Shown here piece by piece: positions 1 through 64,000 of a stretch of 64,000 nucleotides of DNA (its first letter is position 1; every line of letters starts with the position of its first letter). The stretch is from assembly GCA_001447805.1 (NCBI GenBank), contig CP013099.1, forward strand, positions 310,001 through 374,000. Reading direction: 5' to 3'. The translations under genes and the position numbers were made by a program. Below the pieces are notes generated by a model. That model was not told where the DNA came from and searched no databases. It saw only the letters and a program-made list of their open reading frames with translations. This DNA comes from Candidatus Tenderia electrophaga. GTDB taxonomy: Bacteria > Pseudomonadota > Gammaproteobacteria > Tenderiales > Tenderiaceae.

Positions 1-761
1 TCCTGAGTCTTGAAATTGATTTTGCCGCAGTGCAGGAACTTGGGATTGATTAGCCACGGATCGATCTCCACCATGGCGGCGAACTCATCCACCACCTTGT
101 TGTATTCGCCGAAGTGGTCCGACTTGCGGCGGTGCGCCCAGCCCAGTTCCAGCGGCGGCAGGATGGGCTGTTCGATGTCCTGCAGTATTTCGGGAGTGCC
201 GGCCGAGAGGTCGTTATTGAGCAGCACCATGCAAGGATCAAAGCCCGGCAGGCAGAGCCGGTCTTCATTGCGTTGTACGGGCTCCAGTCGCACGCACTTG
301 CCCGAGGGCAGTTCGATGTCCAGGGATTCGTCCAGTTCCGGCAGCAGCGAGCCGATGCGCACGGAATAACCGGCGGTGGCGATCATATCGCGTAGGGTGG
401 CGATATTGTCCAGGTAGAACATGTTACGGGTGTGGTTCTCCGGGATCAGCAGGATATTGCAGGCCGCCGGCATCTCGCGTTCGATGATGGACTGGATGGC
501 TTGCACACACAGCGGCATGAAGGCCGGGTTGAGGTTATTGAAACCAGCCGGGAACAGATTGGTATCCACCGGTGCCAACTTGAAACCGGAATTGCGTAGG
601 TCCACCGAGCCGTAAAACGGTGCCGGGGTCTTGATCCACTGTTGGCGGAACCAGGCTTCGATGTCGGCCTGATGATCGAGGAAGTGGCTTTCGATCTCCA
701 ACAGGGGGCCCTTCAGCGAGGTGGTGAGGTGGGGTACGGCGTGCAGATGTTCAATGCTCAT
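1..761 (-). CDS. gshA: Glutamate-cysteine ligase, Acidithiobacillus-type (partial)
   Basis: Makes gamma-glutamylcysteine, the first step of glutathione synthesis, in the cytoplasm. The visible 253 residues start at an ATG preceded by CAGGTAAATCACC and run off the left edge, so the C-terminus is missing. The N-terminal third carries a block reading FYGSVDLRNSGFKLAPVD followed by TNLFPAGFNNLNP (residues about 45-75), which I recognise from the glutamate-cysteine ligase family first described in Acidithiobacillus ferrooxidans, unrelated in sequence to E. coli GshA. Further conserved stretches are LIPENHTRN and LLNNDLSAG. No partner gene (gshB) is visible because the gene leaves the window. Family assignment rests on remembered motifs rather than a search. 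Confidence 0.82.
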   Translation of the reverse strand, partial: MSIEHLHAVPHLTTSLKGPLLEIESHFLDHQADIEAWFRQQWIKTPAPFYGSVDLRNSGFKLAPVDTNLFPAGFNNLNPAFMPLCVQAIQSIIEREMPAACNILLIPENHTRNMFYLDNIATLRDMIATAGYSVRIGSLLPELDESLDIELPSGKCVRLEPVQRNEDRLCLPGFDPCMVLLNNDLSAGTPEILQDIEQPILPPLELGWAHRRKSDHFGEYNKVVDEFAAMVEIDPWLINPKFLHCGKINFKTQ

Positions 762-1086
762 GGTGATTTACCTGTTTGAGTAGCAAGCATTTTAGCCTAA
801 ATGGCGGGCGCGGAGAAATGCGCCCCAAACGGCACCGAATGGCGCCACCGGCGCATTCACCTGGTCTAATCGCTGGATTCAAGTGGGCGGGTAAACATCG
901 AGGTGGCTCAAAAGCAGGGGTGCCGCGCCTTGCCGCGGCAGGATTTTATGAACTGATCGCCGACATCTACCGCCGCGCTCAGGTGATTCGCGCTGCAGCG
1001 CGGCAATAAAGTAGGTCGAGCCCGCGATCGACGCGCGCCATGCTGCGCAACCACGGCGGCAAGCACGTTTTCAAGCCCCGCCCGGC
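762..1086. other. Intergenic region without a supported gene
   Basis: This 325-base gap separates two minus-strand genes. It is GC-rich with several short palindromic runs (for example CGCGCTGCAGCGCG near 980). Short open frames exist on both strands but none has a convincing ribosome-binding site or recognisable protein. The promoter of the ligase gene must lie in its left part, but I cannot place -35 and -10 boxes with confidence. Confidence 0.5.
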
Positions 1087-1818
1087 TTAGCCGAGATCGC
1101 CCCACCGGTGCTGCATTACGCTCAGGGCGGCGACGCCCGCCGTCTCGGTGCGCAGGATGCGAGGTCCCAGCCGCAGCCCGGTAAAGCCGCTGTTGACGGC
1201 TGCATCGAGCTCCGCTTGGGTCAAACCGCCTTCCGGGCCGATCAGCAAGGCCACCTCGCCGTCAGGGTGATCGAGCGCCGCCAATGAATCCGCCGCTGTG
1301 GGATCGAGCACCAGCTTCAGTGAGCTGCTTAGGTGCTCCAGCCATTGATCCAGTCGCATCGCTTCACGCAACCGCGGCAAGCGGTTGCGACCGCATTGTT
1401 CACAAGCGCTGATGATGACCTTGTGCCAATGCTGCAGCCGTTTTTGCTGCCGCTGCTGATTGAGCTTGACCCCGCAGCGCTCGCTGAACAGCGGCACGAT
1501 TTGGTGCACGCCCAGCTCCACCGCCTTCTGGATCGTATAGTCCATCTTCTCGCCACGCGAGATGCACTGGCCGAGGATGATGGGCAGGGGCGACTCGCAG
1601 GTCGTGTCGAGAAAGCGGCCGATGCTGGCGCTGGCGTGCTTCTTTTGCACCTCGATCAGTTCGGCTTCGTATTCACCGCCGCTGCCGTTGAACAGGATGA
1701 TTGAGTCGCCCTGTTTCAGGCGCAGCACCCGCACGGCATGGTTGAAGGCGTCTTCATCCAGCGCGATGGTAGCGCCGTCGGCCAGTGGTGCAGGGGTGTG
1801 AATTCTTGGAATGCGCAT
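1087..1818 (-). CDS. rsmE: 16S rRNA (uracil-1498-N3)-methyltransferase
   Basis: Methylates N3 of U1498 in 16S rRNA of the assembled small subunit, using S-adenosylmethionine. The protein is 243 residues from the ATG at 1818 (MRIPRIHTP...), the usual RsmE length; a longer frame extends upstream but the family starts here. The N-terminal PUA-like part precedes a SPOUT methyltransferase domain. The trefoil-knot signatures are LLIGPEGGLTQAEL and GLRLGPRILRTETA near the C-terminus, and the EKMDYTIQKAVELGV block is typical of the family. It lies downstream of bioA on the same strand, a 164-base gap apart, so co-transcription is possible but not shown. Confidence 0.96.
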   Translation of the reverse strand: MRIPRIHTPAPLADGATIALDEDAFNHAVRVLRLKQGDSIILFNGSGGEYEAELIEVQKKHASASIGRFLDTTCESPLPIILGQCISRGEKMDYTIQKAVELGVHQIVPLFSERCGVKLNQQRQQKRLQHWHKVIISACEQCGRNRLPRLREAMRLDQWLEHLSSSLKLVLDPTAADSLAALDHPDGEVALLIGPEGGLTQAELDAAVNSGFTGLRLGPRILRTETAGVAALSVMQHRWGDLG

Positions 1819-1982
1819 GGATCCTAGGTTTCGTGGTTCAAGCCCCGCCACGGTGTGCAGGCGCGTGGCGCGTGTCCACAGACGCAGCGGCGCGGCGCCG
1901 TCCATGGTCGCTCATCACCGGCCGGTTCGCAGCGAATCATACAGCATATGAGGCGTTGCTTCATGCCGCTGGCGAGCGCGAG

Positions 1983-3335
1983 CTAAGTTTGGGTGGCAAT
2001 GTGTATACCCTCCGTCGCGACGCGGGCCAGGTGATCGATCTGATCGGGGGTGATGACATAGGGCGGCATGAAGTAGACCACATTGCCCAACGGCCGCAGC
2101 AGGGCCTCGTTTTGCAAGGCATGCTGATAGACCTTGAGGCCGCGCCGTTCCTGCCACGGATAGGGTTCACGCGTGGTTTTGTCCTTGACCATCTCCATAG
2201 CCAGTATCATGCCGGTCTGGCGGATCTCGGCGACGTGGGGATGATCCTGCAAGTGGGCCACAGCCTGCCCCATATGGGCCGCCAGGTGTTTGTTGTTGGC
2301 GATAACATCGTCCTGTTCAAAGATGTCCAGTGTCGCCAGCGCCGCAGCACAGCCCAGCGGGTTGCCGGTATAGCTGTGCGAGTGCAAAAACGCGTTCAGA
2401 TTTTCGTAATCGTCGTAAAAGGCCTGATAGATGCGGTCATGGGTGACGACCGCGGCCAAGGGCAGATAACCGCCGGTAAGTCCCTTGGACAGGCAGATGA
2501 AATCAGGACTGATGCCGGCCTGCTCGCAGGCGAACAGGGTGCCGCTGCGGCCGAAGCCGACAGCGATTTCATCGGCGATGAGTTGTACGCCGTATTTATC
2601 GCAGGCCTGCCGCAGCAGCTTGAGATAGACCGGATCGTACATGCGCATGGCGCCGGCGCATTGTACCAGGGGTTCGACGATGACGGCGCAGACCTGATCG
2701 GCATGTTGCGCCAGTGCTTGTTCCATGTGCGCGAACATGCGCGTGGAATGTTCGGACCAGCTTGCACCGGGTTCGCGCTGAAAACAGTCAGGTGAGGGCA
2801 CAGTGATGGGTTGCATTAACAGCGGCGCGTAGGTCTCTTTGTAGAGCGATACATCACCCACCGCCAGAGCGCCCAGGGTCTCGCCGTGGTAACTGTTGGA
2901 CAGGGCGATGAACTTGGTCTTTTCATGCCGCCCCTGGTTGCGCCAGTAATGAAAGCTCATTTTCAGCGCCGCCTCGATGGCGGAAGAACCGTTGTCGGTA
3001 TAGAAGCAGCGGGTCAGCCCTGGCGGGGTGATCGCAACCAGTTTTTCCGACAAGGCCACCACCGGCTCGTGGCTGAAGCCGGCCAGGATGACATGCTCTA
3101 GGGCATCCAGTTGTTGTTTAATGCGCTCATTGATGCGCGGATTGCTATGGCCGAACAGGTTGACCCACCAGGAGCTGATGGCATCGATATAGCGTCGCCC
3201 GTCAAAGTCCTCCAGCCAGACCCCTTCGCCCTTTTTGATGGGCACGAGGGGCAGCCATTCGTGGTCCTTCATCTGGGTGCAGGGGTGCCACAGCGTGGCC
3301 AGGTCGCGTTGGATCAGATTGGAATTGTTCATCAT
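1983..3335 (-). CDS. bioA: Adenosylmethionine-8-amino-7-oxononanoate aminotransferase
   Basis: Transfers the amino group of S-adenosylmethionine to 8-amino-7-oxononanoate (KAPA), giving diaminopelargonate in biotin synthesis; a PLP enzyme of the cytoplasm. It has 450 residues, slightly longer than the E. coli enzyme. The SSWW substrate-pocket motif is at residues 54-57, the TDNGSSAIEAALK phosphate-binding stretch at 113-125, Asp255 in IADEIAVGFGRSG contacts the pyridine nitrogen, and Lys284 in SKGLTGGYLPL is the Schiff-base lysine. Two adjacent ATGs (3335 and 3332) could start it. No other bio gene is adjacent, so the pathway is split in this genome. It is divergent from the DUF6436 gene. Confidence 0.97.
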   Translation of the reverse strand: MMNNSNLIQRDLATLWHPCTQMKDHEWLPLVPIKKGEGVWLEDFDGRRYIDAISSWWVNLFGHSNPRINERIKQQLDALEHVILAGFSHEPVVALSEKLVAITPPGLTRCFYTDNGSSAIEAALKMSFHYWRNQGRHEKTKFIALSNSYHGETLGALAVGDVSLYKETYAPLLMQPITVPSPDCFQREPGASWSEHSTRMFAHMEQALAQHADQVCAVIVEPLVQCAGAMRMYDPVYLKLLRQACDKYGVQLIADEIAVGFGRSGTLFACEQAGISPDFICLSKGLTGGYLPLAAVVTHDRIYQAFYDDYENLNAFLHSHSYTGNPLGCAAALATLDIFEQDDVIANNKHLAAHMGQAVAHLQDHPHVAEIRQTGMILAMEMVKDKTTREPYPWQERRGLKVYQHALQNEALLRPLGNVVYFMPPYVITPDQIDHLARVATEGIHIATQT

Positions 3336-3517
3336 GTTGACCGCTTCAAGTGAGGGCTTATTGTAAAGGATGACATACCGTTGCTTGAAGGGTGAGCCCG
3401 GGTAAGGCGGTATTTCCGGTCCCTGGTTCGCATGGTAAATGATGGGGAATGCGTGCTCTAAAGCGTTCGAGCGGGCAGGCGATATAGAGTTGTATCCTTA
3501 ATTTAACATTTCACCGC
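3336..3517. promoter_or_regulatory. Divergent intergenic region between bioA and DUF6436 gene
   Basis: This 182-base spacer must carry promoters for both outward-facing genes. It is AT-richer than its neighbours (TTAATTTAACATTT at 3498-3511). I looked for a BirA-type biotin operator (TTGTAAACC and its inverted copy) and found only a weak half-match, TTGTAAAGG near 3362, so regulation by biotin is not supported. Confidence 0.35.
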
Positions 3518-4150
3518 ATGGTGCGGGTTGTAGGAGGGCAGGACATCAAGGCGAAACAGCTGTGGGCGCTGAGCCTGGTGGCGGGGTGGCTGGTATTTAC
3601 CGCCGTGGCCTTCTGGTGGTTTCAGCTCAAGGATGTGCGCCCGTTTGCCCCCTCGTCCGAGAATCGGGCGGTATTTTTTCGCGCCGATGCGCTGCTTCAG
3701 CGCCTGGGTTCGCTGGTGGAGGACGCCCCGACGGGGCGTATTACCGTGGTCCACTTCTGGGATCCGGACTGCGCTTGCAGTCGCTTCAGCGATGCCCATG
3801 TGGCTGAGCTGATCCAGGCATATGGCAGTCGGGGCGTGGCGTTTATCGTGGTGCCCCGCGCGGTGGCGGCAAGGGACGAGGCCAGACGCCGGGCGGTCGA
3901 GCTGTTCGGCGCCCCGGTCACGGTTGCCGCCATGGATGATCTGGCGATGCCCTCCAGCCCCGCCGCCGCGGTGCTGGATGCAGCGGGCCGGCTGGTCTAC
4001 TTCGGACCCTACAGCAATGGCGCGGTCTGTGGTGCAGGTGGCGATGCCTTTGTCGAAAAGGCCCTGGATAAGGCCTTGGCGGGCGACACCGCCCAGGTTT
4101 TGAATATGGCGGCCGTGGGCTGCTTTTGTGATTGGAATCATCGAGGTTAA
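3518..4150 (+). CDS. DUF6436 thioredoxin-like membrane-anchored protein
   Basis: A 210-residue protein with one N-terminal membrane segment (about residues 15-36, LWALSLVAGWLVFTAVAFWW) and a periplasmic thioredoxin-like domain. The equivalent of the thioredoxin active site is DPDCACSRF, a CxC pair at Cys85 and Cys87 instead of CxxC. That fits the DUF6436 family, whose function is not established; a redox or metal-handling role is inference. More cysteines occur at the end (GAVCGAGG, GCFCDW). A strong GGAGGG lies inside the predicted coding start, six bases before an ATC codon, so the exact start is uncertain. The stop overlaps the Shine-Dalgarno sequence of the chemoreceptor gene, which suggests translational coupling. 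Confidence 0.78.
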   Translation: MVRVVGGQDIKAKQLWALSLVAGWLVFTAVAFWWFQLKDVRPFAPSSENRAVFFRADALLQRLGSLVEDAPTGRITVVHFWDPDCACSRFSDAHVAELIQAYGSRGVAFIVVPRAVAARDEARRRAVELFGAPVTVAAMDDLAMPSSPAAAVLDAAGRLVYFGPYSNGAVCGAGGDAFVEKALDKALAGDTAQVLNMAAVGCFCDWNHRG

Positions 4151-4154
4151 AAAA

Positions 4155-5666
4155 ATGACAGGCACGACACACATTGGGGGTCACTTTACCCTGCAGGGGC
4201 TCTACCGTGATGGTGACAGGATTATGGTCAGCGTGATCTGGCTCTGCATGTTGTTGTCGCTGGCCCTGGCCGGTTGGTACGGCACCTGGCAGGAGGCCCT
4301 GATCATCGGGCTGCCCGCTGCCATCGTCCCCAGCGTGCTGGTCTATTCCATGCCGGGGACACGGCTTACCCGTATCGTCAACGGCTGCGCCTTCATGATC
4401 TTCTCCGCCCTGTTTATTCATCAGGGTCACGGCATGATCGAACTCCACTTCGGTATCTTCGCCCTGTTGGCCTTCCTGCTCTACTACCGCGACTGGTTGC
4501 CCATCGTGGCGGCGGCGGGGGTGATCGCCGTGCACCACCTCAGTTTCAATTTTTTCCAGGCCTGGGGCTACGGGGTCTATGTCTTCGAAAACCGCACCGG
4601 CGTGGACCTGGTCTTGATCCATGCCGCCTATGTCGTGTTTGAGGTGGCGGTGCTGGTCTACATGGCTCTGAAACTCCACAAAGAGGGCCTGCAGTCCCAG
4701 GAGGTCGGCAAGATCGCCGCCCAGTTGGCGGTTCGCGATGGCGATATCGATCTGCGCGTCAGATCCGAGGTCCAGACCGGTGTCGCCGCCGGCATCAACG
4801 CCTTCATGCAGAATGTCCATGATGCCATTGCTAAGACACGCACCGTCTCGGAAAAGCTGGCCGAGGTGGCCGGCAGCGTCAACCAGGTCATCCACGATTC
4901 CAATCAGGGGGCCCAACGCCAACGCGCGGAGACCGATCAGGTGGCCACGGCCATGAACCAGATGACCAGCACCGTCCAAGAGGTGACCCGGAATGCTGAA
5001 GAGGCCGCCAACTACGCTGTCGATGCCGACGATGTGGCGGCAGAGGGCAGCGCCGTGGTGGACAAGACCGTCGCCGCCATCAACGCCATGGCCGAGCGGG
5101 TCGAGCGGGTCAGCGGTGTGATCTCCCGGGTTGAAGAGGACAGCAACAATATCGGCTCGGTGCTGGATGTGATCAAGGAGATCGCGGAACAGACCAATCT
5201 GTTGGCCCTCAATGCCGCCATCGAGGCGGCGCGCGCCGGCGAACAGGGTCGGGGGTTCGCCGTGGTCGCGGATGAAGTGCGCACCCTGGCCGGTCGCACC
5301 CAGCAGTCCACCGAGGAGATCCAGCGTATGATCGAGGCACTGCAGTCCGGCTCCAAGGAGGCGGTGACAGCGATGGAAGAGGGGCGGAACCAGGCCCAGG
5401 ACGGCGTCACCCAGGCCTCGCAAGCGGGCGAGGCGCTGGCCAATATCGTCCAGTCGGTGAGCCGCATTCGCGAGATGAATACCCAGATTGCCACGGCCGC
5501 CGAGCAACAGAGTTCAGTGGCGGAGGAGATCAACCGCAACATCGTCAATATCCATGAGATCTCTGGGGCCACCGCCGGGAGCATGAGCACCGCTTCCAGC
5601 TCCAGTGACGAGTTAGCCCGTCTGTCCCGGGAATTGGAACAGTTGGTGAAACACTTTCGGGTCTAG
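4155..5666 (+). CDS. Methyl-accepting chemotaxis protein with multi-pass membrane sensor
   Basis: Signals to CheA/CheW to bias flagellar rotation. The 503-residue protein starts at the ATG at 4155, where GAGG lies eight bases upstream; an ATG at 4128 is less likely. The N-terminal half (about residues 20-175) contains five or six hydrophobic segments and no large periplasmic loop, with a conserved histidine-rich stretch (IELHFGIFALLAF then YYRDWLPIV and AVHHLSFN). This membrane sensor type is common in gammaproteobacteria and its ligand is unknown to me. The C-terminal half is a standard signalling hairpin with the tip EIAEQTNLLALNAAIEAARAG followed by GRGFAVVADEVRTLA. The protein ends in QLVKHFRV without a CheR/CheB pentapeptide. 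Confidence 0.92.
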   Translation: MTGTTHIGGHFTLQGLYRDGDRIMVSVIWLCMLLSLALAGWYGTWQEALIIGLPAAIVPSVLVYSMPGTRLTRIVNGCAFMIFSALFIHQGHGMIELHFGIFALLAFLLYYRDWLPIVAAAGVIAVHHLSFNFFQAWGYGVYVFENRTGVDLVLIHAAYVVFEVAVLVYMALKLHKEGLQSQEVGKIAAQLAVRDGDIDLRVRSEVQTGVAAGINAFMQNVHDAIAKTRTVSEKLAEVAGSVNQVIHDSNQGAQRQRAETDQVATAMNQMTSTVQEVTRNAEEAANYAVDADDVAAEGSAVVDKTVAAINAMAERVERVSGVISRVEEDSNNIGSVLDVIKEIAEQTNLLALNAAIEAARAGEQGRGFAVVADEVRTLAGRTQQSTEEIQRMIEALQSGSKEAVTAMEEGRNQAQDGVTQASQAGEALANIVQSVSRIREMNTQIATAAEQQSSVAEEINRNIVNIHEISGATAGSMSTASSSSDELARLSRELEQLVKHFRV

Positions 5667-5811
5667 CCTCAAGTCCGGGCCGACACCCGCGCCCGGCGCC
5701 CATGCCCCTGCACAAGCTCCGATTGGATGGTGCGCGTGCCGTGCGCCCAATCCCCTGTCATTCAGCTCAGCGATGGGCTAGTTTTTTATTATTCCTAAGG
5801 AACAGACCGGG

Positions 5812-6231
5812 ATGGCAGCTCGCTGGGATCATTTCGAACACGAGGCGGATTTCGGCGTGCGCGGCATTGCCGCTACGCTGGAACAAGCCTTTATGCAGGC
5901 GGCACTGGCCATGATGGCGGCGGTGATCGTGGAGTCTGCAAGGATCAGTGCCTCGGCGTGTGTGGAGATTACCTGTCAGGCGCCGGATACTGAACTGCTG
6001 CTGGTGGACTGGCTCAACGCCCATCTCTACGAGATGGCGGCACGCAAGAGACTATTCTCACGCTTTGAGGTGAAGATCGTCGGCGATACCTTGACGGGGC
6101 GGGCATGGGGTGAAGCGGTCGATTTGGAAAAACATCAACCCACGGTCGAGATTAAAGGCGCGACCTATACCGCATTGAGGGTGGCGCAGGAAAACGGTCA
6201 CTGGTTGGCCCGGTGCGTGGTGGATGTGTAG
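5812..6231 (+). CDS. Archease, RtcB activating factor
   Basis: Archease is a small metal-binding protein that promotes guanylation and multiple turnover of the RNA ligase RtcB. This one has 139 residues, the usual size. The diagnostic N-terminal motif HFEHEADFGVRG contains Asp13, and the chain ends ...CVVDV with Asp138 as the penultimate residue; both aspartates match the known metal site. The start ATG at 5812 has AAGGAAC upstream. The rtcB gene follows on the same strand after 97 bases, the expected partner, so the two very likely form an RNA repair or splicing unit. Confidence 0.93.
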   Translation: MAARWDHFEHEADFGVRGIAATLEQAFMQAALAMMAAVIVESARISASACVEITCQAPDTELLLVDWLNAHLYEMAARKRLFSRFEVKIVGDTLTGRAWGEAVDLEKHQPTVEIKGATYTALRVAQENGHWLARCVVDV

Positions 6232-6328
6232 GGTGCGCACCACGATGTTTGAGCACGGTGGCAAGCGGGAAAAGTGGTGCGCAATGAGCACTCTACACAG
6301 GCCAACCATTGACTGACGGGAGGCGGGA

Positions 6329-7759
6329 ATGGATATCTCAGAACTCATCAAATGCAACGACTACTGCTGGGAGATTCCCGCCCAGGGCAAGATGCGTGTG
6401 CCGGCGGTAATCTATGCCGATGAGACGCTGCTCCAGGCCATGGACGAGAAGGTCGCCCAACAGATCAGCAACGTGGCCAAGTTGCCGGGCATTGTACAGG
6501 CTGCCTATGCCATGCCCGATGCCCACTGGGGTTACGGCTTTCCTATCGGCGGCGTGGCGGCCTTTGATGCGGAGGACGGTGGCGTGGTCTCCGCCGGCGG
6601 CGTTGGCTTCGATATCTCGTGTGGCGTACGCACCTTGCTGACCGGTTTGAAAAAGCAGGAGCTTATGGCCAAGCAAACGGCCTTGGCCGACATGCTGTTC
6701 TATCAAATCCCGGCCGGGGTCGGCAGCACCGGCTGCGTCCATCTCAATCATCAGGAAATGGACGCCATGCTTCAGGGGGGTGCGCGCTGGGCGGTGCGAC
6801 GCGGTTTCGGTCTGGAGTCTGATCTAGAGAGGATCGAGGAGCAGGGTTGCATGGCCGGGGCCGATGCGAGCCAGGTCTCGGAACAGGCCAAGAAGCGCCA
6901 AAAAGATGAAATGGGCACCTTGGGCTCGGGCAATCATTATCTCGAAGTGCAATGTGTCAGTCGTATTTTTGATCAGCGCGCAGCGGCCGCCTTTGGCTTG
7001 CAAGAGGGCGACGTGGTGGTCAGCATTCATTGCGGTTCGCGCGGTCTGGGTCATCAAATCGGTACTGAATTTTTAAAGCGCATGGTGCTGGAGGCGGGGC
7101 GGCACGGTATCGAGCTGCCGGATCGTGAACTGGCCTGCGCACCCGTCAATTCAGCCACCGGGCAGGCCTATCTCGGCGCCATGCGTGCCGGCATTAACTG
7201 CGCCCTGGCCAATCGCCAGATCCTGACCCATCTGACCCGCAAGGTATTTGCCGAGATTCTGCCGCAAGCCGAGCTGCGCCTGCTTTATGATGTATCGCAC
7301 AACACTTGCAAAGTGGAGACGCATGAAGTCGAGGGTCGCAAGCGCAAGCTGTTCGTGCATCGTAAGGGTGCGACCCGCGCCTTCGGGCCAGGCCACCCCG
7401 CAGTGCCCGGGGACCTGAGATCCGTGGGCCAGCCGGTGATCATCGGCGGCTCCATGGGCACGGCCTCGTACATCCTGGCCGGCACGGCGGGGAGTGAGCA
7501 GTTGGCGTACAGCTCCGCCTGCCACGGCGCCGGGCGGGCCATGAGTCGCCATGCCGCCACTAAACGTTGGCGCGGTCGCGAGGTGATGGATGTACTGGCG
7601 GGGCGCGGCATTATGATCCGCAGTCCCAGTCAGCGCGGCGTCGCCGAGGAGGCGCCGGGTGCTTATAAAGACGTCGCGGCCGTGGTGGAAGCCGCCGATG
7701 CCGGCGGCCTGGCCACGACGGTGGCACGGCTGGAACCCTTGGTGTGTGTCAAGGGATAG
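6329..7759 (+). CDS. rtcB: RNA-splicing ligase RtcB
   Basis: Joins RNA ends with 2',3'-cyclic phosphate (or 3'-phosphate) to 5'-OH ends through a GMP-histidine intermediate, using Mn2+ and GTP. The 476 residues contain the expected metal and active-site motifs in order: GVGFDISCGVRTLL (metal cysteine), GTLGSGNHYLEVQ, SIHCGSRGLGHQIG, LYDVSHNTCKVE, FVHRKGATRAFGPGHPAVP, GGSMGTASY and SACHGAGRAMSRH, whose first His is the likely guanylation site. The length matches archaeal-type RtcB with archease dependence, consistent with the archease gene just upstream. The start ATG at 6329 follows GGGAGGCGGGA. The next gene overlaps or abuts its 3' end. No RtcR-type sigma54 activator or Rtc A is in view. 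Confidence 0.97.
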   Translation: MDISELIKCNDYCWEIPAQGKMRVPAVIYADETLLQAMDEKVAQQISNVAKLPGIVQAAYAMPDAHWGYGFPIGGVAAFDAEDGGVVSAGGVGFDISCGVRTLLTGLKKQELMAKQTALADMLFYQIPAGVGSTGCVHLNHQEMDAMLQGGARWAVRRGFGLESDLERIEEQGCMAGADASQVSEQAKKRQKDEMGTLGSGNHYLEVQCVSRIFDQRAAAAFGLQEGDVVVSIHCGSRGLGHQIGTEFLKRMVLEAGRHGIELPDRELACAPVNSATGQAYLGAMRAGINCALANRQILTHLTRKVFAEILPQAELRLLYDVSHNTCKVETHEVEGRKRKLFVHRKGATRAFGPGHPAVPGDLRSVGQPVIIGGSMGTASYILAGTAGSEQLAYSSACHGAGRAMSRHAATKRWRGREVMDVLAGRGIMIRSPSQRGVAEEAPGAYKDVAAVVEAADAGGLATTVARLEPLVCVKG

Positions 7760-8720
7760 TCCCATCACCCTATTCAACTGGCGGCATCAAGCGGTACGCG
7801 ATCTGGCCTGGGTAATGGCCAGTCCCTCATTGCTGGCCCAACAGGCCGAGCCGTACGCCGGCGACAAGGTGTCGGACCGTTGGTGCCGCCAAGTCTATGC
7901 CCAACACGGCGCCTGGTTAATGCAGTTGGACGCCGCGCCCGCACCGTTACATCACTGGTTGGCACGCAATCAAAGCCCTTTGCTGGGTCGGTATTTCGAA
8001 TCCTTGCTGGCGTTCTGGGTTCGGCAGCTGCCCGATTGCGAGCTATTGGCGCAAAACCTAATCGTCGAACGGCTCGGTCGGCACAGCGGCGAGTTTGATC
8101 TTTTATGGCGCGATCCCGCCGGTCAAATGATTCATTGGGAGGCGGCGGTCAAGTTTTATCTGCGTTATGACCGGCATGAGCTGCAGTGGCTCGGACCCAA
8201 TCCGCGTGACTCCCTGCGCGGCAAGCTGAATAAACTTTTCACGCGGCAACTCCATTTGCATCGCCAGCCGGCGGCGCGGCGGCTGTTGCAGGCGCGCTTC
8301 GGAACCGCGCAGATCAAGCCCCGGGCCTTTGTTAAGGGCTATCTGTTTTATCCTTATCATGGCGATTGGCGTGCGCCGCAAATTGCGCCGGCCGGTGTGT
8401 CGCGCACGCATCTCAGAGGCTGGTGGTGTCGCCATGCCGAAATGCGCGAGCGTGTGTCGCACAGCAGCCGCTTCGATGCCCGCTGGTGTGTGTTGTCCCG
8501 TTTGCAACGCCTGTCGCCTGCCTATCGGCCGGACACCGTGGGCAGTATGACGGCGGCCGAGTTGCTGAATTATCTTGACGCCCATTTCGCCCAACATTTC
8601 CAGGCGGTGCTGATTGCGGAGTTGGATGCCTGTGAGCAGGGTTGGTGCGAAACATCGCGCGGATTCGTGGTGAATCCGCATTGGCCTGATGGCGAGGCAA
8701 GGACCGCGGCGCAAGCTTGA
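7746..8720 (+). CDS. DUF1853 family protein
   Basis: A soluble protein of about 324 residues in the DUF1853 family, whose biochemical role is not known to me. The recognisable parts are the N-terminal RHQAVRDLAWVMASPSLL, the central GRYFESLLAFWV, and GEFDLLWRDPAGQMIHWEAAVKFYL, which resembles the core of PD-(D/E)xK nucleases (an E, a D, then ExxxK); the nuclease reading is inference. The first family residues lie upstream of the ATG at 7815, so I prefer the GTG at 7746, which overlaps the rtcB stop by 14 bases. The overlap implies co-translation with rtcB and makes a role in RNA or DNA repair worth considering. Confidence 0.75.
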   Translation: MSRDSPITLFNWRHQAVRDLAWVMASPSLLAQQAEPYAGDKVSDRWCRQVYAQHGAWLMQLDAAPAPLHHWLARNQSPLLGRYFESLLAFWVRQLPDCELLAQNLIVERLGRHSGEFDLLWRDPAGQMIHWEAAVKFYLRYDRHELQWLGPNPRDSLRGKLNKLFTRQLHLHRQPAARRLLQARFGTAQIKPRAFVKGYLFYPYHGDWRAPQIAPAGVSRTHLRGWWCRHAEMRERVSHSSRFDARWCVLSRLQRLSPAYRPDTVGSMTAAELLNYLDAHFAQHFQAVLIAELDACEQGWCETSRGFVVNPHWPDGEARTAAQA

Positions 8721-8801
8721 CCAATAGGCCGCATGGACTAACCTAATGCTGGATATGAGCGCAAGGACGCGCCGATCATTACTTTCAGGCCAGGGGGGGA
8801 T

Positions 8802-9929
8802 ATGGGGACACGTCAGGGAAACGGCGGGGGCTCGGCGGCGCACACGGATACGGTTTCGATTTTAATTGTGGATGATGATCCGGATATTTGCTGCTTTATC
8901 AGCACTATGTTGTCCGGCAATGATTATCAGGTCGATTGCGCTATGGACGGCGTGAGCGCCATGGCCACAATACTCCGAAACGAGCCCGATCTCATTTGTC
9001 TGGATATGTACCTGCCCGATATCAGCGGCCTGGAGCTGTTGCGCCTGATTCGCGCCGAGGCGGCCAACAGCCAAATCCCCATCGTTATGATCACCGTCGA
9101 TGCCGAGCGCGACCTCAAGCTGCACTGTCTGGAGAGCGGCGCGGATGAGTTTCTCAACAAACCGCTGGACTATGCCGAGTTGAGCGTGCGCATGGCCAAT
9201 CTGTTGCGGGCCAAACGTTATAACGATTTACTCAAACATTACAGCGCCAGTTTGGAGGACGAGGTCAGGCAGAAGACCGACGACATCCGGCGCTATTGCA
9301 TCGACACGGTGATGACCCTGACGCGCGCCGCCGAGTTTCGCGATGAAAACACCGGCTGCCATGTGGCGCGTATCAGTCACTATGCACGCGAGTTGGCACA
9401 ACGTCTGGGGATGGGGGAGGAATTTTGCGAGCAGATTTTCTACGCCAGCCCCATGCATGACATCGGCAAGCTGGCGATACCGGATAACATTTTGCTGAAA
9501 CGCGGCGGCCTGTCGGGTGCCGAGTGGGATGTAATGAAGACGCACACCAGCATGGGCAAGCAAATCCTCAGCGGTCACGGCAGTCCGTATCTGGAAATGG
9601 GGCAGCAGATCGCTGAGAGTCACCACGAATACTGGGACGGTTCGGGTTATCCTCAGGCGCTTGCCGGTGCGGCCATTCCTCTGGCGGCACGCATCGTTAC
9701 CTTGTGCGATGTGTACGATGCCCTGCGCAGCAAGCGGCCTTACAAGCCCGACTACAGTCATCACCGCGCGCTTGAGCTGATGCGGCGCGGAGACGAGCGG
9801 ACTTACCCCGAGCAGTTTGATCCGGAAGTGCTGAATGCCTTTGCCGCCATCAGCGGCAGGTTCGACGAGATCTTCGTCGAGTCGCAGCGCGACAGCGAGT
9901 TCACTAGCCGAATTTCACAGTTACCCTGA
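8802..9929 (+). CDS. Response regulator with HD-GYP phosphodiesterase output
   Basis: A 375-residue two-domain protein of the RpfG type. Residues about 18-135 form a receiver domain: acidic DDD at 24-26, phospho-acceptor Asp68 in LICLDMYLP, MITVDA near 95 and the conserved lysine in NKPLDY. A coiled linker leads into an HD-GYP domain (about 160-360) with the HD pair in MHDIGKL, then HHEYWDGSGYP, the GYP signature, and the DVYDALRSKRPYK motif. HD-GYP domains hydrolyse cyclic di-GMP. No sensor kinase is adjacent. The ATG at 8802 is preceded by a purine-rich AGGGGGGAT. It converges on sbcB with only six bases between stops. Confidence 0.95.
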   Translation: MGTRQGNGGGSAAHTDTVSILIVDDDPDICCFISTMLSGNDYQVDCAMDGVSAMATILRNEPDLICLDMYLPDISGLELLRLIRAEAANSQIPIVMITVDAERDLKLHCLESGADEFLNKPLDYAELSVRMANLLRAKRYNDLLKHYSASLEDEVRQKTDDIRRYCIDTVMTLTRAAEFRDENTGCHVARISHYARELAQRLGMGEEFCEQIFYASPMHDIGKLAIPDNILLKRGGLSGAEWDVMKTHTSMGKQILSGHGSPYLEMGQQIAESHHEYWDGSGYPQALAGAAIPLAARIVTLCDVYDALRSKRPYKPDYSHHRALELMRRGDERTYPEQFDPEVLNAFAAISGRFDEIFVESQRDSEFTSRISQLP

Positions 9930-9935
9930 TAGGGC

Positions 9936-11363
9936 TCAGGCCAGGCTGGCCTCTAACCCGCGGGCGTAGTCTTCCAGTGCTTTGAGCACCTTCAATTCTG
10001 TGTCGGTGCGCTCCGCCATTTGACTCAGGCGGGTCAGCTCGGCGAGGTAGGCGCCCACATCGAGACGTGTCTGTCTGAAGGTCTGCCAGCGTTGTTGCTC
10101 CGCTTCGGTAAGCGTTTCGGGCCAGTTGCGGGCGCGCATGCGAAACAGCATTTCGGGCAGGCGGCTGTCGTTGAAAGGCGGTTGGTAGCCGACCAGGTCT
10201 TGCGGCGCCATGCTGTGGATGTGGCGCATGCGCTCCTTGTCATCATCATTGAAGAAGGGGCCACCGTAGAGCATCTCATCGGGGTCGGTGCGTTTTTCGA
10301 ATTCGGTTTCGCTCATGACCTTCTGGATCTTTTTCGCCAGGCCCGGCTGGCCGCGAATGATTTCCAGGTGGGTGCGGCAGACATTGAGGTCAATGCCGTA
10401 TTTCTTGGCCGCCTTGCCGTCCAGGGTCATGAACGGCGCAATTACGGGGCACTTGTTGACGTGCACGGTCTTGAGCGGGATGCGCGCCACGCCTTCAGCT
10501 AGATCTTCATTGCGGGTGAATAGGCGTTCGTGAATCTTGGCCGGACTGAGATTGAGCAGGTCTTGCGGATCGGCGCTGAGGTCGTAGACGATAATGCCGT
10601 TCTTGTTGATCGGGTGCTGGGCCACCGGCACCACCACCGCCATATTGCCCTTTTCCACCGGGTACATGCCGGAGACGTGAATCACCGGCTTTTGTTCGCG
10701 CAGATTGAGCAGCTTGAAAAGTTTGTTCTTGCTGCGGTTGTTAAAGGCGAAATCGAACAGCTTGGGTTGTTGCTGTTTGATCAATTTGGCCACGGCAATG
10801 GTGGCGTAGACATCGGAGAGGGCGTCATGGGCGGATTCGTGACTGATGCCGTTGGCCACGGTTAGATCCTCCAACCGCACACTGGGGCGCCCCTCGTCAT
10901 TGACCGGCCATTCGATGCCTTCCGGGCGTAAGCTGCGGGTGGCGCGCACCAGGTCCAGCAGATCCCAGCGCGAACAGCCGTTTTGCCATTCGCGGGCGTA
11001 TGGGTCGAATAGATTGCGATACAAGGTATGGCGGGTGAACTCGTCATCGAAGCGCAGGTTGTTATAACCCAGTACGCAGGTGTTGGCTTGGCTGAACTCC
11101 TGATTAATGCGTTGAATAAATTCCGCCTCCGGGAGGCCCTCGGCCAGGGCCTTTTGCGGCGTGATGCCGGTGATCAGGCATGAGCTCGGATTGGGTAGAA
11201 AATCGTTCGCCGGTTTGCAATACATCATCACGGGCTCGCCGATGATATTCAGGTCCATGTCGGTACGGATGCCGGCGAACTGAGCCAGGCGATCGCTCAT
11301 GGGGTTAAGGCCGAAGGCCTCGTAGTCGTACCAATAAAAGGTCGGTGTGGCTGAATTATTCAT
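9936..11363 (-). CDS. sbcB: Exodeoxyribonuclease I
   Basis: Degrades single-stranded DNA 3' to 5', acting in recombination and mismatch repair. The 475-residue protein matches the E. coli enzyme in length. The DEDDh exonuclease fold is visible: FYWYDYEAFGLNPMSDRLAQFAGIRTD supplies the first Asp and Glu, GYNNLRFDDEFTRHTLYRN the second Asp, and HDALSDVYAT the last His and Asp. The SH3-like and helical C-terminal domains follow (for example KKIQKVMSETEFEKR and EMLFRMRARNWPETL). I use the ATG at 11363 (MNNSATPTFYWYDYE); fifteen further codons upstream have no family support. Confidence 0.96.
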   Translation of the reverse strand: MNNSATPTFYWYDYEAFGLNPMSDRLAQFAGIRTDMDLNIIGEPVMMYCKPANDFLPNPSSCLITGITPQKALAEGLPEAEFIQRINQEFSQANTCVLGYNNLRFDDEFTRHTLYRNLFDPYAREWQNGCSRWDLLDLVRATRSLRPEGIEWPVNDEGRPSVRLEDLTVANGISHESAHDALSDVYATIAVAKLIKQQQPKLFDFAFNNRSKNKLFKLLNLREQKPVIHVSGMYPVEKGNMAVVVPVAQHPINKNGIIVYDLSADPQDLLNLSPAKIHERLFTRNEDLAEGVARIPLKTVHVNKCPVIAPFMTLDGKAAKKYGIDLNVCRTHLEIIRGQPGLAKKIQKVMSETEFEKRTDPDEMLYGGPFFNDDDKERMRHIHSMAPQDLVGYQPPFNDSRLPEMLFRMRARNWPETLTEAEQQRWQTFRQTRLDVGAYLAELTRLSQMAERTDTELKVLKALEDYARGLEASLA

Positions 11364-11558
11364 TTGCCGCTTTCTGGTTGTTTGCTGCCGGGACGGGCAA
11401 TTTAACACATGTGGGCCGTTTCCCCGCTTGACATGCCGTCGTGCGTCGGTCGCAGGACTGCGTGAATAGTCATGAAAAGGGTATAAAAACCTAAGGGAAA
11501 CAAGCGTTCAGCGTTGGTCCTCGGTGCCCTGTCTTCGCTACAGCGAGCTCGGATCCTA
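11364..11558. other. Intergenic region upstream of the DUF2892 transcription unit
   Basis: No gene is supported here. The stretch holds the sbcB 5' flank and then about 100 bases without clear signals before the FNR-type site at 11559. AAAAGGGTATAAAAACC at 11474-11490 contains a TATAAA-like -10 but no matching -35. Confidence 0.4.
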
Positions 11559-11602
11559 TTGATAAATCTCAATGCATAGCAAGGCGGCTTGCGAAATACT
11601 AT
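11559..11602 (+). promoter_or_regulatory. FNR/Anr-type class II promoter
   Basis: TTGAT-AAAT-CTCAA at 11559-11572 differs from the FNR consensus (TTGAT-N4-ATCAA) at one position. TACTAT at 11597-11602 makes a fair -10 box. If transcription starts near 11608, the site is centred at about -42, the normal place for FNR activation of a class II promoter. It serves the DUF2892 gene at 11729. Oxygen-responsive control is therefore inferred from position and sequence, not shown. Confidence 0.65.
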
Positions 11603-11607
11603 TACTC

Positions 11608-11728
11608 AAGTATTCGCCGCGACCCTACTAACTAGGGAGGCGGGTGCAAGTAAGAGTACCACGAGGGGTTGTCCCCTACGCCAATGGCAGCCCCCCAACA
11701 TCAGCATAATTGCTGAAAGGAGGCAATC
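11608..11728 (+). ncRNA. Structured 5' leader of the DUF2892 gene
   Basis: The inferred untranslated leader is about 120 bases and folds well on paper. Hairpin 1 pairs CCGC (11617-11620) and CCCTA (11623-11627) with TAGGG (11633-11637) and GCGG (11640-11643), leaving a small symmetric internal loop. Hairpin 2 is AGGGG-TTGT-CCCCT (11664-11677). Hairpin 3 is TCAGCA-TAAT-TGCTGA (11701-11716), ending directly at the AAGGAGG ribosome-binding site (11717-11723). The last hairpin could affect access to that site. I do not recognise the leader as a known riboswitch class. Confidence 0.45.
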
Positions 11729-12043
11729 ATGGCCAAGATACGTGCAGTCTTAAATACAGGGCCTGCTGACCGCATTACCCGATTGGTGCTGGGTTTCGCG
11801 CTATTTTTCTGGATGTATTCGCTAGGCACCCTGGAACCGTTGGAGATTGCGGGGATGTTCGTCTCGTTCTACCTGCTCCTGACCGGCCTGCTGGGCTGGG
11901 ATCCGATTTATCACGTGCTTAAATTCAAGTCCATGTCGGAAGAACAGGCACAAAAAGGGCAGCCCTACTGCGAGAATAAGCCCCGGCACGATAGCAATGT
12001 GACATCGACTCGCCCCGATGGCCACTCGGCCCTGCGTCGCTGA
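11729..12043 (+). CDS. DUF2892 (YgaP-type) inner membrane protein
   Basis: A 104-residue protein with two predicted membrane helices (about residues 17-35 and 41-60: LVLGFALFFWMYSLG and IAGMFVSFYLLLTGLLG), the arrangement of the DUF2892 family, whose best-known member is the membrane part of the YgaP rhodanese. This copy has no rhodanese domain. Its tail beyond residue 75 is hydrophilic and less conserved, with one Cys (PYCENK). AAGGAGG six bases upstream fixes the start. It stands alone between an FNR-type promoter and a strong terminator, so it is its own transcription unit, probably used at low oxygen. Confidence 0.85.
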   Translation: MAKIRAVLNTGPADRITRLVLGFALFFWMYSLGTLEPLEIAGMFVSFYLLLTGLLGWDPIYHVLKFKSMSEEQAQKGQPYCENKPRHDSNVTSTRPDGHSALRR

Positions 12044-12080
12044 GCCGACGCTCTTCGGGCAGATACCCGGAGACAGCGGC
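12044..12080 (+). other. Hairpin in the 3' region of the DUF2892 transcript
   Basis: GCCG at 12044-12047 can pair with CGGC at 12077-12080, and inside it CTTCGGG (12053-12059) pairs with CCCGGAG (12066-12072) around a CAGATA loop. It lies between the stop codon and the terminator, so it would be part of the mRNA 3' end. Confidence 0.4.
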
Positions 12081-12108
12081 TAAAGAAAACGTCCATGTAG
12101 GCGAAACG

Positions 12109-12142
12109 GGCGGCGTTCCCAAGCGGGGAGCGCCGCCTTTTT
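12109..12142 (+). terminator. Rho-independent terminator
   Basis: GGCGGCGTTCCC (12109-12120) pairs with GGGGA and CGCCGCC (12125-12137) around the loop AAGC, with one bulged G at 12130, and is followed by TTTTT (12138-12142). It terminates the DUF2892 transcript. Confidence 0.92.
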
Positions 12143-12269
12143 ACTTGCCTGGTGGCGCTGTTTCGCTTCCCGAAGTTTTCCGGCGTCCGGTGGTCGCTGC
12201 GGATATCGCCATGGTTGTGGCGTATGATGTGGATTCGGTGCATCCCGGCGCGGGGAACCTCGACCATGT

Positions 12270-12674
12270 TTACCTGGGCTGCACTGCTAAGGCGAGGCGT
12301 GTGATACCCGCCTGTTGCAAATCCCCCATCACTCCGGCCAGGGTCTCATAATGTGTCATGCCATCGGCATTGAGCCGCAACACCAGCTCCGGTGTGGCCT
12401 TAAGACGTTGCTGCAGATGCTCAATCACGCTGCTACGGGTCACGGCATCGCCCTCCAGCAGCAGCCCACCATCGGGCATCAGCACCAGGTCGACCACCAC
12501 CGGTTCGTTCAGGGGTTGGGCCTTGGCCTGCGGCAGTTTGACTTGCAGGGCGTTGGTGATCATGGGCGCCAGCAAGATGAAAATCACCAACAGCACCAAC
12601 ATGATGTCCACCATCGGGGTGACGTTGATCTCCGACAGGGGTTGATCGTGATGATCGGTGGTACCGGCGCTCAT
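12270..12674 (-). CDS. exbD: ExbD/TolR-type biopolymer transport protein
   Basis: Part of the proton-driven motor that energises TonB (or a TolA-like partner) in the inner membrane. The 134 residues show one N-terminal membrane helix after a short cytoplasmic tail ([22 protein letters not shown]); the Asp in [11 protein letters not shown] is the conserved proton-translocating residue. The C-terminal periplasmic part ([22 protein letters not shown]-like) is typical of ExbD. It starts at the ATG at 12674, overlapping the exbB stop as ATGA, so the two are translationally coupled. Because exbB is truncated upstream by an insertion element, this gene may now lack its native promoter. Confidence 0.93.
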
Positions 12675-13067
12675 GGTGCTGCCTCCGCAGTGGCCGCGGG
12701 TCCGCGGGCCAGCAGAGCACGGGTATTGACCTCGATGATGGCGAGCAGCTTGCGCAGGCGCCGAATCAGCAGATTGTAACCGGCCACCGCCGGGATGGCG
12801 GCGAACAGTCCCATGGCCGTGGCCACCAGGGCCTCGCCCACCGGTCCCGCCACCGTCTCCAGGGAGATGCCCGTGCTGCCGCCCAGATTCTGCAGGGCGT
12901 GCATGATGCCCCACACCGTGCCCAGCAGGCTGATGAAGGGGGCGGTGTTGCCCACCGTGGCAAGCAGGGTAAGTTGATTCTCCAGCTCCAGGCGTTGCCG
13001 TGTTAGGCCGTCGTTACGGGCGCTCTCGTCGGCCGGGTTGCCGTGCTTGAACAGTTGGCCCGACAAC
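12671..13067 (-). pseudogene. exbB: exbB (MotA/TolQ/ExbB proton channel), N-terminus lost to IS insertion
   Basis: About 132 C-terminal residues of an ExbB/TolQ protein remain. The hallmark stretch is intact: [26 protein letters not shown], followed by [29 protein letters not shown], which hold two of the three membrane helices. Coding sequence stops at the IS boundary at 13067/13068, so the first helix and the cytoplasmic start of a normal ExbB (usually over 200 residues) are missing. The frame can be read about 110 bases into the element as unrelated residues (start near 13177), which might give a chimeric product but not a normal one. The rest of the gene is not found elsewhere in the window. 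Confidence 0.9.
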
Positions 13068-13127
13068 TGATGTGGTCTGATACATCCGGACACCGAGTTA
13101 AGGCTGTAAAATGCCATAACGGGGTGA

Positions 13128-13424
13128 ATGATGCCAACAGAGAAGAAGACAAGACGGAAATACACGGAAGACTTCAAGCGGGACGCGGTGGCGCTGGTGA
13201 CCGAACAGGGTTACAAGGTGGCGGAGGCGGCCCGGAGTCTGGGGATCAACGACAATCTGCTGCGCCGATGGCGGCAGGAATTTTCGGACGATGCCAGCGG
13301 TGCGCAGCTGTCGGCGGATGAGCGCGAGGAGCTGAATCGGCTGCGGAAGGAGAACCGCATGCTGCGGATGGAAAAGGAGATTTTAAAAAAAGCCAGCCAG
13401 TACTTCGCGAAGGAAATGAAGTGA
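13128..13424 (+). CDS. IS3-family OrfA (transposase helix-turn-helix subunit)
   Basis: Ninety-eight residues. The N-terminal part ([14 protein letters not shown] then [21 protein letters not shown]) is the OrfA helix-turn-helix that binds the IS ends, and the C-terminal part ([21 protein letters not shown]) is the leucine zipper used for oligomerisation. A run of seven A followed by G (13385-13392) near the end is a classical -1 slippery site. Slippage there reads in frame into orfB and would make the OrfAB transposase. Confidence 0.93.
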
Positions 13425-14296
13425 AGTACGCCTTCATCCGGGACCATGCATGCCGTTGGCCGGTATTGCATCTGTGCCGCCTGCTAGGTGTGCAGCGCAG
13501 TGCCTACTACGACTGGCGGGACCGGCCTGGCCAGGTCATTCCGGCCGAGGAACTGGCCTTGCGGCGGCGCATGAAGGCGTTGTTCAAGGCCTCCCGGGAC
13601 AGTTTGGGTAGTCGAACGATGGCGCGCAAACTGCGCGAGGAGGGCTTTGAGATCGGCCGTGACCGGACGCGCCGCCTGATGAAGGCGTTGAGCCTGGAGG
13701 TTAGAGCGAAGCGCAAATACAAGGCGACAACCGACAGCAAACACCAGCTGCCGGTGGCGGAGAATGTGCTGAACCGCCAGTTCAACCCGACGAGGCCGAA
13801 CCAGGCCTGGGGCGCAGATATCACGTATCTGTGGACGCAGGAAGGCTGGGTATACCTGGCGGTGGTGATCGACCTGTATTCGCGCCGCGTGGTCGGCTGG
13901 GCCATGGATCGGCGCATGAAGAAAGCCCTGGTGATCCGGGCCTTGCTGATGGCGATCAATCTGAGAAACCCGCCACCAGGCCTGATCCATCATTCGGACC
14001 GTGGCAGCCAATATGCCAGTCGCGCCTATCAGAAGCTGCTGGCACAACATGGGATGGTTTGCAGTATGAGTCGCAAGGGTAACTGCTGGGATAATGCCCC
14101 GGTGGAACGCTTCTTCAGTAGCCTGAAGCGGGAATGGACCGGTGATCGCTTGTACCGGACCCGGAAGGAAGCGATTGCTGATGTCCGGGAATACGTGGCG
14201 GTGTATTACAATGCTCAGCGCCTGCATTCGACGCTGGGTTACAAGACACCGATGGATTACGAAAAGGACCTTAACAAAGTGTCCGGAAACACTTGA
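13421..14296 (+). CDS. IS3-family OrfB (DDE transposase catalytic subunit)
   Basis: Begins with GTG overlapping the orfA stop (GTGA) and encodes 291 residues. An HTH_21-like segment comes first (SLGSRTMARKLREEGFEIGRDR), then the retroviral-integrase-type core: first Asp in WGADITYLWT, second Asp in HHSDRGSQYAS, catalytic Glu in VERFFSSLKRE. The last residues (YNAQRLHSTLGYKTPMDYE) are the family tail. All three catalytic residues are present and there is no internal stop, so the element may still be active. Confidence 0.94.
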   Translation: MKYAFIRDHACRWPVLHLCRLLGVQRSAYYDWRDRPGQVIPAEELALRRRMKALFKASRDSLGSRTMARKLREEGFEIGRDRTRRLMKALSLEVRAKRKYKATTDSKHQLPVAENVLNRQFNPTRPNQAWGADITYLWTQEGWVYLAVVIDLYSRRVVGWAMDRRMKKALVIRALLMAINLRNPPPGLIHHSDRGSQYASRAYQKLLAQHGMVCSMSRKGNCWDNAPVERFFSSLKREWTGDRLYRTRKEAIADVREYVAVYYNAQRLHSTLGYKTPMDYEKDLNKVSGNT

Positions 14297-14299
14297 CCA

Positions 14300-14458
14300 C
14301 TACATTAAGAACCGGTCCTCTTCTATTTCGGAATTCTCAGGATCGTAGAATTGAATTGCAAATTCATCGTAAAACACGGACTTAGCTTCATCAAAGGAAA
14401 CTCCGTGTTTTCGCTGATTTGATATGGCTTTTGCAGAATCCCATTCGAACTTGATCAT
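14300..14458 (-). pseudogene. brnT: BrnT-type toxin, C-terminus cut by IS3 copy 1
   Basis: BrnT is the RelE-like ribonuclease toxin of the BrnT/BrnA type II system. The fragment begins MIKFEWDSAKAISNQRKHGV and continues SFDEAKSVFYDEFAIQFYDP to EEDRFL, the N-terminal half of a normal BrnT of about 90 residues, and then runs into the IS end, where a stop follows after one residue. The missing half holds the later strands and catalytic residues, and no brnA follows, so it should be inactive. Its upstream flank is an attC-like site on the same strand, so it appears to have been an integron cassette gene. Confidence 0.82.
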
Positions 14459-14599
14459 ACGTACAGTGTATGTACATTCTCGGGATTTTTCAAGCGGCCC
14501 TAACGCCACGGCTCACAGGCGACAGACTCGTAGCGCAGCGGAGTGATCTAGCACCACTTTTGTGGACAGTTTATCACTGTACTGCTGAAGAGGCGCAAG

Positions 14600-14971
14600 A
14601 TGGGAAAGACCATCAAGAAAAACTATGACCGCTACACTCTGGAATTCAAACTGCACGCCATAAAACTGTCCGATCATCCAAATATCACCGCGCTGGATGT
14701 GGCGGAGACGCTAGGTATCCACCCTGTCATGTTGTATCGTTGGCGAATGGAAAAGAAAAATGGAACCTTGCGTGAAAACAAACAGATGAAGAAGAAAGCC
14801 AAGCCATCCCGGAAAGCAAAACCACAGCCTGATCCCATGGTCGAGAGGCAGGCCGAATTACTAAAAGCTAATAAACGAATTAAGGATCTCGAGAAGACTC
14901 TGGCAGCAAAGCAAGAGGAGCTCGATATCCTAAAAAAAGCCAAGCGGTTCTTTTCGAAAGCAAGACGGTAA
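14600..14971 (+). CDS. IS3-family OrfA of copy 2
   Basis: The 123 residues begin with a helix-turn-helix (RYTLEFKLHAIKLS, then LDVAETLGIHPVMLYRWR), continue through a lysine-rich linker and end in a coiled coil (LLKANKRIKDLEKTLAAKQEELDILKK). A run of seven A plus G at 14932-14939 is a likely -1 frameshift site. After the shift the frame stays open across the orfA stop into orfB, so a fused OrfAB can be made. Confidence 0.92.
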   Translation: MGKTIKKNYDRYTLEFKLHAIKLSDHPNITALDVAETLGIHPVMLYRWRMEKKNGTLRENKQMKKKAKPSRKAKPQPDPMVERQAELLKANKRIKDLEKTLAAKQEELDILKKAKRFFSKARR

Positions 14972-15009
14972 GATTTGAATTTATCGAGAAGAACCGCTGT
15001 TTTCATAAA

Positions 15010-15822
15010 GTGTCGACATTATGTGATTTATTGGGTGTCTCCACGAGTGGTTTTTATGCCTGGCGTGTACGCCCGATAAGTCAGCGACGCCAATATGATA
15101 TTCAGTTAATGAAACTTATTCGTGAGTTGCATCAAGGGCATCGTCGAGCCTATGGGGCCGCCAGAATGCATTGGGAATTACGTAATCGAGGCTATGGCTG
15201 CAGCCGCAGGCGCATCAACCGCCTTATGCGCGAGCTTGGCATTAAGGCCTCAACGACAGGGTTGTATGCGTGGAGACCAGGGCAGCATGAGTTTTATTCG
15301 TCAACGGGAAACCAGCTCAAGGAACTGCAGGAGCCGGGAAAAGTGGGTGAGCAGTGGGTCAGTGACTTCACCTATATACGCACCCGGAATGGATGGATCT
15401 ATCATGCTGTCGTGTTGGATCTGTTCAGCCGAAAAGTAGTTGGCTGGTCGTTCAGTAAAAAACGAAACACTGAATTGACGAAGAGCGCATTAAGAATGGC
15501 CTTGGTACGAAGCAAACCAGACACCGACTGTATATTCCATTCTGACCAAGGCATTGAGTATGCCGCTCATGAGTTCCGGGACATGGTTCTAGGTGCAGGA
15601 TTTGTGCGTAGCATGAGCAGAAAAGGAAACCCGCTGGATAATGCCACTATGGAATCCTATTTCCATACAATGAAAGCCGAGCTTGTTCATCAGAAAATGT
15701 TTGAAAATGAAATTGAAGCCGTGGCTCATATTGTGGAGTACATTGAATTCTACAACCGGGAGCGATTGCATTCCTCATTGGGCTATCAATCGCCAGATAT
15801 GTATGAAAAACTATTGGCTTAA
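15010..15822 (+). CDS. IS3-family OrfB of copy 2 (DDE transposase)
   Basis: Encodes 270 residues from the GTG at 15010; the open frame continues upstream to the slippery site, so the protein is probably made only as an OrfAB fusion. The catalytic core is complete: Asp in WVSDFTYIRTRNGW, Asp in FHSDQGIEYAA and Glu in TMESYFHTMKAEL, with the family tail YNRERLHSSLGYQSPDMYE. An HTH_21 segment (RAYGAARMHWELRNRGYGCSRR region) precedes it. Confidence 0.93.
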   Translation: MSTLCDLLGVSTSGFYAWRVRPISQRRQYDIQLMKLIRELHQGHRRAYGAARMHWELRNRGYGCSRRRINRLMRELGIKASTTGLYAWRPGQHEFYSSTGNQLKELQEPGKVGEQWVSDFTYIRTRNGWIYHAVVLDLFSRKVVGWSFSKKRNTELTKSALRMALVRSKPDTDCIFHSDQGIEYAAHEFRDMVLGAGFVRSMSRKGNPLDNATMESYFHTMKAELVHQKMFENEIEAVAHIVEYIEFYNRERLHSSLGYQSPDMYEKLLA

Positions 15823-15888
15823 GGCGTCCACAAAAGTGGTGCTAGATCAGAGAGTTTGGCGTCCTTGTGGAGCCGATTGTTAGAGCAT

Positions 15889-17310
15889 CTACATTGGGCT
15901 CTTGAACTCAGAATGCACATTTCTGTACCTCGGCTGTTCCTGCTTTGGATTGTAGGCTCTCGCGTTCCTTTCTTTTGCCACACGACTTCCCAAGATATCT
16001 CTCGCCTCACCCAGTGACCATACTGTCGAGATGTCATTGGTAAGATTCCGGTAAGCTGCACGGAACCCCCTTGGCTGATGTAAATCTGCCAAAAACTCTG
16101 GAACTTTCATTTTCAGCCCGAAATCAGGCGCCCGCGGCAGACCTTTAAGTGCAGCATAGGAGTTGTAAACCTGAACTAGTTTTGTAATCGGAATGCCTTG
16201 GCGGGTCTGAATTCCGTACTTGATTCGCATGTCATTCGAACCCTTCTGAATATCACGCATTATTTTCGCCACCGCCTGATTCGCCTGAGTAACCCCAGAT
16301 TCGTCAAACAACCGCCTAACCTCTCGAAGCTGCTCTCTAGCCTCAACGAGTTCAGGAGCGTCCCGGACTTGGCGAGCAGCTACAATGATTTGAGCTGGAT
16401 CTCCTGTTTGCATGGCTAACCACGCCGAAAAGACCGGTAACTGAAGTCCAGTAGATGCTGTCAAACCGGCGTGATGAATTTCAAAAACGTCATCGACTAA
16501 TGAATTTGAAAAGCCGTTGACGATGTGGCGTGCGTAGTCGAAGCCGTAGTTACACGTTTGGCTGAGGTAGCTTTGCTGGTAAGTTTGCCTTATGGGGTAT
16601 AGGAAAGTATCTGCCTGTAGGTGCCTGCCGGCCATGCTGTAGAAAATTGAACGATTCGCGAGCCATACGAGCGATGCAACGAAAGCTTTGATAGCTCCCG
16701 ATGCTTCTCCAGTCGATTCACCACCATTGTTCCATTTCGCCCCAGGAACTGTGTATCCCTTAGTGATGGGTTGGCCATATCGATCTACTAGTTCGACCGC
16801 ACTACCTGATCTATGCCCCGACTCACTGGCATCACTCAATTCTGAAAATATCGCCGCCGCAATGTTTCCGTATTTCGCGAAATCTTCAGCATTGTCGGAA
16901 AGGCTCTTGAGGGTGAGATGGTAGACACTGGAGTTGATATCCCATGTGCAGACAATGTGTGTTTGCAGGAGCTCAATCAGATTCCTAAATTCCTCATTTA
17001 CAAACTCACCACCCTGAATTCTTGGCCTCAGCTGGTCTGCTTCTCGTCCTGCAACCGATTCTATTTCTGTGAATCCGTAGCCGTCTTTGTCCAAGAATGT
17101 AATCTCGGGAAAGGCCGTCTTCCGAGTATCTCTGTAGGCTTCAATGTAGTCGTCTACAGCCACCAATCTGTCGTAAAACAACGTGGCTTGAACAAAGTTT
17201 TCAAGCGCGACGATATCAACATCTACTGAGTCATCCGTTTTCGAGAGTGCTTCGCCAGTGAGTCTCTGCACTGCCGTGAGAGTTGCGTTGTCAATTAATG
17301 CGTACGTCAA
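15889..17310 (-). CDS. Integron cassette gene of unknown function (473 residues)
   Basis: I do not recognise this family. The protein is mostly polar, with no signal peptide and no clear membrane helix, and is predicted largely helical (for example ARQVRDAPELVEAREQLREVRRLFDESG near residue 330). Mid-chain it has a moderately hydrophobic stretch (AIKAFVASLVWLANRSIFYSMAGRHL). It is long for a cassette gene and AT-richer than the chromosome. It starts 29 bases after the GTTAGAGC end of one attC, with GGAGGAGAA ideally placed before the ATG, and its stop lies four bases before the next attC, so it fills one cassette. A defence or phage-interaction role is possible but only inferred from location. 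Confidence 0.75.
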   Translation of the reverse strand: MTYALIDNATLTAVQRLTGEALSKTDDSVDVDIVALENFVQATLFYDRLVAVDDYIEAYRDTRKTAFPEITFLDKDGYGFTEIESVAGREADQLRPRIQGGEFVNEEFRNLIELLQTHIVCTWDINSSVYHLTLKSLSDNAEDFAKYGNIAAAIFSELSDASESGHRSGSAVELVDRYGQPITKGYTVPGAKWNNGGESTGEASGAIKAFVASLVWLANRSIFYSMAGRHLQADTFLYPIRQTYQQSYLSQTCNYGFDYARHIVNGFSNSLVDDVFEIHHAGLTASTGLQLPVFSAWLAMQTGDPAQIIVAARQVRDAPELVEAREQLREVRRLFDESGVTQANQAVAKIMRDIQKGSNDMRIKYGIQTRQGIPITKLVQVYNSYAALKGLPRAPDFGLKMKVPEFLADLHQPRGFRAAYRNLTNDISTVWSLGEARDILGSRVAKERNARAYNPKQEQPRYRNVHSEFKSPM

Positions 17311-17339
17311 CTTCTCCTCCTTATAATCGGCGTGGGATG

Positions 17340-17448
17340 CTCTAACGCCCGCAGTGAGGGGCTTGCTAAAGTGGTGGTTGTTTTGTGCTATTCAAGGCAC
17401 AAAACAATCGCCGCGGAAGCAAGTCCCTCTCGACTGCGCTCGTTATGT
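17340..17448 (-). repeat. attC recombination site between the csp and 473-residue cassettes
   Basis: Read on the minus strand it opens with ACATAAC (17448-17442), continues GAGCGCAGTCGAGAGGGACTTGC, and closes with GCAAGCCCCTCACTGCGGGC and GTTAGAGC (17346-17339). The arms pair over more than 15 bases with small bulges. The loop carries its own long hairpin (GTTGTTTTGTGCT with GGCACAAAACAATC). Length is about 109 bases, inside the attC range, and the closing GGGCGTTAG resembles Vibrio-type repeats. Confidence 0.82.
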
Positions 17449-17483
17449 GTCGATTCTTACGCACGCTTATTTGAGCAATATAT

Positions 17484-17690
17484 TCACACTGGTTTGACCT
17501 TGTTTGCACACGGTCCCTTCTGGCCTTGCCCTACTTCAAATTCTACTTTCTGACCATCACTGAGTGTTGCATAGCCACCGCCCGCCTGAATTTCTGAATG
17601 ATGAACAAACAAATCCTTACCACCATCATCTGGAGTAATGAAGCCGAAACCTTTGTCTGCATTAAACCACTTTACTGTACCTGTACTCAT
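17484..17690 (-). CDS. Cold-shock protein (CspA family) in an integron cassette
   Basis: A 68-residue single cold-shock domain that binds single-stranded RNA and DNA and loosens mRNA structure. RNP1 ([11 protein letters not shown]) and RNP2 (DLFVHHSEI) are intact, and the start [17 protein letters not shown] is standard. The ATG at 17690 has AAGGGAA upstream. The mRNA would carry a leader of about 120 bases up to the preceding attC, as csp mRNAs often do. Attachment sites lie on both sides (17340-17448 and 17812-17917), so the gene is mobile as a cassette. Codon use is AT-richer than that of chromosomal genes here. Confidence 0.93.
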
Positions 17691-17811
17691 GCCGTATTTT
17701 CCCTTCGATAGATTGATTTCAATTAACTTACTTTGTTCTGACTTTTCCACAGAACTTTTTAACAACAACACACTTCATGGCTGAACTGAAACATGCAAAT
17801 ACTTCTTTGAC

Positions 17812-17917
17812 ACATAACATCGCAAATCAGCCGACCATTGTAGCGGGGTGAGGCTTGTGGCATCCGCCACAAACGAAACACCGCGGAAATGGGTCGGCTG
17901 AATTTGCCTTGTTATAA
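17812..17917 (-). repeat. attC recombination site between the 126-residue and csp cassettes
   Basis: On the minus strand: TTATAAC (17917-17911), AAGGCAAATTCAGCCGACC, a central part with its own hairpin (GTGGCGGATGCCAC), then GGTCGGCTGATTTGC and GTTATGT (17818-17812). The arms GCAAATtCAGCCGACC and GGTCGGCTGATTTGC pair perfectly except for one extrahelical T. It begins six bases after the stop of the 126-residue gene. This is the clearest attC in the array. Confidence 0.88.
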
Positions 17918-17923
17918 CTCATT

Positions 17924-18304
17924 TCATGGAAGTTCATAGTACTGCCTGTGCCTATAAATACGGGATAATTCGCCCTCTGAGAATGTTAACCGAACCATAT
18001 TTTGCAAGTCCCCCTCTTCACCTATCGCTACGTAAATGATATTGCAGTCATATAACTCAGCGGGAATACCGTTCTTTACCTTTACCCACTTAAGTTTACC
18101 TGCGCACGATATTTTTTTGTAACCATGTGAGGTAATTAATTTTTTAACTACTGATATAGTTTCTTCTTTTCCATCCCCAATTGAAAACCCGTAGGCAGAG
18201 CCATCAGTAACACTGTGATGCTTTGTAGTTAATGCAAGCCATGCAACATAAATGGTGGGAACTCCTATTATTACTACTAGAAAAAACCATCCAAGCCATT
18301 TCAC
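17924..18304 (-). CDS. Integron cassette gene, small membrane-anchored protein (126 residues)
   Basis: Unknown family. One N-terminal membrane anchor (about residues 4-25, LGWFFLVVIIGVPTIYVAWLAL) is followed by a globular domain of about 100 residues outside the membrane with two cysteines (KKISCAGKLKW and LYDCNIIYV) that could form a disulfide. The start is a GTG at 18304 placed after GGAGGG; the preceding attC end (TTATAAC) is just upstream. The stop is six bases before the next attC. The tight packing between two attC sites is what identifies it as a cassette. Confidence 0.75.
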   Translation of the reverse strand: MKWLGWFFLVVIIGVPTIYVAWLALTTKHHSVTDGSAYGFSIGDGKEETISVVKKLITSHGYKKISCAGKLKWVKVKNGIPAELYDCNIIYVAIGEEGDLQNMVRLTFSEGELSRIYRHRQYYELP

Positions 18305-18326
18305 TTACTAACAACCCTCCTATGAG

Positions 18327-18386
18327 TTATAACGTTAAAACTCAGGCGCGCCGCTTTTTGGCGTCGACTGAAGTGACGTGTTAGGC
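18327..18386 (-). repeat. attC recombination site overlapping the 3' end of a cassette gene
   Basis: On the minus strand: GCCTAAC (18386-18380, a perfect R'' match), ACGTCACTTCAGTCGACGCC, loop AAAAAGC, GGCGCGCCTGAGTTTTAAC, then GTTATAA (18333-18327). It is 60 bases long and folds with an extrahelical A and one mismatch. The coding frame of the gene upstream runs through it and stops at 18335. Confidence 0.75.
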
Positions 18387-18793
18387 AAATATGGCCCTGC
18401 CAGTTTCCAACAAGCATTCGACCTCACGGCCACAAATTGCAACATCACAGTTCCGTCATTACCAAGCTTACATCTCTCCACAACCGTTACCTCCCCAGAT
18501 ACTTTTTGTTCGTAAACATTGCAATCAACTCCGGGGTTTGGAGGAAACCCCGTTTCCAAAAGTGTCCTCTTGTACTCACTGAGAAGCTCGTCTGCATCGA
18601 AGGCTACGCCAGTGAGTTCGGAAGATAATATTGCCCATTCACCGAAATCAAACGATTGAATTACATTTTCGACGTCGTGATTTAAATAGGCGCTAGTCAT
18701 ATTTTTGTATGCCTCAACTGGATTGTCAGCGCACTCGTCTGTCGCCAGTAACGGTGATGAAAACAACAGTAACATCCAAAATATGGCTTTCAT
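18335..18793 (-). CDS. Integron cassette gene, secreted protein of unknown function
   Basis: About 152 residues from the ATG at 18793 (MKAIFWMLLLFSSPLLATDE), which gives a clean signal peptide ending near LLA-TDE. The mature part has four cysteines or more (DECADN, GVDCNVYEQ, VERCKLGN, SNACWKL), suggesting disulfides in the periplasm, and the pattern KNMTSAYLNHDVENVIQSFDF resembles NTF2/SnoaL-like starts, though I do not press that. The last 16 residues or so are encoded by the attC itself. A longer frame upstream to 18856 would read through another attC-like site and is unlikely. Confidence 0.72.
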   Translation of the reverse strand: MKAIFWMLLLFSSPLLATDECADNPVEAYKNMTSAYLNHDVENVIQSFDFGEWAILSSELTGVAFDADELLSEYKRTLLETGFPPNPGVDCNVYEQKVSGEVTVVERCKLGNDGTVMLQFVAVRSNACWKLAGPYLPNTSLQSTPKSGAPEF

Positions 18794-18801
18794 AAATGTA
18801 C

Positions 18802-18842
18802 GCCTAACAGCTGGATAAACGAGACCCGCTGTCTCGTTATCC
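18802..18842 (-). repeat. Possible degenerate attC site
   Basis: On the minus strand GGATAAC-GAGAC...GTCTCGTTTATCC-AGCT-GTTAGGC. The closing GTTAGGC is a perfect R' and the position between two minus-strand cassette-like genes is right, but 41 bases is short for an attC and the GGATAAC start is a poor R''. The stretch is also a simple inverted repeat (GATAACGAGAC with GTCTCGTTTATC). Confidence 0.45.
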
Positions 18843-18874
18843 TTTTTTATGTGCATTCTTCCAATGATATTTAT

Positions 18875-19264
18875 CTATTTATAATAGAACTCTACTTCGT
18901 CAATAACCTTATTAGCTTCTTGAATTAGGTTAATAGCCTGTTCCTTTAACTTTGGATCTTCCATACCAGTTATTGAAGAAGATAATTTTTCAACATCATT
19001 CTTGGTTTTATTAGCCATATCCGTCATCATCACCCTAATCGGAGTACCATTTTGCTCTCTCGCAGCTAAATTCCCTAGGATATCGACATCGCTTTTTAAC
19101 TTATCAATACTTCTTTGCGCTTTGAGTTTACTTGCATAGCTTTGTGTAGCATCAAGCACTTCATTAAATGCTTTATTGTGACTATTTATCTCCTCAGACA
19201 GATAAATAGTCGAAACAAACAATCCGCAAAAAAACGATACAAGAGCAATAATAATTAATTTCAT
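18875..19264 (-). CDS. Probable integron cassette gene, membrane-anchored coiled-coil protein
   Basis: Unknown family, 129 residues. An N-terminal membrane segment (residues 2-23, IIIALVSFFCGLFVSTIYL) is followed by a helical, charged domain with heptad character (ASKLKAQRSIDKLKSDVDILGNLAAREQ and LKEQAINLIQEANKVIDEVEF). It is clearly AT-rich. Upstream on the minus strand is GTTATGTGC, the closing end of an attC whose other half has been replaced by the IS1182-family element at 19303; downstream is a possible short attC. It therefore seems to be the last recognisable cassette of the array. Confidence 0.68.
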   Translation of the reverse strand: MKLIIIALVSFFCGLFVSTIYLSEEINSHNKAFNEVLDATQSYASKLKAQRSIDKLKSDVDILGNLAAREQNGTPIRVMMTDMANKTKNDVEKLSSSITGMEDPKLKEQAINLIQEANKVIDEVEFYYK

Positions 19265-19289
19265 GACCTAGTGACTTAATTTTATCTTT

Positions 19290-19302
19290 GCACATAACGA
19301 GT
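19290..19302 (-). repeat. Remnant R' end of an attC cut by the IS1182-family element
   Basis: ACTCGTTATGTGC on the minus strand matches the closing end of the site at 17812-17917 (GTTATGTG). The remainder of the site is not present beyond the insertion element at 21030, so this attC lost its other half. Confidence 0.5.
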
Positions 19303-21029
19303 CTGTAGAAAAACCCAAATACAAGTCTCACCACCATCACTCGCCTCAGTTAATATTTTACTACTCCCCATTTGATCCAATCCTCACCGAGAAATAATAC
19401 AGATCAATTCTTCCCGATACTTGAGACCTATTCCATTCGTTATGCCCCATTCCACGCATATCGGTGTATTTTAAATATGTTGTGGATCATGCTAATCAAT
19501 TGCCACTGACCGTTGACCTTCTGTTTTCCTCGCAGACTAAATCGCTTGAATCCTATACTGCTGGTGATATTTCCGAATACAGGTTCAACAGTGCCCAGTC
19601 GTTGGCTGTAGATATGCCGTCCCATGGCACTGTCGATCTTTTGTTTCATCTTCTCGATGAGACTGGTTTGTTGATGTTTTTTGGTGTTGCCTAGCTTTAC
19701 GGCAAACTGGCGCGGGCTCTTTTGTTGCTCTGATCTGAGGCAGCGTTTTCTAAGATGACAGTGACGGCAATCATTTTCATAGCCCTGGAATTTCATGAAC
19801 AGGCTGTTGCCGATTTTTGTCTCTTCGCACTGCAACCACATGGCATTGCCGGCGGGACAGATACAGGTTTTGTGCTTGAGATCGACCTTGAATTCATTTG
19901 AGGTGAAGCGCTCTTTGGGCTTGAGCCGTGTGACGGGCTTGTGGCGTTCGTAGTCCTTGAAACGGGGATCGCGTGATCGAAAGCCAACATCGGCGATGTA
20001 GCCGTCGAGCTTTTCCTGATCCAGGTATTGCAAGGCGCTTAGGTTGTGATAGCCGCTGTCGGCGGTGATCTTGATCTGGCGACGCTCCTGCTTGTTGAGT
20101 TTGAGATTGGCACTGGCCGATTCGAGGCTGGGCTTGAGCAGGTTGTGCTCCTGACCTTGACCGTGGGCTTCAGCACTGACGATGACCTGGTGCTTGGCGT
20201 CAACGGTGGCGACGCCGGTGTAGCCTTGAATGACGCCGTGACTGGTTTTCATCTTGGCGCTGTCATTATCAGTGATGTTGCTCTGTACGGTGCGACCACT
20301 GACGCCTTTGCGGTCGTCGTGGCTGTCGAGAAAGGCCTGGATCTTTTTGGCGGTCTTGGCCAGCTTTCGGCACTGTTGTTTTTGCCGCTCGACGATCGTT
20401 TCATCGAGACCATGCTTGTCTACTTCGCGATGTTTGCTGAGCATGCGCCGCACGGCCTTTTCCATTTTGAGCTTCTTTTTCTTAAGATCGGCCTGGGTGC
20501 CGCTCCACTCCTTGCTAGCATTGCTGGGCAGCTTGCAGCCATCGATGGCGAACATGTCTTTGCCGATCAGGCCTTCCTGGTCACAGACCATCAGTACCTG
20601 GAGGAACAGCTTTTCGATTTCTTGATGAGAGGAGGAAATAAAATCGGCGATGGTGGTGAAGTGAGGCTGACTATTGGCGGATATGGCTATAAATAGAATG
20701 TTATCGCGGCACAGCTGCTCGATCTTGCGGCTGCTGGTGATCCCTTTTGAATAGGCCAACAAAACAACCTTCAACAGGATCGCTGGATCATAAGCTGGAC
20801 GCCCGCCATCATCGTTTTTGTAGCGATGGTGAAAAATGGAGGGGTCCAGGCACTCTTCAATGAGATAGGTGAGATTGTATTCGAAACTGCCGGGAAGTAT
20901 CTGTCGATCAAACGACACCGGCAACATGGTCATCTGCTCGTAGCTGTAGTCTTTGAAGCGTGCCATCAATCCCCCCGACGATGTTTTTATATATAGAGTG
21001 ATGTTAGCAAATTTGGGGTTTTTCTACAG
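19303..21029 (-). mobile_element. IS1182-family insertion sequence
   Basis: The element of 1,727 bases carries one transposase gene and inverted ends: CTGTAGAAAAACCCAAAT on the left and, reversed, CTGTAGAAAAACCCCAAAT on the right. No target duplication is visible (ACGAGT against CCTCAACG), so it too lies at a junction. The left flank is an attC remnant and the right flank is a truncated host gene. Confidence 0.88.
19440..20966 (-). CDS. IS1182-family transposase
   Basis: About 508 residues, full length for the family. The N-terminal DUF772-type segment (YNLTYLIEECLDPSIFHHRY, GRPAYDPAILLKVVLLAYSKG) precedes a DDE core with Asp in DMFAIDGCKLPSNAS, Asp in ITADSGYHN and Glu in GTVEPVFGNI. A cysteine cluster before the last strand (KTCICPAGN, NDCRHCHLRKRCL) is typical of IS1182/IS5-like transposases. 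I use the ATG at 20966; a TTG lies one codon upstream. There are no stops or frameshifts, so it may be active. Confidence 0.95.
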   Translation of the reverse strand: MARFKDYSYEQMTMLPVSFDRQILPGSFEYNLTYLIEECLDPSIFHHRYKNDDGGRPAYDPAILLKVVLLAYSKGITSSRKIEQLCRDNILFIAISANSQPHFTTIADFISSSHQEIEKLFLQVLMVCDQEGLIGKDMFAIDGCKLPSNASKEWSGTQADLKKKKLKMEKAVRRMLSKHREVDKHGLDETIVERQKQQCRKLAKTAKKIQAFLDSHDDRKGVSGRTVQSNITDNDSAKMKTSHGVIQGYTGVATVDAKHQVIVSAEAHGQGQEHNLLKPSLESASANLKLNKQERRQIKITADSGYHNLSALQYLDQEKLDGYIADVGFRSRDPRFKDYERHKPVTRLKPKERFTSNEFKVDLKHKTCICPAGNAMWLQCEETKIGNSLFMKFQGYENDCRHCHLRKRCLRSEQQKSPRQFAVKLGNTKKHQQTSLIEKMKQKIDSAMGRHIYSQRLGTVEPVFGNITSSIGFKRFSLRGKQKVNGQWQLISMIHNIFKIHRYAWNGA

Positions 21030-21299
21030 CCTCAACGTCAAAAATAAAAAATCGAAGCCCAGATTCAGGCCGGCATAGAGCCGGCGATCACCCTGCCACG
21101 AGTCAATCACCGCCTGGGCACGCGTCAGGTCGCCGGCCAGTTGCAGCGAGAGTATCCCCAGTGGGGCCTCGGCGGTTTCCAGCGCTTGGTTCAGGGCGGC
21201 GACGGTGACAAAGGCGATCAAGCTGCAGACGATCAACGGTCCGAGCAGCCGCGCCTGCTGTTTGTCCGAGAGCCATTGAAACGGATGTGGCATGCGCAT
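21024..21299 (-). pseudogene. Host membrane-protein gene truncated by the IS1182-family element
   Basis: Ninety-odd residues beginning MRMPHPFQWLSDKQQARLLG, with one clear membrane helix (PLIVCSLIAFVTVAALNQAL) and a lumen-side segment (GILSLQLAGDLTRAQAVIDSW), ending in a second hydrophobic stretch (LGFDFLFLTLRL) that runs into the element and stops at once in its end. The hydrophobic end was presumably the beginning of further helices. I recognise the N-terminal pattern only as a conserved small membrane protein without a known function. It is divergent from cioA. Confidence 0.72.
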
Positions 21300-21469
21300 G
21301 GGTACTAGTTATACCGCAATCCGGTACGGGATATCACCTGCGCCTGGGGCATGTCATTCCAATAGTCAATGCCACGCAGCTGAAACTCAGTGTGGGTAGG
21401 CGGGTCTTGATTTATACTCAAGCCGTGTGCCGGCTCCCTCAAATATCGCGCTAAGCGCAAGGACGCACA
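21300..21469. promoter_or_regulatory. Upstream region of the cioAB operon
   Basis: It must contain the oxidase promoter. CTTGATTTATACTCAAG at 21406-21422 is a 17-base palindrome resembling an FNR/Anr site, but its inner spacer is one base too long (TTGAT-N5-CTCAA). It overlaps TATACT (21413-21418), which could be a -10. AAGGACG lies eight bases before the ATG. Confidence 0.4.
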
Positions 21470-22870
21470 ATGTCTGGATTCGAACCCGATACCGTGATGT
21501 TGGCCCGCCTGCAGTTTGCCTTCACAGTTTCGTTCCACATCATCTTTCCGGCCTTCACCATCGGCCTGGCCAGTTGGCTCGCCGTGGTGGAGGGGCTTTA
21601 TCTGAAAACGGGTCGGCGGGTCTATGAAGAGATCTACAGGATGTGGGTCAAGATCTTCGCCGTCTGCTTCGGCATGGGGGTGGTGTCGGGGGTGGTGATG
21701 TCGTATCAATTCGGTACCAACTGGTCCGAATTCTCCGACAAGGTGGGCAACGTCCTGGGTCCCTTGCTGGGCTATGAGGTGTTGACTGCATTTTTCCTCG
21801 AGGCCTCCTTCCTGGGCATCATGCTGTTCGGCTGGGGGCGGGTGAGCAGGAAAATGCACTTCGCCGCCACGCTCATCGTCGCCGTCGGCACCTTGATTTC
21901 CGCCTTCTGGATCCTGGCCGCCAATAGCTGGATGCACACCCCGCAGGGGTATGAGATCGGCGCCGATGGTCTGTTTTATCCGACCAGTTGGCTGCAAATT
22001 ATTTTTAATCCCTCATTCCCCTATCGCCTGGCCCACATGGTAACCGCCGCCTATCTCACCACCGCCTTCGTGGTAGGCGGTGTGGGGGCGTATTATTTAT
22101 GGCGCGGAACGCATACAGAGCCGGCCAAAATCATGTTCGGCATGGCCATGTTGATGGCGGTGTTCGTCGCGCCGCTGCAGCTTTTTATCGGCCACGCCCA
22201 TGGTGAAAACACGCTGCATCACCAACCCATCAAGGTGGCCGCCATGGAGGGCAATTGGGAACGCGGCCCCAATGCGCCGCTGTATCTGTTCGGTCTGCCC
22301 AATGAAGCCACCGAGAGCACGGATTACGGCGTCACCATCCCCAACGGCGCCAGCTGGATACTCACCGGCTCGGCCGACGGTGTCGTCCCCGGTCTGACCG
22401 AGGTGGCCAAGGAAGACCGCCCGCCGGTGGCCGTGGTGTTCTGGGCCTTTCGCATCATGGTGGGGGTGGGCTTGGCCATGATCATCACCGGCGTCATTGC
22501 CGCCGTGCTTTTTTTGCGCAAACGCTTGTACGCGCGCGGACCGTTCCAGCTCTGGTGCATGGCCATGATGCCCAGCGGTTTTGTCGCCGTGCTGGGCGGT
22601 TGGTTCGTGACCGAGGTGGGGCGCCAGCCCTACACGGTGTATGAGGTGATGCGCACCGCCGAGAGTATCTCGCCGGTCATCACCGCCCAGGTGGCCTTGA
22701 GCCTGATCGCCTTCATCGTCGTCTACACCCTGATCTTCGGCGCCGGCAGTTATTACATCCTCAAGCTCATCGGTAAGGGTCCGGGGCAACAGGCCGGGCC
22801 TTATTACGAGCACAGCCGCGAGGCGGCGGTCACCAATAGTCTCAGCGAGGCGACGCAGAGGAGAGAGTGA
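21470..22870 (+). CDS. cioA: Cytochrome bd-type quinol oxidase subunit I, CIO type
   Basis: Heme-bearing subunit of the inner-membrane bd oxidase that oxidises quinol and reduces oxygen to water. The 466 residues have about nine membrane helices. The start region FAFTVSFHIIFPAFTIGLA carries the heme b595/d-side His, and the cytoplasm-distal GRQPYTVYEVMRTAES block and GEN(TLHHQPIKVAAMEG) Q-loop motif are characteristic. The Q loop is short, which marks the cyanide-insensitive (CioA) branch rather than E. coli CydA. AAGGACG before the ATG sets the start. The stop overlaps the cioB ATG, so both are coupled. Confidence 0.96.
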   Translation: MSGFEPDTVMLARLQFAFTVSFHIIFPAFTIGLASWLAVVEGLYLKTGRRVYEEIYRMWVKIFAVCFGMGVVSGVVMSYQFGTNWSEFSDKVGNVLGPLLGYEVLTAFFLEASFLGIMLFGWGRVSRKMHFAATLIVAVGTLISAFWILAANSWMHTPQGYEIGADGLFYPTSWLQIIFNPSFPYRLAHMVTAAYLTTAFVVGGVGAYYLWRGTHTEPAKIMFGMAMLMAVFVAPLQLFIGHAHGENTLHHQPIKVAAMEGNWERGPNAPLYLFGLPNEATESTDYGVTIPNGASWILTGSADGVVPGLTEVAKEDRPPVAVVFWAFRIMVGVGLAMIITGVIAAVLFLRKRLYARGPFQLWCMAMMPSGFVAVLGGWFVTEVGRQPYTVYEVMRTAESISPVITAQVALSLIAFIVVYTLIFGAGSYYILKLIGKGPGQQAGPYYEHSREAAVTNSLSEATQRRE

Positions 22871-23889
22871 TGTTGGACTTTTCGAGCTGGCTGGACCTGC
22901 CATTGATCTGGGGCGGCTTGATCGCCGCGGCGGTGTTCCTGTACGTGTTGTTGGACGGCTTCGACCTGGGCTGCGGCATTCTGTTTCCCTTCGCCCGGTC
23001 CGACCGTGAGCGCAACAGGATCATGAATTCCATCGCCCCCTTCTGGGACGGCAACGAGACCTGGCTGGTGCTGGGCGGCGGCGGCTTGTTCGCCGCCTTC
23101 CCCGTGGCCTACGCCGTCCTCATGCCGGCATTCTATCTGCCCGTCATTCTCATGTTGCTGGGGCTTATATTTCGCGGTGTGGCCTTTGAGTTTCGCTTCA
23201 AGACCGAAGGCCGGGACCGCAAGTTGTGGGATATTTCCTTTCATACCGGTTCGCTGCTGGCGGCCTTTATGCAGGGCGTGATCCTGGGCAATATCGTCCA
23301 AGGCGTGGAGGTCAGCGGGCGCAGTTTCGCCGGCGGCCCCTTGGATTGGGCCAACGGCTTCGCCATGTTTACCGGTGTCGCCCTGGTGTTCGGCTATGCC
23401 CTGCTTGGCGCCACCTGGTTGATCTGGAAGCTTGAAGGCGACGCCCAGGCATGGGCGCGGCGTATGGCCAACTATGTCTTCATGTTCGTCGTTTTGGGTA
23501 TGGTGGTGGTGAGCGCGAGTATGCCTTTTATAGATGCACACATCGCTGGGCTCTGGTTCAGCGTGCCCAATATCTTCTTGCTCGCCCCCATCCCCATGGT
23601 AACCATGGCGGCCTTTTATCTGTTGTGGCACGACCTACAGCGGCCGGCGGAGCGGCGACCCTTCTTGCTCACCATCTTCATCTTTCTCATGGGCTATGTT
23701 GGCCTGTTGATCAGCCTATATCCCTGGATCGTGCCGTTCCGCTTTACCGTGTGGCAGGCCGCGGCGGCCTCGAGTTCCCAATCCCTGCTGTTGGTGGGCA
23801 TGCTCATATTTCTGCCCATCATCCTGGCCTATACCGCCTACAGCTATTATGTCTTCCGCGGCAAGACCGATGACCAATCCCATTATTAA
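22870..23889 (+). CDS. cioB: Cytochrome bd-type quinol oxidase subunit II, CIO type
   Basis: Structural partner of CioA, about 339 residues with eight membrane helices. The N-terminus shows the subunit II signature LYVLLDGFDLGCGILFPF followed by SIAPFWDGNETWLVLGGGGLFAAFP. The ATG at 22870 overlaps the cioA stop (TGATG). A small DUF2474 gene overlaps its own 3' end by 20 bases, giving a three-gene operon. Confidence 0.96.
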   Translation: MLDFSSWLDLPLIWGGLIAAAVFLYVLLDGFDLGCGILFPFARSDRERNRIMNSIAPFWDGNETWLVLGGGGLFAAFPVAYAVLMPAFYLPVILMLLGLIFRGVAFEFRFKTEGRDRKLWDISFHTGSLLAAFMQGVILGNIVQGVEVSGRSFAGGPLDWANGFAMFTGVALVFGYALLGATWLIWKLEGDAQAWARRMANYVFMFVVLGMVVVSASMPFIDAHIAGLWFSVPNIFLLAPIPMVTMAAFYLLWHDLQRPAERRPFLLTIFIFLMGYVGLLISLYPWIVPFRFTVWQAAAASSSQSLLLVGMLIFLPIILAYTAYSYYVFRGKTDDQSHY

Positions 23890-24013
23890 GCGGTTAACTA
23901 CACGCTGGTCTCAGCGGCAGCGTGAATGGGGCTGGTTTCTCGTGCTATGGTGCGCCGGCATGCTGGGTGTGCTGGGGCTGACGGCGCTAGTAAGGCTGGT
24001 TATGGCCTTATAA
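23870..24013 (+). CDS. DUF2474-type small membrane subunit of the bd oxidase
   Basis: A 47-residue protein, MTNPIIKRLTTRWSQRQREW followed by one membrane helix (GWFLVLWCAGMLGVLGLTALVRLVMAL). Short single-helix proteins with a basic start and the pattern WFxxLW...LVRLxM are coded after many cioAB pairs (DUF2474) and are thought to act like CydX in assembly or stability of the oxidase. Its ATG lies 20 bases inside cioB in another frame, so it would be translated by coupling. It was too short to stand out by length and rests on context and pattern. Confidence 0.82.
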   Translation: MTNPIIKRLTTRWSQRQREWGWFLVLWCAGMLGVLGLTALVRLVMAL

Positions 24014-24424
24014 AGGACGCCCGCGCTGTCATTGCCGCCGTATCGATCCAGCCATGGGCGATGGCGTCGCGCATTATGGCAAATGTGTCGCGTGCCGCTA
24101 GCCCGCATTTCTCACCACTCTCCTACTGCGAACGCCAATCCATCTGATTTGACGGGGCGTTCTCACTCCAGCCAGCTTGACGTAGTGTCGACTACGCCTG
24201 CACCGTCTTCCGCTCCGAGCACCCCGTCAAATCAGCGCCTTGGCGCTCTCGCAACGAACAATGGTGAGAAATGCGGGCTAGGGAAGGCCTGTAGCATCTT
24301 CGAGTAGAGTTTTTAAGCGTCCGTGCATAGAGCAGGGCTAGCCTTGCGGGTATCCGGGGTGCTCGCGCTCCGGCCTGATGCTATCTATACTCTCTTGTGC
24401 CACGGCCGCGCGAACACTACGCCC
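24014..24424. other. Intergenic region containing a nested palindromic element
   Basis: The 411-base gap after the oxidase operon contains no supported gene. Most of it is taken up by the 184-base inverted-repeat element at 24098-24281. The remaining 140 bases upstream of the SnoaL-like gene hold no promoter I can define. Confidence 0.6.
24098..24281. repeat. MITE-like nested palindrome
   Basis: CTAGCCCGCATTTCTCACCA (24098-24117) is repeated exactly in inverted orientation at 24262-24281. Inside it TGATTTGACGGGG (about 24146-24158) is inverted as CCCCGTCAAATCA (about 24222-24234), and the centre holds GTAGTGTCGACTAC. The whole unit is 184 bases without coding capacity, as expected of a MITE or a large palindromic repeat. 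One similar end, AGCCGGCATTTCTCACCGG, occurs alone near 25279. Confidence 0.8.
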
Positions 24425-24802
24425 ATGCCAGACTTGACGCCACAACAGATCATCGACGCCTATTTGGAGGCGATAGAGGCGCGCGACTTCGAGCGCGCCA
24501 GGCGCCACCTCGACGACAGGCACTTTCAATACAGGAGCCCTGTCCTGAATAGTGACGGCGCCGACGAATTCATCGCCAATATTTCCCATATCGGCGCCAT
24601 ACTGGCGCGCATTGAACGGCGCCACATCTTTGTCGACGGTGCGGACGTCTGCCATGTTTTGCGATTCATCACCAGCTGGTCAACGGCCACCGCCACCGAT
24701 GTTGTGCAGTGGTCCAAAGTCAAGGATGGGAAAATAAGAAGTATCGAGACCTTCTTCGATGCCCGCGTCTACCGTGAAATGTTTACTCTGGAGGGCGAGT
24801 AG
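24425..24802 (+). CDS. SnoaL-like (NTF2 fold) protein
   Basis: A 125-residue cytoplasmic protein with the SnoaL/NTF2 pattern: TPQQIIDAYLEAIEARDFERARRHLDD at the start, SDGADEFIANISHI in the middle, and WSKVKDGKIRSIETFFDAR near the end. This cone-shaped fold binds small molecules and occurs in isomerases, hydrolases and storage proteins; no catalytic residues let me choose between them. The ATG at 24425 begins the conserved part; a longer frame upstream to 24323 lacks support. It stands alone. Confidence 0.85.
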   Translation: MPDLTPQQIIDAYLEAIEARDFERARRHLDDRHFQYRSPVLNSDGADEFIANISHIGAILARIERRHIFVDGADVCHVLRFITSWSTATATDVVQWSKVKDGKIRSIETFFDARVYREMFTLEGE

Positions 24803-24903
24803 CGGCTATGCGATTTCAATCACAATCACCAACAAGCGTGCCAAGGCGTTAACTATGTGCCGATAAACTTACCGGCACGCAAGGCGGCGGTGATGACCAC
24901 ATT

Positions 24904-24923
24904 GTCAGCATAAGGATGCTGAC
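24904..24923. other. Perfect 8-bp hairpin
   Basis: GTCAGCAT-AAGG-ATGCTGAC, between the SnoaL-like gene (plus strand) and the small membrane-protein gene (minus strand). No T-run follows on either side, so it is not a standard terminator, but its position between converging genes suggests an end-of-transcript structure. Confidence 0.4.
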
Positions 24924-24964
24924 TCGTTGCTAACATGAAGGGGGGGCGGGTGACGTGCCGGCCT

Positions 24965-25093
24965 TTACTTATCTTTGTTTTCGTCGAGCCTGCTTTGCAG
25001 CTTATTGATCTTGGCGTCGGCGCGCCACATGAAGATTACCAGCACGACAAGAAGAACCAGCGATGCGATCTGAATTATTGCCCACATTTCCAT
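24965..25093 (-). CDS. Small membrane protein (42 residues)
   Basis: Begins MEMWAIIQIASLVLLVVLVI, continues FMWRADAKINKLQSRLDENK and ends DK. It has one membrane helix (residues 4-22) and a charged cytoplasmic coiled tail, resembling small subunits or FtsL/phage-shock-like proteins but not a family I can name. GGGAG lies nine bases before the ATG at 25093, a strong ribosome-binding site for so short a frame, which is the main reason to call it. A second in-frame ATG sits at residue 3. Confidence 0.6.
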   Translation of the reverse strand: MEMWAIIQIASLVLLVVLVIFMWRADAKINKLQSRLDENKDK

Positions 25094-25420
25094 TGTTTGC
25101 GCTCCCGTAGAAACCAAATGCCCTAAGCCATTAGATAGTTATCAGTGCGGAGCATCAAGGGAAAACTGAGCGCCGCTGTGGCGCTGCGCCGCCGGTTTGC
25201 GTTCGGCTTTACGCGTGCCTTTAACTCGGCCCTGTTTGAACAGGAGTTCCATTTTAAAGATTGAGCGCGAGTCTCTTTAGCCGGCATTTCTCACCGGTGT
25301 CCATAAACCGTGACGTCGGCCGGGTGAAAACGCTAGGATAGAAATCCACCTGCAGCCATTGGCGGCGGTGGGCCAAGGATACCGGTCTCAAGAGGCCAGT
25401 CTGAAACAAGGAGTGCTGAT
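25094..25420. other. Intergenic region upstream of the beta-propeller gene
   Basis: A 327-base gap with no supported gene. It contains a single copy of the end of the nearby palindromic element (AGCCGGCATTTCTCACCGG near 25279) and GC-rich self-complementary runs near 25165-25195 (GCGCCGCTGTGGCGC). The promoter of the propeller gene is presumably in the right-hand part, but I cannot define it. Confidence 0.5.
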
Positions 25421-26413
25421 ATGCAGACATCTCACGTTTTGCCGGGCTTGTTGTTTACCCTTCTATTCGTCCTGGCCGGAGCCACGCCGAGCCACGCTGT
25501 CGAGGCCGTGGAGATCACTGAGTGGCGCGTGCCCTGGGACAACAGCCGTCCGCGTGATCCCTGGGTCGGTGGTCCCGGGCGTATCTGGTTCGTGGGCCAG
25601 GTGGGGGATTACGTCGCCAGTTTGAATCCCAAGACGGGCGAGTTCCGGCGCTATGACTTGGAGCCGGGCACCGGTCCCCACACCGTCATCGCCGATGCGC
25701 GCGGCGCTTGGTATGCCGGCAATCGCGCCCGGCATATCGGTTTAATCGATCCGCACAGCGGCGTCGTCGACAAGATCATGATGCCCGGTGACGGCCGCGG
25801 CGATGTGCACACCATGGACTTTACCAGTGCGGGCGATATCTGGTTCACCGTGCAGCACGGCAATCAGATCGGCTTTCTCGATACCGAGACGCGGGAAGTG
25901 ACGCTGTACCCGGTCCCGACGCCATCGGCCCGCCCCTACGGTCTGGTGGTCGGCAAGGACGATCGGCCTTGGGTGGCCTTGTTCGGAACCCACAAGCTGG
26001 CCACCGTGTCCGATGGCGAGGTCAAGGAGTTCGACCTGCCGCGCCAGGACAGTCGGCCGCGACGCCTGGGCCTCGATGGCGACGGCAAGGTCTGGTACGT
26101 GGATTATGCCGCCGGCTATCTCGGCCGTTATGACCCGCGCAGCGACAAGGTCGAGGAATGGCGCACGCCGGCGGCGCAGCATGCCATGCCCTATGCCATG
26201 GGCATGGATCACCGCGGCCGGCCCTGGTTCGTCGAGACCGGCGTGCAGCCCAATCGCTTCGTCGGTTTTGATCCCGCCACGGAGACCTTTACCGAACCGG
26301 TTAAGATCGGCAGCGGCGGCGGCACGGTGAGACACATGGTCTTCGACGCACGCCGCCAGGCCTTTTGGTTCGGCACCGATACCAATACCATCGGCAAGGC
26401 GGCGCTCAAATAG
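25421..26413 (+). CDS. Periplasmic beta-propeller, virginiamycin-B-lyase-like
   Basis: A 330-residue secreted protein: signal peptide at about 1-26 (LLFTLLFVLAGATPSHA), then a seven-bladed propeller of the Vgb/streptogramin-lyase type. Repeated blade motifs are visible (PGRIWFVGQVGDYVASLNPKTGEFRRYDL, SAGDIWFTVQHGNQIGFLDTETREVTLYP, GDGKVWYVDYAAGYLGRYDPRSDKVEEW, HRGRPWFVETGVQPNRFVGFDPATETF; each cut here only to its key residues). Real antibiotic lyases are a small part of this family, so a binding or sensing role is as likely. AAGGAG before the ATG fixes the start. The TonB-dependent receptor follows after 17 bases, suggesting a shared substrate. Confidence 0.82.
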   Translation: MQTSHVLPGLLFTLLFVLAGATPSHAVEAVEITEWRVPWDNSRPRDPWVGGPGRIWFVGQVGDYVASLNPKTGEFRRYDLEPGTGPHTVIADARGAWYAGNRARHIGLIDPHSGVVDKIMMPGDGRGDVHTMDFTSAGDIWFTVQHGNQIGFLDTETREVTLYPVPTPSARPYGLVVGKDDRPWVALFGTHKLATVSDGEVKEFDLPRQDSRPRRLGLDGDGKVWYVDYAAGYLGRYDPRSDKVEEWRTPAAQHAMPYAMGMDHRGRPWFVETGVQPNRFVGFDPATETFTEPVKIGSGGGTVRHMVFDARRQAFWFGTDTNTIGKAALK

Positions 26414-26430
26414 CCAGGTGGTGTGGTGAC

Positions 26431-28479
26431 ATGGCGCAGGTCACGGCTCGGCGCTGGCTGCTGCCCTGCCTGCTGGCGCTGCCGCTGACGGCGGGGGGCG
26501 CGCCGGCGCCGATTATCATCTCGGCGCCGCGCCTGGCCATGCCCCTGGGGGATTTCCCTGCCGCCGTGGATGTGATCGAAACTCCGGCCGCCACCCAGGC
26601 GCGCCAGGGCCTGCAATTGGACGAGGCGCTCAACCGCGTGCCCGGCGTATTCGCCCAGAACCGCTACAACTTCGCCCAGGACGTGCGTCTGTCGATCCGC
26701 GGCTTCGGCGCCCGCGCCCCCTTCGGCATTCGCGGCCTGCGCATCCTCCAGGACGGCATCCCCGAGACTACCCCCGACGGTCAATCCCAGGTGGACGCCA
26801 TCGACCTGCTCAATATCCGTTCCATCGAGATCCTGCGCGGCCCCGGCGCCGCCCTGTATGGCAACGCCAGCGGCGGGGTCGTGGCCATCACCACCCGCAA
26901 CGGTAGCGCCGCGCGCGGTCACGGCGGCGGCCTGCTGGCGGGCAGCTACGGCTTCCGACGGCTGGAGGCGGTCAGCGAGGCCCAAGGCGATGCGGCACGT
27001 TACTCGCTGACGGCGCACGCGCTGCGCCTCGACGGCTACCGTGATCAGGCGCGTGCGGAGAAGCGCCTGCTGCGGCTGCATTCGCAGCATGACCTGGACG
27101 CCGGCGTGTTGAGCCTGCATTTGCGCTATCTGGATGCGCCCCTCACCGAAGACCCGGGCGCCCTGACACGCGCCGAGCTGGCGGCGGACCGGCGCGCCGC
27201 GGCCCCATTGGCCCAATTCCTGGATAGCCACCAGCGCGCCGAGCAGCTCACCGCCGGGGCCCAGTGGCGCCGGCCGGCGGGGGCGGGCGAGCTGCGCCTG
27301 GGCGGGTTTGTGACGCAACGCGACTACAGACAGCAACTGCCCTTCTTCGGCAGCAGCCAGGTGGCCTATACGCGCGACTTTTATGGTCTGAGCCTGGGTT
27401 ATCAGCGCTACCTCGGCCCGACCCGGCTGCTACTCGGTGTTGACCTGGAACGCCAGCGCGACGACCGCACCCGCCACTGTATCAATGCCGCCCTGGAGGC
27501 CTCCTGCGCCGCGCCGGGCGAGCCAGTGAGCGGGCCGCTGGCCCTGGATCAGCGCGAGACGGCGCAAAGCCGCGGCGTCTTCGTGCAGAGCGACACGCGT
27601 CTGGGCGGCGGATGGAACCTGGCCGCCGGGCTGCGCCAAGACCGCATTCGCTTCACTCTCGACGATCATCTACAGAGCGGCGCAGAAGACCTCTCCGGCG
27701 CGCGCGAGTTTGACGAGACCAGTGCCAGCGCCGGGCTGATCTGGCAGTGGCGCCCGGGGCAGCGTGCCTTCATCAATGCCGCCACCGCCTTCGAGACGCC
27801 CACCTTCACCGAGTTCGCCAATCCCGCCGGCAGCGGCGGCTTCAATCCCGACTTGCAGCCGCAGCAGACGCGCAGCGTCGAGGTCGGACTGCGCGGCGAC
27901 GCCGCCGGGCTGGGCTACGATCTAACCGCCCATGTCACCCGCGTGCGCGACGAACTGGTGCCCTATGAGCTGCCCGGCGACGGTCGCACCTATTATCGCA
28001 ACGCCGGCCACACCTTGCGGCGGGGCTTGGAGGCGGGGTTGGATTGGCGTCCGGCACCGCCCTGGGACCTGCGTGCGGCCCTGACCCTGAACGATTTCCG
28101 CTACCGCGAATTCAACGCTCTGGACGGTGAATCCCTGGACGGTAAGCGTCTGCCCGGCCTGCCGCAGCGGCAAGTGTTTCTGGAGGCCGCCTGGCGCCCC
28201 GGGGATGTGTTTGTGATCGCCGACCTGCTGTATGTGGGCGCGCGCTACGCCGATGACGCCAACACGGAGCGTGTTGCGGCGCACAGCGTGATGAATCTGC
28301 GTGCCGGGCGGCAGTGGAGAGCCGGTCCGCTGCACGGCGAAGCGTTCGTGGCCTTGAACAACATCTTGGATCGGGCGTACATCGACAATCTGCGTATCAA
28401 CGCCGGCTTCGGCCGTTACTTCGAAGCCGCGCCCGAGCGCAATCTCTTGCTTGGGCTGCGTCTTTTCTATCGGCCCTGA
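26431..28479 (+). CDS. TonB-dependent outer-membrane receptor
   Basis: A 682-residue receptor that imports a ligand across the outer membrane using TonB energy. The signal peptide is about 22 residues (RWLLPCLLALPLTAGGA). The plug follows with LDEALNRVPGVFAQNRYNF, VRLSIRGFGARAPFGIRG, LRILQDGIPETTPDGQSQVD and the typical IEILRGPGAALYGNASGG. The 22-strand barrel ends in ...LGLRLFYRP with an aromatic close to the C-terminus. It resembles siderophore or vitamin receptors; the ligand cannot be read from sequence. It lies 17 bases after the propeller gene in what looks like one operon. The cut exbB gene at 12.7 kb may bear on how it is energised. Confidence 0.93.
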   Translation: MAQVTARRWLLPCLLALPLTAGGAPAPIIISAPRLAMPLGDFPAAVDVIETPAATQARQGLQLDEALNRVPGVFAQNRYNFAQDVRLSIRGFGARAPFGIRGLRILQDGIPETTPDGQSQVDAIDLLNIRSIEILRGPGAALYGNASGGVVAITTRNGSAARGHGGGLLAGSYGFRRLEAVSEAQGDAARYSLTAHALRLDGYRDQARAEKRLLRLHSQHDLDAGVLSLHLRYLDAPLTEDPGALTRAELAADRRAAAPLAQFLDSHQRAEQLTAGAQWRRPAGAGELRLGGFVTQRDYRQQLPFFGSSQVAYTRDFYGLSLGYQRYLGPTRLLLGVDLERQRDDRTRHCINAALEASCAAPGEPVSGPLALDQRETAQSRGVFVQSDTRLGGGWNLAAGLRQDRIRFTLDDHLQSGAEDLSGAREFDETSASAGLIWQWRPGQRAFINAATAFETPTFTEFANPAGSGGFNPDLQPQQTRSVEVGLRGDAAGLGYDLTAHVTRVRDELVPYELPGDGRTYYRNAGHTLRRGLEAGLDWRPAPPWDLRAALTLNDFRYREFNALDGESLDGKRLPGLPQRQVFLEAAWRPGDVFVIADLLYVGARYADDANTERVAAHSVMNLRAGRQWRAGPLHGEAFVALNNILDRAYIDNLRINAGFGRYFEAAPERNLLLGLRLFYRP

Positions 28480-28592
28480 GCGGCCTTTGTCATTGCCACA
28501 TCGCGCAGGATTTGCGTTAAGGTTATAGTAGTCTGCGTATGCAAGGTGTTGGATTATCTTGCAAAATTAACGAGGTTATAAGGAAGTCGGCG

Positions 28593-29693
28593 ATGCTTTA
28601 TAGCGCCCAGTGTGCCATTCGACTTAGACGTTTCACCCCCATTGTGACCCTGCTGGCATTGCTGCCAGGCGGTCTGATCTTTGCCGCCGATGCGCCCCGC
28701 GTCGTGGTTGATGAGGCGCGCCAGGTCGACATCGTGCGCCAGATTCCCTTGACCGGCACGATCACCTCGGCGCGCGTATCGCGGCTGTCGCCGGAGGTCG
28801 AAGGCCGGGTAAAACGCCTGTTCGTCGATGTGGGGGACGATGTGGCTCAGGGCGATCGTTTATTGCAGGTCGACAGCGAGTTGGCCGAGTTGACCTATGA
28901 AGCCACGCAAGCCCTCACCGAGCAGACCCGCGCCGAGTTGGCCGACGCCAAGCGTCGTTATGCCGATGCCCAGCGCCTGCGCAAACAAAACACAGTGTCG
29001 GAAAATGAACTGCTGCTGCGCGAGGCGGAGGTGCAGATCAAGTCGGCGGCGCTGGCGCGCCAGCAGGCGGAACAGCGCAGGCAACAGGCCGAGCTGGAAC
29101 GCTATGTGGTGAAGGCGCCGTTTGAAGGTGTCATTAGCGCCAAGCTGACCGAGGCGGGGGAGTGGATCGAGCCGGGCACGGCGCTGTTCAACCTGGTCGC
29201 CACCCATGAGTTGCGTGCCGATTTCGCCGTGCCGCAGGGCGTTTATACGCGCATCAATGAGCACAGCCGCATCCACTTGACGCTGGACGCGCTGGCTGAG
29301 CACAGCGTGCCCGGCCGTATCAGCGCGGTGGTGCCGGTGAACGACCCCAGTGCGCGGACCTTTCTGCTGCGGGTATTGTTCGACGATGCGGAGCTGCGCG
29401 CCATTCCGGGCATGTCGGTGGCCGCTACGCTGGAGGTCGGCAGCGGCGATCGCGGGGTGGTGGTGGCGCGGGATGCGGTGTTGCGTTATCCCGACGGGCG
29501 GGTGACGGTGTGGGTGGTCAGGCAGGACGGTGATCAGGCTACTGTGTCCGAGCGCCATGTGACCCTGGGGCACAGCTTTGACGGCCAGGTGGAAGTGCGC
29601 GACGGCCTGCAAGCCGGCGACACGGTGGTGGTGCTGGGTAACGAAGCCCTGGAACAGGGGCAGGCGGTGCGCATTGAGAAAGCCCGGCAGTAG
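28593..29693 (+). CDS. RND efflux periplasmic adaptor (membrane fusion protein)
   Basis: A 366-residue HlyD/AcrA-type adaptor linking the RND pump to an outer-membrane channel. A signal sequence (FTPIVTLLALLPGGLIFAADA) precedes a lipoyl half (SPEVEGRVKRLFVDVGDDVAQGD), an alpha-hairpin (about 105-175, rich in A, E, Q and R), the second lipoyl half (YVVKAPFEGVISAKL), a beta-barrel domain and a membrane-proximal domain ending in GNEALEQGQAVRIEKA. AAGGAAG eight bases before the ATG at 28593 sets the start. It is 14 bases from the pump gene. No TolC-type channel gene is present. Confidence 0.93.
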   Translation: MLYSAQCAIRLRRFTPIVTLLALLPGGLIFAADAPRVVVDEARQVDIVRQIPLTGTITSARVSRLSPEVEGRVKRLFVDVGDDVAQGDRLLQVDSELAELTYEATQALTEQTRAELADAKRRYADAQRLRKQNTVSENELLLREAEVQIKSAALARQQAEQRRQQAELERYVVKAPFEGVISAKLTEAGEWIEPGTALFNLVATHELRADFAVPQGVYTRINEHSRIHLTLDALAEHSVPGRISAVVPVNDPSARTFLLRVLFDDAELRAIPGMSVAATLEVGSGDRGVVVARDAVLRYPDGRVTVWVVRQDGDQATVSERHVTLGHSFDGQVEVRDGLQAGDTVVVLGNEALEQGQAVRIEKARQ

Positions 29694-29707
29694 CGAGCGC
29701 CGCAGCC

Positions 29708-32700
29708 ATGTTTGAGTCGATTACCAAGCACGGCACCCTGATCGCCGTCGCGGTCTTGATCATCAGCGTGCTCGGCGTGGTGGCGGCCCTGCGCATCCCG
29801 GTGCAGATGATTCCCGACCTGGAAGTGCGCACCATCACCGTGCGCACCTCGTGGGCGGGCGCCACGCCTCAGGATATCGAAAAAGAGATCGTCATTGAGC
29901 AGGAGGAATACCTGCGCAGCGTGCCCGGTCTGCAGCGGATTATTTCCGAGGCGTCTTTCGGTCAGGCCTCGATCGAGCTGGAGTTTCCCTTCGGCATCGA
30001 TCTCAACGAAACCCTGATCCGCATCAACAACGCCCTGTCCCAGGTGCCGTCCTATCCCATTAACGTGGACGAGCCGCGCATCTTCGCCGCCTCGTTTTCG
30101 AGCAACTCCTTTATGTATTTTCGCGTCATGCCGCAGGACGGCAATCCGCGCAATCTCAAGATGGAGATGATGCAGGATTACATCGACGACAATGTGCGCC
30201 CGCGCATGGAGTCCGTGCCCGGGGTATCGCAGGTGGATGTCTACGGCGGCGCGCAGCGGCAGATCCAGATCTTACTCGACCCGATGCGCTTGGCGCAGCG
30301 CAACATCACCATCGCCCAGGTGCGCGACGCCATCACCGAACGCAACCGCGACGTCTCCGGCGGCGAGCTGGAGTCGGGCAAGCGCCGTTATCTGCTGCGC
30401 ACCATCGGCCGCTTTTCCGATCTGGAGGATTTGCGTTCCTTGATCCTGGAGCGGCGCGGCGACGCCGTAATTCGGCTCGGCGATGTGGCCGACGTACAAC
30501 TGGATCATTTCGAGCTCAGCCGGCTCTCGTTTACCGACGGCAAGCCGGTGATCGGCATGTCGGTGCGGCGTCAGCCCGGCTCCAACGTCATCGACATCAA
30601 AGACACCCTGCTGGCGCAGGTGGCGGCCATCAACCAAGAGCTGTTGCAACCGGCCGGCATGCGCATGATGTTGGTGGCCGACGACGTTACCTATGTCAAG
30701 GCCTCGCTGCAAAACGTTTGGACCAATCTGATCATCGGCGCGCTGTTGGCCAGTCTGGTGATGTTCCTGTTTCTGCGTTCGGGCAAGGCGACCCTGGTGG
30801 GCGTGATCGGTATCCCCATCTGCACCATCGCCGCCTTCATCGGGCTGCAACTGACCGGCCGCACCATCAACGTCATTTCGCTGGCCGGGGTGGCCTTCGC
30901 CATCGGCATGACCCTGGACAACAGCATCGTGGTGCTGGAGAGCATCGAACACGAACGCCGCCGCGGCCTGGAGCGGCTGCGCGCCGCCGTGGTCGGCGTG
31001 CAGAAGGTCTGGCCCGCGGTGCTGGCCTCGACCCTGACCACGGTGATGGTGTTCCTGCCCATCCTGTTCATTGAGGAAGAGGCGGGGCAGTTGTATTCGG
31101 ATATCGCCATCGCCATCGCCGCCTCCATCCTCGCCTCCATGTTGGTGGCCATCACCGTCATCCCTGCGGCGGCGGCGCGGCTGCGTTTTCATGATGACCC
31201 GAAGGCGATGGCGCAGGGCGATACCGGCACGCGCGCCTGGGTGTTAAATACGGTCAACCGTCTGCTCGCCGGCCGTGCGTCGCGCTGGAGTGCGATTGTG
31301 GTGACCTTGGTGCTGTGCGGCGGGATTTATCTGTTTCTGACGCCGGCGGCGGAGTACCTGCCCGAGGGCGAAGAGCCCAAGACCTTCGCCCGCTTGAGCG
31401 CCCCGCCGGGCTACAATCTGGAAACTATGGCCAAGATCGGGCGCGAGATTCAGCAGTATTTTCTCACCTACCTGGAGCACGACCCCGGGCAGTTCGAGCG
31501 CGGCGAGACCGAGGTGCCGGCCATGAAGTACCTCAACTTGAGCATCGACCCCAACGGGATCCGGATTATCGCCGAACCCAAGAAGCCCGCCCATATCGAG
31601 GTTTTGATGACGGCCATCGATGCGAAATACCGCGAGTATCCGGCCATGCGTCCGTTCGTTACCCGCGGTTCCATCATTACCAGTAACTCCGGCGGCACCC
31701 GCAGCGTCAATCTGGATATCTCCGGTCCCGATCTGGCGGCGGTGTATGCCGCCGCCAACAAGGCCTATCAACGCGCCGAGACGATCTTCGATGCGCCGCG
31801 CCTGCGCGCCAATCCTTCCACCTTGTCCTTGTCGCAACCGCTGGTACAGGTGCGGCCGCTGTGGGAGCGCGCCAGTGAAGTGGGTATGAATACGCGCGAG
31901 CTGGGGTATACCGTGGCCGCCCTCACCGATGGTGCCTTCGTCGATGAATTCTTCTTGGCGGACGACAAGATCGACATCTATCTCTACAGCCAGGACGGCG
32001 TGAACGCGACGCTCGACAGCTTGGACCAGAAACAGATCTATACGCCCATCGGCGCGGTGATGCCCTTGTCGTCCATCGCCCGCATCGAAGAAACGGTGGA
32101 TACCAATATCATCCGCCGGCTCAACGGCCAGCGCACGGTGACATTGAATATCATTCCGCCGCAGGACGTGGCCCTGGAGACCGGGGTTGCGCGGGTGCGC
32201 GAGGAGATCGTGCGGCATTTGCGCGCCGCCGGCGAGGTGCCCAGCAATATCACCATGAGCATCTCCGGCGCCAGCGACCAGTTGCAGGCCACACGCGAGG
32301 CGCTGACCGCCAACTACATCGTCTCCGTGGCGATTATCTATTTGTTACTGGTGGCCATCTTCACCCATTGGGGTTACCCGCTGTTTATCATGGCCACCAT
32401 CCCCTTGGGCGTAAGCGGCGGCTTCGTCGGGTTGGCATTGTTCAACCTGGTGGGGGGCTGGTTTCCCGCCCTGGGCATGCAGGCGCTGAACATCCCCTTC
32501 GACATGATCGCCATGCTCGGCTTTTTGATCCTCATGGGCACTGTGGTGAATAACCCCATCCTCATCGTTCACCAATCCATCGCCAATGTGCGCGAGGAAC
32601 AGATGAGCGCCCGTGACGCCGTCGCCGATGCGGTGAAGACACGGCTGCGACCCATCGCCATGTCCACCTTAACCACCGTGTTCGGTTTGGCGCCTCTGGT

Positions 32701-32857
32701 GTTCCTGCCCGGCGAAGGGACCGAACTTTATCGCGGCGTCGGCGTGATCGTGATGTTCGGGCTGCTGGGCACCGCGGTGGTGGCACTGACGTTTTTGCCG
32801 GCCTTGCTTGTGACGGTGTTGAAATTCACCCAGCGTGACTCCGGGGCGTCCGCTTAA
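29708..32857 (+). CDS. RND-family efflux permease
   Basis: A 1,049-residue inner-membrane proton antiporter of the AcrB/MdtB type with twelve membrane helices and two large periplasmic loops. The start MFESITKHGTLIAVAVLIIS contains helix 1; the central helices show VAFAIGMTLDNSIVVLESIE, where the Asp of the D(D)xxV relay is single, and LMGTVVNNPILIVHQSI near the end. The pattern ATPQDIEKEIVIEQEEYLR near residue 50 is the porter-domain start. Compared with drug pumps of the HAE1 class the relay is reduced, so the substrate is open. It forms an operon with the adaptor upstream. Confidence 0.93.
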   Translation: MFESITKHGTLIAVAVLIISVLGVVAALRIPVQMIPDLEVRTITVRTSWAGATPQDIEKEIVIEQEEYLRSVPGLQRIISEASFGQASIELEFPFGIDLNETLIRINNALSQVPSYPINVDEPRIFAASFSSNSFMYFRVMPQDGNPRNLKMEMMQDYIDDNVRPRMESVPGVSQVDVYGGAQRQIQILLDPMRLAQRNITIAQVRDAITERNRDVSGGELESGKRRYLLRTIGRFSDLEDLRSLILERRGDAVIRLGDVADVQLDHFELSRLSFTDGKPVIGMSVRRQPGSNVIDIKDTLLAQVAAINQELLQPAGMRMMLVADDVTYVKASLQNVWTNLIIGALLASLVMFLFLRSGKATLVGVIGIPICTIAAFIGLQLTGRTINVISLAGVAFAIGMTLDNSIVVLESIEHERRRGLERLRAAVVGVQKVWPAVLASTLTTVMVFLPILFIEEEAGQLYSDIAIAIAASILASMLVAITVIPAAAARLRFHDDPKAMAQGDTGTRAWVLNTVNRLLAGRASRWSAIVVTLVLCGGIYLFLTPAAEYLPEGEEPKTFARLSAPPGYNLETMAKIGREIQQYFLTYLEHDPGQFERGETEVPAMKYLNLSIDPNGIRIIAEPKKPAHIEVLMTAIDAKYREYPAMRPFVTRGSIITSNSGGTRSVNLDISGPDLAAVYAAANKAYQRAETIFDAPRLRANPSTLSLSQPLVQVRPLWERASEVGMNTRELGYTVAALTDGAFVDEFFLADDKIDIYLYSQDGVNATLDSLDQKQIYTPIGAVMPLSSIARIEETVDTNIIRRLNGQRTVTLNIIPPQDVALETGVARVREEIVRHLRAAGEVPSNITMSISGASDQLQATREALTANYIVSVAIIYLLLVAIFTHWGYPLFIMATIPLGVSGGFVGLALFNLVGGWFPALGMQALNIPFDMIAMLGFLILMGTVVNNPILIVHQSIANVREEQMSARDAVADAVKTRLRPIAMSTLTTVFGLAPLVFLPGEGTELYRGVGVIVMFGLLGTAVVALTFLPALLVTVLKFTQRDSGASA

Positions 32858-32929
32858 AATGTTTTCTGTGCGGGGTGTGGCGATGTGGGCCAGATATGTC
32901 ACTGTTTCACAGCAGTGAACCCTGTCGTC

Positions 32930-33080
32930 GTCGATCCGAATCGTCTGTTTGCCGATGAACAGCTCCAGGCTCGCTGGAAGTCGTTGTTGGTGCTTGCTGA
33001 CGGCGAACAGCAGCGTATGCGTAGTCGTCTGCCGCGGCGCAAAGTAGCCGCCGTTGCTTTGTCGAATAAGGGCCTGCCGG
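32930..33080 (-). pseudogene. Relic of a polysaccharide-export outer-membrane protein gene
   Basis: On the minus strand this stretch translates as about 50 residues closely resembling the C-terminal barrel of the export protein encoded at 36522-38075: RQSNGGYFAPRQTTTHTLLF against RQSGGGYFDPDRVTTNKLLF, and LELFIGKQTIR against LELFAGNQTID. Similarity stops abruptly on both sides, and the frame continues without meaning into the neighbouring genes. It is therefore read as a degraded duplicate of that gene, left between the RND pump and the DUF2007 gene. Nothing else of the copy is visible. Confidence 0.75.
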
Positions 33081-33103
33081 TCGCCCGATCGGGGAGAAAC
33101 ATA

Positions 33104-33334
33104 ATGCGTAATCTCTATGAGGCCAGCAATGCCATCGAGGCCAATATTCTCAAGGGTTTGTTGGAGGTTGAAGGGATCGAGGTGTTTATCAACGGTGAAT
33201 ACCTGCAAGGCGGCATGGGCGATCTGCCGGTATCGGGGATCATCACCCTGAGTGTGGAGGAGTGCGATGTCGCCAGGGCGTTAAAGATTATTGAGGCTTA
33301 TGAAGCCGGCGAGTTTGAACTGAAAGATTCCTGA
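33104..33334 (+). CDS. DUF2007 family protein
   Basis: A 76-residue cytoplasmic protein with the DUF2007 pattern: NLYEASNAIEANILKGLLEVEGIEVFINGEYLQGG (key residues A, N, I, E, A, L, L, G) and then DLPVSGIITLSVEECDVARAL. The fold is ferredoxin-like and related to PII-type signal proteins, and the role is unknown. GGGGAGA nine bases before the ATG at 33104 fixes the start; the long frame upstream (to 32885) lies over the relic on the other strand and is not coding. Confidence 0.88.
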   Translation: MRNLYEASNAIEANILKGLLEVEGIEVFINGEYLQGGMGDLPVSGIITLSVEECDVARALKIIEAYEAGEFELKDS

Positions 33335-33444
33335 TCACTTGGTGGCCCATGCCGGATCAAGCCAGGGCCGCCTTTTGGTGTTGTCCTGACGGCGATTCCA
33401 TATTTTTTTGAGACTCTGAACTATGCTGCCCTGCGCGGCGGACA

Positions 33445-34761
33445 CTATTCCCAATCCGGGATGTTGTGTGCGCGTTTAAACGCCTCAACATACCCCCGGA
33501 TCAATGCAACGCTTTCGGGATGGGTGGCGCGATACTTGTTCTGCTGCGCGCGGATGTCGGCAAGGGCTTGGTCGATGTTGTCCGGTGTCAAACGTATTCC
33601 GAAATCTGTTGGAGCCGCGCCGACACCAAACAGTCGATTCAACACCAAGTCGCCGACATTGGCTTTGAAGTGTGAGGAATCCCAGTAATGGTTCATCGCC
33701 TTTCTGCTGCCGCGTGGCGGCAGGGGCTCGGTCGTGACCGATGAGTAAGCGCTGAAGTCATGCAGTACAAAAGGTTCCTGGCCGGGATGGGCGGCTGCGT
33801 CCTCGCTCAATAGTCGTACCAACGCCCGCTTGCCGCGCTCGACGGATGACCAGCCGCCGGTGGCGGCGGAAAGTTCCATCTGATGAGCGTGAGACGGGGT
33901 GAAAAAAATGCGCAGTGATATATTATTGTCCCGGCAGAACGCAATGATGCGCTGGATGTAATCCAGTGAGCTGAGTGTCTCAGCTTGTGATTCCGGGACG
34001 GGTTTGCGATTAGGTTTCGATGTTGGTTCTGTTGGGATGCGCCATTCCAGTTTATAGCGCACTTCGAGTGTGTCGATCTTATCGAAATAGGCGCGTGGCC
34101 CCTCGGTCTGATATGCCTCCCAGGGCTGATGAAAAAAGATCTCGCCGAGGCGCTGTCCGTCAGGCGCAAACCATGCGTCATTGGCGTGCTGTTGGGCACC
34201 CACGGTGTGGATGCTCTCCAGCAGGGTGTCAAAACTGATCAGCAGTTTGAGATCGGCCAGCAGTACTTCAATCCAGTTCGGCGGCGTATCGTCGTCCAGC
34301 AACAACTGTTCGTCGAAGCCGGACCGATGGCTGGCAGGCGCCGTTGTGGCGTGATAGGTGTCGAGTCCGAGAACTACCTGTTTCAAGGGCTGTACCGCAT
34401 GGGCGTGGCGCAGATAATGAAACATCTCCTTGGTCATGGCGCCGTCAAAGGCCAGATTGTAGACGGGTTGGTCATCGGCCCGCCAGGCCGGGTGAGACGG
34501 TCGCAAGCCCAGATGGGTGCGCGAGGTGCCAAGGATGATGCTGCGGGGTTTGATACGGCGCACGTCGTATGCCTTTATCAAGCGGACGCGGTTGTAGACG
34601 GCCGGTTTGTGCTGGTTGAAACCCTCGATCGTCACCAGTCGGTACATGCCGTAGGGATCGACAACAATGTTAAAGGCGATAACAGCGCACAGTAGGATTA
34701 TTGCCGACATCAAGGCCGTGATGCTGAATCTTTTTGCCAGTGCGGCTTCGATTCTGATCAC
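33445..34761 (-). CDS. SGNH-like protein of an exopolysaccharide O-acylation pair
   Basis: A 438-residue protein with an N-terminal membrane segment (about 16-33, LMSAIILLCAVIAFNIVV) and a periplasmic domain. The SGNH-type landmarks are the GTSRTHLGL block near residue 79 (Ser of block I) and HYWDSSHFKANVG near 365 (the DxxH pair), with FTPSHAHQ between them. AlgJ/AlgX-type proteins with this fold receive acyl groups from an MBOAT protein and place them on polymer. The gene lies nine bases after the AlgI-like MBOAT gene, which supports that role. I have no direct evidence for the substrate; it could also be a hydrolase. Confidence 0.75.
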   Translation of the reverse strand: MIRIEAALAKRFSITALMSAIILLCAVIAFNIVVDPYGMYRLVTIEGFNQHKPAVYNRVRLIKAYDVRRIKPRSIILGTSRTHLGLRPSHPAWRADDQPVYNLAFDGAMTKEMFHYLRHAHAVQPLKQVVLGLDTYHATTAPASHRSGFDEQLLLDDDTPPNWIEVLLADLKLLISFDTLLESIHTVGAQQHANDAWFAPDGQRLGEIFFHQPWEAYQTEGPRAYFDKIDTLEVRYKLEWRIPTEPTSKPNRKPVPESQAETLSSLDYIQRIIAFCRDNNISLRIFFTPSHAHQMELSAATGGWSSVERGKRALVRLLSEDAAAHPGQEPFVLHDFSAYSSVTTEPLPPRGSRKAMNHYWDSSHFKANVGDLVLNRLFGVGAAPTDFGIRLTPDNIDQALADIRAQQNKYRATHPESVALIRGYVEAFKRAHNIPDWE

Positions 34762-34770
34762 CTCGTTCCC

Positions 34771-36300
34771 CTAGAACTGGAAGTAGATAAATTCGGAGAC
34801 GCGCGACATCAGCATGAAGCTGATTGTCAGCAGTACCGCGGCATAAAACGCCCACCCTCGGGAGCTGTTCCAACCTAGCCGTGCAGAAACAGGTTCTGCT
34901 TCGCCGGAGCCACAGGCACCTTCGGGACCGGCATAGGCGGTCAACTGCTGGGTATTCGGCGCCAGCCACGCCAGCAGTAACAGCGCGCCGGCTACGAGCA
35001 GGCCCATGCCGCTATCGACGGGAGAGTGGGAGACAGGCAATTCGGGCGCGTATTGCGCCAATGAGGCAGGTGCCGCGATGCCGTTGTTACCCGCCATGGC
35101 GCTCAGGATGCCCATGGCCGAATCGACATCCGCGGCACGGAAGAAGACCCAGGCCACCACCACCGCCAGGAAGGTGATCAACTGGGCCAGCTTGCGGCCC
35201 CAGAAACTGTGCGCTTCAACAGACAGTCCCAGGCGGCGGCGCAGCTCGCGCCAGCCGTGATTGATGATGAGATAGACGCCGTGCAGTGCACCCCAAATGG
35301 CGAATGTCCAGCCGGCCCCGTGCCAGATGCCCCCCAGCAGCATGGTGAGGAACAGATTGATAAAGCGTCGCCCTCTGCCCTTGCGATTGCCGCCCAGCGG
35401 GATGTAGAGATAATCGCGCAAAAAACGCGACAGGGTCATGTGCCAGCGGCGCCAGAAATCGATAATGCTGTTGGCCTTGTAAGGGGAGGCGAAGTTGAGC
35501 GGCAGACGGATGCCGAACAGCAGACCGATACCCATGGCCATGTCTGAATAGGCGGAGAAGTCGAAATAGAGCTGGACAGTATAGGCTAGTGCGCCACTCC
35601 AGGCCGCCAGCAGATCCAGCGAGGCACCGGCAGCCGCCGCGTCGAACTGAGGCGAGGCGTAGGCGGCCGCACTGTCGGCCAGCAATACCTTCTTGGCCAG
35701 GCCGATGCTGAAAATGGTCAGGCCCAGAGCGATGTAGCCGGCCTCAATTCTGCCGAGTTTGCTGAACTGCGGCATCATCTCGCTGTGATGCACAATCGGC
35801 CCGGCGATCAATTGCGGAAAGAAAGTAACAAACAGTGAATAGTCCAGCAGATTGAAGCGCTCCACCTTGCCGTAATAGACATCGATCAAAAAGGCGATTT
35901 TCTGGAAGGTGAAAAAAGAGATGCCGATGGGCAGTACGATGGTGGCCAGAAACAGCTCTGTATTAAATAGTGTATTGGCGTTATCGACGAAAAAATTGGC
36001 GTACTTGTAATAGCCCAGAGCGCCGAGATTTATACAGACGCCCAGGATCAAGAGTAGTTTGATACCGGTGCGTTTCTGTCTGCGCAAACGAACCATGCGG
36101 CTGGCGATGACAAAGTCGATCAGCATCAGCGGAATCAGCAACAACAAATACTGGGCGCTCCACCAGCCGTAAAAGGTCAACGATGCCAGGGTCAGCAGCA
36201 GGATAGAGCCGCGTTCCAGTCCCCGGCGGCGCAGCAGATGAAACAGCACCACCGTCAGGGGCAGGAACAGGCAAATGAATACATAGGAGTTGAATAACAT
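34771..36300 (-). CDS. MBOAT O-acyltransferase, AlgI-like
   Basis: A 509-residue inner-membrane protein that passes acyl (usually acetyl) groups from the cytoplasm to the outside for polymer O-acylation. It starts MLFNSYVFICLFLPLTVVLF, the AlgI-family start, and has about ten to twelve membrane helices. The catalytic histidine region is LGGIWHGAGWTFAIWGALHG (about 330-350), and PIGISFFTFQKIAFLIDVYYG is the other family block. I use the ATG at 36300; a longer frame reaches 36381. It lies between the export-protein gene and the SGNH-like gene in one operon. Confidence 0.93.
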   Translation of the reverse strand: MLFNSYVFICLFLPLTVVLFHLLRRRGLERGSILLLTLASLTFYGWWSAQYLLLLIPLMLIDFVIASRMVRLRRQKRTGIKLLLILGVCINLGALGYYKYANFFVDNANTLFNTELFLATIVLPIGISFFTFQKIAFLIDVYYGKVERFNLLDYSLFVTFFPQLIAGPIVHHSEMMPQFSKLGRIEAGYIALGLTIFSIGLAKKVLLADSAAAYASPQFDAAAAGASLDLLAAWSGALAYTVQLYFDFSAYSDMAMGIGLLFGIRLPLNFASPYKANSIIDFWRRWHMTLSRFLRDYLYIPLGGNRKGRGRRFINLFLTMLLGGIWHGAGWTFAIWGALHGVYLIINHGWRELRRRLGLSVEAHSFWGRKLAQLITFLAVVVAWVFFRAADVDSAMGILSAMAGNNGIAAPASLAQYAPELPVSHSPVDSGMGLLVAGALLLLAWLAPNTQQLTAYAGPEGACGSGEAEPVSARLGWNSSRGWAFYAAVLLTISFMLMSRVSEFIYFQF

Positions 36301-36521
36301 TCTAGCCCACCATGATGCGCAAACGCCGGCTGATGTGCCGTGGCCAATCGCTGGGGCAGGACGATAATCGGCCATAGCCAAAGCACGCGCTGCGCTCGCG
36401 GGGCAGGCTCTTTGCGGTGGTGCGCGCGCTTGAATTGGCGACGGCCGGTCTAACGCGCGCGCGCCTGGCGGCTGACCGCTTCTGGACCCGCTGATAACTG
36501 CAATCTATGCCATACACTGCA

Positions 36522-38075
36522 CTAGAAATAGACATAGACCTTGAGCTTGGTTTGGTTGTAGCGATAGGCCTTTGCTTCGCCAAGGCCCAGGTTGGCGCCT
36601 TCCAAGGTCAGTTCGAGCTGGGCATGTTCGATAAGCTGATAGCGGAGGGCGGTATAACCGCCCGCAATGTTGTTTTCCTGGACGGTCCCGAACCGGTCGA
36701 TGGTTTGGTTGCCGGCAAATAACTCCAGTACGCCGGAAAAGCGGTCCTGCGATTGGCTGATGACGAACAGCAGCTTGTTGGTTGTGACGCGATCCGGATC
36801 GAAATAGCCGCCGCCGCTCTGTCGGTCGAAGCTCAGCGCCTCCCGCTTCAGCCCGACGCTCATCTTCGGCGGGCCGAAATAAAAGGTGTACAGCCCGGCC
36901 AGTTTGGCTTCGAGCGATTGGTTGTCATCGGAATAATCGGTGTGTTTGCCCTGCAACCGCAGACCCCATCTATCCGAAAACTGATAGCTGAGGGCCAGCT
37001 CGTGCGAAGTGCGCAGGACGGACGTCTCCAGCGCCCGTGGGGAATCATCGACCAGCTCACGCGTGGCGTTCAATACCAGCCAGGTTTGGGGCAGGTTTGC
37101 CGTGATGCTGATATTTCCCGTGGTGACAGGATCAATCAGATCAGCAGGGTGCGAGGCGCGGCCGATGCTTGCGCGCAGTTGTGCGCGGTCATGCAGGCGC
37201 ATCAGCCCTCCCAGCGAGTGGTGTGTAACCTCGACATCACGCAGGCCGTCACTGCTGCTGATGCGGCCGGTCCTGAACCAAAGCCACGAAGTGGCAAAGG
37301 GGATGTCTACGCCAAGATAACTGCGTCGGTATCCTGCATGGTAGACATCCCGGTACTGTTCGCTGCTGAGCCAGACTCTTGGCCTGGCTTCGCGGCGCAT
37401 CTGCCAGTCGAGATCATCGATGACGCTCTGTTCGAATTCACTTTCGGCCCGCAACTGGCTGCGGGCGGTACGGGCCGCCTCATAATTGGCGGTGGCGAGC
37501 AAGGAGCGGGCATAGCTCAGCTTGATGTCGAAGCTGTTATCAGTGCTCGCCACTTGTTGGTATAGGCCAAGCGCGCCTGCGTCGTCCCCCTGCCAGCTCA
37601 GGGCGTTGGCCTGGGTAATCAATACCTCCTTGTTGCTGTCTTCATGCTGCAGGAGTTCACGGCCGACTTTTGATGCTGCGATGGGTTGATTGTTCCAGGA
37701 AAGATACCGTGCCAACAACAGGCATGACTCACGCGTATTTTGTCGGCCGTCACACTGAGACTGAAGATTGCCGATGGCCGGGGTGATATCATTGACATTG
37801 GCCAGACGTCGGCTGATATCGGTCTGCGTTGCCGGCGGTAGATACACTTTCGCCAGCTCCGCGGCCTGTCGGTAGGCATTCGCCGCCTTTTGGTTTTCCT
37901 GGCGGCTGGCGTAATAGTCGCCGACCTGGACATAGAGCTTGGCGCGTAATGCGAAGACCGACGCGTTACTGTCCGCAGCCGTTGCAAGCGGCGCACACAA
38001 GAGCAGTGCAAAGGCAATACCGCAAATTCGCAGCCAGGGCGCTTGCATCCTGGCGCTGGTCACGACATCAGTCAT
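36522..38075 (-). CDS. TPR-containing polysaccharide export outer-membrane protein
   Basis: A 517-residue protein: signal peptide about 10-34 (WLRICGIAFALLLCAPLATAA), helical repeats at about 40-230 with the TPR pattern (LYVQVGDYYASRQENQKAANAYRQAAE; LSWQGDDAGALGLYQQVA), then about 280 residues of alternating beta pattern ending KLKVYVYF, an outer-membrane barrel with the normal aromatic C-terminus. This two-part build is that of PgaA, BcsC and AlgK/AlgE: periplasmic repeats that guide the chain and a pore. It is shorter than PgaA or BcsC. It lies between the GT2 synthase and the MBOAT gene. Likely role: export of the polymer made by the synthase. Confidence 0.85.
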   Translation of the reverse strand: MTDVVTSARMQAPWLRICGIAFALLLCAPLATAADSNASVFALRAKLYVQVGDYYASRQENQKAANAYRQAAELAKVYLPPATQTDISRRLANVNDITPAIGNLQSQCDGRQNTRESCLLLARYLSWNNQPIAASKVGRELLQHEDSNKEVLITQANALSWQGDDAGALGLYQQVASTDNSFDIKLSYARSLLATANYEAARTARSQLRAESEFEQSVIDDLDWQMRREARPRVWLSSEQYRDVYHAGYRRSYLGVDIPFATSWLWFRTGRISSSDGLRDVEVTHHSLGGLMRLHDRAQLRASIGRASHPADLIDPVTTGNISITANLPQTWLVLNATRELVDDSPRALETSVLRTSHELALSYQFSDRWGLRLQGKHTDYSDDNQSLEAKLAGLYTFYFGPPKMSVGLKREALSFDRQSGGGYFDPDRVTTNKLLFVISQSQDRFSGVLELFAGNQTIDRFGTVQENNIAGGYTALRYQLIEHAQLELTLEGANLGLGEAKAYRYNQTKLKVYVYF

Positions 38076-38145
38076 GGTCTAGGTGCTGAACTGTCTAGGC
38101 TGCCTTTCCCTGCAGTTGGTCAGCGCATGAGAGGGCCTGAACTGT

Positions 38146-40341
38146 TTAGCCATACTTGCGTTCCTCGGTCGGAATCGCGCTGTCACCCTGTGCTGAGACC
38201 TCCGGCATCCGGGCCGCAGGTTCGGAAGATAGCGGCACCGGTCTGGTCAACCCCACCGTGAGGTCTTGCCAGCTTTCCCGATAGCCTACAAAGCTGCGTA
38301 TGGCATAAAGCAGAAAGCTTGCATTAAGCGCGGCGAATAGGGCGTGCGTGATGTAGCCTTCATTGATATCGAAGGCTGCACCGAGGGTCCATTGCAGAAA
38401 CAGCCCATAGGCGCAGACGATATATAGAGGCGCGGTGGCCGTGCGGCCCTGAATTTTCGGGGTGCGACCAAAGGGAATCTTTTTCTTAGTCAGGCCCTGC
38501 TGGATAGATTTGAATACGCCTGCCAGATTGACGGGGATCATCAGCAGGTTGAGCGCATAGACCTTAAACAAATCACGGTTGCGGTAACCGCACAGCACCA
38601 GGTCGCGGCCGTAGAGGAAAAAGTAGGGCGCGGCAGCCAGCGGTAACCAGATACTTTGGATGCTTTCGCTGAATGGAAAGGTCAGCATGACAATCAAGCC
38701 GATATTGACCGCTGCGATCGAGACCAGGTAGTGAATGCGCAGCAGGCCTTCATTGAGTTTGCCGAAGGGCTTGCGGGCGAGATAGCCCAGCAGCTTGGGC
38801 AGGATGATCAGGCCGCCGTTGGCCCAGCGTTGGCGTTGGATGCACAGGGAGCCGAAGTCGGGCGGCGTGGCGCTGTAGGCCAGGCGTTGCGGGTGGTTGT
38901 ACAACGACCAGCCTTTGGCGGCGAGGTCGACGCTGGACTCCGTGTCTTCAATGACGGTGCGGTCTTGGATAAAGCGCTTTACCGTGTGCCCCCGTTCTTG
39001 CTCCAGTGTGACAATATCGTCGAGCGCTTCGCGGCGCAGCAGGGCATTGGCGCCGACCCAATAGGTGGCGTTGTATTGGGTAAAGCCCTGATGAATGATG
39101 TATTGCATATCGGTGGTGGCGCCGGCGATACGTTCCAGTTCGGACGGCGCGCCGGGGATGGCGCTGTACGGCGTTTGGGCCACGGCGATGCGTTCGTTGC
39201 CCGGTTGTTCCATGATGTGAATCAACTTGAGAGCGTATTCGGGCAACAACAGGCTGTCGGCGTCGAGGGTGATGAAGTAATCCGCGACGGGAACTGACAG
39301 CGTAGCGTGCTCGGCGGTGGTTTCTTCCAGGTGCAAGCCGTCTGCCGTCCGGACTTCGCGATAATGTTTCCCGTTCAGCCCGATGTAGCTGTTCAGGTTC
39401 ATGGCCTTATTGGGCTCGTGGGACAGATTCTCGTAACGTTTGCGTTCGAAGCTGGTGATATCGCAACTGAATAGGCAGGCCAGGCGCTGATAATCATCAA
39501 CGATTTGCTCTTCACTCAGTGGTGCCTCGGCTTCCAGCAATTGCTTGAGCTGTGCGCTGCGCGCCTGATGTTGTGCGGCCCGATCGACAAATATCTTTTC
39601 CACGAACAAGCGATCGGTATGATCGGTGATGTCATAGGCGCTCGCCTGAGCCTCAAACCAGTCGGCGGCTTCCTGCCAGAGAGTGACGAGCAGTCGGGTT
39701 TCGGCCTTGCCGTTCAAGCGGGCACGCTGGCGACGGGCACGGAAGGTCTTGATCGACGAGTTGAACATGAAGGCCGGACGCTGCAGCATGGCCATGATAT
39801 GGGCGGGCAGTTCGCGCGCCTCGGCCAGATGCGCCGCATCGCCGGCGGTGTTGGGTTTGGGCGGATCATCGAGCAACAGGGTGACGCGACGCTTGGGATG
39901 TTCTTGCAAGGCAGCGGAGAGCAGTGTCTGGAAAATCACACGGCGTTCTTCTTTGTAGGACGGCACGAGAATGCTGAGCGCTTTGTCCGCGCTGCGTCGA
40001 TAGCTGTGGTTGAGCGCCTGGGGCGGGATATCGGCCTGACATCGCAAGCGCTTCAGGTAACCCAGACGTGTGCTTTGATATACCAGACTGCCGTAAATCA
40101 AAAAGCAGACGATGAGCAAAAAGCCTGAATGTCCCGCCAGTTGCGCCCATTGTTGCTGTTCGAGCTGGGCAATGAAGACGGGGTATTGTTCCCAGGTCGC
40201 CATGCCCACGGCGAACAAGGTGAAGGTGACACATAACCATGAGAGAAAGATTTCCTTGCCTGCCTTCCACCGCTCTTCCTGAATGGTGGACAATACACTG
40301 TCAGGCGAATCAGCATGCGCCTGAAAGAACTGCTTGGACAT
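38146..40341 (-). CDS. GT2 family glycosyltransferase, cellulose-synthase-like
   Basis: A 731-residue inner-membrane synthase. Two helices near the start (about 30-50 and 70-90) and four to five near the end (530-700) surround a GT2 domain. The motifs are in order: LSILVPSYKEER, LLLDDPPKP (first Asp), DYFITLDADSLL (DxD), TVIEDTESSVDLAAKGW (ED) and QRQRWANGGL (QxxRW), so the enzyme is processive by pattern. Between the first Asp and the DxD lies a long helical insertion of about 150 residues, which is unlike BcsA or PgaC. No PilZ domain is present, so direct c-di-GMP control of this protein is not evident. The polymer is not determined by sequence. Confidence 0.9.
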   Translation of the reverse strand: MSKQFFQAHADSPDSVLSTIQEERWKAGKEIFLSWLCVTFTLFAVGMATWEQYPVFIAQLEQQQWAQLAGHSGFLLIVCFLIYGSLVYQSTRLGYLKRLRCQADIPPQALNHSYRRSADKALSILVPSYKEERRVIFQTLLSAALQEHPKRRVTLLLDDPPKPNTAGDAAHLAEARELPAHIMAMLQRPAFMFNSSIKTFRARRQRARLNGKAETRLLVTLWQEAADWFEAQASAYDITDHTDRLFVEKIFVDRAAQHQARSAQLKQLLEAEAPLSEEQIVDDYQRLACLFSCDITSFERKRYENLSHEPNKAMNLNSYIGLNGKHYREVRTADGLHLEETTAEHATLSVPVADYFITLDADSLLLPEYALKLIHIMEQPGNERIAVAQTPYSAIPGAPSELERIAGATTDMQYIIHQGFTQYNATYWVGANALLRREALDDIVTLEQERGHTVKRFIQDRTVIEDTESSVDLAAKGWSLYNHPQRLAYSATPPDFGSLCIQRQRWANGGLIILPKLLGYLARKPFGKLNEGLLRIHYLVSIAAVNIGLIVMLTFPFSESIQSIWLPLAAAPYFFLYGRDLVLCGYRNRDLFKVYALNLLMIPVNLAGVFKSIQQGLTKKKIPFGRTPKIQGRTATAPLYIVCAYGLFLQWTLGAAFDINEGYITHALFAALNASFLLYAIRSFVGYRESWQDLTVGLTRPVPLSSEPAARMPEVSAQGDSAIPTEERKYG

Positions 40342-40425
40342 CTCTTCTACCTACCTTCGGGTGGACCCGGTTAATATTTTTTTGTTAGCGCACTTCCCCC
40401 TTGGCGCACGCCGAGGGGGGGGCAA
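40342..40425 (-). promoter_or_regulatory. 5' leader hairpin of the exopolysaccharide operon
   Basis: In the leader between the predicted transcription start and the GT2 gene, CCCCC-TC-GGCG-TG-CGCC-AA-GGGGG (minus strand, about 40395-40420) forms a strong stem with one internal loop. No U-run follows, so it is not a terminator. It could protect the mRNA end or serve as a regulator site. AAGGTAGGTAGAAGAG precedes the ATG. Confidence 0.45.
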
Positions 40426-40463
40426 ATTATAACAGTATTAATGTTGAATATTAATGAATACTG
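40426..40463 (-). promoter_or_regulatory. Promoter of the exopolysaccharide operon with overlapping repeats
   Basis: On the minus strand TATAAT (40426-40431) is a perfect -10 box and TTAATA (40449-40454) a moderate -35 at 17-base spacing. The -35 is overlapped by CAGTATT...AATACTG (40433-40463, perfect 7-base outer arms) and by two direct TATTAATG copies 13 bases apart. Such repeats on the -35 suggest an operator, protein unknown. Confidence 0.6.
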
Positions 40464-40601
40464 ATATATGGCCTGGGAGATTGTGCGGGTATTCGCCGGC
40501 GGGGAATTACGCGCGCCCTGAGGTCAAGGCATAAGTCATTGAAACTAAACGGGTCGCGTGGGTTTGGGGTACCGGCTGAGGGCAGGTGACGCGGCGCGAG
40601 T

Positions 40602-41492
40602 CTAGGGTTTTATTTTCACTCGATTGGCGTTTTCCAATGGTTTCACCAGCGCCGCCGAATCGATTTCACCCAAGTCCGCATCCAGCAAGGCATCGAGATA
40701 ACGGCTTACCTGTTCCGATCCCGGCAGTTTCAGGCCCAGCTGATGTGCCGTGTCGAGCACGATAGCCATGTCCTTTTGATGCAAGCGCGCCTTGAAGCCG
40801 GGTCGATAGTCTTCCGCCAGCATGCGTTGGCCGTGCGCTTCGAGGATCTTGCTGCCGGCGAATCCGCCCAGCAGCGCTTCCCTGACCTTGGCGGGATCGA
40901 CACCGGCGGCGCGGGCGAGGATGAAGGCCTCGCCGATGGCGGCCATGGTCTGGGCCACCACCAGCTGGTTGCAGGCCTTGGCGATCTGGCCGGCGCCGTG
41001 GTCGCCGACGTGGACGATATTCGTGCCGATGCGCTGCAGCACGGGGAGCACGCGCGCAAAGACCTCGCCCTTACCGCCGACCATGATGGACAGGGTGCCG
41101 GCCTCGGCCCCTGCCGTTCCGCCGGAGACCGGGGCATCGAGCATGTCGATACCCTTTTCGTCAAGCTGGGCCGCAATGCCGCGTGTTACGTCCGGTGAGA
41201 TGGTACTCATGTCGATGACGATGGTGCGGCGCGCGGCCCCTTCTATTACGCCGTCGGCGCCGAGGATCACATCTTCCACATCGCCGCTGGCGGAGACATT
41301 GGTGATGATGATATCGCAGTGACGCGCCAGTTCACGCGGACTGGAATAGGTGGTGGCGCCGGCCTCAATGAACGGCGTCAGCGCGGCCTCGCGTCGGGCA
41401 TAAACCGAAACCTCATAGCCGGCCTTGATCAGATTGAAGGCGATGGGGCGGCCCATCAGGCCGAGTCCGATGTATCCAATCCTGCAGCTCAT
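40602..41492 (-). CDS. Beta-hydroxyacid dehydrogenase (GarR/GlxR/HIBADH family)
   Basis: A 296-residue NAD(P)-dependent enzyme. The Rossmann motif IGYIGLGLMGRPIAFNLIKAG is at the N-terminus, the substrate-site motif DAPVSGGTAGAEAGTLSIMVGG near residue 118-140, and the catalytic lysine lies in GQIAKACNQLVVA (Lys about 170). The C-terminal helices (FKARLHQKDMAIVLDTA) match tartronate semialdehyde reductase or 3-hydroxyisobutyrate dehydrogenase; the two cannot be separated here. GAGG six bases before the ATG at 41492 fixes the start; the longer frame to 41696 overlaps the divergent gene and is not used. Confidence 0.93.
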   Translation of the reverse strand: MSCRIGYIGLGLMGRPIAFNLIKAGYEVSVYARREAALTPFIEAGATTYSSPRELARHCDIIITNVSASGDVEDVILGADGVIEGAARRTIVIDMSTISPDVTRGIAAQLDEKGIDMLDAPVSGGTAGAEAGTLSIMVGGKGEVFARVLPVLQRIGTNIVHVGDHGAGQIAKACNQLVVAQTMAAIGEAFILARAAGVDPAKVREALLGGFAGSKILEAHGQRMLAEDYRPGFKARLHQKDMAIVLDTAHQLGLKLPGSEQVSRYLDALLDADLGEIDSAALVKPLENANRVKIKP

Positions 41493-41583
41493 ACGCATCC
41501 TCTGTCCGGCCCGGCGCCTCAGGTCCGATGGGCGCCGTCCGATAGTTATTACACATTTATATAGTGACTCAACTGCCACCCCA

Positions 41584-43650
41584 ATGTCGAAACAGACGCG
41601 CACATTCCGCCCCGGCGGCCTACTGGCACTTGCCGCCATTCTCCTCACGCTTGGCCTGTATGCGCTCGGCAGTCTGACCACGCTGGAAAATATCACTTAT
41701 GACTGGCGTATGAAAACCGTGCGTGGTGACACGGTCGCCCCCGAGGATGTGGCCGTGGTGTTGATCGACGAGGCCTCGCTGCGCGCCTTGGATCCCTTGG
41801 TCGGGCGTTGGCCCTGGCCGCGTTCACTGCATGCCGAGGTGATCGAGTTTCTCGCCTTGGGTAATCCGCGCGCCATTGTCTTCGATATCCTGTTCAGCGA
41901 GGCGGATGCCGGCATGGACGATCGGCGCCTGGCGACGGCGACTGCGACAGCGGGTAATGTGTTTCACGCCATGCAGCTGTATCGCGACAGTGAGGATGAG
42001 ATCAACAGCGCCATGCGTGATCGGACACTGCCGGCGGCGGTGTTGCCGCATGCCATCGGCAGGGCGGAGGGCGGCGCTTACGACAACAATGCCTATACAT
42101 TGCCCATCCCAGCGCTGTGGCCCGCCAGTGCCGGCCTCGGGACGGTGACCATGGAGCCCGATGACGACGGCATTTATCGCCGCGGTCGCCTGTGGCATGA
42201 CTACCACGGCCGGCGCTTCGCTGCGTTGAGCGGTGTCGCCTTGCCGCCGGCCTTATATGAACAGCGCCCTGCGGCGATGCGCCTGAACTACTACGGCTAT
42301 CTCGACAGCTATTCCATGAGCGGTGTGTTGGCCTCGGCGCAGCAACTACTCAACGGCGAGGTGGATGATCTTATCGTCGACCCCTTTGAGTTCGCGGGCA
42401 AGATCGTCTTCATCGGTGCCAGCGCGGTGGGCCTGGAGGACTTGAAGGCCACGCCCTTGGCAGCCAACACGCCGGGTGTGATGCTGCACGCCACGGCCGC
42501 CGCCAATCTACTGAGTGGCGATGTGCTTACACAGGTGCCGCCGAGCCTGACCGTGTTCATCGCTATGCTGGCGGCGGCGTTGGTGTGCTTCTGGGTACTG
42601 TACTTCAATGCCCTGTTGATTAAGGTTCTGTTACCCCTGCTTGGTGCCGCGCTTTACGTAGGGATTGCTGTGATTGCCTTTCGCCACAACCTGGTGCTGG
42701 AGATGGCCGCCCCCCTGCTGGCGATCGTGTTGGCGGCCGTATTCAGCTCGACCTATCTGCTGTTTACCGAAGGACGCGACAAGCGCCGCGTGCGCACCAT
42801 GTTGAGCCAGTATGTGTCGCCGGCGGTATTGAGCAGCGTGGTGGATTCCTATGAGGAGCATCTCAGCGCCGAAGTGGGTAGCGACGAGGAGCTATCCATT
42901 TTGTTTTCCGATATTCGTGGTTTCACCAGTCTGTCGGAGGCCATGCCGCCGCACAGGGTGGTGGAGATGTTGAACCACTATTTTTCCGTCATGACCGAGG
43001 CCATCTTCGAGCAACGGGGCACCATTGATAAGTTCATCGGCGACGCCATTATGGCCTTTTGGGGGGCGCCGCTGCCCGAGCCGCGCCACGCCGAACTCGC
43101 CTTACAGGCGGCCATGGAGATGCATCGCCGCCTGGCATCGGTCAACCAATGGCTGGCGGCGCGGGATTATCCCGCCATCCAGATCGGTATCGGCATTCAC
43201 ACGGGCAGGGTGATCCTGGGCAATATCGGTTCGGTGCAAAAGCTGGATTACACCATCATCGGCGATAACGTCAATCTGGCCTCGCGTTTGGAGGGGCTGA
43301 CCAAACAGTACGGTGCCGCCATCGTGATTTCCGAATTCACCTACCGCCAATTGCGCCAGCCCTTACCGTGCTACGTGCTGGATCTGGTGCGGGTCAAGGG
43401 CAAGCATGTCCCGATCCGCATCTTGGCCCCCATTCTCGAGCTTGACCCGGACTCGGCGGCACATCAGGCCGAGCTGTGTCGGCGCGCCTTCGATGCCTAT
43501 GTGCAGCAACAGTGGGCGAGCGCCATCGAGTTGTACCAACAACTGAGCCAGGAAGTATTGGCCGACATCTTCATCCGGCGTTGCCGGGCCTACCAAGAAC
43601 AGCCGCCGGCGCACGGCTGGGACGGCGTGTTTATCATGACCAGCAAATAA
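41584..43650 (+). CDS. CHASE2-domain class III nucleotide cyclase
   Basis: A 688-residue membrane protein. A signal-anchor helix (GGLLALAAILLTLGLYALGS) is followed by an extracytoplasmic CHASE2 sensor (about 35-330; DWRMKTVRG, VVLIDEASL, GRWPWPRSLHAEVI, RAIVFDILFSEAD), then three membrane helices (about 330-400) and a class III cyclase domain (about 440-620). The two metal aspartates are in LFSDIRGFTSLSE and FIGDAIMAFWGAP, and YTIIGDNVNLASRLEG is the base/transition-state segment; the Lys and Asp present point to adenylate rather than guanylate cyclase. It starts a run of four same-strand genes and may signal envelope state. Confidence 0.93.
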   Translation: MSKQTRTFRPGGLLALAAILLTLGLYALGSLTTLENITYDWRMKTVRGDTVAPEDVAVVLIDEASLRALDPLVGRWPWPRSLHAEVIEFLALGNPRAIVFDILFSEADAGMDDRRLATATATAGNVFHAMQLYRDSEDEINSAMRDRTLPAAVLPHAIGRAEGGAYDNNAYTLPIPALWPASAGLGTVTMEPDDDGIYRRGRLWHDYHGRRFAALSGVALPPALYEQRPAAMRLNYYGYLDSYSMSGVLASAQQLLNGEVDDLIVDPFEFAGKIVFIGASAVGLEDLKATPLAANTPGVMLHATAAANLLSGDVLTQVPPSLTVFIAMLAAALVCFWVLYFNALLIKVLLPLLGAALYVGIAVIAFRHNLVLEMAAPLLAIVLAAVFSSTYLLFTEGRDKRRVRTMLSQYVSPAVLSSVVDSYEEHLSAEVGSDEELSILFSDIRGFTSLSEAMPPHRVVEMLNHYFSVMTEAIFEQRGTIDKFIGDAIMAFWGAPLPEPRHAELALQAAMEMHRRLASVNQWLAARDYPAIQIGIGIHTGRVILGNIGSVQKLDYTIIGDNVNLASRLEGLTKQYGAAIVISEFTYRQLRQPLPCYVLDLVRVKGKHVPIRILAPILELDPDSAAHQAELCRRAFDAYVQQQWASAIELYQQLSQEVLADIFIRRCRAYQEQPPAHGWDGVFIMTSK

Positions 43651-43705
43651 AGAAATTGTTGGCTGGGCCGATTTGTATCAACAGAATCAAAGTGGGAGTT
43701 CGGTG

Positions 43706-44185
43706 ATGCGAAGCAGACTCATTCTGGCCCTGATGGCCCTCATCCTGGTCGGCAATCTGGCCCAGGCCGAGAGCGGCTATATTCGCGCCCGTGAGGCCAA
43801 GGTGGTCAGCGCGCCTTCGGCGGCCGCTGAATTGGTGATGGCGCTACCTAAGGGCACCGAAGTGGACATCCTGCAGCGCCAGGGGCGTTGGCTGGAGGTG
43901 CAGTCAGGTGGGCGGCAGGGTTGGGTGTCCGGTCTGCTGGTGGGCGATGAGCCGCCCATGAACAAGATCAATGTGCTCGGCGGGGAAGACGCCGGGACCT
44001 TGGGACAGTCGGCGCGCCGGCGCGCCTCGGTGGCGATTTCGGCCGCCGCCGCCCGCGGCCTGCGCAGTGACGAGCGTGCCCGGCAAAGCGACGCCGGCGT
44101 GGCGGATTTCGGCGCCGTACGCCAATTGGAGTCTATGGGTGTCTCGGAGGATGAGGCGGTGGAATTTATGGAACAACCGCATTGA
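43706..44185 (+). CDS. Periplasmic SH3b-domain protein
   Basis: A 159-residue secreted protein: signal peptide (LILALMALILVGNLAQA), then one bacterial SH3 domain (about 25-80; YIRAREAKVVSAPS, LPKGTEVDILQRQGRWLEVQSGGRQGWVSGLLV, key residues G, T, W, V, G, W, V). The remainder is alanine- and arginine-rich and less ordered. SH3b domains often bind peptidoglycan or mediate protein contacts. The stop overlaps the start of the M48 peptidase gene, so these two are coupled. Confidence 0.88.
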   Translation: MRSRLILALMALILVGNLAQAESGYIRAREAKVVSAPSAAAELVMALPKGTEVDILQRQGRWLEVQSGGRQGWVSGLLVGDEPPMNKINVLGGEDAGTLGQSARRRASVAISAAAARGLRSDERARQSDAGVADFGAVRQLESMGVSEDEAVEFMEQPH

Positions 44186-45042
44186 AACATCATATCTTGC
44201 AGCCAGGGACGGCGGCCCTCGTGCTGTTTGCATTCACCAGCCTGATATCGGCGTGTGCGTCTGCCCCGCAAGGCGACGGCCAGGCGTTCCGTCATCGTGT
44301 CCACACGCACATGCTACGTAACACCAGCGCCGAGGATGTCCGTGCCGAAATCAACTTCGGTCGTGATGTGGCGGCGCGCGTGCTGGGGCGTTTTCCCCTG
44401 CTGAGAGACGCGCCGCTGACGCGCTATGTCAACCTGGTGGGCACTGCCCTCGCAGTCCAAGCCGGGCGGCCTGAATTGACGTTCCACTTCGCCGTGCTCG
44501 ACAGTGACAGCGTCAATGCCTATTCCGCTCCCGGCGGCTATATCTTCATCACCCGCGGCGCCCTGGCCATGGCCGAGGACGAGGCCGAACTGGCCGCCGT
44601 GTTGGCCCATGAGATCGCCCATGTCAGTCAGCGCCACATCGTCGCGGCCTTGAATATCCGCGCCGGTGACGACAGCGGCGCCGCCGGCATGGGCAGGATG
44701 CTCAGCGCCGGCACCGATACCGCCCGGGTTGCCTTCATGCAGGCGCTGGATCAGGCGGTGAAGATTTTGTTTGAAAGCGGTTACAGCCAACAGGACGAAT
44801 TGGAATCCGATCGCATCGCCACCTTGTTGCTCAGCGATAGCGGGCTTGATCCACTGGCACTGCGCCGCTATCTGGCGCGTGTCCACAGTCACAGCGATGA
44901 AGACCCGGCGCTCAATACCACCCATCCACCTTCGCAACAGCGCCTGCAGCGTCTTGATCGCCTGATCACGGAAGAAGGCTTGGCCGAGCTCGAGCTGGCC
45001 ACAAACACAACAAGGTTTGAACGCTATGTCAAAATTCAATAG
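44182..45042 (+). CDS. M48-family metalloprotease lipoprotein
   Basis: A 286-residue protein with an N-terminal lipobox (FTSLISACASAP, Cys about 25), so probably anchored to a periplasmic membrane face. The zinc protease motif HEIAH lies in AAVLAHEIAHVSQRHI and the third ligand Glu in DELESDRIATLLL, the pattern of M48/BepA-like peptidases. BepA-type enzymes process misfolded outer-membrane proteins, and the gene downstream codes for an outer-membrane protein. The start appears to be the TTG at 44182, overlapping the previous stop (TTGA). No TPR domain is present, unlike full BepA. Confidence 0.92.
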   Translation: MKHHILQPGTAALVLFAFTSLISACASAPQGDGQAFRHRVHTHMLRNTSAEDVRAEINFGRDVAARVLGRFPLLRDAPLTRYVNLVGTALAVQAGRPELTFHFAVLDSDSVNAYSAPGGYIFITRGALAMAEDEAELAAVLAHEIAHVSQRHIVAALNIRAGDDSGAAGMGRMLSAGTDTARVAFMQALDQAVKILFESGYSQQDELESDRIATLLLSDSGLDPLALRRYLARVHSHSDEDPALNTTHPPSQQRLQRLDRLITEEGLAELELATNTTRFERYVKIQ

Positions 45043-46288
45043 TACATGGACGTGGGTCGCCTTGGTGGCGGCGGGCGTGGCGCAGGCGGATGACAATCAC
45101 TATATCAACATGCTGGTGGGCGACCGCGCCGCGGGCATGGGCGGCGCCTACACCGCGGTGGCGGATGACACCGCCGGACTGTTCTACAATCCGGCCGGCA
45201 TCGTCTACGCGCCGGGCTCCAGCCTATCGGGCAGCATGAACGCCTATCAGGAAACCACTACCCGTTATGCGGCGGTGCTGGGCGGTGAATACGATTGGGA
45301 GCGCAGTTCCGGCACCTTGTTGCCCAATTTCTTCGGCATCGTCCAGCCCCTGGGCAAGGGCATGTTCGGCTTTTCCTATGCCGTGCCCAATTCCATCGAG
45401 GAGGATCAGGACCAGATCTTTCCCAATATCGCCACCAGCCTGGGTACCGCCCAGAGTTTCATCATCAATTTCAATAACAGCGACAACACCTATCAGTTCG
45501 GACCGTCCTATGCCTATCCGATTAGTGAGCGCCTGTCCGTCGGCGCGACGCTGTATTTTCACTATCGCCAGCAGCAGCGTATCAGTAACACCATCCTGAC
45601 CTACTCGGGGGACCGGCTGTGGAGCAACGCCTATTACGAGCTGGAAGAGACGGGTGTCAGGCCGGTGCTGGGGATAAGCTGGTCGCCGCTGGAACAGCTC
45701 GCCCTGGGCGCCAGTGTCAGTCAGATCGATGTCTTCGACAGTGAAATCACCATGCATCAGGCCTGCCTGGGTGCCAACGGCGCAACGTATAGCGCCAGCA
45801 GTTTGTGTCAGTCGGGCGACATCCTGAACCATCAGGTCATCCATTCCACCCTTCAGGGTGAGTATCCCTTGAATATCAACGTGGGGGCGGCCTGGTTTGC
45901 CAGCGATGCCCTGCTGTTTGCCGCTGATCTCAAATACTTCGGCAGTGCCGGCAGTGGTGTCGAGGCCCGTGTCAGTGTGACTAATCTGGCCTTGGGCGTG
46001 GAATATTATCTAACCCCGCGTTGGGCCCTGCGCGGCGGCTTATATAGCGATTTTGCCAATACGCCTGATTTGCAAAGTGGATTTAGCGCCTATAATCAAG
46101 CGGAACATATCGATCTCTATGGGGTGGCGCTGAGTGTCGGCCACTTTACCCGTAACTCCTCTTTAAGCGTCGGCTTCAACTACGCCAGCGGCAGCGGTAA
46201 GGCCCAAATCGTCTCCGGCTCCGCCGTGCTGCAGGATGTGGAAATGGAAAGCCTGGGCATCTTTATGGCCGCTTCCTATACCTATTAA
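45026..46288 (+). CDS. Outer-membrane protein transport family (FadL/OmpP1-like)
   Basis: A 420-residue beta-barrel precursor. A short signal sequence (WTWVALVAAGVAQA) precedes the conserved N-terminus MLVGDRAAGMGGAYTAVADDTAGLFYNPAGI, the hallmark of the OmpP1/FadL/TodX family that moves hydrophobic compounds across the outer membrane. The chain alternates in beta fashion and ends FMAASYTY with a C-terminal aromatic. The ATG at 45026 lies inside the M48 coding end, so it probably belongs to the same operon; an alternative ATG is nine bases upstream. The substrate cannot be read from sequence. Confidence 0.85.
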   Translation: MSKFNSTWTWVALVAAGVAQADDNHYINMLVGDRAAGMGGAYTAVADDTAGLFYNPAGIVYAPGSSLSGSMNAYQETTTRYAAVLGGEYDWERSSGTLLPNFFGIVQPLGKGMFGFSYAVPNSIEEDQDQIFPNIATSLGTAQSFIINFNNSDNTYQFGPSYAYPISERLSVGATLYFHYRQQQRISNTILTYSGDRLWSNAYYELEETGVRPVLGISWSPLEQLALGASVSQIDVFDSEITMHQACLGANGATYSASSLCQSGDILNHQVIHSTLQGEYPLNINVGAAWFASDALLFAADLKYFGSAGSGVEARVSVTNLALGVEYYLTPRWALRGGLYSDFANTPDLQSGFSAYNQAEHIDLYGVALSVGHFTRNSSLSVGFNYASGSGKAQIVSGSAVLQDVEMESLGIFMAASYTY

Positions 46289-46438
46289 GCCGATCCGCCC
46301 GCCTTTCCCAGCTTTGTCTATGTTATGCGACTATTGGTCGCTGATGTTTATTTACGAACTTTATAATATGATTACACGGGTATCGGCGTCGGGTGGAACG
46401 CAGCGCAAACAGCAGGCAGGGCTGCCAGGAGTATCAGT

Positions 46439-46840
46439 ATGGCGATTCAGGTTAATTATATCGACGGTGGCGTGGGCGTAGAGATTCTATTCTCCGGGTT
46501 TGTCAGTGGCACGGACATTCTGCGCTATCGTGGCGATTTGTATACACCGGAACGGCTCGACAAACAGCGCTACCAGCTCATAGACCGCTCGCAGTGCCAG
46601 AAATATTTCGTCAGCAACGGCGATATCAAACGTATCGCCGAGATCGATGCGCAAGCGGCCGCCATCAAACCGGGCATTGTCATCGCCATTGTGTCGCCCA
46701 GCGAGATGTTGCAGCGCGCCGCGGAGATATGGAAGTCCTACCTGGACAAGGCTGGTTTTGTCGTGGCGCTGTTCGACGATCGCAACGCCGCCATCGCCTG
46801 GATCGAATCCCGCCTGGGCGCAAAGATCCCGCTAGACTGA
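46439..46840 (+). CDS. STAS/SpoIIAA-like protein of unknown function
   Basis: A 133-residue cytoplasmic protein without a signal or membrane segment. The pattern (short beta start MAIQVNYIDGGVGVEILFSG, YQLIDRSQCQKYFVSNGDIKR, then IVIAIVSPSEMLQRAAEIWK and FDDRNAAIAWIESRL) is that of STAS/SpoIIAA-like alpha-beta folds often seen near regulators. The assignment is by pattern only. A GGAG lies upstream of the ATG. It converges with the next gene with a nine-base overlap. Confidence 0.6.
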   Translation: MAIQVNYIDGGVGVEILFSGFVSGTDILRYRGDLYTPERLDKQRYQLIDRSQCQKYFVSNGDIKRIAEIDAQAAAIKPGIVIAIVSPSEMLQRAAEIWKSYLDKAGFVVALFDDRNAAIAWIESRLGAKIPLD

Positions 46841-47272
46841 GGCCATTCTGATCCGGCTTGTCGCCTTGCTGATTTCCACCAGGCGTTGGCCGAGCAATAC
46901 GATGCCGACAAACCCGCCTACCGAGGCCAAGGCCATGGCGGTGCCGACGGTGGTGCTGCCCTGGGTGAACAGATGGTAGCTCTGCACCCCGCATAAAAAG
47001 CCTATGAACAGGGCGATACCCAGGGCGAGGATGTGGTTGCTGCTGTCGAGTTGCGCCGCCTTGTGCTGGGTTAGGTTCTTCACCGCGTCGGCCAGTAAGA
47101 TATCGTTCTGCAGTCTGCCGGCAACGATCACTTCGTCACCGTGGGCGACCTTGTCGGCCAGATCACGGTGTAGCCTTAGCTTGCCATCGCCCAGGAGGCA
47201 CTCCACCGCGCCGCGTTGATCATCTACTGGCTGCAATCCGCTGACCTGCCCCCGTTTTATTTCAATGTGCAT
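46832..47272 (-). CDS. Membrane protein of unknown function (146 residues)
   Basis: The N-terminal 70 residues look like a small beta domain (VSGLQPVDDQRGAVECLLGD, HGDEVIVAGRLQNDILLADAVKNLT), similar to OB-fold/NfeD patterns. Two membrane helices follow (about 82-100, LALGIALFIGFLCGVQSYHLF, and 108-128, VGTAMALASVGGFVGIVLLGQ). I do not recognise the family. It starts with ATG at 47272 and overlaps the plus-strand neighbour at the 3' end. Confidence 0.68.
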   Translation of the reverse strand: MHIEIKRGQVSGLQPVDDQRGAVECLLGDGKLRLHRDLADKVAHGDEVIVAGRLQNDILLADAVKNLTQHKAAQLDSSNHILALGIALFIGFLCGVQSYHLFTQGSTTVGTAMALASVGGFVGIVLLGQRLVEISKATSRIRMASV

Positions 47273-47407
47273 TCGATGTCCCGCTTTTATTGGTTATTCA
47301 TTAGTGAGAGTATGGATCTAAAGACAGTCGCAGGGCGAATTAGTTCCCGCCGATAAAAAGGCGTCTGTCGGATTTAGTACAGATCCGGCGCTGCCGGCGG
47401 CGCGGGC

Positions 47408-48280
47408 TTAGGGCCGGTTTTCCAGGTAGGACCAGGGGTTATCGGCGGATTGGTCGAACAAGGCCTCCCAGTTGACGTCGCGATGGTCATAGCCACCGTC
47501 GAAGTATTGGTAGCTGCCGTTGGAGCCGCCCGGGCCGTCGCCGTCGGCGTAGGTGTAGCGGCCGCCGCTGACGGCGCTGGTCTGGACATCGGTGGCCATG
47601 TCGAAAGCGCCCACGTTCACGCCGTTGGCGTCGGTAACATCCATGCTGTTACTGATCAGGCCCGCCGTGGAGGCGTCGTCATAACCGCTGTTGCGCATAT
47701 CGATGGAAAACGCCGCGGTGATCTCGCTGGTGCTGAGGGATTGGGTGATAAGAGCCTTGCGGTCGTAGCGGTCTTTCAGGTATTCCATGCGAATTTCACC
47801 GTCGCTGACGATCTGGCGAACCAGTACCCGCCTGGGATTGGCTTCGGCATTGGCGGTGTTGATGCCGGGGTCGCGGTTAAGTGGGTCGCGGCCGTTGCCG
47901 CCGGAGGTGCCGGCGAAGCCCAATACGCCGCCGTCGCCGCCGACCGCCGAACCCGAGCCGCCGGGAAAGGCGCGGTAGCCGGCCTCAATGAAGGTTTCTT
48001 GTATGAATCCGTCCGCCTCGTCACCGATAATCATATGGTAGAACACGTCGCCGGACTCCGGGTCGGCGACCAACTCGGGAAGCTGAAAGATACCCTCCGT
48101 CAGATACGGGGTCTGGCCCTCTACGAAGGAGGCGCCGTGAACACTATGGGTGACCATGATGGCACGGTCGCCCACGGGTTGAAAATTCAGACTGAATTCG
48201 GCCGTGGCCGGCGCCGCGACTGAGGTCAGCAGGACGCCGACAGCTAGATTGAATGATGCTTTGTAAGCGTTTCTTGTCAT
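47408..48280 (-). CDS. Secreted protein of unknown function (290 residues)
   Basis: A signal peptide (FNLAVGVLLTSVAAPATA) is followed by a 260-residue mature region without cysteines, with glycine-rich loops (SGSAVGGDGGVLGFAGTSGGNG) and an acidic, tyrosine-rich C-terminus (GSYQYFDGGYDHRDVNWEAL). No PEP-CTERM or other anchor is visible. I do not recognise the family. It stands alone, preceded by an AT-rich region likely to contain its promoter. Confidence 0.72.
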   Translation of the reverse strand: MTRNAYKASFNLAVGVLLTSVAAPATAEFSLNFQPVGDRAIMVTHSVHGASFVEGQTPYLTEGIFQLPELVADPESGDVFYHMIIGDEADGFIQETFIEAGYRAFPGGSGSAVGGDGGVLGFAGTSGGNGRDPLNRDPGINTANAEANPRRVLVRQIVSDGEIRMEYLKDRYDRKALITQSLSTSEITAAFSIDMRNSGYDDASTAGLISNSMDVTDANGVNVGAFDMATDVQTSAVSGGRYTYADGDGPGGSNGSYQYFDGGYDHRDVNWEALFDQSADNPWSYLENRP

Positions 48281-48571
48281 TTAATCTCGCTCACTGAATA
48301 TGCGCGAGTAACACGACAACTCGCCCGGCATAAAAATGAATTCTATTTCATCCGCATAATTAACTGTAGCCCCGTTGTCCGTAAAATCAATTTTGTAACG
48401 CGACTTTCCATTTGACGGCAAGCTATATAACGCAGAGTTTGGGACAATGAGGCGGCGTTATTGTTCTAATATTGTTTCGATACCGTTAACCCCACGCAGT
48501 TAAAGTTACCATTCAATATGCGATAGATAAAGTGCTATTTGGCCGTGCAATTTCTTAACAGTATCGCGAGT
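48281..48571. promoter_or_regulatory. AT-rich divergent intergenic region
   Basis: About 290 bases between two outward-facing genes for secreted or envelope proteins. GCGAGT-AACACGACA-ACTCGC near 48303 is a short inverted repeat close to the left gene. Several AT-rich blocks (TAAAATCAATTTTGTAAC, TAATATTGTTTCGAT) could serve as promoter parts, but I cannot assign pairs. Confidence 0.4.
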
Positions 48572-49210
48572 ATGGTAAAACAATGCGTATATCGCCAAGC
48601 CGCCGGCAGAGCCCTTGAATACAGTGCGCAGGCGCTGCGACGGGGGCCTCTATGGGGCCTGGCGTTGTTTGTCCTGTGTATAGGGCAGGCCGGCGCGACG
48701 GATAGGCATTTGGCGCTATATGTCGGCAAATACAGCGATGATCGCCTGGGCGACGTGCTGGTGAGCAAGCCCATTGATTATCTGGATTCTTATATGGTTA
48801 CAGTCGCCCTGGGGCGCGCCTTTGCGTTTGCCAGCCCAAGCCACCAATGGGAATGGGAGGCCCAGCTGGTCAAGCATTTTAGCCGTCAGCATCATTGGGA
48901 GTTGAATGCCCTGGTGATTTATCGTTGGCAGCGTTTCCCCTGGCACAGGGTATTGCGTACCACGCTGGCGCTTGGTGACGGCCTGTCCTATGCCAGCGAA
49001 GTGCCGCCGCTGGAGGCGGCCAGCCATACAAATGAAGGCGCCACCCGCCTGCTCAACTACATCCTGGTCGAGATGACCGCTGCGCCGCCACAGGTCACGG
49101 ATTGGAGCCTGGTCGTGCGGGTGCATCATCGTTCCGGTGTATACGGCCTGTTTGACGATGTGGAAGGTGGCTCCAACGTGATCGGTGTCGGCATCAAATT
49201 TCACTTCTGA
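48572..49210 (+). CDS. PagL-like outer-membrane barrel protein (acyloxyacyl hydrolase family)
   Basis: A 212-residue envelope protein. A signal sequence (GLALFVLCIGQAGA) leads into a barrel pattern ending VIGVGIKFHF with a C-terminal Phe. The segment VRVHHRSGVYGLFDDVEGGSN contains the His-x-Ser arrangement and the downstream G-S-N of the PagL/lipid-A deacylase-like family, where His and Ser are catalytic. Whether this one is active on lipid A is inference. The start is likely the ATG at 48572; an earlier TTG exists at 48539. Confidence 0.72.
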   Translation: MVKQCVYRQAAGRALEYSAQALRRGPLWGLALFVLCIGQAGATDRHLALYVGKYSDDRLGDVLVSKPIDYLDSYMVTVALGRAFAFASPSHQWEWEAQLVKHFSRQHHWELNALVIYRWQRFPWHRVLRTTLALGDGLSYASEVPPLEAASHTNEGATRLLNYILVEMTAAPPQVTDWSLVVRVHHRSGVYGLFDDVEGGSNVIGVGIKFHF

Positions 49211-49408
49211 GCATAATCGCAGACGCCTTGCGGGAAGGTCTCGCGCAGGCGCCGAATTTGAGGGACGTCAAAGCGGACCGTGCTAAAGGTCCCGTCCTGC
49301 AAGGCCCGGGCAACGGGCTGCACATACTGCACCCCCCGGCTGCTTAAACGCGCACCCGGCCAATACCAATAGGGCGCTCAACCAAAGCGTCAAAGCTATT
49401 CTTCCCAT
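49201..49408 (-). pseudogene. Small lipoprotein gene with a frameshift in a G run
   Basis: From the ATG at 49408 the minus strand reads MGRIALTLWLSALLVLAGCA, a good lipoprotein signal with Cys at about 19, then FKQPGG. A run of six G then shifts frame and the original frame stops early. If one G is removed, the reading continues VQYVQPVARALQDGTFSTVR and FDVPQIRRLRETFPQGVCDYAQK to a stop at 49201. That tail resembles the C-terminal end of DUF6351 proteins (RLxxxFPxGVCDY). It is either a real indel in a homopolymer or a sequencing error. Confidence 0.55.
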
Positions 49409-49551
49409 GGCGTCACAATAGCGCATCTATTATCAGCATTCCCGCATCGACACATGCGTATGTTCTGAATTACTTTCCGGCCCTTTGTCCCCGCGGTTGC
49501 GACCACGGCCCCTGGACTTGTCTTTCCGAAACCTCATCTATACTGAAACGT

Positions 49552-50529
49552 ATGGAACCGAAGATTCGTATCGGGGTCATTGGCGTAGGCCGCTTCGGCA
49601 TGAATCACGCCAACACCTATCGATCGATGCCCAACGTCGAACTGGTTGGCGTCGCCGACACTGATGCTCAGGCCGTCAGTCGTATCACTTCCCGGCTCGG
49701 GTGTGAGGGCTTCACCGAGCCTGAAAAACTGTTGCCACGGGTCGAGGCGGTCAGCATCGCCGTGCCGGCCATATTTCACCGCGCCATCGCCCTGCCCTTT
49801 ATTCATGCCGGTATCCACATCTTGATGGAAAAGCCGCTGGCGGTGACCTATGAGGAGTCGCTGGATCTAGTGGCGCAGGCAGAGCGGGCGGGAATCGTAT
49901 TTCAGGTAGGCCATCTCGAACGCTTCAGCGCCGGGGTCATGGCCTTGAGCCAGCGCCTACAACGACCACGCTTCTTCGAGGTCCATCGCTTGTGCAAGTT
50001 TGCCGAGCGGGCCATGGATGTGGATGTGATCCTGGATCTCATGATCCACGACATTGATATCGTACTGTCTTTGACCAAATCCCCGGTCACCAGCGTCTCT
50101 GCGTCAGGCACGCCGGTGGTGACCAATCATCTCGATATCGCCAACGCACGTCTGGAATTCGCCAACGGCTGCGTTGCCAATGTGACGGCCAGTCGCGTCT
50201 CCAACAAGAATCATCGCCGGATTCGGGCATTCGATCAGGCACACTACTATGCCCTGGACTATGGCGGCGAGGCGTTGGAAGTCGTGTCCGCCAGGCGCCA
50301 GGTGCGTGGCGGCGAGGATCTGTCATTCCAGACCGAACGCATTGCGATTCGCGCCCATCCCCCCTTGCTGGCCGAACTGCAGGCCTTCATCGATGCGGTG
50401 CGCCACGACAAAACACCCGTAGTGAGCGGGCGCGACGGCCTGGAGGCGGTGCGGGTGGCCGGCATCATCAAGCAGAAGATCGGCAATGAGCACTTCACAG
50501 CCCATTCCGTTTTTCCAGCTCACCCATGA
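49552..50529 (+). CDS. Gfo/Idh/MocA family oxidoreductase
   Basis: A 325-residue NAD(P)-dependent sugar dehydrogenase. The nucleotide-binding motif GVIGVGRFGMNHANTYRSM lies at the start, the EKP motif in HILMEKPLAVTYEES at about 92-105, and the C-terminal substrate-binding domain contains RAMDVDVILDLMIHDIDIVLSL with the family's Asp/His pair. Members of this group next to a DegT aminotransferase oxidise the 3-position of UDP-GlcNAc(A)-type sugars (WbpB/WlbA), but the exact substrate is inference. It overlaps the aminotransferase gene by 44 bases, so both are one operon. Confidence 0.92.
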   Translation: MEPKIRIGVIGVGRFGMNHANTYRSMPNVELVGVADTDAQAVSRITSRLGCEGFTEPEKLLPRVEAVSIAVPAIFHRAIALPFIHAGIHILMEKPLAVTYEESLDLVAQAERAGIVFQVGHLERFSAGVMALSQRLQRPRFFEVHRLCKFAERAMDVDVILDLMIHDIDIVLSLTKSPVTSVSASGTPVVTNHLDIANARLEFANGCVANVTASRVSNKNHRRIRAFDQAHYYALDYGGEALEVVSARRQVRGGEDLSFQTERIAIRAHPPLLAELQAFIDAVRHDKTPVVSGRDGLEAVRVAGIIKQKIGNEHFTAHSVFPAHP

Positions 50530-51595
50530 ATTCAAGGCCCTGGAGGCGGAATGGTTTGCCGCCATCCGCGCCAGTGGTGAGTGTGGCCAGTTCATCCTGG
50601 GGCCTCAGGTAGAGGCCTTCGAAAGGCGCGTCGCGACCCGGCTGGAGACGCCCTATGCCATCGGCGTGGCCAATGGCACCGATGCCCTGGTGCTGGCCCT
50701 GCGGGCATTGGCGATCGGGCCGGGTGACGAAGTCATCACCACCCCCTATACCTTTTTCGCCACGGTAGAGGCCATCCTCCAGGCGGGCGCTACCCCCGTG
50801 TTCGTGGACATCCAGGCCGATACCTTCAACCTGGACGCAAGCCAGATCCCCGCTCATATCAGCGCCAGGACCCGTGCCATCCTGCCGGTCCACCTGTTCG
50901 GCCACCCGGCCGATATGGAACACATCATGGATCTCGCCCGCGAGTATGATCTCAAGGTCATCGAGGATGCCGCCCAGGCCTTCGGCGCCACACTGGCCGA
51001 CCGGCCGGTGGGCAGCTGGGGCCATGCCGGCTGTTTCAGCTTCTACCCCACCAAGGTGTTGGGTTGTTATGGTGATGGGGGGCTGGTCACGAGCCACCAT
51101 GAGGTCCTGAACCAGGGTGTCCGACACCTGCGCACCCATGGCGCCAGCGCTCCCTTCATCCATGACGCGGTCGGTTACAACAGCCGTCTGGACGAGATCC
51201 AGGCGGCGCTGCTGAACATCAAACTGCGCCAGGTCGACCAAGCCATCGCGCAACGCCGATGGGTTGCGGAACGCTATGAGGCCTTGCTCGCCGATACGAA
51301 TGTCATCTGTCCGAGCCGCGCGCTTGCCGGCACGCACGTCTTTAATCTCTACACCATCCGCAGTTCGAACCGCGCTGCCGTGCGCAGCGCCTTGAGCGAG
51401 AACCACATCGGCTCAGCGGTCTGTTATCCCCAACCGCTCCATTTACAAGCTGTGTGCCGAGCGCTGGGTTATGCAGCCGGCGATCTGCCGGTGGCGGAAC
51501 GGGTCGCCACCGAGGCGCTCTCCCTGCCCATCTTTCCGGGCATGACAGGGGTGCAGATCGAACGGGTCTGCGAGGTGATTCGTCAGGTGGTATAG
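50486..51595 (+). CDS. DegT/DnrJ/EryC1/StrS sugar aminotransferase (WbpE-like)
   Basis: A 369-residue PLP-dependent enzyme that aminates a keto-sugar nucleotide. Lys190 in FSFYPTKVLGCYGDGG is the Schiff-base lysine, Asp161 in VIEDAAQAFGA contacts the pyridine nitrogen, and YNSRLDEIQAALLNIKL is the family's dimer segment. The N-terminus IPFFQLTHEFKALEAEWFAAI is typical of WbpE/WlbC. With the oxidoreductase upstream it would make a 3-amino sugar, perhaps for lipopolysaccharide. No acetyltransferase (WbpD) or epimerase (WbpI) gene is next to it, so the remainder of the pathway must lie elsewhere. Confidence 0.92.
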   Translation: MSTSQPIPFFQLTHEFKALEAEWFAAIRASGECGQFILGPQVEAFERRVATRLETPYAIGVANGTDALVLALRALAIGPGDEVITTPYTFFATVEAILQAGATPVFVDIQADTFNLDASQIPAHISARTRAILPVHLFGHPADMEHIMDLAREYDLKVIEDAAQAFGATLADRPVGSWGHAGCFSFYPTKVLGCYGDGGLVTSHHEVLNQGVRHLRTHGASAPFIHDAVGYNSRLDEIQAALLNIKLRQVDQAIAQRRWVAERYEALLADTNVICPSRALAGTHVFNLYTIRSSNRAAVRSALSENHIGSAVCYPQPLHLQAVCRALGYAAGDLPVAERVATEALSLPIFPGMTGVQIERVCEVIRQVV

Positions 51596-51609
51596 GCCCT
51601 AGTGGTTTT

Positions 51610-51744
51610 GTCCGCGCATGAACACCGATAAAACGCGAATAAAACATCGGCCTGCGCCGCGTCTTGATTGTGCCCGGCACAGGCACGCCGGCCTGCCTGA
51701 CTGGCGTTTACACATCATCCGCGTTTATTGGCGTTCATTTGCGG
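51610..51744. repeat. Inverted repeat between converging genes
   Basis: GTCCGCGCATGAACACCGAT...(51610-51647) is repeated with few changes in inverted orientation as ATCATCCGCGTTTATTGGCGTTCATTTGCGGAC (51714-51746, given here by its core GCGTTTATTGGCGTTCAT). Such TCCGCGTTTAT/GCGTTCAT units are familiar intergenic repeats in many proteobacteria. It may act as a bidirectional transcript end. Confidence 0.6.
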
Positions 51745-51750
51745 ACTATT

Positions 51751-55428
<3,678 letters not shown>

Positions 55429-55635
55429 TATTCCGCCATAGTTTTTTGAAACGGTGCTTAGTCTAACACGGCCGTCAAGTGCCCCTGGTGTGCATTGGTG
55501 GCGCGGGGGGTATGATAACCGTGAAATTCGCTATATCGGGTGGGGAATCAGGTGCTGTTTTTGCCTGGTTTTAGCTGAGTGGTGGGGCTGATGCGTCCGC
55601 CGCCAGGGGGAAAGGGCGTCTGCCGCTTGGGCGCA

Positions 55636-56256
55636 TCAGGACAGCAGTCCCTGCTTGATGCCGTCGAGGATGTACTGCACCGCCAAGGCCGCCAGGATCA
55701 GCCCCAGCAGACGGGTGACGACGTTGGCGCCCGTCTCGCCCAGGCGGTGGGCGATGTTGGCGGCGGCCAACAGGCAGGCCAGCATCAGCGCCATCACCAG
55801 GCAAATCACACCCGCCAGGCCGAAGCCGGCGGGGAAACCGCTGCTGTGCGAGGACATGAGCAAGACCGTGGTCATGGCCCCCGGCCCGGCGATCAGGGGG
55901 AAGGCCAACGGGAAGACGCTCAGATCCTCCTTATGTTCGGCCTCGGACTGTTCGCCGGAGGTGGTGGCGCGCAGGCCCGACTGACGCACCATGACCATGT
56001 CGATGGCGATCAGGAACAGCATCACCCCGCCGGCGATGCGAAAGGCCGGCAGGGTGATGCCCAAGACCTCGAGCAGGCGGGCGCCGACGAGGAAAAAGAC
56101 CAGCAGGATGGTGCTGGCGAGCAGGGTGGCGGCCAGGGCCATGCGCCGCCGCGCCGCGTCGGAGTGGCGACGGCTGAGGGCGGCGAAGATCACCGCCACG
56201 CCGATGGGATCGGTGACGATGAACAGCACGACAAAGGTATTGGTCAGGGTTTCCAT
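55636..56256 (-). CDS. MarC family integral membrane protein
   Basis: A 206-residue inner-membrane protein with six helices. The MarC/NAAT pattern is clear: FVVLFIVTDPIGVAVIFAALSR, FRIAGGVMLFLIAIDMV, and VFPLAFPLIAGPGAMTTVLLM (each with the family's P and G residues). Members were once linked to multiple antibiotic resistance in E. coli, but that link has been withdrawn, and amino acid transport has been proposed. The gene stands alone between metH and a TetR gene. Confidence 0.93.
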   Translation of the reverse strand: METLTNTFVVLFIVTDPIGVAVIFAALSRRHSDAARRRMALAATLLASTILLVFFLVGARLLEVLGITLPAFRIAGGVMLFLIAIDMVMVRQSGLRATTSGEQSEAEHKEDLSVFPLAFPLIAGPGAMTTVLLMSSHSSGFPAGFGLAGVICLVMALMLACLLAAANIAHRLGETGANVVTRLLGLILAALAVQYILDGIKQGLLS

Positions 56257-56423
56257 GGAGTTATTGTCGGTCTCTCTATGCCTTATCGACCTGCCCCGTT
56301 TAAAGGCTTATAGCAGAAACGGGGGGATGCTGTTTATCTATTTGAAAAATGATTGCTTTTTGTTTAAATTTAACGGTGGCTAAAAAACTATAGATGGCAT
56401 TATTTTTAAGTGGAGCTATCAGG

Positions 56424-57086
56424 ATGAGCAAAAAACCGGGCCTGAGAGAACGCAAATTCGCCAGAACCCGCTTGAAACTGGCCCGAGCCCTGGCCCGACG
56501 CCTGGAGCAGTCCAGCCTGGAGGAGGTGGCGGTACGCGACCTGTGCGAGGACGCCGAACTCTCCGAGGCCACGTTCTTCAACTACTTCCCGCGCAAGACC
56601 GACCTGCTCGACTACTACACCCGCTTGTGGATGCTGGAGCTCAACTGGCGCTGCCGTCACATCCAGGCGCAAGGCGTGGCGGCAGTGGCCGCCTGCTTCG
56701 ACTTCATGGCCGCGGCGTTGCAGCAACAGCCCGGCGTGATGGGTGAGATCATCGCCCGTCAGGCGCTGCTGCGCGGCAAGCCCGAACCCGTCGAGATCGG
56801 CCTGGCCGAGCGCCAGATCGCCTATCCCGACTATGAAGGCATCGAAGAGCTGCCGGCGGGCGGTGTCGACAAGGCCTGGCTGCCGGCCCTGGAGCAGGCC
56901 GTGCGCAGCGGCGAGCTGCCGCCCAACGTGCACCTGCCCACCGTCATGGCGGGATTGGCCTCATTGTTTTACGGCGTGCCCCTGGTATTGCGTCAGAACA
57001 ACTTTGCCGCCGTCTCCAGCATGTATCACCAGCAGCTCGCCGTGTTCTGGGCCGGCATCAAAACCACGGCCAGGGGCGCCGCTTAG
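56424..57086 (+). CDS. TetR/AcrR family transcriptional regulator
   Basis: A 220-residue regulator. The helix-turn-helix is LARALARRLEQSSLEEVAVRDLCEDAELSEATFFNYFPRKTDLLDYY (key parts V-DLCEDAELSEATFFNYF), and the C-terminal ligand domain is less conserved. The ATG at 56424 has GGAG eight bases upstream. It is transcribed towards arsJ, with convergent 3' ends 19 bases apart, and is divergent from marC by about 170 bases; an AT-rich stretch between (56330-56400) is a likely site of control. What it regulates is unknown. Confidence 0.9.
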   Translation: MSKKPGLRERKFARTRLKLARALARRLEQSSLEEVAVRDLCEDAELSEATFFNYFPRKTDLLDYYTRLWMLELNWRCRHIQAQGVAAVAACFDFMAAALQQQPGVMGEIIARQALLRGKPEPVEIGLAERQIAYPDYEGIEELPAGGVDKAWLPALEQAVRSGELPPNVHLPTVMAGLASLFYGVPLVLRQNNFAAVSSMYHQQLAVFWAGIKTTARGAA

Positions 57087-57105
57087 CGCGCCTGTCTCAC
57101 CGGCA

Positions 57106-58302
57106 TCACGGCAGCAGACGCGGGCTCCGCGGCAGCCCGATGGAGAGCAGCGCCGCCGCCGCCACAAACAGGCTCGACGTCCACAGGCAGCCCTCCAGGC
57201 CGTACAGTTGATAGACGCCGCCCGAGAGCAGGGTGCCGATCAGCCGCCCGCCGGCGTTGGCCATGTAATAAAAGCCCACGTTCATGGCCACCTTGTCGCG
57301 ATCCGAATAGGCCAGGATCAGGTAGCTGTGCACCGCCGAGTTCAGGGCGAAGACGATGCCGAACAGGATCAGACCCATCACGATCACATCGCCTGCCGGC
57401 AGTCCCGCCTGCAGGGCCAGCGCGATCCCGGCCGGAAACAGCGCCAGCACCACGGCCCACAGCAGGGCGGTGCCGCCGCCGGGGGCGCCGCCGTGGATCA
57501 GTCTGGGGGCGGCCGCCTGCACCATACCGTAGCCGATCACCCACAGCGCCATGAAGGCGCCGACCTCGGCAAAGCCCCAGCCCAGGACATCGTATAAGAA
57601 CACCGGCAGCGCCACCACAAACCAGACATCGCGCGAGCCGAACAGAAAAAAGCGCGCCGCCGCGAGCCGGTTGATGGCGGCGATGTTGGAGAAGATCTGG
57701 GTGAATTTGGCCTTGGTCTTCATCTTGCCGACGGCGCTGGGCAGCAGCGCCATGGTGATGAGCAATACCAGCAGCAGCGCGCCGGCCAGGGTCGCCAGGG
57801 CGCCGCGAAAACCGGCCAGCTCCAACAGCAGTGCACCGACGAAAAAGCCCGCCCCCTTGAGCGCGTTCTTCGAGCCGGTGAGCACGGCCACCCATTTGAA
57901 CAGTTGCGAATCGTTGTCGTCGCTGGCAAAGGTTTTTACCGAGGCCTTGGCCGACATCTTGTTGAGATCCTTGGCCACGCCGGAGACCGCCTGGGCGATC
58001 ATGACGTAGACGACCGACAGCCAGGCGTCCGGCACGGTCAACATGGCCAGGGCGCAAATCTGCAGCGCCATGCCGATGTGCATAGTCTTATTGAGGCCGA
58101 TGCGTCCGCCGAGCCAGCCGCCCACCGCATTGGTGACCACCCCTGCCAGCTCGTAGAGCAGAAACAGGGAGGCGACCTCGAACGGTGTGTAGCCCAGCGT
58201 GCTGAAATAGAGCACCACCAACATGCGGATGGCGCCGTCGGTGATGGTGAAGGCCCAATAGCCGCCGGTGACGACCAGGTAGTTGCGCAGTGCTGCTTGC
58301 AT
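57106..58302 (-). CDS. arsJ: ArsJ, organoarsenical (1-arseno-3-phosphoglycerate) efflux permease
   Basis: A 398-residue MFS-type transporter with about eleven to twelve membrane helices (NYLVVTGGYWAFTITDGAIRM at the start; LFLLYELAGVVTNAVGGWLGG; GFYYMANAGGRLIGTLL). ArsJ exports the unstable ester 1-arseno-3-phosphoglycerate made by a partner GAPDH, which then breaks down outside, giving arsenate resistance. The GAPDH gene lies 51 bases upstream on the same strand, and ArsR precedes it, the arrangement described for this system in bacteria. Family and context agree. Confidence 0.94.
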   Translation of the reverse strand: MQAALRNYLVVTGGYWAFTITDGAIRMLVVLYFSTLGYTPFEVASLFLLYELAGVVTNAVGGWLGGRIGLNKTMHIGMALQICALAMLTVPDAWLSVVYVMIAQAVSGVAKDLNKMSAKASVKTFASDDNDSQLFKWVAVLTGSKNALKGAGFFVGALLLELAGFRGALATLAGALLLVLLITMALLPSAVGKMKTKAKFTQIFSNIAAINRLAAARFFLFGSRDVWFVVALPVFLYDVLGWGFAEVGAFMALWVIGYGMVQAAAPRLIHGGAPGGGTALLWAVVLALFPAGIALALQAGLPAGDVIVMGLILFGIVFALNSAVHSYLILAYSDRDKVAMNVGFYYMANAGGRLIGTLLSGGVYQLYGLEGCLWTSSLFVAAAALLSIGLPRSPRLLP

Positions 58303-58353
58303 CTCGAACTTTTCGCTAGATACCCCCTGCCCGAGGGAGGGGGAACTCAGGTG

Positions 58354-59358
58354 TTATTTGAGGGACGCGGCCACCTTCTGCGCCAGCTCCATCATGCGGT
58401 TTACATAGCCCCACTCGTTGTCATACCAGGCCAGTACCTTCACTTGGGTGTTGTCGATGACCATGGTGGAGAGCGCATCCACAATGGAGGAACGCGGGTC
58501 GTCCTTGTAGTCGATAGAGACCAGCGGCCGTTCCTCGTAACCGAGGATGCCTTTCAGCTCACCCTCGGCCGCGGCCTTGAAATAGCCATTGATCTCTTCG
58601 ACGGTGACCGGCCGCTCAGCCTCGAACACCAGGTCGGTGAGCGAACCGTTGAGCAGCGGCACGCGCACCGCCAGGCCGTTCAGTTTGCCCTGAAGCTCCG
58701 GGAAGATCTTGGTGATCGCCTTGGCCGAGCCGGTGCTGGTGGGGATCAGCGACTCGCCGCAGGCGCGGGCGCGGCGCAGGTCCTTGTGGCCCTTGTCGAC
58801 GATGGTCTGGGTGTTGGTGATGTCGTGAATGGTGGTCATGCAGCCGTGCTTAATGCCCACATGTTCGTGCATCACCTTGATTAGCGGCGCCAGACAGTGG
58901 GTGGTGCAGGAGGCGGCGCTCAGCAGGTGGTGTTCGGCGACATCATAGAGATGGTCGTTGATGCCGTAGACCACATTGAGCGCGCCTTCGGTGGGGGCGG
59001 CGACGATCACTTTCTTCACCCCTTGATCGAAATAGGTCTGCAGCGTCTCCGGCTGCTTGTGGTGTTTGCCGGTGGCCTCGATGACCATATCGCAGCCGGA
59101 CCAGTCGCTCGCGCTGATCGCCTTGTTGCTGCTGTGGCGAATCGTCTGGCCGTCGATCAGCATCATGTCGCCCTCGGCGGCGCACTCCGGCCCCCAGATG
59201 CCGTGCACCGAATCGAACTTGAGCAGGTGGGCCGAACCGGCGGTATCGGTGGCGATCTCGTTGACCTGTACCACCTGGTAGTCGGGCTTGTCCCAGCCGG
59301 CGCGCAGCCCCAGGCGGCCCATGCGGCCGAAGCCGTTGATGCCTATGCGAATGGTCAT
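58354..59358 (-). CDS. Glyceraldehyde-3-phosphate dehydrogenase of the ArsJ pathway
   Basis: Uses arsenate in place of phosphate to form 1-arseno-3-phosphoglycerate for export by ArsJ. The 334 residues start [20 protein letters not shown] with the NAD motif, the catalytic Cys is in [15 protein letters not shown], and the general-base His and C-terminal [16 protein letters not shown] are intact. The ATG at 59358 has GAGGAGCAAACC upstream. The gene follows arsR by 24 bases, so this is a resistance copy rather than the glycolytic enzyme, though the sequence alone does not exclude the latter. Confidence 0.93.
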
Positions 59359-59381
59359 GGTTTGCTCCTCGTCATTGAATG

Positions 59382-59725
59382 TCAGTTGCAGCAGATGTCT
59401 GCCGCGCGCCGCGAGAGCTCGGCCAGCGCCCGGCGGTCGTCGCAGAAGGGGTGGGTAGCGGCAATGCCCGTCGCGGTGGTGCGCAGCAGCTCTATGACCC
59501 AGGCCGGCAGCTCGGCGTGGAGGCGGTAATGGTCCACAGTCCCTCCTTGCGGTCGCTGACCAGCCCGCTCTTGCGCAGGGCGCCCAGGTGGTGGGAGATC
59601 TTGGGTTGCGGCAACGCCAGGGCGTGGCCCAGTTCGCAGACGCACAGTTCGCCCACATCCAGCAGCATCAGGCTGCGCAGCCGGGTGGTGTCTGAAAGCG
59701 CCCTGAAGAGTTGATCGGTATCCAT
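59382..59725 (-). pseudogene. arsR: ArsR-type repressor gene with a frameshift
   Basis: The N-terminal part from the ATG at 59725 is a normal ArsR/SmtB winged helix: [20 protein letters not shown], the arsenite site [11 protein letters not shown] and recognition helix [18 protein letters not shown]. After RKEGLWT the frame ends early, while the expected [16 protein letters not shown] continuation lies in another frame (to a stop at 59382). One base appears lost near 59531-59537. The truncated product keeps the DNA-binding and metal-site residues but lacks the last strand and dimer helix. It could also be a sequencing error. Confidence 0.82.
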
Positions 59726-59736
59726 GGTAAAGTCAC

Positions 59737-59758
59737 TATATCTACGAAGGTCGATATA
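59737..59758. promoter_or_regulatory. ArsR-type operator in the arsR promoter
   Basis: TATATC (59737-59742) and GATATA (59753-59758) are inverted arms ten bases apart, directly upstream of arsR, like operators of ArsR/SmtB repressors. The promoter of the arsR-gapdh-arsJ operon must overlap it. The uup promoter on the other strand lies within the same 120 bases. Confidence 0.6.
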
Positions 59759-59844
59759 TTAGATTTGCTTTGTTACCGCTTAATGACAGTTCAGTTGCAC
59801 CCCGATTCCCAGTACCATAGGCCGCCTCAATTTCAGGAGTTTCC

Positions 59845-61740
<1,896 letters not shown>

Positions 61741-61745
61741 TCGTC

Positions 61746-62522
61746 ATGAATCGCCTGCAACGCTGGTGGCAACAGCGTTTCCTGCGCCGGCATCGTATCC
61801 CACTACACCTTTGGGAGCATTGCCTGGCGCAGTCGGAGTTATTGCAGCGTCTCGATCATAAGCAACGCCATCGGCTGCGTGAACTCGCCAGCCATTTTCT
61901 GCATGAGAAAGCGATTGTCGGCGCAGGCGAAATTGAGCTGACGGATGAGATGCGCGTGTGGATCGCCGCCCAGGCCTGTCTGTTGATTTTGAATCTCGAC
62001 CTGGATTACTTCAGCGGCTGGCACGAGGTGATTGTCTATCCAGATGCCTTCGTCGCGCGTCACGAGCATCATGACGAGGCCGGTGTGGTACATGAGCTGG
62101 AACGTGAGTTGGAAGGCGAATCCTGGCAGCAGGGGCCGGTGATCCTGGCCTGGGCGGATGCCCGCCCCGGCGTCCGGCCATACGGTCACGGTTCCAACGT
62201 CATCCTGCATGAATTCGCCCATAAACTGGACATGCTCAACGGCGCGGCCAACGGCATGCCGCCCTTGCATGCACAGATGTCGCGCAGTGACTGGACCGAT
62301 GCTTTGTCACAGGCATATGCGCATCTCTGTGCGCAATTGAATGCGGGCGGGCAGGTGGCCATCGACCCCTATGCCGGCGAAGATCCGGCCGAGTTTTTTG
62401 CCGTCATGAGCGAGACCTTTTTTGAACTGCCCCAGGTCTTGTTTGAGAGCTATCCCGAGGTGTACCGACAATTCGGGCTGTTTTATCGACAGGATCCGCT
62501 GCGGCGGCTATTGAACCTATAA
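61746..62522 (+). CDS. mtfA: Zinc peptidase MtfA (Mlc titration factor A)
   Basis: A 258-residue cytoplasmic protein of the M90 peptidase family. The zinc site HEFAHKLDMLNG is near residue 155 and the third ligand is in EDPAEFFAVMSETFFE. MtfA binds the glucose regulator Mlc in E. coli and cleaves small peptides. It starts six bases after uup, so the two are one transcript. Its stop overlaps the zapE stop by six bases (convergent). Confidence 0.93.
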   Translation: MNRLQRWWQQRFLRRHRIPLHLWEHCLAQSELLQRLDHKQRHRLRELASHFLHEKAIVGAGEIELTDEMRVWIAAQACLLILNLDLDYFSGWHEVIVYPDAFVARHEHHDEAGVVHELERELEGESWQQGPVILAWADARPGVRPYGHGSNVILHEFAHKLDMLNGAANGMPPLHAQMSRSDWTDALSQAYAHLCAQLNAGGQVAIDPYAGEDPAEFFAVMSETFFELPQVLFESYPEVYRQFGLFYRQDPLRRLLNL

Positions 62523-63605
62523 ACGATGCGCCTTGTTGAGATATTGCTCGCTGGCCATTTCCTGCAGGCGGCTGGCGGTGCGTTGAAAGGCGAAGCCGTG
62601 GCGTCGGCCGCTGTAGATGTCTGCGGGCTTGACTGCGGCGCTGATGATGGTCTTGACGCTGTGGTCGTAAAGGGCGTCAATGAGATGAATAAAACGTTGC
62701 GCGGCGTCGTCCTTGGCCTCGCTCAGTTGCGGCACGTCGCTGATGATGACGGCGTGATACGCGCGCGCGATCTCCAAATAATCGACCGATGAACGCGGTG
62801 TTTCGCACAGGGCGGCGAACTCGAACCAGGCCACGTCGTCGCTGACGGCAACGGTGTTGATTTCGCGTTGATTGATATTCAGTTTGGCCGCCATGGTGAT
62901 GGTGTGGGGGGCGAGGGATTGGAATTGCTGTTGCAGCAGTTGGGTCACATCTTTGCCCGTGTTGATATGAAAGGTGCCGGTGCGTTCCAGTAATTCGCTG
63001 CGGTAATCCAAGTCGCCGTCCAGATGCAGCTCATCCGTGTAGTGTTTGATCAGTTCGATGGCGGGCAGGAAGCGTTCGCGTTGCAGGCCGTTTTTGTAGA
63101 GTTGGTCGGCCGGGACGTTGGACGTGGTGACCAGGGTGACATTGTTTTGGAACAGCGCCTTTAAGAATCCAGCCAGCAGCATGGCGTCGCCGATATCGTT
63201 GACGTGAAACTCATCCAGGCACAGCAAGCGGATGTTGGCGGCCAGCCGTTCGGCGATGACCTGCAACGGGTCGGGCGTCCTGGGCAGAGTCTTGAGTTCG
63301 GCGTGAATGCCCTGCATAAAGCGATGAAAATGGACGCGCTGTTTTTCGGTGAAGGGCACGGCCTCGTAGAAATGATCCATGAGATGCGTCTTGCCACGTC
63401 CCACGCCGCCCCAGATGTAGAGGCCGTGTACAGGTGCCGGGCTGCGCTTTAAGAGCCGGTCGATCAGGCCGGCCCGGGGCGGTTCCGTCACCAGGGCCTG
63501 ATACAATTGTTGCAGCCGTGCGATAACCTTGCGCTGGGCCGGGTCAGCCCTAAAGCCGGGTTTTTCGAATTCAACTGGATTGTCAATTGCGGTCGCAGGC
63601 ATCAA
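62517..63605 (-). CDS. zapE: Cell division AFG1-type ATPase ZapE
   Basis: A 362-residue AAA-type protein that acts on FtsZ rings during late division, especially under low oxygen or heat. Walker A is in YIWGGVGRGKTHLMDHFY (about 85), Walker B in LLCLDEFHVNDIGDAM, and the tail FIHLIDALYDHSVKTIISAAV is conserved. The ATG at 63605 and a nearby second ATG (63602) both allow starts. It lies alone on the minus strand. Confidence 0.95.
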   Translation of the reverse strand: MMPATAIDNPVEFEKPGFRADPAQRKVIARLQQLYQALVTEPPRAGLIDRLLKRSPAPVHGLYIWGGVGRGKTHLMDHFYEAVPFTEKQRVHFHRFMQGIHAELKTLPRTPDPLQVIAERLAANIRLLCLDEFHVNDIGDAMLLAGFLKALFQNNVTLVTTSNVPADQLYKNGLQRERFLPAIELIKHYTDELHLDGDLDYRSELLERTGTFHINTGKDVTQLLQQQFQSLAPHTITMAAKLNINQREINTVAVSDDVAWFEFAALCETPRSSVDYLEIARAYHAVIISDVPQLSEAKDDAAQRFIHLIDALYDHSVKTIISAAVKPADIYSGRRHGFAFQRTASRLQEMASEQYLNKAHRL

Positions 63606-63745
63606 TGCGGCGTGACGAGTTTATTTTTATAGTTATCGGCGCGGTCCATCAAAATATAATGCCTGATCCGGGCGGCGGACGGCTACGGCGCCACGGAAAA
63701 GACGGCACCCCGATGTGTCGGGGAGCCGCGCGTGGATGTCGCCAA

Positions 63746-64000
<255 letters not shown>

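Follow-up and report, generated by a model that had tools for sequence, protein, structure and literature searches.

The window analysed here, that is, the whole stretch of 64,000 nucleotides, lies in a host chromosome of 3,656,958 bases, from an order that consists of a single family. It contains a small gene preceded by a GC-rich leader, about 120 nt long and folded into compact hairpins, with a Crp/Fnr-type candidate site upstream of the leader and an intrinsic terminator downstream of the gene (Table 1). The sequence-only reading of this region had described the gene as a member of DUF2892 and its unit as closed by a strong terminator, and both assignments were borne out: the terminator has the paired stem and T run listed below, and the match to PF11127 (YgaP-like TM, formerly DUF2892) spans nearly the whole domain, with a profile score above the curated cut-off.

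Table 1. Features of the DUF2892 gene and its upstream region (positions in the window), and loci elsewhere that carry the GTGA-N5-TCAC palindrome.
Feature	Position	Strand	Basis
Crp/Fnr-type candidate site TTGATAAATCTCAA, TTGAT-N4-ATCAA (9/10)	11559-11572	+	Sequence reading and single-mismatch site count
Overlapping weak -10 candidates, each 4/6	11595-11605	+	Hexamer matching
Putative 5' leader	11607-11728	+	Start from class II spacing; z between -2.8 and -4.1 relative to dinucleotide shuffles
Hairpin 1 (GTATTCGCC...GGCGGGTGC around CCCTA/TAGGG)	11610-11648	+	-18.4 kcal/mol, a stability reached by 0.7% of shuffles
Hairpin 2 (AGGGG-TTGT-CCCCT)	11664-11677	+	Pair probabilities 0.94-0.99; 1% of shuffles as stable
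Extended hairpin 3	11680-11733	+	-20.2 kcal/mol; 1.2% of shuffles as stable; pair probabilities about 0.73-1.0
Upstream ORF of 10 codons, MAAPQHQHNC	11684-11716	+	Direct sequence reading
DUF2892 gene (PF11127, YgaP-like_TM), 104 aa	11729-12043	+	E 2.9e-10; 40.6 bits against a cut-off of 25.3
Intrinsic terminator	12108-12138	+	13 pairs, 10 of them GC, then a T run
GTGA-N5-TCAC loci: L036, L005, L009, L010, L015, L019, L024, L026, L028, L029, L032, L033, L040, L064, L067, L068, L069

The encoded protein has only distant homologues, with about 30-40% identity at best, and no close orthologue of the gene was found in plasmids, genome contigs or 398 genomes of the phylum (E 1e-7). In the relatives examined, including those of the genus, the DUF2892 gene does not adjoin sbcB, and other genes are found there instead. 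A mobile or viral origin was considered and rejected, as no viral contig matched the pattern of hairpin 1 and no plasmid DNA match was obtained. Further downstream, within 12671-14296, an IS3-type element, with orfA at 13128-13424 and orfB at 13421-14296, appears to cut off the start of a minus-strand ExbB/TolQ-like frame (12671-13177).

With respect to the candidate site, the window contains seven single-mismatch FNR-type sites, whereas shuffles would give 1.64, and about 0.002 are expected by chance in a single upstream region of 170 nt. Judging from the sequence, the rarity of the site at 11559-11572 is notable, short of proof. An intergenic site of the same type, TTGATTTCAATTAA, is located at 17713-17726, between reading frames 15889-17310 and 17924-18304. 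If the site ahead of the DUF2892 gene is read as class II, with its centre (11565.5) at -41.5, transcription would start near 11607. The hexamers AATACT (11595-11600), TACTAT (11597-11602) and TATTAC (11600-11605) stand at a workable distance for this arrangement, each matching at four of six positions, and a scan with the sigma-70 consensus detected no promoter upstream of the gene. The -10 box that had been noted previously is represented by these overlapping candidates, whose match to the consensus is weak.

The leader, which had been described as unusually long and folded for so small a gene, folds more strongly than shuffled sequences. The segment 11595-11735 reaches -53.9 kcal/mol (z -4.1 against dinucleotide shuffles), leaders taken from starts between 11600 and 11608 give z values of -2.8 to -3.3, and among stretches of 121 nt drawn at random from the window, 0.7% attain a z of -3. 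The three hairpins previously proposed are present, but not as a unique fold: given a start at 11607, hairpin 1 faces competing pairings, one of them with the beginning of the coding region, and the predicted ensemble reshuffles it, so that the three-stem picture is, according to the model, one among several near-equal folds. In the predicted ensemble, hairpin 2 is robust, and so is hairpin 3 in its inner part (inner stem 11701-11716). The last stem had been described as ending at the Shine-Dalgarno (SD) sequence; the stem itself stands, but its extent is greater, since the pairing of its outer arms (11680-11695 with 11719-11733, at high predicted probability) takes in the SD (11718-11723) as well as the AUG (11729-11731), and can cover both.

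No DNA match to this leader was found in 95 relatives, six of them of the genus, and no further copy exists in its own genome. A covariance model (R1), built from this leader as a single sequence with its hairpins and reaching moderate divergence only, gave no convincing match in 11 family genomes and chance-level matches only (E 0.006-0.03 per genome) in 369 genomes of the class; likewise, no leader homologue was detected by covariance model near the DUF2892 genes of 58 loci. No Rfam family was matched at gathering level in the window, and a permissive search yielded chance-level matches only, which upholds the earlier remark that the leader corresponds to no known riboswitch. Taking into account that many relatives are incomplete MAGs and that a loose prefilter preceded Infernal, conservation of the leader between species is, on the sequences compared, absent in the genomes searched, the genus included. 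A check of the leader across species had been proposed previously; no second species was found to carry it, and thus there is no support for a regulatory RNA conserved between species.

These results bear on the possibility that the box is a chance match, that the hairpins reflect incidental folding of GC-rich intergenic DNA, and that transcription starts elsewhere. This reading, which we regard as possible though doubtful, is favoured by the weak -10 hexamers and the lack of a consensus promoter, by a leader that is not conserved and a locus that is not syntenic in the genus, and by the fact that at least two other single-mismatch sites are intragenic, those at 39212 and 39487, both within reading frame 38146-40341. 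It has to be set against the very low number of sites expected in one upstream region, the fitting class II spacing, and a leader folding that ranks within the top 1% of the window.

It could also be proposed that the leader is a new cis-regulatory RNA responding to a ligand or to a trans-acting factor, either a translational riboswitch or a leader-peptide switch based on the upstream ORF, which would free the SD on a signal. The extended hairpin occludes the SD and AUG in the predicted ensemble, the z of about -3 to -4 points in the same direction, and the upstream ORF, which is His-rich and has Cys as its last residue, ends a single base ahead of the SD, so its translation would be expected to melt the 5' arm. 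However, when the window's 24 SD-bearing reading frames are compared, the occlusion of SD and AUG falls at the 54th percentile, and the mean accessibility of the DUF2892 start region equals the average of the 24 other SD-bearing frames; when the upstream sequence is shuffled, 4% of the shuffles conceal the start equally well. The predicted pairing is consistent with a mild damping of translation without requiring a switch, and, the occlusion being average for the window, even this damping may be nothing special. Moreover, the upstream ORF lacks a good SD, its own AUG is paired in the predicted ensemble, and its presence in the leader is probably due to chance. Together with the lack of a leader homologue in any genome searched and of any Rfam match, this makes such a switch unlikely. 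Its more specific form, a riboregulator restricted to this lineage that makes the DUF2892 SD accessible (by ligand or upstream ORF) and is driven by a non-FNR Crp/Fnr regulator, is very unlikely.

Regarding the regulator, nine proteins with a Crp/Fnr helix-turn-helix (HTH_Crp_2) exceed the Pfam cut-off in the genome of the host; all of them were read, and the N-terminal cysteine cluster of FNR is present in none. A search with E. coli FNR gave only partial matches in this genome, with 22-24% identity. The query was validated by strong near-full-length matches in other genomes, with E values down to 6e-71. At E 1e-20, no canonical [4Fe-4S] FNR was found in the complete genome of the host or in ten family relatives, yet the same query was positive in 15 of 26 other genomes of the class. 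The nine-of-ten box thus stands, whereas FNR in the strict sense is not supported as its reader, and a true oxygen-sensing FNR promoter, which the match to the FNR consensus would suggest, is largely refuted by the lack of both the orthologue and the cysteine cluster and deserves hardly any credence. Oxygen control of the DUF2892 gene is, likewise, not supported.

In FNR, TTGAT half-sites are read by a recognition helix of ExxSR arrangement. Helices of this type occur in Crp/Fnr proteins of the host, ESVSR in L087-L089 and EVISR or EVVSR in L082/L083, and thus a related regulator could use the TTGAT site. One of these proteins, L088, has only distant resemblance to characterised Crp/Fnr proteins. 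The reader of the site is likely to be a Crp/Fnr-family protein other than FNR.

Control of this kind has precedents among DUF2892 genes. In Bradyrhizobium, the DUF2892 gene bsr5776, whose operon has the box TTGATCTTGCTCAA, belongs to the NnrR regulon (PMC6710368); in Azospira suillum, a DUF2892 transcript is abundant and rises about 10-fold during H2S oxidation, the phenotype of the deletion being slight (PMC5358917); and in Acaryochloris, a DUF2892 gene is probably co-transcribed with a petC gene induced under microoxic conditions (PMC5295598). Redox-linked control by a Crp/Fnr protein would therefore not be surprising.

In the course of the comparison with DUF2892 genes elsewhere, a different element was observed. 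The 13-bp palindrome GTGA-N5-TCAC lies some 75-150 nt ahead of many gammaproteobacterial DUF2892 genes and was present in 21 of 57 upstream regions (about 17 of 48 once loci fetched twice are removed), with an expectation of 0.0027 per region calculated from the remainder of the same loci. Where the flanks were read, it often has a Crp/Fnr-type regulator gene on one side and the DUF2892 gene on the other, and it is also carried by a DUF2892 paralogue of the host itself (L036, C1:1778009 region), beside the regulator L082. It appears to be an operator common to such regulator-DUF2892 pairs, and would open a way, accessible to experiment, towards the role of this widespread family of unknown function. 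The DUF2892 gene at 11729-12043 does not have it.

Taking these results together, the reading that we favour, at about even chances, is that of a lineage-specific Crp/Fnr-type promoter followed by a stable 5' UTR, and not that of a conserved ligand-binding riboswitch. The DUF2892 gene would form a single-gene transcription unit; a Crp/Fnr activator other than FNR would most likely bind at 11559-11572 and recruit RNA polymerase to the weak -10 near 11595-11605; and the last hairpin of the leader, able to hide the SD and AUG, may passively damp translation, stabilise the mRNA, or both. The start site, the identity of the regulator and the effect of the hairpin are inferred. This proposal is supported by the rare site, the stable folding, the predicted SD/AUG pairing, the terminator and the ExxSR Crp/Fnr proteins of the host; counting against it are the weak -10, the average occlusion and the fact that the site could have arisen by chance. 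If right, this would be an ordinary, locally evolved regulatory region. Its lessons are negative: FNR cannot be deduced from an FNR-like box, none of the family genomes searched having the protein, and the strength of a fold without conservation is no evidence of a riboswitch.

Compared with known systems, the leader shares with translational riboswitches and SD-sequestering leaders a stable hairpin able to cover the SD and AUG, but differs from them in having no Rfam match, no conserved core and no second species. The upstream region departs from the class II promoters of FNR, NnrR and DNR in its weak -10 and in the absence of a canonical FNR from genome and family, whereas it resembles such promoters in its nine-of-ten consensus match, and the spacing to its candidate -10 hexamers would be compatible with -41.5. 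The DUF2892 protein, unlike E. coli YgaP (PMC4730233), is without a rhodanese domain, and, as other DUF2892/PF11127 YgaP-like proteins, it is a small membrane protein in which nearly the full domain is matched.
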